Shown piece after piece: positions 1-28,627 of a stretch of DNA of 28,627 bases. Origin of the DNA: a virus; the IMG/VR virus record IMGVR_UViG_3300023180_000298, positions 1-28,627 of that record; one strand, 5' to 3'. Made by a program: the position numbers and the translations under genes. Position 1 is the first letter of the stretch. Each line of letters starts with the position of its first letter. The notes beneath the pieces are model-generated. The model was given only the letters and a program-made list of their open reading frames with translations. It made no database searches and was not told the DNA's origin.

Positions 1-2
1 GT

Positions 3-218
3 ACAATCTATCGCGCTTGTAACTTTATGTATTGTGGATTATCAGATGCAAAAAAAGATTTCTACTATGCAGACGGAACTAAGCACTCTCGTGGCAAAGT
101 AAAAGGTGCCGAGGGAGAATGGAAAGACCGTTCCCGCAAGCACCGATATGTTATGGTGTTTGATAAGAAACTAAAACTACTCTGGAATAGTGACTCTAGT
201 ATTCTCAGTCTTGATTAG
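3..218 (+). CDS. Unidentified protein, 3' part of a gene cut by the window edge
   Basis: The reading frame is open from the first bases of the window to a TAG stop, so the true start is probably outside; an ATG at 27 is possible but has no ribosome-binding site before it. The visible part is basic and aromatic (YYADGTKHSRGKVKG, then EWKDRSRKHRYVMVFDKK, then LLW). No family is recognised. Its last 42 bases overlap, tail to tail, the end of the gp53 gene on the other strand. A competing frame starting at base 1 is also open to about base 102, which lowers confidence. Confidence 0.45.
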   Translation, partial: TIYRACNFMYCGLSDAKKDFYYADGTKHSRGKVKGAEGEWKDRSRKHRYVMVFDKKLKLLWNSDSSILSLD

Positions 219-869
219 AGTTTCATTGACATATTGAGAAGAACGATCATAAAGCATAATTTCTCTCATATCATTTAAGAATTGTTGTAAGTATTCTGGT
301 CTTAAAAGATAGATAGAAGATTTTTCAATGTTTTTTCTGGTTTCATAATCCCAGTTTGTAACTCCTATAACTGGATTAGAGATTAAAACATAATCACCAT
401 TAAGTTCAGCATCATTACTGTAAATAGCCCCTTCGTCAGTATATGTAAATTTAAAATCTGCATCAACTACTTTTCCTTTTGGAAGAATGACCAATCCACT
501 AGAATTTTTAATTTCTACAGTTTCATAAAATCTAATATCATTTAGTCCAACAATTCCATATTTTTCTTCTGCAAATCTATAAAGATTGTAATTTGATAAC
601 GGCCATTCATCCCTTACATTAAGAATGCCAGCAGTCATTAATACTACCCAATCAAGATCTGCTTTTCCATAATATTCTTCTGCTACAAGTTCTGGTCTAG
701 AACCTTCAGGAATTTCATATTTATTAAAAATAGTAAAAACATTACTTAAATCATCACGAAGTTTATTCCTTCTGAATAAATTTTTAACTCTTAAATAACT
801 TTTTGATGATATGCTATCAGACAAAAATGACTGATAATCAACTTCTGGTAACTCTCTGAAATACCCCAT
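177..869 (-). CDS. 53: Baseplate wedge subunit gp53
   Basis: 230 aa. gp53 is the outer clamp protein of the T4 baseplate wedge and helps join wedges around the hub. The N-terminal two thirds carry the signature of the family: YFRELPEVDYQSFL, VKNLFRRNKLRDDL, VAEEYYGKADLDWVVL and NVRDEWPLSNYNLYRF. The length is near that of T4 gp53, with extra C-terminal residues. It is the last gene of a leftward late operon and starts 1 base after the gp48 stop, so translation is probably coupled. Its 3' end converges with, and overlaps, the fragment ending at 218. The family assignment is confident; the function is carried over from T4. Confidence 0.88.
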   Translation of the reverse strand: MGYFRELPEVDYQSFLSDSISSKSYLRVKNLFRRNKLRDDLSNVFTIFNKYEIPEGSRPELVAEEYYGKADLDWVVLMTAGILNVRDEWPLSNYNLYRFAEEKYGIVGLNDIRFYETVEIKNSSGLVILPKGKVVDADFKFTYTDEGAIYSNDAELNGDYVLISNPVIGVTNWDYETRKNIEKSSIYLLRPEYLQQFLNDMREIMLYDRSSQYVNETLIKTENTRVTIPE

Positions 870-870
870 T

Positions 871-2079
871 TTAGTATCCTACTCCTAATCCTGCAGATGC
901 TGTGTCATAATCTTCTGCATATACTGGATCTAATTCTTTAAAGTTTAATATCATTTGCATGTGAACTGGCACACCATCATTATATGTCATATAAGTTCCA
1001 GATCCAGTATAATTAACTGACATGTTTGTGAGTGCCATTATTTTAAATTTATTTAAAAATTGATGAGGATTTGCTCCAGTTTTATATGTCAATTGAAATA
1101 CATTTGGAGATCTTAAAAACAGTCCAGTACTTTTAATTTCACCATTAGAACCAGTAGCATTGGCAGTAACTGGTGCCATATTCTTTTTGAGAACTCTTAT
1201 TATTTGTTTGATTTTATCTGCTTCAATATCATTTCTTGGTGCCATATCGAAATTAAAACTAAAGTCTCTCAAACTTACACCCTTAAACAGAAGTTCTTTA
1301 TTTGGATTCAAGATTACACCTTCTGCCCTTGCAAGTAATCCCTCTACAGAAGTATTTGCTCCTAATAAATTTGCCGTTGCAGAAGTAAATGCAGATTGTA
1401 TTGCTGTTTGTGTAGTTCCATCTGATAATAGGTTTACAGCATCAGAACCAGTCTGTTTAACTGCGTTAATTATATTATCAATAAATCCTCCTTCATTAAA
1501 CATTACACCACCAGTTGCTGCTGCCGCATATGCTGCTGCTGTGTTCAGACTATCATCCCCCCATCCAGTAGCATTTAGATCTTTTATATTTCTTGGTATG
1601 GGAAGTTTGATAGTTCCTAATATATTTTTTTTACTGCTACTTATCTTACTAGAAGCTCTACTTACTCCTTGCTTCAATACATTTTCTTGTTTAGTGAATC
1701 CAGCTGGAACATATTTTAAAATCTGGATTTCGAGATAATCTGTATCTTCGTATATATCTACATCAGGATATCTGAGATCAATTTTAGAAGACTCTTTATA
1801 TCTTGTTACGTTTCTTGCATTATATGCTCGTACATCTGTAGCTGGAGATCTTACTGGATCTACTGGAGTTACTGGAGCTCTTGATTCTCTTGGTCTTTCT
1901 CTACTATTAGGATCTTGTGTTTCACGAGTTGATATTGGATTTTGTTCAGCAGTTGTTTCCGGTTTTGCCGGTGGTTCCACTTTAGAATTTTTTACCGGTA
2001 TAATACCATTAGGACTAGTTTTAGCAGTAACAGTAGTAGGAACTTTTCCAGCGTCTACTAGTTTTTGGTAATCTGTCAT
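871..2079 (-). CDS. 48: Baseplate tail-tube cap gp48
   Basis: 402 aa. gp48 sits on top of the T4 hub and forms the first ring from which the tail tube grows. The N-terminal 100 residues are Pro/Thr-rich and probably flexible; the middle is Ala/Gly-rich. The C-terminal half looks like the gp19-type tube fold: ELLFKGVSLRDFSFNFDM, then EADKIKQIIRVLKKNM, then VNYTGSGTYMTYNDGVPVHM and MILNFKEL. This matches the gp48 pattern of aromatic beta strands followed by a helix and a final strand pair. gp48 and gp54 share this fold, so the label rests on overall pattern and position beside gp53. The start is preceded by a purine-rich site (AAGAAGAG on the minus strand). Confidence 0.75.
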   Translation of the reverse strand: MTDYQKLVDAGKVPTTVTAKTSPNGIIPVKNSKVEPPAKPETTAEQNPISTRETQDPNSRERPRESRAPVTPVDPVRSPATDVRAYNARNVTRYKESSKIDLRYPDVDIYEDTDYLEIQILKYVPAGFTKQENVLKQGVSRASSKISSSKKNILGTIKLPIPRNIKDLNATGWGDDSLNTAAAYAAAATGGVMFNEGGFIDNIINAVKQTGSDAVNLLSDGTTQTAIQSAFTSATANLLGANTSVEGLLARAEGVILNPNKELLFKGVSLRDFSFNFDMAPRNDIEADKIKQIIRVLKKNMAPVTANATGSNGEIKSTGLFLRSPNVFQLTYKTGANPHQFLNKFKIMALTNMSVNYTGSGTYMTYNDGVPVHMQMILNFKELDPVYAEDYDTASAGLGVGY

Positions 2080-2101
2080 TTATATTTTCTCTTCTTTTTA
2101 A

Positions 2102-2494
2102 TTATTTAGAACGAACTTTAGCAAAATTGAGTTCTATGACATCAGATATCTCTTCTGGATAGATTTCATAAAGACCTCCGATAATCTGGTCATAGGTATA
2201 TTGTCTTCTATCTCTCCAGTGAAAGTTGATACCACGAAAACCCCAAGAGAAGACATCAGTCACACCCACAAGAGGATGTTGGTCATATGCTCTTCCTGTT
2301 GTTTTGGCATCATAAAAGAAGGTGTAATATTTTCCGACAGATGCACTCTTCCCACCTTCATTTAGAACACTGATGAGTTCTGTCATAATATCATCAGCAT
2401 CTTCTGTTCCAATCAAATCACGAACAACACCACGCACACGATTTTCTTGATCGTCTGTTGGATTTCTTCTTTGTTTGAGAGTCTTTCTTGGCAT
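2102..2494 (-). CDS. Conserved-looking small protein of unknown function in the gp4-gp48 operon
   Basis: 130 aa. The N-terminus is basic (MPRKTLKQRR) and the rest mixed alpha/beta. The most distinctive stretch is GKYYTFFYDAKT, then YDQHPLVGVTD and GFRGINFHWRDRRQY, rich in aromatic residues, histidine and arginine. No catalytic motif is evident and I do not recognise a named family. It lies between the head-completion nuclease gp4 and gp48; its ATG overlaps the gp4 stop codon by one base (TAATG), so it is almost certainly translated with gp4 as a late product. The context suggests a role in head or tail completion or a minor virion protein. That is inference from position only. Confidence 0.7.
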   Translation of the reverse strand: MPRKTLKQRRNPTDDQENRVRGVVRDLIGTEDADDIMTELISVLNEGGKSASVGKYYTFFYDAKTTGRAYDQHPLVGVTDVFSWGFRGINFHWRDRRQYTYDQIIGGLYEIYPEEISDVIELNFAKVRSK

Positions 2495-2931
2495 TACTTA
2501 ATACCGAGTTCGTTTTCTGTGAGAACTTTAAACTCATAACCACGATCTAAACACCATTCTTTGGCAGCATTCCATTTTGCCTGATTTTTGGCATACTCAA
2601 CAACTTCATAGATATAACCCTTTGTCTTTCTCTTTTGGACTTTGGGTTCAATACACTGCTTATATGGTTTAATCTCAATAATCATTTTTTTAATCTTACC
2701 ACCCTTTTCTTTTACTTTAATATAAAAGTCTGGAAAATATCTATGATAACGATTGTCGATAGGAGATCTGTAGGGAACGATTATTTCTTCACTCCCCCAC
2801 TCTAAAATGTTTTCATTATTATCACAATAAACCATAAATTTTCGCTCCCAGAGAGAACGATAGATTATGTTTGTTGAATCACCTTTGTATTTTTTTGGAT
2901 ATGAAGGTTGGTATTTTCCCTTATATGACAT
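2494..2931 (-). CDS. 4: Head completion protein gp4 (nuclease fold)
   Basis: 145 aa, close to T4 gp4 (also called gp50). gp4 finishes the packaged head before tail joining. The sequence shows a restriction-endonuclease-like core: the N-terminal YRSLWERKFMVYCD with a helix-borne Glu, then SEEIIVPYRSP, then the acidic residue in YFPDFYIK, and the E-x-K of MIIEIKPYKQC, which together form a PD-(D/E)XK-type site. The last third is a helix followed by a strand (CLDRGYEFKVLTE). It is the first gene of the leftward operon, starting at the edge of a divergent late-promoter region. Confidence 0.87.
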   Translation of the reverse strand: MSYKGKYQPSYPKKYKGDSTNIIYRSLWERKFMVYCDNNENILEWGSEEIIVPYRSPIDNRYHRYFPDFYIKVKEKGGKIKKMIIEIKPYKQCIEPKVQKRKTKGYIYEVVEYAKNQAKWNAAKEWCLDRGYEFKVLTENELGIK

Positions 2932-2939
2932 CTAAATAC
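2931..2939 (+). promoter_or_regulatory. Probable T4-type late promoter for the rightward tail operon
   Basis: TCTAAATAC, one mismatch from the NATAAATA core of T4-like late promoters. It predicts a start near 2945 and a leader of about 28 bases to the GTG of the gp54-like gene. It is one arm of a perfect 9-bp inverted repeat with 2964-2972. Confidence 0.55.
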
Positions 2940-2963
2940 TTAATAATGTAATACTCGTATAAG

Positions 2964-2972
2964 GTATTTAGA
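2964..2972 (-). promoter_or_regulatory. Probable T4-type late promoter for the gp4-gp53 operon
   Basis: On the minus strand this reads TCTAAATAC, identical to the element at 2931-2939 facing the other way. A transcript would start near 2958 and reach the gp4 ATG after about 27 bases. Each promoter box lies at the other operon's first codon. Confidence 0.55.
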
Positions 2973-3785
2973 GTGCCAACACGTAAAAAGATATCACAAT
3001 TCAAACCACTTATTACAGATCTTGCTCAAACATCACATTACCAAGTTATCTTTGGTGGACTGAATGGTCCTTTAATGTCTTATCTAGATCAAAGAGGAGT
3101 TGATACAAAATTTATAACTGAAAGTGCTGGATTGTTATGTTCTTCTGCATCGATTCCAGGAAGTTCACTGGCAACCGCAGATATTAATGGTAACTTTATG
3201 GGTGTGCAGGAAAAAATGGCACATACCAGAATCTTCACTCAAATGCAGTTAGAGTTTTATGTAGATTCTGATTATAGAATGATTAAGTTTCTAGAACACT
3301 GGATGGAATTTATTGCCAATGGTTCCACATCTTCTCTTGGTGCTCAATCCCCAAACTATTACTATAGGATGCGGTATCCTAGTCAATACAAATCAAATTC
3401 AACCAAAGTCATAAAGTTTGACAAAGATCATAGAAGAGAATTGCAATATAATTTTATTGGATTATTTCCAATTAATATGTCATCAGTGCCAATACAATAT
3501 GGATCTTCTGATATATTGAAGGTTAGTATATCATTTAATTACGAGCGATATATTCCTGGAAAAATCTCAAGTAAAGATCAAAAGGGTGGATCTGATAATA
3601 ATCGAGGTCAAAGTAATAAAACTCCTTTACCACAGAATGAAAATGGTAGATTCTTGGGATCACCACAGGCAAAAACTTTCCTAGGAGAACCTTTGAATTC
3701 TCAACAAACATTGGATGAATTGTATGAAGCTGGACGTTCTGGTAAAATAAAGAGTGCATCTCAATTCACTGGACCACTTCAATAG
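2973..3785 (+). CDS. 54: Tail tube initiator, gp54-like
   Basis: 270 aa. T4 gp54 joins gp48 to start polymerisation of the gp19 tube. The core (residues about 20-195) follows the tube-protein pattern: HYQVIFGGLNGP, LLCSSASIPGSSLATADI, EKMAHTRIFTQMQLEFYVD, MIKFLEHWMEFI, NFIGLFPINMSSVPIQYGSS and VSISFNYERY. This parallels the gp54/gp19 order of a long loop, an EFYVD strand, a helix and a closing beta pair. The C-terminal 70 residues are polar and probably disordered. Translation starts at GTG, with AAGG eight bases upstream. A gene for the main tube protein is not in the window. The exact name could be another gp19-fold member. Confidence 0.7.
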   Translation: MPTRKKISQFKPLITDLAQTSHYQVIFGGLNGPLMSYLDQRGVDTKFITESAGLLCSSASIPGSSLATADINGNFMGVQEKMAHTRIFTQMQLEFYVDSDYRMIKFLEHWMEFIANGSTSSLGAQSPNYYYRMRYPSQYKSNSTKVIKFDKDHRRELQYNFIGLFPINMSSVPIQYGSSDILKVSISFNYERYIPGKISSKDQKGGSDNNRGQSNKTPLPQNENGRFLGSPQAKTFLGEPLNSQQTLDELYEAGRSGKIKSASQFTGPLQ

Positions 3786-3789
3786 TTGT

Positions 3790-3797
3790 AATAAATA
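3790..3797 (+). promoter_or_regulatory. T4-type late promoter before the gp26 gene
   Basis: AATAAATA, a match to NATAAATA, lying between the gp54-like stop (3785) and the gp26 start (3824). The predicted leader is about 20 bases. Confidence 0.6.
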
Positions 3798-3823
3798 ATC
3801 ACAACTGAACTTTTTGGGTTATT

Positions 3824-4543
3824 ATGCCTTTACCAAAGATTGCAACGCCAACTTATGAGTTGGAACTTCCTTCTACAAAAAAGAAAATAAGATATAGACC
3901 TTTTCTAGTTAAAGAAGAAAAAGTCCTTATTATTGCGATGGAATCCGAAGATCAGAAGCAGATTACAACCGCAATTAAAACTGTTATTGGTAATTGTATT
4001 CTCACGAAAGGAATTAAAGTAGATCAATTATCTACTTTTGATATTGAATATCTTTTCTTAAATATTAGGGGAAAATCTGTTGGTGAAACAGTAGAAGTTT
4101 TGATTACTTGTCCTGATGATGGAGAAACACAAATTCCAGTGACAATTGATCTTGATGCAATCAAAGTTCAAACTGATCCAGAACATACTAGAGATATTAA
4201 ATTGGATGATAGTTTGACGATGAGAATGAAATATCCTTCTTTAGATGAGTTTATTAAGAGTAATTTTAGTATTGATGGTAACGTTGGAGTTGATGAATCA
4301 TTCCAGTTGATCGCATCTTGTATTGAGCAAATTTATAATGAGGAAGAGTCTTGGAGTTCTTCTGATTGCACAAAGAAAGAAATGGTTGCATTTGTTGAAG
4401 AGTTGAGTTCAAAGCAATTCAAAGAAATCGAAAGGTTCTTTGATACTATGCCAAAACTTGCTCATACTATTAAAGTTACTAATCCAAATACTAAAGTTGA
4501 AAGTGAAGTTTCTTTGGAGGGACTTTCTAGTTTTTTCGTATAG
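3824..4543 (+). CDS. 26: Baseplate hub assembly protein, gp26/gp51 family (zero-frame product)
   Basis: 239 aa. The protein matches the T4 baseplate family that includes gp26 and gp51: the N-terminal YELELPSTKKKIRYRPFL and VKEEKVLIIAME, then ILTKGIKVDQLSTFDIEYLFL, a Cys-containing strand pair around LITCPDDGE, and a helical C-terminal half ending SSFFV. Members are hub components or hub-assembly factors. By position, just upstream of two tape-measure-like proteins, it corresponds to the tail-assembly chaperone slot of other phages. The last four sense codons lie on a slippery T TTT TTC heptamer followed by a strong stem-loop, so a fraction of ribosomes probably read into the following frame to make a product of about 300 aa. 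Confidence 0.75.
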   Translation: MPLPKIATPTYELELPSTKKKIRYRPFLVKEEKVLIIAMESEDQKQITTAIKTVIGNCILTKGIKVDQLSTFDIEYLFLNIRGKSVGETVEVLITCPDDGETQIPVTIDLDAIKVQTDPEHTRDIKLDDSLTMRMKYPSLDEFIKSNFSIDGNVGVDESFQLIASCIEQIYNEEESWSSSDCTKKEMVAFVEELSSKQFKEIERFFDTMPKLAHTIKVTNPNTKVESEVSLEGLSSFFV

Positions 4544-4572
4544 GTATGGCGCACACTGATCTAGCGTCATAC
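4531..4572 (+). promoter_or_regulatory. Probable -1 programmed frameshift signal at the end of the gp26 gene
   Basis: Three parts line up. The slippery heptamer T TTT TTC occupies 4531-4537 in exactly the zero-frame phasing needed for tandem slippage. Six bases follow. A hairpin then forms between 4544-4552 and 4564-4572 (nine pairs, one G-U, loop of 11), with a possible extra G-U pair. The -1 frame has a stop at 4528-4530, directly before the heptamer, and then stays open to 4725; the zero frame stops at 4541-4543. The hairpin also buries the ATG at 4546. Confidence 0.72.
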
Positions 4573-4725
4573 TATAAGATAAACTTTGCCCTCATGCAGC
4601 ATCATAAATATTCATTAACAGAGTTGGAAAATATGATACCCTGGGAGAGAGAAGTTTATCTCACTCTATTGCAACAATATATTGAAGAGGAAAACTTGAA
4701 GCAACAACAGAAAAACGGCATGTAA
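4546..4725 (+). CDS. Short frame downstream of gp26, probably a frameshift extension (T-like domain)
   Basis: 59 codons from ATG, in the -1 frame relative to gp26. The product is mostly helical (LASYYKINFALMQHHKYSLT, then LENMIPWEREVYLTLL, then a Gln/Glu-rich tail). It could be translated on its own, but its ATG lies inside the left arm of a stem-loop and has no clear ribosome-binding site. Reading through the T TTT TTC slip at 4531-4537 joins it without interruption to gp26 (codon 238 followed by R-I-G and then these 59 residues, about 300 aa in total). This mirrors the G/GT tail-chaperone arrangement of lambda, placed just before the tape-measure genes. The WEREVYLTLL helix recalls chaperone T-type segments, but I cannot verify homology. 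Confidence 0.7.
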   Translation: MAHTDLASYYKINFALMQHHKYSLTELENMIPWEREVYLTLLQQYIEEENLKQQQKNGM

Positions 4726-6582
4726 ATGGCAAAATTAAATGCTTCAAAACTTACCAACAGAGATGTCCTCGTAACTGGTGTCAATCCATCTACGGGGGAA
4801 TATCTTTCTGCTGCCCAAAGAAAAGCATTATTTAAAAAGCAAAAGATAACTTCAAATCAAGTTTTTAGAAAACCAGGAGCACTTGTAAAAGTAGGATCAT
4901 CCACAATTACTCCTGATATTGATGTTAATGTTCTAAATGTCAGAGTTGTTGCCGTAGAAAAGCAGGTTTCTTTTCTGGCAAAGGTATTAGATAAAGAAGC
5001 AGAATTAGAGAAGAAATCGCAAAAAGATTATGAGAAGAAAGCATTACAACAGGAAGAGAAAAAATTAAGGTCAGGCGAAGAAAAGCGATTAGAAAAAAAA
5101 TTATCTGATAGATTAATATCACCAGTCAAGTCTGTTGGTAAAAAGGCTGGTGGAATACTTGGAAATTTAATGGAGTTCTTCGCAACTCTGTTTCTTGGGT
5201 GGTTAACAAATCAAGGTATTCTTGCATTTGAAGCAAATTCGGAAGGAAATACTACAAAACTGGAAGAAATTAGAGATAGGGTACTTAAAGACCTAGCGAT
5301 TGTTGGTGGCATATTTGCAATACTCAATGGTGGAATATTTGGTATTCTTGGAATTATTGGTGCTATTACTGCCAGGATTCTTACCAAACCATTTAGAGCA
5401 TTAATCGATGCATTTAGAGGAGGAGGAAACCAAGGTGGAGGAGGAAACCAAGGTGGAGGAGGAAAGACAAATCAACCAAAACCGAATCCAGATGGTGTTC
5501 GAAGTGTTGGTGTTACTCCTAGAGGTGGGAGTAGGATACCAGGAGCACAAGGATCACCAGCAGGAAGGTCTACTTTTGATTTAGAGCAAGCAAGAAGAAC
5601 AACAACCCAACAAAATATGATGAGGAATGATGGACCAAAAGGTCCATTTGATATGATTAAAAGGTGGATTAGAGGTAAGTTAGAACAGAATAGACATGTA
5701 GGTAAGGGTAAACATATTGTTAGAATTTTAGATGGAGCAGTAAAAACTTTTAATTGGTTTTCTAAACTTCCTGGATTCAAACAAATTTTCGGTGTTATAC
5801 GAAGTGTAATTAATTTTGTTACAAATCCAAAATCCGCCCTTGGAAATATATTCAAAAAAATGACAGGGAGTGGTAAAGGTGGAGGATTAAAACTTTTAAG
5901 AATCCTTCAACCTCTTTTATTTGCTCTTGCTATTAGAAACAGAGCACAAGCAGGAATGTCTCCAGCACAGGCAATTATTGGTGGTTTATTTCCTCTTGCT
6001 GGTAGTATTGCTGGTGGTGCTCTTGGTGGAACTATTGGTGCTGCTGGCGGACCTTTAGCATTTTTTGGTGCTCTTGGTGGATCTTTCCTTGGTGGTATGT
6101 TAGGTGAGCAGTTAATGGGAGTTTTGGATAATTTTTGGACACCTAACAGAGGGTCTTGGGATAATTTTGCACCTTTTAAAGCAATAAATGAATCAGTTTA
6201 TGATTTGCAAAGTGGAGATAATGCATTTGCAAAAGGTTTACAGGCAATGTTCCCTTATGAAGGAACAGAAACATATAAACAATCTAAACAATCAGCACAA
6301 GTAGCAGCACCATCAACTTCACCAGTTACACCTACACCAGAACCTACACAATCTCCTTCAGCATCTATAAGTTCTCCTTCTCCAAGATCTTCAATACCAG
6401 GACCAATGACTGGTGGTGGAAATACAACGGTGATTTATAAGAAAATAGGATCAAGAGGAGGGGGAGGTGCAGTGCCTTCAAGATCTTCTAAAGCAGCAAC
6501 TGATGTTCCATTGATTGCCTCCGGAAACCCAGACAATTTCTACACAATGTATTCTCAAATAGTCTATAATGTGGTGAACTAA
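4726..6582 (+). CDS. Tape-measure or baseplate-hub-like structural protein
   Basis: 618 aa, starting directly after the preceding stop. The order of parts is: N-terminal globular stretch; a charged coiled coil at about 75-130 (KEAELEKKSQKDYEKK); a hydrophobic motif at 143-163 (LMEFFATLFLGWLTNQ); a long hydrophobic Gly/Ile segment at about 190-218; a Gly/Asn repeat at about 231-246; a second Gly/Ala-rich hydrophobic block at about 415-465; and a Pro/Ser/Thr-rich linker at about 530-575. Coiled coil plus membrane-active segments between the tail-chaperone-like gene and the gp27-like hub is the profile and position of a tape-measure protein such as T4 gp29. No direct sequence motif of gp29 is visible, so the role is inferred. 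Confidence 0.6.
   Translation: MAKLNASKLTNRDVLVTGVNPSTGEYLSAAQRKALFKKQKITSNQVFRKPGALVKVGSSTITPDIDVNVLNVRVVAVEKQVSFLAKVLDKEAELEKKSQKDYEKKALQQEEKKLRSGEEKRLEKKLSDRLISPVKSVGKKAGGILGNLMEFFATLFLGWLTNQGILAFEANSEGNTTKLEEIRDRVLKDLAIVGGIFAILNGGIFGILGIIGAITARILTKPFRALIDAFRGGGNQGGGGNQGGGGKTNQPKPNPDGVRSVGVTPRGGSRIPGAQGSPAGRSTFDLEQARRTTTQQNMMRNDGPKGPFDMIKRWIRGKLEQNRHVGKGKHIVRILDGAVKTFNWFSKLPGFKQIFGVIRSVINFVTNPKSALGNIFKKMTGSGKGGGLKLLRILQPLLFALAIRNRAQAGMSPAQAIIGGLFPLAGSIAGGALGGTIGAAGGPLAFFGALGGSFLGGMLGEQLMGVLDNFWTPNRGSWDNFAPFKAINESVYDLQSGDNAFAKGLQAMFPYEGTETYKQSKQSAQVAAPSTSPVTPTPEPTQSPSASISSPSPRSSIPGPMTGGGNTTVIYKKIGSRGGGGAVPSRSSKAATDVPLIASGNPDNFYTMYSQIVYNVVN
5419..5465 (+). repeat. 18-bp in-frame tandem repeat coding for a Gly/Asn/Gln linker
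   Basis: Two complete copies and one partial copy of an 18-bp unit (GGAGGAGGAAACCAAGGT) encode GGGNQG repeats inside the 618-aa protein. The copies are identical, suggesting recent slippage. It probably acts as a flexible linker of variable length. Confidence 0.85.
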
Positions 6583-6583
6583 A

Positions 6584-8212
6584 ATGGTACTACCAGCAGT
6601 TGCAGGAGCAGCATTACGTATAGGATCAATGTTTGCCAGAGGAGCAAAATCTGGCGGTGGAATGTTGAGAAAGGCAGTTTTAAAAAGAACAAAAGTAAGA
6701 AGAGAAAATATTGCCAGAAAAAAAGTTTTAGATAAAAAGGTAATAGAGAAAAGAAGAAGGAAGAGAAAAGAATCTTTGTTGGAAGCAATGAAGAGTAAAG
6801 GAAAATCTGGAATAAGTACGGTCACGGATCCAGCTAAAGGTATTTTTCAAAGAGTATTAGAATTTGTTGGCATTTTATTCATTGGTTGGTTAGTAAATAA
6901 TTTACCAAAAATTATAAAATGGATAAAGGATCTAATAGAAAGAATAAAACGTCTTATCAATGCCATACAAAGTTTTATTGACAATCTAGGCAAATGGTTT
7001 AATTCTTTTGGATCTGTATTTACAGGATTTCTTGACAATATGAAAAACTTCGATTTTACCGATCAATCTGGTAAAATCAAAAAAGCAATGGAAGGAATGG
7101 ATAGTGCATTTAAGGGAATGCAAAATGATATTAATAATGCCACCGGTGCAGTTACTGGTCCAGTAGGTGCTGATGCATCTGCTGGTGCTGCATCAATAGA
7201 TGATCCAAATGCAAGGGCACTACTTAATGCGATTGCAGAAGCAGAAGGAACTTCTGGATATCCAAATCAAGGATATAATACACAATTTACAGGAACACAA
7301 TTTACAGATCTTTCAAAACATCCCGAACAATTAAGATCTGGTGGTGGTTATACCTCCGATGCTGCAGGAAGATATCAATTTTTAAGCACTACTTGGAATA
7401 GTGTGATGGGTGGTGCAATGACACCGGAAAGGCAAGACATGGCAGCACTTAAACTTGCTGCTCGTCGGGGAGTTGATATAAAAAATGGATTATCTATGAA
7501 TGAAATTTATAAGTTGGGTGGAGAATGGGCATCTATTGAAGGTGGACCCAATATGAGAAAAGGTGGTTCTTATGGTGGTCAGGCAAAATATAGTGCAGAA
7601 AGTTTTCTGCAAATGTATCAAAAATATGGTGGAAAAGTTGAAGGTGGTAGTGGAGGAAGATATGGAAGTGGTGGTGGTGGAAATGTTACCGAATATCTTA
7701 CAGGAGACAGAGGACATCCAAATTTTGAATATAATGGACACGGAAGACAATCAAATTATCATGATCACATTGCATTTAGAACAGTTCAAGATAAAGAAAG
7801 AGCAAAAGCGGCTCTACGTGGAGCTGGTATACAAATAGGTAGTGAATTTAGACCAGGAGATGATGGATGGCATGGAAAAGACTTAGCAATTGATATTCCT
7901 GGAGCACAATGGGGTGGAAGTGGTGCGATTGGACAACGAGAATTTAATGGTTCTGCAAAAGTAAGACAAGTATTAATCAATGCAGGATTTGGTGGAGCAG
8001 GTCTAGGTCATGGAACAAATGCAATTTCAAGAGTTCCTGGAGTATCCATGGATCTTGGTTATTCTTCCGGACCACAAAACATGATTATAGTTCTTGAAGA
8101 AGAGGCACCAGCACCTATGATGATGGGAGGATCTAGCAAAACTTCTCCTGTAATTGTCTTGTTAAATAGTAGTGTAAAGAAACAACTTCTAACATCATTA
8201 GCATATACTTAA
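6584..8212 (+). CDS. Tail/hub protein with a muramidase-like domain
   Basis: 542 aa. Residues 30-70 are very basic. Residues 87-107 (VLEFVGILFIGWLVNN) repeat a motif of the preceding protein. Residues about 210-345 resemble the lambda-type lysozyme fold: LLNAIAEAEGTSGYPNQGYN with a candidate catalytic Glu221, QFTDLSKHPEQ, and AAGRYQFLSTTWN. Residues about 385-490 form a second domain with HDH, a run of RPGDDGWHGKDLAIDIPG and GQREFNGS, which looks like a metal-type peptidase or other wall-directed domain, not identified further. The C-terminus has an acidic patch and a Met/Gly run. The protein probably rides in the tail and locally opens peptidoglycan, a job T4 gives to gp5. It starts 1 base after the previous stop. 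Confidence 0.65.
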   Translation: MVLPAVAGAALRIGSMFARGAKSGGGMLRKAVLKRTKVRRENIARKKVLDKKVIEKRRRKRKESLLEAMKSKGKSGISTVTDPAKGIFQRVLEFVGILFIGWLVNNLPKIIKWIKDLIERIKRLINAIQSFIDNLGKWFNSFGSVFTGFLDNMKNFDFTDQSGKIKKAMEGMDSAFKGMQNDINNATGAVTGPVGADASAGAASIDDPNARALLNAIAEAEGTSGYPNQGYNTQFTGTQFTDLSKHPEQLRSGGGYTSDAAGRYQFLSTTWNSVMGGAMTPERQDMAALKLAARRGVDIKNGLSMNEIYKLGGEWASIEGGPNMRKGGSYGGQAKYSAESFLQMYQKYGGKVEGGSGGRYGSGGGGNVTEYLTGDRGHPNFEYNGHGRQSNYHDHIAFRTVQDKERAKAALRGAGIQIGSEFRPGDDGWHGKDLAIDIPGAQWGGSGAIGQREFNGSAKVRQVLINAGFGGAGLGHGTNAISRVPGVSMDLGYSSGPQNMIIVLEEEAPAPMMMGGSSKTSPVIVLLNSSVKKQLLTSLAYT

Positions 8213-9538
8213 ATGTCCGCATCGAGTTCTTCTCTCTACGAAACTCTAATAATAGAATCCAATGATCAACAAAAATCGGTTGATCTGAAATTGGGCACTG
8301 TTTCCATAGATTATTACGAGGACATATTTTCGCCCACCATTACGGCAAAGATTAGGGTTATCAATACTGGTGATTCTGTTGCTGGAGAAAATGATAAATT
8401 ACAATCGATCTATAATGGTCTTCCATTAAGAGGTGGAGAAAGGTTAAGAATGAAAGTTCTTGATAAAGGTGAAGGTAAAAAAGGACTTGATTTCGCAACA
8501 AAACCAGATAAGTATCTCTATGTTTCTAGTATTAGTGATGTAATTGTAGAATCTCAAACTGAAAGTTTCTTGCTTAATTTAGTTTCTCGTGAAGCAATTA
8601 CGAATGAGACTACTAGAGTTGCGAGAAAATATACTGGAACAATTGATGAATCCGTTAAGAAAATTTTAAGTGATGTTCTAAAGACTAAAAAATTCAAAAG
8701 TTCTGATATAGAAAAATCACAAAATAAGTATGGTTTTATTGGCAATCTGAAAAAACCTTTTACTACTTTGATATGGTTAGCATCAAAGGCAGTTCCCATT
8801 TCTTCTGGAAATGCAACGGCAGGGTTTGTGTTCTATCAAACAAAAGATGGTTTTCAGTTTAAATCTATCGAAGAGTTGATCAAACAAAAATCTAAAGCAA
8901 CATATTATTTTACAGAAGTAAATGAAAATTCTGCCACAAAAAATAATGATTTTAAAATTTTAAATTATGTTACTACCAAGAACCAGAATTTAATCGAAAA
9001 CTTGAGACTTGGAACTTATGCAAGTCAAAGATATTTTGTGAATCCATATAATGGAATTTTAACTTCTCCAGAAAAAAGTAAGTTTCAGTTGAAAAAATAC
9101 AAAGATAGAATTGAAAATCTTGGCACTAAAGGTAAGATATCCTTACCAAAAATGGAACAGAATTCTGAAGAATCCTTGGGAGATTCTCCTACGAGAATTA
9201 TTACTGGAATATTGGACATTGGAACAATAGACAGTAAAGTTTCCACCGAAGTAAATGCAAATCAGGAAGAATATCAATCTCAAGCAATTATGAGATATAA
9301 TGTCTTGCTTACACAATCTATAAGTATGATGGTTCCTTGCAATACTGACTTGAGAGCAGGTGATGTTATAAAATGTGAATTTCCAAAGATTTCATCTCAA
9401 GATCTCGATGAAATAGATACTGAAACAAGTGGTCTATATATGATAAAGGAATTGTGTCATCATTTTGAACCCAATAGTTCATATACATCAATGAAGTTGG
9501 TAAGAGATAATTTTGGTATTCGCAAGGAACAGGATTAA
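8213..9538 (+). CDS. 27: Baseplate hub protein, gp27-like
   Basis: 441 aa, close to T4 gp27 in length (391). gp27 trimers form the hub cylinder between tube and spike. The N-terminal domain has alternating beta strands (LIIESNDQQKSVDLKLGTV, YYEDIFSPTITAKIRVI). The middle carries the helix-strand pattern seen in tail-hub proteins (SVKKILSDVLKTKKF, then FTTLIWLASKAVP and GFVFYQTKDGFQFKSIEELI). The end closes with strands typical of these hubs (DLRAGDVIKCEFPKI, GLYMIKELCHHFEP, YTSMKLVRDNFGIRK). It starts on the base after the preceding stop and lies directly before the OB-fold spike gene, as expected for the 27-5 complex. Confidence 0.75.
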   Translation: MSASSSSLYETLIIESNDQQKSVDLKLGTVSIDYYEDIFSPTITAKIRVINTGDSVAGENDKLQSIYNGLPLRGGERLRMKVLDKGEGKKGLDFATKPDKYLYVSSISDVIVESQTESFLLNLVSREAITNETTRVARKYTGTIDESVKKILSDVLKTKKFKSSDIEKSQNKYGFIGNLKKPFTTLIWLASKAVPISSGNATAGFVFYQTKDGFQFKSIEELIKQKSKATYYFTEVNENSATKNNDFKILNYVTTKNQNLIENLRLGTYASQRYFVNPYNGILTSPEKSKFQLKKYKDRIENLGTKGKISLPKMEQNSEESLGDSPTRIITGILDIGTIDSKVSTEVNANQEEYQSQAIMRYNVLLTQSISMMVPCNTDLRAGDVIKCEFPKISSQDLDEIDTETSGLYMIKELCHHFEPNSSYTSMKLVRDNFGIRKEQD

Positions 9539-9540
9539 AA

Positions 9541-11601
9541 ATGATAGAAGAATCACTATTCAAAAGTAATTTTATTGGCAGAGACGGTTTCCGTTGGTGG
9601 ATAGGACAAATCCCACCAATTGAGGCAATGAGTGAACAATTTGAAGGTGATGGTTGGGGAAATAGATTTAAAGTTAGAATTTTAGGATATCATCCACTCG
9701 ACGAGGCAGAACTTTCCAATCAAGATTTGCCTTGGGCACTGGTGATGTTGGGTGTAAGTGATGGTACAGGTTCAGGAAACTTTTCCACATCAAATAAAAT
9801 AAGACCTGGAGATGTTGTATTTGGATTCTTCCTTGATGGAGATAATGCCCAACAACCAGTTATTATGGGTTTGTTAGGCAATACTGATGCCTACAACAAA
9901 AATGGAAATTATAAGTTTCCGTTTGTTCCATTTACTGGATATACAAATAATGTACCAAAACCAGATAGGGATTCATCAACAGCAAACGAAGCAAACGAAG
10001 CAAAATCAACTGCACAACAAGGACCAGTTAATCTTCCAAAAACACAAGCACAAAAGATAGGAAGGGCAGCTGCTGGTGGATCATCTGCCGGCATGAAAGT
10101 ATCACCAGCAAATACTTGCGAGAATACTACACTCACTACAATTGAAAATGAACTTCAAAATCTTATTAAGAAGATACAAGAAAAACAAGCAAAAATTTCA
10201 GAATTGAAGCAAGATATTGATGAAGTAGCAGAGGTTATAAAGGGTGCAATAAGTTGGTTAGTAGGTGAAATATTTAAAGAAATTAATGCATTTTTAGTTG
10301 GAGATTATACAAAAAATCCTCCAAGACCAGGTATTATCCCAAATGCACTGAACGCACTTTATACTAGTGTCTATACCGCAACATTACCTGCTGCTGGACC
10401 TGCTGCTGCCAATATTGCAGCAACTAAAGCACTTCAAACAATGGTTGTTCCTGTGAGTACCGTAGAAGCAGCATTGATTTGTGTGCAGAATGCACTTGTT
10501 GAAGGTTTGGTTGGATTAATTAAAGAATTATTATTTTCTATGTTGGAAAACATAGAAAGATTTGTAACTTGTATTGTTGATCAATTTGTAGGATCTTTAC
10601 TGAATAATATTGTAGATAAGATAGCAGATGGATTGAAAGGTGTTCTTGATGGCATTTCTGGTCTTTTAGGTGGAGCAATTGATATTATATCTGTTGCACA
10701 AAATGCTATTTCTTTCTACAACAGTCTTGGTGATCTGTTAGATTGCAACCAAATCAATACAAAATGTGATGGCACTAAAGAGTGGATTGTTGGTGCTGGA
10801 CCAAAAGATATCATGGATATAAATGGATCGTTTGACAACATCTTTGAAATTGTGAATACTGCAGGTGGACTCATCAATCAGGCAATTGATGCTGGGCAGG
10901 GTATTGTTGGAACTGTAGAAGGAGTTAAGAGTACACTTCCAATTTTCAATGGAGATAGTTTGCAGGAAAACCTGACAGGTGCATTCAATAATTGTTTAAC
11001 CACATATCCATCAAGTTGTGGATCTGCAAAAATTAACATCTTTGGTGGTGGAGGTATTGGTGGATCTGCAATTCCAATATTTGGTCCAACAATAGAAAGA
11101 GTTATTAACGATACTTCAATTGGTAAGAATGTAAATAAGACTGCTAGCGTAATTGGTGCGATTGTTACAAATGTTGGATCTGGTTATCGTTTCCCACCAT
11201 TTGTGGAAATTGTTGACGAATGTGGAATTGGTTATGGCGCAAGAGCAAGATGTAAAATCAACGATAACGGAGAAATAGAATCAATTTATATTGTTTCATC
11301 TGGAGAAAATTATCCAGTTGGAGATCAAGACATTTATGGTGTTACTGATGTCACTGTAGTTGCCACTGGAATTGGATATGAAAATGGTGATACTGCTACA
11401 GATAATTTTGGAAATGAATATTCTTTAACTATAGATGATGGTAGAATCATATCCGCAGTGCCAATAAATATTACCGAAGCACAAGATTTGGTTACCATTA
11501 CAGTTGATTCTGAAAATGGTTTAGGTGCAGTTTTAAAACCAATTTTGGGTCCAATTCCACCTCAAAAAGAAGTTATTCAAGTCATTGATTGTGTAAGTTA
11601 A
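9541..11601 (+). CDS. 5: Central spike/hub protein with gp5-type OB-fold domain, no lysozyme
   Basis: 686 aa. Residues about 1-125 match the N-terminal OB domain of T4 gp5: FRWWIGQIPP, GWGNRFKVRILGYHPLDE, LPWALVMLGVSDGTGSG, and IRPGDVVFGFFLDGDNAQQPVIMGLLG, split by short loops. This domain binds the gp27 ring. A polar Thr/Ala linker follows, then a coiled coil at about 195-235, long amphipathic and hydrophobic helices (about 240-480), and a C-terminal beta region with repeated GSGY/GIGY motifs (about 540-660). Unlike T4 gp5 there is no lysozyme domain here and no triple-stranded beta-helix; both seem to be supplied by neighbouring genes. Confidence 0.72.
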   Translation: MIEESLFKSNFIGRDGFRWWIGQIPPIEAMSEQFEGDGWGNRFKVRILGYHPLDEAELSNQDLPWALVMLGVSDGTGSGNFSTSNKIRPGDVVFGFFLDGDNAQQPVIMGLLGNTDAYNKNGNYKFPFVPFTGYTNNVPKPDRDSSTANEANEAKSTAQQGPVNLPKTQAQKIGRAAAGGSSAGMKVSPANTCENTTLTTIENELQNLIKKIQEKQAKISELKQDIDEVAEVIKGAISWLVGEIFKEINAFLVGDYTKNPPRPGIIPNALNALYTSVYTATLPAAGPAAANIAATKALQTMVVPVSTVEAALICVQNALVEGLVGLIKELLFSMLENIERFVTCIVDQFVGSLLNNIVDKIADGLKGVLDGISGLLGGAIDIISVAQNAISFYNSLGDLLDCNQINTKCDGTKEWIVGAGPKDIMDINGSFDNIFEIVNTAGGLINQAIDAGQGIVGTVEGVKSTLPIFNGDSLQENLTGAFNNCLTTYPSSCGSAKINIFGGGGIGGSAIPIFGPTIERVINDTSIGKNVNKTASVIGAIVTNVGSGYRFPPFVEIVDECGIGYGARARCKINDNGEIESIYIVSSGENYPVGDQDIYGVTDVTVVATGIGYENGDTATDNFGNEYSLTIDDGRIISAVPINITEAQDLVTITVDSENGLGAVLKPILGPIPPQKEVIQVIDCVS

Positions 11602-11604
11602 TAT

Positions 11605-12162
11605 ATGGCACATAAAAATTACGAGGCGAGACAATTTGAAACCTGGGGACCGAATGTTAGGTGGGATGTAAATCCACCAGAACCTGGTATGGATGGGCAT
11701 ACAATTTATCAGTTGTATGCTTTCAATAAAGATGGCGATGTGCATTTAGAATCATTCAGTGAAACTGGTACATGGAGAATCATGAATGACAGAGGCATAG
11801 AAATTGCCGGTGGTGCTAAAGGTTCTGATGGAAATGTTGATATTTGTATTACAGGAACTGGTGGTGGTGATATATGGATCACTGCTACGAGAAATGGAAC
11901 TGTAAAAATTAAAGGTAAAAATATAATGATTGAAGCACTTGAGGATGTGGACTTAAAGGCTGGTAGAAATGTAAATATAACTTCTGGTAGCGGAAGAATT
12001 TTGTTGAAAGGAAATAAGATAGATAAAGAATGTTTTTCTGGTAATGCTGCTGGTGCATTGGCATTTACTGCAAGAGCATTTGCACCAACTCCTCTTGGAA
12101 TAGATTTTATTACCGAATCTTTTGGTGTAGAAAATGTTATAGCAGGTTTTCTAGGATTATAA
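11605..12162 (+). CDS. Beta-helix spike component, gp5 C-terminal-like
   Basis: 185 aa. The opening (FETWGPNVRWDVNPPEPG) is followed by short alternating strands with GTWRIMNDRGIEIAG, DVDICITGTGGGDIWITA, GTVKIKGKNIMIEA, and DVDLKAGRNVNITSGSG. This is the spacing of the triple-stranded beta-helix of phage spikes (gp5C, VgrG-like). The C-terminal 45 residues are Ala-rich and hydrophobic. It sits directly after the OB-fold gene, so it probably forms the needle that T4 encodes as the end of gp5. It starts 3 bases after the previous stop. Fold assignment is by pattern only. Confidence 0.6.
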   Translation: MAHKNYEARQFETWGPNVRWDVNPPEPGMDGHTIYQLYAFNKDGDVHLESFSETGTWRIMNDRGIEIAGGAKGSDGNVDICITGTGGGDIWITATRNGTVKIKGKNIMIEALEDVDLKAGRNVNITSGSGRILLKGNKIDKECFSGNAAGALAFTARAFAPTPLGIDFITESFGVENVIAGFLGL

Positions 12163-12165
12163 AAA

Positions 12166-12882
12166 ATGGATGCAATTTTAGATAAACTTAAAGAATTAAT
12201 TGGTCTACCAGTTGGACCAAAATCTGGAATTAGAAAGTTCCAATATCTTGACACAAGATATAGAGGAACCGTAAGTGTAAGTGGACTCCATGTGTCTGAA
12301 GGATTTTCGGCACAACTGGGAGAAAGTATAATGTGTGGAACAAAGTTCCTCATACCAAATCCTTTTTCACCAAGTAAAGCAGCACTTCCACCAAATATTA
12401 TTGCAACACCACTTTCTTATCTTTTAAATTTTGGTGGCGTTAATACAACGGTAGCTTCATCTTTAGGTGGTACATCTTCTATTTTTGGTAAGAATTATCT
12501 TTTAGGTGATACGATCATTGGTGGTAATTTGAATGTAGTTGGTGTGGTAACTATTAATGGCAAAAATTTAGAAGCAGAACTTGCTCTTGGAAAATCACTA
12601 CCATCATCAGATGAAAGACTTAAAAAGAATATACATACAATTACAAATCCCATTGAAAAGGTAACCGCATTAAGAGGTGTCACTTTCGAGTATAAAGAAA
12701 GTGGACAAAAACAAATTGGATTTATTGCTCAAGAAGTTGAAAAAATTATTCCTGAACTTGTTGGAGAAAATCCAGATGGTTATAAAGGTGTCCAATATCA
12801 AAATGTTGTTGGACTTTTAGTTGAGGCAATTAAAGAACAACAAAAACAAATTGATGAATTAAAGAGACAAATAAATGGCTGA
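12166..12882 (+). CDS. Structural protein with C-terminal S74 intramolecular chaperone
   Basis: 238 aa. Residues about 147-238 form an S74 (endosialidase-type) chaperone: SSDERLKKNIHTI with the Ser/Lys pair used for self-cleavage, KQIGFIAQEVEKIIPELV, and the closing helix LVEAIKEQQKQIDELKR. In known members the domain drives trimerisation of a beta-rich fibre and then cuts itself off. The N-terminal 145 residues start with a helix, then strands (TVSVSGLHVSEGF), a Pro-rich part, and a small GDTIIGGNLNVVGVVTI beta-helix turn. Coming directly after the beta-helix spike piece, it may cap or fold the spike or attach a fibre to it. The end overlaps the next gene by 8 bases. Confidence 0.78.
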   Translation: MDAILDKLKELIGLPVGPKSGIRKFQYLDTRYRGTVSVSGLHVSEGFSAQLGESIMCGTKFLIPNPFSPSKAALPPNIIATPLSYLLNFGGVNTTVASSLGGTSSIFGKNYLLGDTIIGGNLNVVGVVTINGKNLEAELALGKSLPSSDERLKKNIHTITNPIEKVTALRGVTFEYKESGQKQIGFIAQEVEKIIPELVGENPDGYKGVQYQNVVGLLVEAIKEQQKQIDELKRQING

Positions 12883-14344
12883 CTTAATATCTAGATTAAA
12901 TGCAAGAAAACTTTCAAATACAACTTCTATTAGTTATATCGAACCTGAAATAGCAAAAGCACAAGAAGAGATTAATTCTTTTGATCCTTTTGTATCAAAA
13001 GTAGATGGACAATCAGTTGTGACATTAAACAAAATCAATGTTCTGAAAGATCAGATTGTGGTTTTGTCGCAGGAAGCGCGTGCATCTGGTTGTGGAACGA
13101 CAGTGGGAGCATCAATTGTTTATCCAGATTCAATTGATTTAACAGTTGAAAATATGGAAACAGAATCATATGTTGGCAATAATCCATTTGGTTTTAGCGT
13201 AGTACAATTATCATCTTCTAATATTGGTATTGGATCTTTCGTAAGAAATGTGCCCAATGATAGTAGAAAATCTGGATTAGGAACTTTATATAGTGGTATA
13301 GGAAGTTGTTGGGCTTCCTTCTTTTATGGTGGTTGTGGTGATTGTATTGGTTATGCAAATTCAATTACTAAATTGCAAAATGAAATGTTGATTCTCAAAA
13401 ATGAGTTATCAAACTTGGTTTCAAATTCAAATTCACTAAAGAAAGAGAGAAGAAATTCAACTCTAAAAAGATATGGGCAAAAGAGGACTGTAAAATCATT
13501 ACAAGATACAAATTCTGACCTAGATGCGGCGATTAGTACTGCAAAATCACTTTTAGAAATTCAGGAAGCAAAATCTATTGTATTTGACACATCTCTCAAA
13601 CTATATTTTGATGCCGATCCAAACAATACTTTTGCATTGGTTAATCAAGAAGGTAATGTTGTAAGAGACTTGAGTGGAAGTTTAAATGATGGAAAACTAT
13701 ATGGTGGTGCTTCTATTTCTACTGAAACTCCATATTATTTTGATTTTGATGGTACTGATGATCTTATTGATGTACCATCAGAAATATTCGCAAACAGTAC
13801 TGCTGGAGTTGTTTATTACAATGGAAGCACTGGAACAGAAATAACAGCAGAAGCATGGGTAAGTCCGAATGCATATATTCGTTCACCATTATCTCAAGAA
13901 CTAGTAATTATTCAGACAAATCGTAATATTCTTGCATCAGGAATTTGGATGGATTTGAAAGCAAATGATCTAGGAAATCCTACTTTCGTATATCCTAGGT
14001 TCCGAGCTGGTGCTGGAGGAGGATCAGATTATGTATTTGATCCATCTGTGAGAATTGAGATTGGTAGTTGGTATCATGTTGTTGGAACTTATGAAAACCA
14101 AAGATATTTAAAATTGTATGTAAATGGAGTTTTAGTAGGTAATAAAGATCTTGGTAGTGGTAGTACTTTATCTGCTACACAACGTACTCGTATTGGTAAC
14201 TATGCATCTGATGGTAGTATAGTTCCCAACGAATCGTTTAACTATAATGGAAAACTTGGAGAAATTAGAGTTTATAATAGATCATTAACTTCCACAGAAA
14301 TTTTACAGAATTTTCAAAACACAAGAGAAAGGTATGGAGTCTAA
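12875..14344 (+). CDS. Virion protein with C-terminal LamG (jelly-roll) domain
   Basis: 489 aa. The N-terminal half has two helical stretches (about 1-70 and 165-230) around a Gly/Cys-containing region (SCWASFFYGGCGDCIGY). Residues about 240-485 are a concanavalin/LamG-like jelly roll: LKLYFDADPNNTF, VRDLSGSLNDGKLYGG, FDFDGTDDLIDVP, ITAEAWVSPNAYI, SWYHVVGTYENQRYLKLYVN, and GKLGEIRVYNRSLTSTEI. Such domains bind carbohydrate on cell surfaces. Placed at the end of the spike operon, it is probably a baseplate- or fibre-associated adhesin, or a decoration protein. The start overlaps the preceding stop by 8 bases. Confidence 0.72.
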   Translation: MADLISRLNARKLSNTTSISYIEPEIAKAQEEINSFDPFVSKVDGQSVVTLNKINVLKDQIVVLSQEARASGCGTTVGASIVYPDSIDLTVENMETESYVGNNPFGFSVVQLSSSNIGIGSFVRNVPNDSRKSGLGTLYSGIGSCWASFFYGGCGDCIGYANSITKLQNEMLILKNELSNLVSNSNSLKKERRNSTLKRYGQKRTVKSLQDTNSDLDAAISTAKSLLEIQEAKSIVFDTSLKLYFDADPNNTFALVNQEGNVVRDLSGSLNDGKLYGGASISTETPYYFDFDGTDDLIDVPSEIFANSTAGVVYYNGSTGTEITAEAWVSPNAYIRSPLSQELVIIQTNRNILASGIWMDLKANDLGNPTFVYPRFRAGAGGGSDYVFDPSVRIEIGSWYHVVGTYENQRYLKLYVNGVLVGNKDLGSGSTLSATQRTRIGNYASDGSIVPNESFNYNGKLGEIRVYNRSLTSTEILQNFQNTRERYGV

Positions 14345-14355
14345 CCACCAATCAC

Positions 14356-14384
14356 TTGACACCCGTGCCCAGATGCCCTATAAT
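14356..14384 (+). promoter_or_regulatory. Perfect-consensus sigma-70 promoter (early type)
   Basis: TTGACA at 14356-14361 and TATAAT at 14379-14384, with an ideal 17-base spacer. It lies between the end of the late tail operon and the short gene at 14409. The transcription start would be near 14391. Confidence 0.85.
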
Positions 14385-14408
14385 ATCAAGGTAATTAACG
14401 GAACACCC

Positions 14409-14612
14409 ATGAGCAACACCGAATGCGTTCAAGGCATCGTGATTGACGTTTGCACCCGATCCTTCCTCCTCTTGAGCGATGAGGGCAATGAAAAGATGGT
14501 TGAGTGTGAAACCGTAAACGAGTTCATGAACGTTCTTGAAGTTGTGACTGCTAATCTTGACGAGGATCAAATCGAGTATGCAGATCTTGCAGTTCAGGGA
14601 GAAGAGTATTAA
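14409..14612 (+). CDS. Small acidic cyanophage-type protein of unknown function
   Basis: 67 aa (MSNTECVQG..., then IVIDVCTRSFLLLSDEGNEK and TVNEFMNVLEVV, acidic C-terminus). The frame is open further upstream to an ATG at 14334, but that start lies inside the LamG gene and before the promoter at 14356-14384; with transcription starting near 14391 only the ATG at 14409 fits. It looks like a small beta-sheet followed by one helix. Codon use is more GC-rich than in the late genes on either side, as for other early genes in the window. No function recognised. It is coupled to the next gene by a TAATG overlap. Confidence 0.72.
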   Translation: MSNTECVQGIVIDVCTRSFLLLSDEGNEKMVECETVNEFMNVLEVVTANLDEDQIEYADLAVQGEEY

Positions 14613-14785
14613 TGGAGGTATTTACAGTGAAAGAATGGGAAGAAAATTTTGATTCTCTTCTTGAAAGAGTAGAAAAGGGAGAAACACTTGGTATTATGGG
14701 AGATGATGGTAAGGCAGCAGTTATGATGCCCGCAGATGATGAACTTATCCGAATATACACGGAGAACAATAACGAAGCTCAGTAA
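14612..14785 (+). CDS. Phd/YefM-like antitoxin-type protein, solitary
   Basis: 57 aa (MEVFTVKEWEENFDSLLERV, EKGETLGIMGDDGKAAVMMP, ADDELIRIYTENN). The order strand, helix, ERVEKGET turn, strand, K-AAVMMP strand is that of the Phd/YefM DNA-binding fold (compare the family pattern of a Leu-rich helix, then V..GE...I, then G....V.MP). Members repress their own promoter and neutralise a toxin, but no toxin gene (Doc, YoeB or RelE type) lies next to it, and the C-terminal toxin-binding part is almost absent. It may act as a small repressor of the promoter at 14356 or as a phage-borne antidote to a host toxin. Its ATG overlaps the previous stop by one base. Confidence 0.65.
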   Translation: MEVFTVKEWEENFDSLLERVEKGETLGIMGDDGKAAVMMPADDELIRIYTENNNEAQ

Positions 14786-14801
14786 GTTCATCTTTTTTCC
14801 T

Positions 14802-14889
14802 GCTCGTGAGACTTGGTAGTCAGAGGGATCTTATAAGTCCTTTGCGCCAGATTAGCGCCTTTGAGATGGTTCGAATCCATCCACGAGTA
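14802..14889 (+). tRNA. tRNA-like gene with long variable arm, anticodon reads UAU (Ile?)
   Basis: 88 nt. Acceptor GCTCGTG pairs with CACGAGT (first pair G-U); the T arm is a perfect GATGG/CCATC around TTCGAAT. The anticodon stem GGGAT/GTCCT (with G-U pairs at each end) encloses CTTATAA, giving anticodon UAU at 14832-14834. A long variable arm with GCGC...GCGC makes it class II, normally Leu, Ser or Tyr rather than Ile. The D arm is unusually small (GAC/GTC around TTGGTA). It may be a misread Leu-type tRNA, an Ile tRNA with an odd arm, or a decaying gene. Confidence 0.55.
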
Positions 14890-14898
14890 TTGGTAGTC

Positions 14899-14998
14899 GT
14901 TAGGCAGATAGTCTAAAAAGACGCCAAGTGTAGATGTGATGTAAGGAAACACGCCTCTTCGGAGAGTATTGCAGGTATCAAACCCTGTCATCTACACT
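14899..14998 (+). ncRNA. Structured tRNA-like element, possibly a decayed tRNA
   Basis: A perfect 10-bp closing stem joins 14927-14936 to 14989-14998. Inside is a T-arm-like hairpin (GCAGG at 14971-14975, CCTGT at 14984-14988) with an 8-base loop, one base longer than a normal T loop, and a CTC-UUCG-GAG tetraloop hairpin at 14955-14964 where an anticodon arm should be. Just upstream, GTCT/AGAC with a GGC/GCC extension forms another hairpin (14903-14925). No normal anticodon loop is found. It lies between two tRNA genes. Confidence 0.35.
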
Positions 14999-15003
14999 AT
15001 CTT

Positions 15004-15076
15004 GCTCCTTTAGCTCTCTGGTGAAAGCACTCTGCTCATAACAGAAGAAAGGTCAGTTCGATCCTGACAAGGAGCA
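15004..15076 (+). tRNA. tRNA with CAU anticodon (Met, or Ile-CAU)
   Basis: 73 nt. Acceptor GCTCCTT/AAGGAGC with discriminator A, D stem GCT/AGC around a loop with GG, anticodon stem CTCTG/CAGAA (outermost pair C-A mismatched) enclosing CTCATAA, and T arm GTCAG/CTGAC around TTCGATC. The anticodon is at 15037-15039. The first acceptor pair is G-C, so it is not a typical initiator tRNA. CCA is not encoded. Met cannot be separated from lysidine-type Ile by sequence alone. Confidence 0.85.
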
Positions 15077-15080
15077 CCTA

Positions 15081-15165
15081 GCGAGTATGGTGGAATCGGT
15101 AGACACACCAGACTTAAAATCTGTTGCCTATTGCAGGCGTGGGAGTTCAAGTCTCCCTACTCGCA
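15081..15165 (+). tRNA. tRNA-Leu (UAA)
   Basis: 85 nt class II tRNA. Acceptor GCGAGTA/TACTCGC with discriminator A; D region TGGTGGAATCGGTAGACAC typical of bacterial tRNA-Leu; anticodon loop CTTAAAA with UAA at 15115-15117; variable arm around TTGCCTATTGCAGGCG; T arm GGGAG/CTCCC around TTCAAGT. CCA is not encoded. A late promoter begins 4 bases downstream. Confidence 0.93.
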
Positions 15166-15168
15166 TAA

Positions 15169-15176
15169 AATAAATA
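15169..15176 (+). promoter_or_regulatory. T4-type late promoter after the tRNA cluster
   Basis: AATAAATA between tRNA-Leu and the gene at 15195, predicting a leader of about 12 bases. It restarts late transcription after the early-type island. Confidence 0.55.
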
Positions 15177-15194
15177 AGACAAAACCTGTAAGTT

Positions 15195-15500
15195 ATGTCT
15201 TACAAAATTGATACTGCATACTGTTGGTATTTGAACGGAAGTATGATAGTGAAGATGTATTTTATTAACCGTGTTCCATTCACTTTTGATGAACTACCTG
15301 ATGGACACTTACAAGACAAAGAATTAGTAGCACTGGCTAATAAAGAAACATCGTTCGAACCAGAAGACTTATACAGAAGTTCATTCTATCTGATAGATGA
15401 AGAGGCGCATCCTTGTCTATTTCCTATTGATTTGGAAAACCCTGAAGACATGCCAAATGATGAGTTTTATTATCATGATGAAGAGGATTTGCTGGGATAA
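15195..15500 (+). CDS. Small acidic protein of unknown function
   Basis: 101 aa, strongly acidic in the second half (FPIDLENPEDMPNDEFYYHD, then EEDLLG) and aromatic at the start (TAYCWYLNGSMIVKMYFINR). Predicted beta strands occupy the first 35 residues. No family recognised. It stands alone between the tRNA cluster and the giant structural gene, with a late promoter box before it and another through its stop codon, so it is probably made late, perhaps as a minor virion or assembly protein. Confidence 0.65.
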   Translation: MSYKIDTAYCWYLNGSMIVKMYFINRVPFTFDELPDGHLQDKELVALANKETSFEPEDLYRSSFYLIDEEAHPCLFPIDLENPEDMPNDEFYYHDEEDLLG

Positions 15501-15503
15501 ATA
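15496..15503 (+). promoter_or_regulatory. T4-type late promoter overlapping the stop codon of the 101-aa gene
   Basis: GATAAATA, with the TAA at 15498-15500 serving as both stop codon and promoter core. It is followed 33 bases later by the start of the 1700-aa structural gene. Confidence 0.65.
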
Positions 15504-15535
15504 AAAGATAGAAATAACCCAAAAGTCATAATACA

Positions 15536-18500
15536 ATGCCTCTGAATAAGTTAGACAACTTTTTAAAGAACACTGAAGGTCGTATTTTATATGTAAGTCC
15601 AGCAGATATTGACTCCACAGATAGCATCCTGAACACTGGTAACTCTCTTGCCAGACCCTTCAAGACTATTCAGAGAGCACTTATTGAAGCCGCGAGATTT
15701 TCCTATGTAAAAGGATCTAGTAATGATCAGGTAGAAAAGACTACTATTCTTTTGATGCCTGGTGAACACGAGATTGATAATAGACCTGGATGGACTCTAT
15801 TTGATGATGCAGGAACTCCAAAGATCAAAAGACCAAATGCAATATCTTCGGAGTTAATACCTCCCGATTTTGCACTTACATTAGAATCTAATTTTGATTT
15901 AACACAGTCAGAAAATCATCTCTTTAGATTTAACAGTGTAAATGGTGGTGTAATTGTTCCAAGGGGAACTTCAATTGTTGGTTTAGACTTAAGAAAGACA
16001 AAAGTTCGTCCAAAATATATTCCAAATCCGACTGATCCATCTGTACCATATTCTGCTATCTTTAGAATTACTGGTGCTTGTTACTTCTGGCAGTTCTCTA
16101 TTTTTGATGGAGATGAATTTGGACTTGCTTATACCAAAAATGATAATTTCGACCTTATCAACAGATCGTCTCCATCTTTTTCACACCATAAACTAACAGT
16201 ATTTGAATATGCTGATGGTGTGAATGAAGTCCTATCTTATGGACTGACAGATCTCCAGATGTACTATGCTAAACTTTCTAGAGCATATGGTACTGGATCT
16301 GGTAGAGATATTGATGATAAGTTCCCAGGCAAACCAGATGGATTTAATGCTAGAAGACCAGAATATGAGATTGTTGGTGCCTTTGCAGATGATCCATTAA
16401 AGATTACAAGAATTGAAGCTGGTGTTGGAGGTGTTGTAACAGATAGAGTTACGGTAACCACCAATCTTCCTCATGGTCTTAATGAAGGAACACCAATTCG
16501 TATTAGTGGAGTTGGTGATAATTATTATAACATTACGACCAAAGTAACAGAAGTAGATGATAATGATCCAAACATATTCTATTACACATTATCGGATACA
16601 AATAATGGTCTGATTAGTACCAACCAAGGTGTACTGATTGATGGAGACGAATTTGTAACTGTAGAGACGGATACTGTATCTGGTGCTTCTCCATATATCT
16701 TCAACTGCTCCATGCGTTCTGTATGGGGCATGAATGGTATGCACGCCGATGGAAGCAAGTCAACTGGTTTCCGTTCAATGGTTGTTGCACAGTTTACTGG
16801 TGTATCATTACAAAAAGATGATCGTGCATTTGTAAAATACAATCCGACTGCGAGAGATTATAGTGACAATCTCCCAATCGTCTTGGAAAATGGAACAAAG
16901 TTATCACAAAACTCTTCATCACCTTCTACAGTATATCATTTAGATCCTGATGCGATTTACAGAAGCGGATGGGAAACAACACACATTAAAGTTTCTAATG
17001 ATGCTTTCATCCAGATTGTATCTGTATTCGCAATTGGATATAATAAACACTTTTCTGCCGAAAGTGGTGGAGATGCTTCCATTACCAACTCAAACTCAAA
17101 CTTTGGTCAGATTTCACTATCTTCTGATGGATTTAAGAAAGAAGCATTTGATAAAGACAATAAAGCATTTATAACACATATCATTCCACCAAGAGCAGTA
17201 TCTGCAGAAGAGCAGGAAATTGACTGGTTATCAATTGATATTGATAAAACATTAAGTATAAACAATAACACACGTCTTTATCTTACAGGATTTACTTCTG
17301 AAGATACAGTACCACCGATTCTTACTCAAGGATATAGAGTTGGTGCAAAGGTATTAGATAAACTTTTTGTGAGGTTGAATACTGTTGAGTATTCTGCCAG
17401 TATTTTGATGTCAGATGGAGTATCAAGTTCCGCAAAAGAGTATTCTGTAGGAACTCCATCATCAAATATATTTACTGTTGCTGCATCAGGAACCCATACA
17501 ATAACAACTGGTGAAAAAGTAATCATCATTAGTGATGATGGCAATCTTCCAGAAAATTTAGAAACGAATGTAGTATATTATGCAATTGTTCCAAATTCAA
17601 ATACATTAAAACTTGCTGCATCTGAAAATGATGCAAACAATGATGATCCAATTACCGTAAATGGTGGATCAAATCTTCGAATTTTGAGTAGATCTTCAGA
17701 TAAAGAATCTGGAGATCTTGGATCGCCAGTTCAATGGGATAGTGCAGCAGGTGCTCAACAGTGGTATATTAAAACTAATGCTTCTAGTGACATCTTTACA
17801 AATCTATCTGGATTGACTGGTCCAACAGAACCAACTTATATTAAGAGAATAGAAGATTCTAGAGGTGTTGATGAAAAAATCTATAAGGTAAGAGTTGTAG
17901 TTCCTAAAGAACTTCAAAATGCAAAAACACCAGAAACTGGATTTGTCATTCAAGAATCGAGTTCTACTGGTGTAAGAGGAACTGATGGAACTGATTTCAC
18001 ATTAACTGGCATCACAACCAGCGAATATGATTACAATAGAAATCCAAGATTTATTAGTACATGTTCATTCAATAACCCAACCGCAACAGTAGTCACAGAA
18101 CTTCCACACAATTTGACCGTTGGTGATAATCTTATTATTAGAAATGTAACGGATAGTTTAATTAACACTGGTGTAGGAACATTTAATTCTGGATATAATG
18201 GAACTTTTGAAGTTTCATCTATCGTTGATGATCTTACATTTACTTATGATATTTCAGATCAAACTCCTGGAGCATTTACAAATAATACTGGAATAAGAAG
18301 CGATACTTTACCAAGATTTGAGAGAAATGATCTCAAGTCAAACCTTTTTGTTTATAGAAATGAAGTAATTCAGGAATATATTGATGGAAAGCAGGATGGC
18401 ATCTATCATCTTTATATTATAAATGCTGATAATGCAGTTTCTGAAGAGTTTACTAGCATCAAGTATGGTCAAAATGTTGTTGATTTCTATCCACAATTAG

Positions 18501-20638
18501 ATAGAGATAATGTTGATGATAACCCTGGACCATCTAGATCTTATGCAAAAGTTTCTCCTCTTGGAGAAGTTGTAACAAATGATTTGAAGAAGAGTGTAAC
18601 CAGAGAAACAATTGATAAATTATCCACAAAACTTGGTTTTGGATTGAATATTTCTTCTGTCAATAATACTACTTTGGGTGTTAGCACGATCACATTTGAA
18701 AGAAGACATGGATTAAATGGAATTGTGGAGGCATCTATATCAAATGCTGGTAGTGGTCTTCCGAATGGTAATTATAATAATGTTAGACTTTTAAATAACG
18801 GAACAAATGTTTGGGATGGTGCAACCGCAAACATTTTTGTTTCTGGTGGATCAGTAGGTGTTGTCACTATTGCATCGCCAGGTTCTGGATATAGTGCTGG
18901 CGAAGTATTAGATATTGATGGATTCGGTACAGCAGAAGTTACAATTTCTGCTGCTGGCATTTCAACAGCAGTCGGAAGTGTAGTTCAATTTACTGGCGCC
19001 GGTACAACATCTGATACTTATCATCGTATTATTTCGGTTGGTTCTACTAATCAAATTTCTGTTGCTAGAACAACTGGAGATACTTTAATTACATCTGATC
19101 AATATGCAATTGTTGTTGGACCTTCATTGTCATTTACTTCATCTTCATCTGGTGGAGTAACAACTATTGATGCATCTGGTCATGGTCTTTCCAAAGGTAA
19201 TAGAATTAGAATTCTGGATGATAATCACAATAATCAGGGAGACTTTATTATTGCCACTAGAGTTGGGGTCAATACATTCACCATTGCGTCAGATTTAAAT
19301 ATAAATTCTGGTTATGTTCTAAAGCATGGGTTATCTGCAAATGGAGAAACATCTAATATCAATGTAGAAAACATTGGTGCTAGAGGAGTCACAGTTTATG
19401 ATAAAGAAACTCTTATTCTTGGTGAAAATCTTGACAAAGATGATTATGAATTCAAAGTAACTGTTCCAAATTCTGGTATTGGAACAATGAGAAGATTCCC
19501 ACTCGGTTCTTATATTCAGGTTGATTCTGAAATAATGAGAGTGTCAGAATCAACTTTACAAGGTGCATCTAATGATAAGTTACGAGTTATTCGTGGTGCT
19601 CTCGGAACAAGAATCGCACTTCATGATTCTGGAACTATTATCAGAAAAATAAAACCACTTTCTATTGAATTCCGTAGACCATCAATTATTCGTGCATCTG
19701 GTCATACCTTTGAATATCTTGGTTATGGACCTGGTAACTACTCAACTGGTCTTCCACAAGTTCAAGTCAAAACTCTTTCCGAAAGAGAAGAGTTTTTGGT
19801 TCAGGCACAAGAAAGATCTGCTGGCATTGCAGTTTATACTGGAATGAACAATAGAGGAGACTTTTATATTGGAAACCAGAAGAAGTCTTCTGCAACTGGA
19901 GAAGAACTCACATTTGATACACCAATACCAACTATCACTGGCAACGAAACTTCTAGATTGAGTGGTGTTTTTGATGAAATTACTGTTAAAGAAAGAATAG
20001 TTGTTGAGGGTGGTGATTCTTCACTGATCTTGTCACAGTTTGATGGACCAGTGACATTTAATGGTGAAGTAAGAAACACCAATAAAGTCAAGATAACCAA
20101 TGAGACTGATTCTTCCAGTGTAACAACTGGTGCATTGATAGTTAATGGTGGTATCGGTGTTGGCAAAACAATTATTTCAAACAATATTAAGGTTGGAACA
20201 GTTCATCTCAATTCTTCTGCGGATGAAGTAACAACAACATCAGGAAATCTAAAACTTAATGCCATTTCTGGGTCACTTGTTGCTATTCAGACTAATACTA
20301 CAATTACTGGCATCTTAAGTGTAACTGATGACATTACTGCTTTCTGGTCTTCAGACGAAAGACTGAAAGATAATATTGAAAGAATTGATGATCCACTCGC
20401 AAAAGTTCTCAATCTTTCTGGTAATACATTCCGTTGGAATGCGAACTCTAACAAGTCTGGTCATGATGTTGGTGTAATTGCCCAAGAGGTTCTTTCAGTT
20501 CTTCCAGAAGCAGTTGTAACAAGAGATAATGGATACCTTGCAGTCGATTATCATAAGATTATTCCACTTCTTGTAGAGGCAATTAAAGAACTCTCTGATA
20601 AGGTTGAATCACTTGAGCAGAAACTACAAGATAAATAA
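15536..20638 (+). CDS. Giant virion structural/tail-fibre protein with C-terminal S74 chaperone
   Basis: 1700 aa, the largest product here. The N-terminus (LDNFLKNTEGRILYVSPADI, then NSLARPFKTIQRALIEAARF) opens a parallel beta-helix-type region running to about residue 540. Several copies of a small beta module follow, each with an HGL or HNL turn: LPHGLNEGTPIRISGV, LPHNLTVGDNLIIRNV, RHGLNG and GHGLSKGNRIRILD, usually followed by FTY or FTI strands. A GSGY-type repeat (about 1100-1140) resembles one in the OB-fold spike protein. Residues about 1604-1700 form an S74 domain (WSSDERLKDNIERIDD, VGVIAQEVLSVLPEAV, helical end). S74 predicts trimerisation with self-cleavage near Ser1605-Ser1606. It is probably a long fibre or baseplate-attached structural protein. 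Confidence 0.8.
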   Translation: MPLNKLDNFLKNTEGRILYVSPADIDSTDSILNTGNSLARPFKTIQRALIEAARFSYVKGSSNDQVEKTTILLMPGEHEIDNRPGWTLFDDAGTPKIKRPNAISSELIPPDFALTLESNFDLTQSENHLFRFNSVNGGVIVPRGTSIVGLDLRKTKVRPKYIPNPTDPSVPYSAIFRITGACYFWQFSIFDGDEFGLAYTKNDNFDLINRSSPSFSHHKLTVFEYADGVNEVLSYGLTDLQMYYAKLSRAYGTGSGRDIDDKFPGKPDGFNARRPEYEIVGAFADDPLKITRIEAGVGGVVTDRVTVTTNLPHGLNEGTPIRISGVGDNYYNITTKVTEVDDNDPNIFYYTLSDTNNGLISTNQGVLIDGDEFVTVETDTVSGASPYIFNCSMRSVWGMNGMHADGSKSTGFRSMVVAQFTGVSLQKDDRAFVKYNPTARDYSDNLPIVLENGTKLSQNSSSPSTVYHLDPDAIYRSGWETTHIKVSNDAFIQIVSVFAIGYNKHFSAESGGDASITNSNSNFGQISLSSDGFKKEAFDKDNKAFITHIIPPRAVSAEEQEIDWLSIDIDKTLSINNNTRLYLTGFTSEDTVPPILTQGYRVGAKVLDKLFVRLNTVEYSASILMSDGVSSSAKEYSVGTPSSNIFTVAASGTHTITTGEKVIIISDDGNLPENLETNVVYYAIVPNSNTLKLAASENDANNDDPITVNGGSNLRILSRSSDKESGDLGSPVQWDSAAGAQQWYIKTNASSDIFTNLSGLTGPTEPTYIKRIEDSRGVDEKIYKVRVVVPKELQNAKTPETGFVIQESSSTGVRGTDGTDFTLTGITTSEYDYNRNPRFISTCSFNNPTATVVTELPHNLTVGDNLIIRNVTDSLINTGVGTFNSGYNGTFEVSSIVDDLTFTYDISDQTPGAFTNNTGIRSDTLPRFERNDLKSNLFVYRNEVIQEYIDGKQDGIYHLYIINADNAVSEEFTSIKYGQNVVDFYPQLDRDNVDDNPGPSRSYAKVSPLGEVVTNDLKKSVTRETIDKLSTKLGFGLNISSVNNTTLGVSTITFERRHGLNGIVEASISNAGSGLPNGNYNNVRLLNNGTNVWDGATANIFVSGGSVGVVTIASPGSGYSAGEVLDIDGFGTAEVTISAAGISTAVGSVVQFTGAGTTSDTYHRIISVGSTNQISVARTTGDTLITSDQYAIVVGPSLSFTSSSSGGVTTIDASGHGLSKGNRIRILDDNHNNQGDFIIATRVGVNTFTIASDLNINSGYVLKHGLSANGETSNINVENIGARGVTVYDKETLILGENLDKDDYEFKVTVPNSGIGTMRRFPLGSYIQVDSEIMRVSESTLQGASNDKLRVIRGALGTRIALHDSGTIIRKIKPLSIEFRRPSIIRASGHTFEYLGYGPGNYSTGLPQVQVKTLSEREEFLVQAQERSAGIAVYTGMNNRGDFYIGNQKKSSATGEELTFDTPIPTITGNETSRLSGVFDEITVKERIVVEGGDSSLILSQFDGPVTFNGEVRNTNKVKITNETDSSSVTTGALIVNGGIGVGKTIISNNIKVGTVHLNSSADEVTTTSGNLKLNAISGSLVAIQTNTTITGILSVTDDITAFWSSDERLKDNIERIDDPLAKVLNLSGNTFRWNANSNKSGHDVGVIAQEVLSVLPEAVVTRDNGYLAVDYHKIIPLLVEAIKELSDKVESLEQKLQDK
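20630..20637 (+). promoter_or_regulatory. T4-type late promoter overlapping the stop of the giant fibre gene
   Basis: GATAAATA immediately followed by A; the stop codon TAA is 20636-20638, so the box runs through the last two sense codons and into the stop. The next gene starts at 20656. Confidence 0.65.
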
Positions 20639-20655
20639 CTCTAAAGCTTATAATA

Positions 20656-22440
20656 ATGGCAAATTATAGAAAGTCATTTAACTTTAGAACTGGACTTCAG
20701 GTTGATAACGATAATTTTGTTGTAAACCCAAATGGTCTTGTGGGGATTGGAACTTCAATCCCCGAACAATATCTATTAAACGTATATGGTGACACTAGAG
20801 TTACTGGACTTGTAACAACTAGAGTATTGTATGCCGGAATTGGAACAATTGGAATTTTAACAGCAACTAATGCAAATATAACTGGTGTTCTTACCGCAAC
20901 AGAACTTAGGATAGGAAACTCTCCAATTGTAAATAATCTTGTTGGATATGCTTATACTGCATGGATAAGCACCGATGGTGGTGTGGGTCTTCATACAGTT
21001 TCTAGAATTGGAATTGGTACAGATTCTACTCCTCCAGAACAATTGAGAGTGATTGGTGATGCGAGAGTAACAGGAATTATAACTGCCGAGAATGGATTTA
21101 GTGGTACATTAAACGTATCAGATCTTTCTGGAACTGTTCCAAATGATCAATTGCCAAATGACATAACCAAACCAACAGGCACTTTTACTGCACAAGAATT
21201 TGTCGGTCCCCTAACTGGCAATGCAGATACTGCATCCAATCTTACAGGAACTCCAGACATTGCTGTGATGGATATACAATCCACAAGCTTAAATGTTAGT
21301 GGTATCATTACTGCAGAAAATTCATTAGACGTTGGCATAGCTGGAACGGCATTTACGGCACTATCTTCAGGAAGAATTGGTGTTGGAACGGCATTACCAA
21401 CATCAGATATTCAGATTAGAAAACCATCTGGATCTTTATTAGAAGTTATATCTGATTCTGGTGAATCAAAGATTAGTATTGGGCAATCTATAGGGATAGG
21501 AAATAGTTCTGCAGTCATAAGATATGGTAGTTCTACTCCAGCTCTTGATATTATCAACAGAGACACTGGAAACATTAACATGGTTCTTCATGGTGGTGGT
21601 GCTGGTATCAATACTGGAAGTTTTGATTGGATTTATGGACAGACTAATGCAGAATTGATGTCCCTTACATACAAGGGTAATTTGGGTGTTGGTATTATAA
21701 ATCCAACGGAGAAATTGCATGTTGTTGGAAGTGGAACAATAACCCAAAACTTACATGTTAATGGACAGTTGACTGTAGATACTGCTATCATCGGCAGTGT
21801 TCAAATACCAGAGTTGATCAATAGTAACCTTGAAATAAGTACTGGTATTACAACAGTAGTTGCTCTTGAAACAATTACAGATGCTGGAGATCCCACAAGA
21901 TTCTCTGGAATTATAGTAGGAGCAGGTGGTTCTATAGGAATAGGAACTTCTGTTCCAAAAGTAGGTCTTGATGCTTTAGAAGTACCAGCTTTATTTGCAT
22001 CAGTTGGTATCAATACATCGTCTGTTTCTCAAGACGTATCGTTAATTGTGGATGGTGCCACTATAATAAGAGATGCTATTGGCATAGGATCTATCACTGG
22101 AATACCATTCAATGGTGGTCCAGGGTTAGAAATTCATAGAGGATTTCTTGATCTTTATGATACCAGAGTAAGTATTACGAGCGTTAATACTAATACAACT
22201 CTAGTTGTAGATAATAAAACTGCTGTTGGTATTGGTAGCACTCAACCACAAGCTGCTGTTGACTTATCTGGGGCAGGAAAACTTGGCAATCCAGATTTTG
22301 CTTATATGCTTCCTCCAAAAGTAACTAATGCAGAAATAGTTGGATTTGCAAATACAATACCTGGAGCATTTGTATTCAACACGGATACCGGTAAATTCCA
22401 AGGATATACTGGAATTGGTTGGACAAATTTACATGATTAA
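20656..22440 (+). CDS. Repeat-rich tail fibre protein
   Basis: 594 aa. At least six copies of a beta repeat with core GIGT-x-x-P and a following L-x-V-x-G strand: VGIGTSIPEQYLLNVYG, GIGTDSTPPEQLRVIG, GVGTALPTSDIQI, GVGIINPTEKLHVVG, SIGIGTSVPK and VGIGSTQPQ. Between them are VTG-x-x-T turns (TRVTGLVTT, ARVTGIITAENGF). This is the trimeric fibre-shaft pattern of many marine phages. The C-terminus (PGAFVFNTDTGKFQGYTGIG, W) is a common fibre ending that packs the trimer tip. There is no S74 domain. It sits between the S74 giant protein and the oxygenase/halogenase pair; host-receptor function is inferred. Confidence 0.78.
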   Translation: MANYRKSFNFRTGLQVDNDNFVVNPNGLVGIGTSIPEQYLLNVYGDTRVTGLVTTRVLYAGIGTIGILTATNANITGVLTATELRIGNSPIVNNLVGYAYTAWISTDGGVGLHTVSRIGIGTDSTPPEQLRVIGDARVTGIITAENGFSGTLNVSDLSGTVPNDQLPNDITKPTGTFTAQEFVGPLTGNADTASNLTGTPDIAVMDIQSTSLNVSGIITAENSLDVGIAGTAFTALSSGRIGVGTALPTSDIQIRKPSGSLLEVISDSGESKISIGQSIGIGNSSAVIRYGSSTPALDIINRDTGNINMVLHGGGAGINTGSFDWIYGQTNAELMSLTYKGNLGVGIINPTEKLHVVGSGTITQNLHVNGQLTVDTAIIGSVQIPELINSNLEISTGITTVVALETITDAGDPTRFSGIIVGAGGSIGIGTSVPKVGLDALEVPALFASVGINTSSVSQDVSLIVDGATIIRDAIGIGSITGIPFNGGPGLEIHRGFLDLYDTRVSITSVNTNTTLVVDNKTAVGIGSTQPQAAVDLSGAGKLGNPDFAYMLPPKVTNAEIVGFANTIPGAFVFNTDTGKFQGYTGIGWTNLHD

Positions 22441-22443
22441 ATA
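22436..22443 (+). promoter_or_regulatory. Late-promoter-like box through the fibre stop codon
   Basis: ATTAAATA, one mismatch from NATAAATA, with the TAA stop of the fibre gene at 22438-22440 inside it. It would drive the oxygenase-halogenase pair, starting near 22450 with a leader of about 14 bases. Confidence 0.45.
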
Positions 22444-22463
22444 GTAAAAGTTATTGATAAAAT

Positions 22464-23045
22464 ATGGATTTTGATGTAGCAAGTGACCGTGATTTTTACT
22501 ACATGCCAACAGAAATTGATGAGGATTTAGTAAAAATTATCAAGTCCCAAATGAAAGACTCTGAACTAGAAGAGTCTTTCATTCACCATCCTGATGGTGA
22601 GTTAAAACCAGATCACAAATATAGAAAGTCTAAAAATTCTTGGATAGCAACAGATAATTGGATTTCGGGATTGATGTTCAATTTGATCAACATTGCTAAT
22701 AATGATTTTTATAAATTTGACCTAACACAATGGTCAGATAGAATCCAATATACTGTTTATGATGGAGAAAATTCACATTATTCTTGGCATCAGGATACCT
22801 CTATTTCTTCATTCAATAGCAATGAATGTAGAAAATTGAGTATAAGTTTACTACTTTCTGATCCAGATGATTATGAAGGTGGAGAACTTCAACTTCTTTA
22901 TGGTGGCAATAGAATGGTCACACTCAAACCACCACTTGGTGGTGCAGTTATTTTTCCATCTTCAGTCAGACATAGAGTTAGAAAGATAACTTCTGGTAAA
23001 AGAGAATCGTTAGTTGGTTGGTATGGAGGTCCATTTTGGAGGTAA
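22464..23045 (+). CDS. 2-oxoglutarate/Fe(II)-dependent oxygenase (prolyl-hydroxylase type)
   Basis: 193 aa. The double-stranded beta-helix core shows the iron triad H109-x-D111 (SWHQDTS) and H170 (SSVRHRV), plus the 2-oxoglutarate-binding Arg180 (GKRESLVGWYGG). Other family marks are YTVYDGENSHYSWHQD, KLSISLLLSDPDDYEGGELQ and AVIFPSS. These enzymes hydroxylate protein side chains or small molecules using O2 and 2-oxoglutarate. Similar genes are frequent in cyanophages, with unknown targets. Here the 3' end overlaps the halogenase start by 28 bases, so both are made together and late, inside the fibre module. The motifs are complete, so activity is expected; the substrate is unknown. Confidence 0.9.
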   Translation: MDFDVASDRDFYYMPTEIDEDLVKIIKSQMKDSELEESFIHHPDGELKPDHKYRKSKNSWIATDNWISGLMFNLINIANNDFYKFDLTQWSDRIQYTVYDGENSHYSWHQDTSISSFNSNECRKLSISLLLSDPDDYEGGELQLLYGGNRMVTLKPPLGGAVIFPSSVRHRVRKITSGKRESLVGWYGGPFWR

Positions 23046-24499
23046 AAAAGTTTATTGTCCTTGGTTCTGGAACCGCTGGTTTAATATCAGCAGCATTTAT
23101 CAAAAAATGGTTTGGTCCTAGAGTAGATGTAACAGTTTATTATGATGGATCACGAAAAACAATTGGTGTCGGAGAAAGTACAACGCCAAGTATACATCAA
23201 TTTATTAATTTTTTAGGAGTAGATCCTTATTCACTAATAAGAGAACTAAATGTCACTGTGAAAACTGGAATAGATTTTAAAGATTGGATCCCCGGAGAAA
23301 GTTTCTTTCATGGATTTAATCAAGTCAATAGTAATGGAATATATGAATGGTCTAGTGCATGTCATTCTATACTAAATGATTGTTATAACGGTGGAACTCT
23401 CTTCAATGAACCATCATCCACTCTACCAGATGAACATTTTCAGTTTGGATTTGCTTATCATTTAGATACCAAGGATTTTTGCAGATATATTGAAGATAAG
23501 ATTAAGGATGAGGTTACATTCATTGATGATGTTGCCGAAGAAGTAAAATCTGACGGTAAAAATATTCAGAGCATAACATTCAGAGATAGTGGAAAAGTCA
23601 CTGCCGATTATTATATTGATGCATCTGGATTCAGTGCCGTTCTTCTCAAGCATTTAAATCCAAAGTGGAATGATATGAAGAAATGGTTACCAATTGATAG
23701 AGCAATACCACAACAAGTTCCCTACGAATTTGATAAAGTGCCATCACATACAGTTGCACAGGCAACAGAAAACGGTTGGATATGGAAAATTCCTATCGGA
23801 AATAGATATGGAACTGGTTATTTGTATTCCTCCCAGTTTACCACAGATGATGAGGCAAGAAGTAAATATAATGATTGGTTGGTGGAAAACTTCAATACCG
23901 AACTCAACACCGATAGAGTAATTAAATATAATCCTGGGTACTATGAAGATTATTGGATTGGAAATTGTATTGCTATTGGTCTATCAAGCGGTTTTGTAGA
24001 ACCATTAGAATCTACAGGAATTCATATTATCATAAGACAACTTCATGATTTTGTTTACCTAAACTCCAATCTAAAAAATCTAAAATATAATACAGCACTG
24101 GCAAATGAAAAGAATAAGCAACTTTATGTGGATATAGTTAATTTTGTGTGCCTACACTACAATACAAATAGGACTGATTCTAAATTTTGGAGATATATGA
24201 CCAATAATAAAAAGGATTGGGTTTCCAATTTTGAAGAGAAATGTAGAGAAGATTTCATTGATACGAGATCATTTAGAGATAACATGGATTTTTCATTCTG
24301 GTCTTTGGATAGTTACATTCAAGTTTCAAATGGTCTTAATATGTTTAGGAAAGAATCTATTCAAGAATATTTGGATAATAAGTTTAATAAGCAACAGATT
24401 GTAGACTTTGCTATTGAGCAATATAATTTTATTGAACAGATTAGATCAGAACATCAAAATATATCACATAAGAAGTTTTTAGACCAAATCCATAAATAA
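23018..24499 (+). CDS. Flavin-dependent halogenase (tryptophan-halogenase family)
   Basis: 493 aa. Diagnostic motifs are all present: GSGTAG (residues about 16-21) for FAD; GVGESTTPSI (50-59); the catalytic lysine Lys82 in NVTVKTGIDFKDW, at the place of PrnA/RebH Lys79; WIWKIP, the WxWxIP motif that distinguishes halogenases from monooxygenases; and FVEPLESTGIH, with the Glu matching PrnA Glu346. The enzyme makes hypohalous acid from reduced flavin, O2 and halide and transfers it through the lysine. A homologous halogenase from cyanophage Syn10 (VirX1) has been characterised, but natural viral substrates are not established. No flavin reductase is visible here. ATG at 23018 is inside the oxygenase gene; a GGAGGT sits at 23038-23043 but no standard start follows it, so the upstream ATG is kept. 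Confidence 0.9.
   Translation: MVWRSILEVKKFIVLGSGTAGLISAAFIKKWFGPRVDVTVYYDGSRKTIGVGESTTPSIHQFINFLGVDPYSLIRELNVTVKTGIDFKDWIPGESFFHGFNQVNSNGIYEWSSACHSILNDCYNGGTLFNEPSSTLPDEHFQFGFAYHLDTKDFCRYIEDKIKDEVTFIDDVAEEVKSDGKNIQSITFRDSGKVTADYYIDASGFSAVLLKHLNPKWNDMKKWLPIDRAIPQQVPYEFDKVPSHTVAQATENGWIWKIPIGNRYGTGYLYSSQFTTDDEARSKYNDWLVENFNTELNTDRVIKYNPGYYEDYWIGNCIAIGLSSGFVEPLESTGIHIIIRQLHDFVYLNSNLKNLKYNTALANEKNKQLYVDIVNFVCLHYNTNRTDSKFWRYMTNNKKDWVSNFEEKCREDFIDTRSFRDNMDFSFWSLDSYIQVSNGLNMFRKESIQEYLDNKFNKQQIVDFAIEQYNFIEQIRSEHQNISHKKFLDQIHK
24491..24498 (+). promoter_or_regulatory. T4-type late promoter overlapping the halogenase stop codon
   Basis: CATAAATA, with the halogenase TAA at 24497-24499. It lies 15 bases before the adhesin ATG (24514), predicting a very short leader of about 9 bases. 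Confidence 0.6.
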
Positions 24500-24513
24500 A
24501 GAAAAAAAGATAA

Positions 24514-25617
24514 ATGCCAACATCTGTAACAATATCTGGTCCTTATTTTTCTGGTTCTGGTGAAATATCTTTTAGTGCTTTGAGAAATAATTTCAAAGAA
24601 GTTTCTTCTGGTGTGGTAGCAGCATCAGAATTTTTTAGGAATACTTTTCCAGATAGTTTAAATCCAATTGTTCCCGACTCTGCCGAAAATGCTGGCATAT
24701 CTTCAAGTGGAGATGGAAACCTCACTTTAGGTCAATTTAGAGATTCGGTTAAATCATATAATGTAGTTCAGACTGGTACAGATTTAAACCTAAACATAGA
24801 TAATTTGAATTGGAGTGGAAATTTAACATCAAATATTCTAAAACGTCTTGTCATAAATGGAACTGTTGGTTCAAATGACGCTACACAATATGCTGCTACT
24901 TTAACCACCGACAATGTATCAAATTTAGTAATTGATATATTTGGAAACATTTACGGTGCATCTGGTGATGGTGGAAACATTAGTGGTCAAAATGGAGGAT
25001 CTGGACTATACGTTTCATCTACAGATTCACAAGCATTATCAATTTTTATAAGAGATACTGCCAAAGTATATGCTGGTGGTGGAGGTGGAGAAAAGGGCGT
25101 CAATGGATCCAAAGGTGCCAATGGAACATGCACATCATATACAACCAGAAGTTCGTGCGGTAGTTATCCTGGTTGCCCAAGCGGATGGTCAAGTATCAAT
25201 ACATGGTCTGGAAGTTGTTGTCAAACGTATTGTCAGTGGTGTGGGTGGAGTAGGTGCGCGTGTCAACCATGCTCTCAATGGCAAAAATATAGGCAATGTA
25301 GATTACAATATACTGCTCCTGGAGGCGCTGGGGGTGTAGGAGGAAATGGTGGACCTGGAAGAGGTTATGATAACTTCTCTGGTTCTTTATCAGGATCTCC
25401 TGGTTCTCCTGGAGGAGGAGGAAGTGGTTGTGGATCTCAACCTGGATCTCCTGGAAGTCCTGGAGGTTCTGGAGGAGATTGGGCATCCCCTGGTACAAAC
25501 ACCGCTAATACTGGATCAGCAGGTGGACCTGGATTAGCAATAGTAGGTAATGGTTACGTCGTGAATGGAACCATAAATTCAACAACAGTAAAAGGTACTT
25601 ATCAACCATCATTATAA
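24514..25617 (+). CDS. Glycine-rich tail-fibre adhesin with Cys/Trp-rich insert
   Basis: 367 aa. The N-terminus (SGPYFSGSGEISFSALRNNF, KEVSSGVVAASEF) is probably the fibre-attachment part. Residues about 85-185 are beta-rich. Residues about 188-340 are dominated by Gly, Ser and Pro (GGGGGEKGVNGSKGANG; GGAGGVGGNGGPGRG; repeated GSPGSPGG), reminiscent of the polyglycine sandwich of T-even gp38 adhesins. Inserted in it, residues 206-262 hold 11 Cys and 5 Trp (for example SCCQTYCQWCGWSRCACQPC), with a twelfth Cys at 306. Such a segment must be held by disulfides or metal. The local DNA is richer in G+C than its surroundings. It is the likely receptor-binding tip, made in an operon with the following oxygenase. 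Confidence 0.75.
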   Translation: MPTSVTISGPYFSGSGEISFSALRNNFKEVSSGVVAASEFFRNTFPDSLNPIVPDSAENAGISSSGDGNLTLGQFRDSVKSYNVVQTGTDLNLNIDNLNWSGNLTSNILKRLVINGTVGSNDATQYAATLTTDNVSNLVIDIFGNIYGASGDGGNISGQNGGSGLYVSSTDSQALSIFIRDTAKVYAGGGGGEKGVNGSKGANGTCTSYTTRSSCGSYPGCPSGWSSINTWSGSCCQTYCQWCGWSRCACQPCSQWQKYRQCRLQYTAPGGAGGVGGNGGPGRGYDNFSGSLSGSPGSPGGGGSGCGSQPGSPGSPGGSGGDWASPGTNTANTGSAGGPGLAIVGNGYVVNGTINSTTVKGTYQPSL

Positions 25618-25620
25618 ACT

Positions 25621-26181
25621 ATGAAATTACTTGTACATGATGATTTTTTTGATTCTCCTGACGATATTAGAAAAATCGCACTTTCTTTAAAATACACTAC
25701 TCATGAAGCAATGGAGGAAGAAACTCATTCCTCTGGATGGAAAGGATGTAGAAGCAAAAAACTAATTTCCTACGACAAAGTTTTCCTTTACATGTGTGAA
25801 CAAAAAATAATGAAAGCAGTTAAAGAGTTCTATAACGATAAGAAACTCTTTATGAATTCATATTTTCATTTCACATACGACAAAACAAAATACTCATCGC
25901 CAGATTTTGGATTTGAAAAGTACCATCGAGATTATATCTTATATGCTGGATTAGTATATCTAACTCCAAATGCACCACGAGATGCTGGAACCTCTATATT
26001 AAATGGTAATGAAAATAAAATAGTTAATGTTGAGAATGTTTATAATCGTCTGATTTGTTATTCGGGAAATTATATTCATGCAGTATCAGATACTTTTGGA
26101 GAAACAAATGAAGATGCAAGACTAACTCTTACTTTTTTCATTGATAAAAAACCACTTCCCGATGAAGGAAATCCTAGATAA
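25621..26181 (+). CDS. 2OG-Fe(II) oxygenase-like protein (DUF6445-type pattern)
   Basis: 186 aa. A complete metal triad can be drawn: H102-x-D104 (EKYHRDYILYAGLVYLTP), H153 (SGNYIHAVSDTFG), and Arg167 (ARLTLTFFID) for 2-oxoglutarate. The strand order YAGLVYLTP, GTSIL, NRLICYSG, RLTLTFFID fits a double-stranded beta-helix. The N-terminus MKLLVHDDFFDSPDDIRKIA is typical of these small phage oxygenases. It begins 4 bases after the adhesin stop, so it is co-transcribed with the adhesin. A role in hydroxylating the adhesin or a neighbouring fibre is plausible but unproven; small-molecule substrates are also possible. Confidence 0.7.
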   Translation: MKLLVHDDFFDSPDDIRKIALSLKYTTHEAMEEETHSSGWKGCRSKKLISYDKVFLYMCEQKIMKAVKEFYNDKKLFMNSYFHFTYDKTKYSSPDFGFEKYHRDYILYAGLVYLTPNAPRDAGTSILNGNENKIVNVENVYNRLICYSGNYIHAVSDTFGETNEDARLTLTFFIDKKPLPDEGNPR

Positions 26182-26184
26182 ATA
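26177..26184 (+). promoter_or_regulatory. T4-type late promoter overlapping the stop of the second oxygenase gene
   Basis: GATAAATA, with the TAA stop at 26179-26181 inside it. It precedes the small zinc-type gene at 26209 by 25 bases. Confidence 0.65.
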
Positions 26185-26208
26185 AAATTTAATTGAACTT
26201 AATAAAAA

Positions 26209-26544
26209 ATGTCTGAAGAAAAGTCTTCTCCCTCTTTATTTGAAAAAACAAAAAATCTTGCTGGATTTTCTTGGGAAGTTATAAAGTATGTCCACCAAAA
26301 TCAAGGTCAAGCTCTATTTGTAGACGATGAAGTCTACAAAGAAAGAGTATCAACTTGTAGAGGATGTGACAAGTATAATGAAATGGAAAATAGTTGCATG
26401 GAGTGTGGTTGTTATATTCCTGCAAAAGCAAAGATTATACTTGATTCCTGCCCATTAGACAAGTGGAAGGAAGATAAAGATAGTTGGAATGAAAGATTTG
26501 AAAAGATTGCAAAAGAACTTGACAACACAGAAGAATCCATGTAG
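26209..26544 (+). CDS. Small cysteine-rich, probable zinc-binding protein
   Basis: 111 aa. Six cysteines in a compact block: C50-x2-C53, C63-x2-C66-x-C68, and C81 (STCRGCDKYNEME, then SCMECGCYIPAKAKIILDSC, then PLDKW). This looks like a treble-clef or rubredoxin-like zinc site. The N-terminal 45 residues and C-terminal 25 are helical and charged. Proteins of this general shape occur in cyanophage structural regions, but I cannot name the role. It has its own late promoter box and is the last late-type gene before the early-type helicase region. Confidence 0.65.
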   Translation: MSEEKSSPSLFEKTKNLAGFSWEVIKYVHQNQGQALFVDDEVYKERVSTCRGCDKYNEMENSCMECGCYIPAKAKIILDSCPLDKWKEDKDSWNERFEKIAKELDNTEESM

Positions 26545-26553
26545 ACTACCTTT

Positions 26554-26652
26554 GTCCCGGTTAAAGATGAGACACTAGGATCTTAAGGGGACAGTTTCGA
26601 AACCGTCACAGGGACCATCGGTAGAGTCCCCACTCTGCTATAATAGTCTCAT
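26554..26652 (+). promoter_or_regulatory. Nested inverted repeats in the gap before the helicase gene
   Basis: ATGAGAC (26567-26573) is the exact reverse complement of GTCTCAT (26646-26652), enclosing GGGGAC (26587-26592) with GTCCCC (26626-26631) and the near-palindrome GACAGTTTCGAAACCGTC (26590-26607). GGGAC at 26611-26615 competes for the same GTCCC, and another GTCCC lies at 26554-26558. Mutually exclusive folds or a compact RNA are possible. Most of it is upstream of the helicase transcription start, so it would belong to readthrough RNA. Confidence 0.45.
26636..26644 (+). promoter_or_regulatory. Extended -10 sigma-70 promoter for the helicase gene
   Basis: TGCTATAAT: a perfect TATAAT at 26639-26644 with the TGn extension. 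No good -35 box lies 17 bases upstream, which the extension can compensate for. The start would be near 26651, immediately before the helicase coding region. Confidence 0.7.
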
Positions 26653-26669
26653 ACGCGATGAGATCTGTG

Positions 26670-27839
26670 ATGCAACTCCGACCCCACCAGCAGGATGCAC
26701 TGACTGCTATGCTAGCGCATGACAAGGGTCAGGTTATCATCCCCACGGGTGGTGGTAAGACCATGTGTATGATTAAGGACTCTCTTGATTTTCTTGATGC
26801 CTGCGATCGTGGTGTGGTTGTTGTAGTTGCTCCTCGCATTCTTCTTGCCGAGCAACTCTCTGCTGAATTTCTTGAGTTTCACACTGACGTTGCAGTAATG
26901 CATGTTCATAGTGGTGAGACTCATCACTTCAGCAGCACCAAACCTTCTGTGATTCGTCACTGGAGTGAGCAAGCATACCGCAAGCAACTGATATTCACCA
27001 CCTATCACTCCCTGCCCCGCCTTCAAGAGGCAGACATCAACGTTGATTACATTTACTTTGATGAAGCACACAACTCTGTCCAGCGTAATTTCTTCCCTGC
27101 CACGGAGCATTTCGCTGCTACTGCTGACCGCTGCTATTTCTTCACTGCTACTCCTAAGCATTCTGTCACTGTTTTCAAACCAGGTATGAATGATGTTGAG
27201 GTCTACGGTAAAGTCATCTGTAATGTTCCTGCACCTAAGTTGGTAGAAGAAGGTTATATTCTTCCTCCCAAGGTTGTTGTTAAGCAATTGGATATGGTTC
27301 AGGATAAGCAGATGATTGCCGATCGTGACTGCCAGAATCTTTTAGATACGATTGACGAAAACTCTCTGAATAAGATTCTGATTGCCGCACGTTCCACCAA
27401 GCAGATTATCAAACTCTTGAGTGAGTCTGACTTCCGTATTCAGTTGGCAGAACGTGGTTATTCCTGCCTCTACATTACCTCCAAGACTGGTGCCATTATT
27501 GATGGTCAGAAAGTCAATCGTGAGGTATTCTTTGACACTCTGAATGCTTGGGGTAAGGATCCTAACAAAAAGTTTGTTGTGATTCACCACAGCATTTTGT
27601 CTGAAGGCATCAACGTCAGTGGTCTGGAAGCAGTTCTGTTTATGCGTAATATGGACTACATCGGCATCTCCCAGTCTATCGGTCGTGTCATCCGTCTGGG
27701 AGGCGCTACAAAGACCTTTGGACTGGTCTGCGTGCCTGTCTATGATAAAGTGGGTATCAGCACTGCCAAGAGCGTTCAGGCGGTGGTAGATACCGTGTTT
27801 AAGCAGGGTGAACCTGCCGTGTCAGTGGTCCGCCGTTGA
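26670..27839 (+). CDS. Superfamily 2 DNA/RNA helicase (DEAH type)
   Basis: 389 aa from ATG 26670 (an in-frame ATG at 26658 would add MRSV). The chosen start gives MQLRPHQQDAL, the Q-motif-like opening of the family, and a leader of about 19 bases with GAGA at a suitable distance; from 26658 only about 7 bases would remain. Motifs: I PTGGGKT (25-31), Ia APRILLAEQL, II DEAH (131-134), III FTATP (158-162), V SEGINV, VI QSIGRVIR (335-342). ATP hydrolysis and strand translocation are therefore expected. It is shorter than T4 UvsW but has the same core, and may act in recombination, replication restart or RNA remodelling. Base use is richer in G+C than the late genes, and the promoter is sigma-70 type, marking it as early. 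Confidence 0.88.
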   Translation: MQLRPHQQDALTAMLAHDKGQVIIPTGGGKTMCMIKDSLDFLDACDRGVVVVVAPRILLAEQLSAEFLEFHTDVAVMHVHSGETHHFSSTKPSVIRHWSEQAYRKQLIFTTYHSLPRLQEADINVDYIYFDEAHNSVQRNFFPATEHFAATADRCYFFTATPKHSVTVFKPGMNDVEVYGKVICNVPAPKLVEEGYILPPKVVVKQLDMVQDKQMIADRDCQNLLDTIDENSLNKILIAARSTKQIIKLLSESDFRIQLAERGYSCLYITSKTGAIIDGQKVNREVFFDTLNAWGKDPNKKFVVIHHSILSEGINVSGLEAVLFMRNMDYIGISQSIGRVIRLGGATKTFGLVCVPVYDKVGISTAKSVQAVVDTVFKQGEPAVSVVRR

Positions 27840-27856
27840 TACTGGCACATGGGACC

Positions 27857-27885
27857 TGGGCATGTCCTTAAACTGCCTGTATAAT
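27857..27885 (+). promoter_or_regulatory. Sigma-70-type promoter for the small-gene string
   Basis: TGGGCA (27857-27862, four of six consensus bases), 17-base spacer, perfect TATAAT (27880-27885). Predicted start near 27892, with about 19 bases to the ATG at 27911. The short inverted repeat ACATG/CATGT (27847-27851 and 27861-27865) overlaps the -35 and could be an operator or a weak hairpin end for the helicase transcript. Confidence 0.65.
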
Positions 27886-27910
27886 TACTATTGTAATCAA
27901 CAAAACCACC

Positions 27911-28054
27911 ATGAAGTGCAAAGTTCAACTCTACGTTGCTGGTAAAGTATTTGAAGAAGTTGTCCATGCTCGTGATTATCAAGAAGCACGCGAAGTAGCA
28001 CTGGCACGCAATCCTAATGCTCGTGTAGTTAGTGTCAATGCCTGCTTCTTCTGA
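27911..28054 (+). CDS. Very small protein of unknown function
   Basis: 47 aa: MKCKVQLYVAGKVFEEVVHA, then RDYQEAREVALARNPNARVV and SVNACFF. It has a strand, a helix with DYQEAREVAL, and a final strand, a compact beta-alpha-beta fold like a stand-alone small RNA- or protein-binding domain. Host-like codons and a sigma-70 promoter mark it as early. Its stop overlaps the next ATG (TGATG). No function recognised, but the even hydrophobic pattern argues for a real protein. Confidence 0.75.
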   Translation: MKCKVQLYVAGKVFEEVVHARDYQEAREVALARNPNARVVSVNACFF

Positions 28055-28269
28055 TGGCATTTCTTAAACCATTTATTAACCGTCCTGGAATACTAAATGA
28101 TACACCAGGAGATCCTGAAGGTTATGTAACTAATGATGGTATGTGGGCAGCAATACCTATTGTCAATTCCAAAAAATTTGCTATTATTAATGAGGGTAAA
28201 GTAGTTCATACATGTAGTAACTATTCTACCTCCGTAAAATACATTCTCAAGCAAATTAAAAAGAAGTAG
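28054..28269 (+). CDS. Small protein of unknown function
   Basis: 71 aa: MAFLKPFINRPG, GDPEGYVTNDGMWAAIPIVN, SKKFAIINEGKVVHTCSNYS, and a basic end KYILKQIKKK. It appears to form a small beta-hairpin module followed by a C-terminal helix. It is translationally coupled to the preceding 47-aa gene. The codons are more AT-rich than that neighbour, like the late genes. No family recognised. Confidence 0.65.
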   Translation: MAFLKPFINRPGILNDTPGDPEGYVTNDGMWAAIPIVNSKKFAIINEGKVVHTCSNYSTSVKYILKQIKKK

Positions 28270-28277
28270 TTTAAATA
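28270..28277 (+). promoter_or_regulatory. Weak late-promoter-like box
   Basis: TTTAAATA, one mismatch from TATAAATA, lies just after the preceding stop and 20 bases before the ATG at 28297. AAAAGG at 28283-28288 would be the ribosome-binding site. The box is weak and could be chance. Confidence 0.3.
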
Positions 28278-28296
28278 GTACAAAAGGTAACGATTC

Positions 28297-28476
28297 ATGA
28301 ATGAAAAACACGAAAAGCGTAGAGACGCACTTGGTTTGTTTTATGAGAGTGTCTTAAAACCAGATCCAGAATTGCGTCAATGTGCTCACAATCAAGAGTG
28401 TTTTCATGAACTGATGGAATGGCGTAACGAAATTATTTGTTATTTGGATGAAAGAAGAAATCAGGAGTTTAACTGA
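28297..28476 (+). CDS. Small charged protein of unknown function
   Basis: 59 aa, mostly helical and charged (MNEKHEKRRDALGLFYESVL, KPDPELRQCAHNQECFHELM, EWRNEIICYLDERRN). Three Cys and three His are present but not in a recognisable zinc motif. AAAAGG precedes the ATG by about 8 bases. Its stop overlaps the next ATG (TGATG). No family recognised. Confidence 0.65.
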   Translation: MNEKHEKRRDALGLFYESVLKPDPELRQCAHNQECFHELMEWRNEIICYLDERRNQEFN

Positions 28477-28627
28477 TGTCTTCTTATTATATCTGCCTAA
28501 CACTTTTTGCAGTGGCAATGTATTTCATCGTAACTGATGAGAGCATTGCTGCTGCTTTTTATTATGCGATTGGTATAGCAAAGAACTTTATCAAAGGAAG
28601 AGTGTGGTTGATTACAAACGACCCACG
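28476..28627 (+). CDS. Small membrane protein, 3' end beyond the window
   Basis: At least 50 residues before the window ends. Starts MSSYYICLTLFAVAMYFIV, a clear membrane segment, followed by TDESIAAAFYYAIGIAKNF and IKGRVWLITNDP. The first hydrophobic helix could be a signal anchor; the second part may be a second membrane-associated helix. Coupled to the preceding gene. Possible roles such as a membrane-targeting early protein cannot be decided. Confidence 0.6.
   Translation, partial: MSSYYICLTLFAVAMYFIVTDESIAAAFYYAIGIAKNFIKGRVWLITNDP

Follow-up and report, generated by a model that had tools for sequence, protein, structure and literature searches.

Among T4-like phages, whose tail assembly chaperone genes were named by Vladimirov, Gautam and Davidson in 2022, frameshifting is reportedly conserved in several groups, while T4 itself is said to use genes 26 and 51. 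As cited in PMC10885494, that study (Virology 566:9-15, PMID 34826709) found, in place of frameshifting, a pair of genes in some T4-like phages, one of them short and the other long and fused; as cited in PMC12846349, it found poly-T slip signals in TAC-N genes of T4-like phages. In phage lambda, a short protein (gpG) and its -1-frameshifted long form (gpGT) are encoded just before the tape measure gene, and a 2016 paper described this G-T frameshift as widely conserved in long-tailed phages "except T4" (PMC5009743). For T4, gp26 and gp51 appear among the hub assembly chaperones in the table of a review, according to which assembly requires gp51 and finished particles do not contain it (PMC3004832).

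The DNA analyzed here (the window; 28,627 nt, positions 1-28,627 of IMG/VR record IMGVR_UViG_3300023180_000298) originates from an ocean virus, most likely with cyanobacteria as hosts. With an estimated probability of about 90%, its gp26 locus would encode a tail assembly chaperone that is made in two lengths from one gene by -1 frameshifting. The features of this locus and its neighbors are:

2973-3785, + strand: tail tube-like protein, directly upstream of gp26 (PF23849, E = 2e-23; phrog_45, E = 2.5e-42)
3824-4543, + strand: gp26-family protein of 239 aa, putative short form (TAC-N, "G" role; PF12322, phrog_150)
4528-4530, + strand: TAG stop shutting the -1 frame just 5' of the slip site (read from the sequence)
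4531-4537, + strand: slippery heptamer T_TTT_TTC, zero frame (sequence, relatives, synonymous constraint)
4537-4725, + strand: -1-frame extension, 62 codons from CGT plus stop (putative TAC-C, "T" role; phrog_634, C-terminus of phrog_150, T4 gp51)
4538-4543, + strand: 5-6 nt spacer that separates the slip site from the hairpin and contains the zero-frame stop TAG (4541-4543)
4543-4552, + strand: 5' arm of the predicted stimulatory hairpin, containing ATG 4546-4548 (fold, pair counts)
4564-4573, + strand: 3' arm of the predicted stimulatory hairpin (fold, pair counts)
4546-4725, + strand: mechanical ORF of 59 aa starting MAHTD, probably no independent gene (start codons in relatives)
4726-6582, + strand: next gene, 618 aa, weakly tape-measure-like (phrog_1047, E = 1e-5; phrog_794 tape measure, E = 0.0024)
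6584-8212, + strand: tail protein of 542 aa with a lysozyme-like part and weak tape-measure matches (phrog_17230, E = 2e-25; phrog_1535, E = 8e-4)

The gp26 gene is thus flanked by a tail tube-like gene on its 5' side and, beyond the -1 frame, by an ORF with weak tape-measure matches. An initial annotation of this DNA had placed the locus directly before tape-measure-like genes. The adjacency held, with the 618-aa gene adjoining at 4726, and in most relatives the ORF downstream of the -1 frame likewise abuts or overlaps the -1 stop; the tape-measure identity was less clear, with only weak matches to PHROG families and none in a Pfam profile search of the 618-aa gene.

Several other genes in the window were recorded. 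Adjoining the tail genes on the opposite strand, 2494-2931 (-) encodes a protein of 145 aa whose N-terminal domain resembles the TnsA endonuclease (PF08722, E = 4e-22); it is probably a head completion nuclease of the T4 gp4 type. A Peptidase_S74 (chaperone of endosialidase) domain was found at 12166-12882 (+; PF13884, E = 7e-18) and a similar DERLK...IGVIAQEV-type motif was readable at the C-terminus of the 1700-aa product of 15536-20638 (+), which suggests self-cleaving tail fibre chaperone domains in both. The 57-aa product of 14612-14785 (+) was weakly Phd/YefM antitoxin-like (PF02604, E = 1.3e-4, below the Pfam cut-off). A gene for a tryptophan halogenase family protein with a TTG start (23018-24499, +; PF04820, E = 1e-84) overlapped a 2OG-Fe(II) oxygenase gene (22464-23045, +; PF13640). 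Cyanophage Syn10 is known to carry a flavin halogenase, VirX1.

The final codons of gp26 (AGT TTT TTC GTA TAG, 4529-4543) place T_TTT_TTC 10 nt upstream of the gp26 stop and in canonical X_XXY_YYZ phase, the phase that the initial annotation had read. Its description of a -1 frame that is shut just upstream, by the TAG at 4528-4530, and then stays open for 62 codons was also correct: from 4537, the -1 codons read CGT ATA GGT ATG GCG ... (R-I-G-M-A-H-T-D...) and the stop ends at 4725. That this frame opens exactly at the slip site held for the window but not for most relatives, in which it is open from 22-40 nt before the gp26 stop. Since 63 in-phase X_XXY_YYZ heptamers occurred in the 8,868 codons of the window genes, a bare in-phase heptamer is common; the one in gp26 was the only one followed by a -1 extension of more than 28 codons. 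Predicted fusion-specific tryptic peptides of the long form are VESEVSLEGLSSFFR and IGMAHTDLASYYK, and independent initiation of the MAHTD ORF would yield the predicted N-terminal peptide MAHTDLASYYK.

Relatives gathered from viral contigs and named phages comprised 217 distinct genes. All 81 of the closest genes, including that of the window, had T_TTT_TTC at a distance of exactly 10 nt from the gp26 stop, while an in-phase T_TTT_TT[C/T/G] was present in 215 of the 217, mostly at the same distance. Pelagibacter and Methylophilales phage types carried T_TTT_TTT, 7 nt before the stop. Bearers of the heptamer included the named cyanophages S-PM2, P-SSM2, S-PRM1, ACG-2014b, and Syn10, as well as Methylophilales phage Melnitz-1, Pelagibacter phage HTVC008M, Vibrio phage nt-1, Aeromonas phage phiAS5, and Rhizobium phage RL38J1. 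Homologues without the heptamer, or with the short frame out of phase, had been named in advance as counter-evidence and were not the pattern. One of the two exceptions, contig gene L179, is interrupted by a premature stop in gp26, probably through a sequence error; the other, from Serratia phage phiMAM1 (Ackermannviridae), has G_GTT_TTC in place of T_TTT_TTC. In the phiMAM1 sequence (L095, 731-1660), a homologue of the short ORF follows the gp26 homologue in the -1 frame, unannotated, and the G_GTT_TTC at the end of the gp26 homologue is a possible second slip type.

Past the gp26 stop, the median open length among the 217 genes was 60 codons in the -1 frame versus 5 in the +1 frame. In the aligned genes, the codon for Phe237 was TTT in 209 of 209 and that for Phe238 was TTC in 201 of 209, whereas at eight other conserved Phe columns the commoner codon accounted for only 58-94%. 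The base before the slip was T in 209 of 209 genes, irrespective of whether the codon specified Ser, Ala, Asn, Asp, or Gly; elsewhere in the gp26 gene, only 33% of Ala codons end in T. The slip codons are thus constrained beyond their amino acids, with the wobble T and the two Phe codons after it nearly fixed. Judged by this conservation, which was decisive, the heptamer at the gp26 end is not a chance occurrence, and sequence evolution strongly supports a recoding step at this position.

The 9-bp hairpin of the initial annotation (4544-4552 with 4564-4572) was recovered, with one G-U pair, and folding added G4543-U4573 to give 10 bp and a predicted -14 kcal/mol (z = -3.8 for the 35-nt hairpin and -2.2 for 53 nt). 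The 6-base spacer was measured at 5-6 nt. When 164 non-redundant junctions were folded in 40-nt windows, the mean energy was lowest 0-6 nt behind the slip (-8.8 to -9.4 kcal/mol), compared to -1.6 to -7.7 kcal/mol in windows away from it. Energies of -6 kcal/mol or better were predicted for 118 of these 164 junctions, and of -8 or better for 97; in the other 46, over a quarter, the hairpin was weaker than -6 kcal/mol. Some lineages, including several found with the Syn10 gene, were nearly without a hairpin. L099, L102, L105, L121, and L156 combined an invariant slip with almost no predictable hairpin after it, and many hairpin-poor lineages had TAGCCCT or TAGCTCT right after the slip.

Compensatory changes in the stem, proposed by the initial annotation as a check, were found in part. 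In 58 sequences with an Ala codon (GCN) after the ATG, the silent third base of this codon covaried with the second base of codon 10, at which changes alter the amino acid (Glu, Ala, or Val): GCT-GAG occurred in 35, GCG-GCG in 10, and GCA-GTG in 8. These bases were paired in 53 of the 58 sequences, with five exceptions. On the gene tree, the two bases changed 9 and 8 times and the pair only 11 times; several changes therefore coincided. A test of phylogenetically independent pairs gave no significance and, with too few supported pairs, was underpowered. Across 95 sequences, the helix exceeded all 500 shuffles, as well as every slid control, in cells paired, double-changed cells, and covariation score. 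RNAalifold returned no single consensus RNA structure for 50 aligned junctions, because at least two hairpin shapes and hairpin-poor lineages are mixed among them. The predicted hairpin would be a frequent, replaceable stimulator and is not part of the universal signal, which leaves the slip site as the invariant part. It is conceivable, though doubtful, that the hairpin has a double role, both stimulating the slip and hiding the in-frame ATG; the C-terminal domain would then be made only as a fusion, at a fixed short-to-long ratio.

Profile searches assigned the gp26-family protein of the window to PF12322 (T4_baseplate; E = 6.8e-77, profile positions 2-218 of 219) and phrog_150 (E = 4.2e-84). 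T4 gp26 (208 aa) and T4 gp51 (249 aa) both match PF12322 end to end and match each other, which identifies them as paralogues. The approximately 48 residues by which gp51 extends beyond gp26 matched the -1 frame of the window (BLASTP, E = 3e-6); an hhalign comparison of the -1 extension with gp51 gave E = 5.9e-5, with homology to gp51 residues 209-245, while no match was obtained with T4 gp26. The extension further matched phrog_634 (E = 8e-28), a family it has in common with the gp51 tail, and the C-terminus of phrog_150. In PHROG 150, gp26 accounts for the first 232 positions and the -1 frame matches positions 239-278; T4 gp51 covers both. For the -1 domain, no credible family was found in Pfam or NCBIfam, and its predicted model was of moderate confidence (pLDDT 73).

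The two arrangements are distributed across different phages. T4, Krischvirus MIZ3, Aeromonas phage 25, and Gaprivervirus PSD2001 encode the short and the long form in separate genes on opposite strands; in Kyanoviridae, Vibrio phage nt-1, Aeromonas phage phiAS5, and Rhizobium phage RL38J1, a single gene carries a slip site. Among the cyanophage records listed, there was one such place per record and no second copy of gp26 or gp51.

Public records of relatives show the -1 frame either as a separate gene, gp51, as in many phages, or as unannotated sequence (S-PRM1, ACG-2014b, Syn10). If the 59-aa ORF were indeed an independent gene, with its own ATG coupled to the gp26 stop two bases upstream and the heptamer incidental, the ATG found at this codon in the window and in 126 of 214 relatives would be explained and the 2-nt gap would fit coupling. 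However, other relatives have CTC, CTA, CTG, CTT, TTG, or TTA in place of that ATG and, within the first 15 codons of the -1 frame, 61 of 214 lack any ATG and 42 of 214 lack ATG, GTG, and TTG alike, yet the protein is conserved. Shine-Dalgarno-like motifs preceded 7 of 153 such ATGs versus 76 of 214 gp26 starts, and the ATG of the window (4546-4548) lies buried in the 5' arm of the predicted hairpin, where the initial annotation had located it. The synonymous constraint on the heptamer and the occurrence of the -1 domain in T4 only as the tail of gp51 are also difficult to reconcile with an independent gene, making this explanation very improbable. Because many relatives have no start codon there, frameshifting would be the main way into the -1 frame. 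The second frame is thus mostly not a gene in its own right, as far as start codons can tell, and additional initiation may occur in phages that have the ATG. A fused product could also arise from slippage of RNA polymerase, for which a run of six T is in principle sufficient, instead of from ribosomal slippage. This run is only six long and, with a second Phe codon that is TTC and not TTT in 201 of 209 genes, ends where the ribosomal heptamer ends; moreover, neither the phase nor the T ahead of the first Phe codon varies, and ribosomal frameshifting characteristically comes with a structure 5-6 nt downstream. Transcriptional slippage was consequently judged extremely unlikely.

A different objection accepts the frameshift and regards gp26 as a structural hub protein, with the long form as a minor structural variant. 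Databases name the family "baseplate hub," as is the case for most of the broad set of phage proteins retrieved when the predicted gp26 model (pLDDT 86) was compared with viral models, and older T4 genetics put gp26 in the hub (PMC3004832). The same review nevertheless tabulates gp26 and gp51 as hub assembly chaperones, of which gp51 is missing from finished particles. The gp26 model showed no fold match to known chaperones, with no useful match in the PDB (best Foldseek E 0.5, best Z 2.5), and profile comparison of either part with lambda gpG or gpT detected no similarity; for proteins so divergent, such missing similarity is uninformative, and the case for a chaperone role therefore comes from gene order, architecture, and T4 genetics. 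A short and a long protein with a shared N-terminal part, made by frameshifting or from two genes, are the pattern of tail assembly chaperones, so that a purely structural role appears unlikely.

Slip conservation, homology to the gp51 tail, and missing start codons together support the originally proposed -1 frameshift that joins gp26 to the next frame. In the proposed mechanism, most ribosomes would stop at the gp26 stop (4541-4543) and release the short form, while a minority would slip back one base on T_TTT_TTC, helped in the window phage by the hairpin that starts 5-6 nt downstream. Slipped ribosomes would read 62 more codons and yield a gp26-gp51 fusion. The short form, in excess, and the frameshifted long form would act as a pair on the tape measure and tube proteins. 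If the lambda gpG/gpGT pair is a guide, the N-terminal part common to both forms would bind the tape measure protein, and tail tube subunits would be recruited by the C-terminal part. A search of the literature for cyanophage ribosome profiling found none.

A G/GT-type tail assembly chaperone pair, gp26/gp26-51, is supported as the best reading of all data, with its biochemical roles taken by analogy with lambda (PMC5009743). The corresponding proposal of the initial annotation for gp26 of T4-like cyanophages was reached independently and appears correct; its core, as far as the citing papers convey it, was already published in 2022. The present analysis adds scale, synonymous constraint, missing start codons, and evidence on hairpin covariation. 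Cyanophages of this type abound in the sea. Their -1 frame is mostly annotated as "gp51" or missed, so that correcting this annotation would give the right protein products. If the hairpin is indeed swapped for other shapes or lost while the slip remains invariant, these phages would form a natural series on the need for a stimulator in bacterial -1 frameshifting.

Relative to lambda, whose slip is G_GGA_AAG, the slip here is T_TTT_TTC and the proteins are without detectable sequence similarity. The system of phage Adele (Vandenendeviridae/Andersonviridae; PMC12846349) shares a -1 frameshift, a poly-T signal at the TAC-N end, and a contractile tail, but belongs to other phage families and uses a GTTTTT motif. 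With T4, the likeness extends to the proteins themselves, since PF12322 covers both gp26 and gp51 at full length and the gp51 tail matches the -1 extension of the window; this comparison of T4 genes 26 and 51 agrees with Vladimirov et al. (2022) as far as that work is cited in the papers above. The difference is that T4 has two separate genes on opposite strands, with gp51 as a built-in long form for which no frameshift is needed. The T4 hub-assembly helpers gp26 and gp51 would accordingly be the short and long forms of one chaperone, encoded by two genes in T4 and, as the sequences suggest, by a single gene in the window phage. This phage family would then show a recoding signal replaced by gene duplication, or the reverse.
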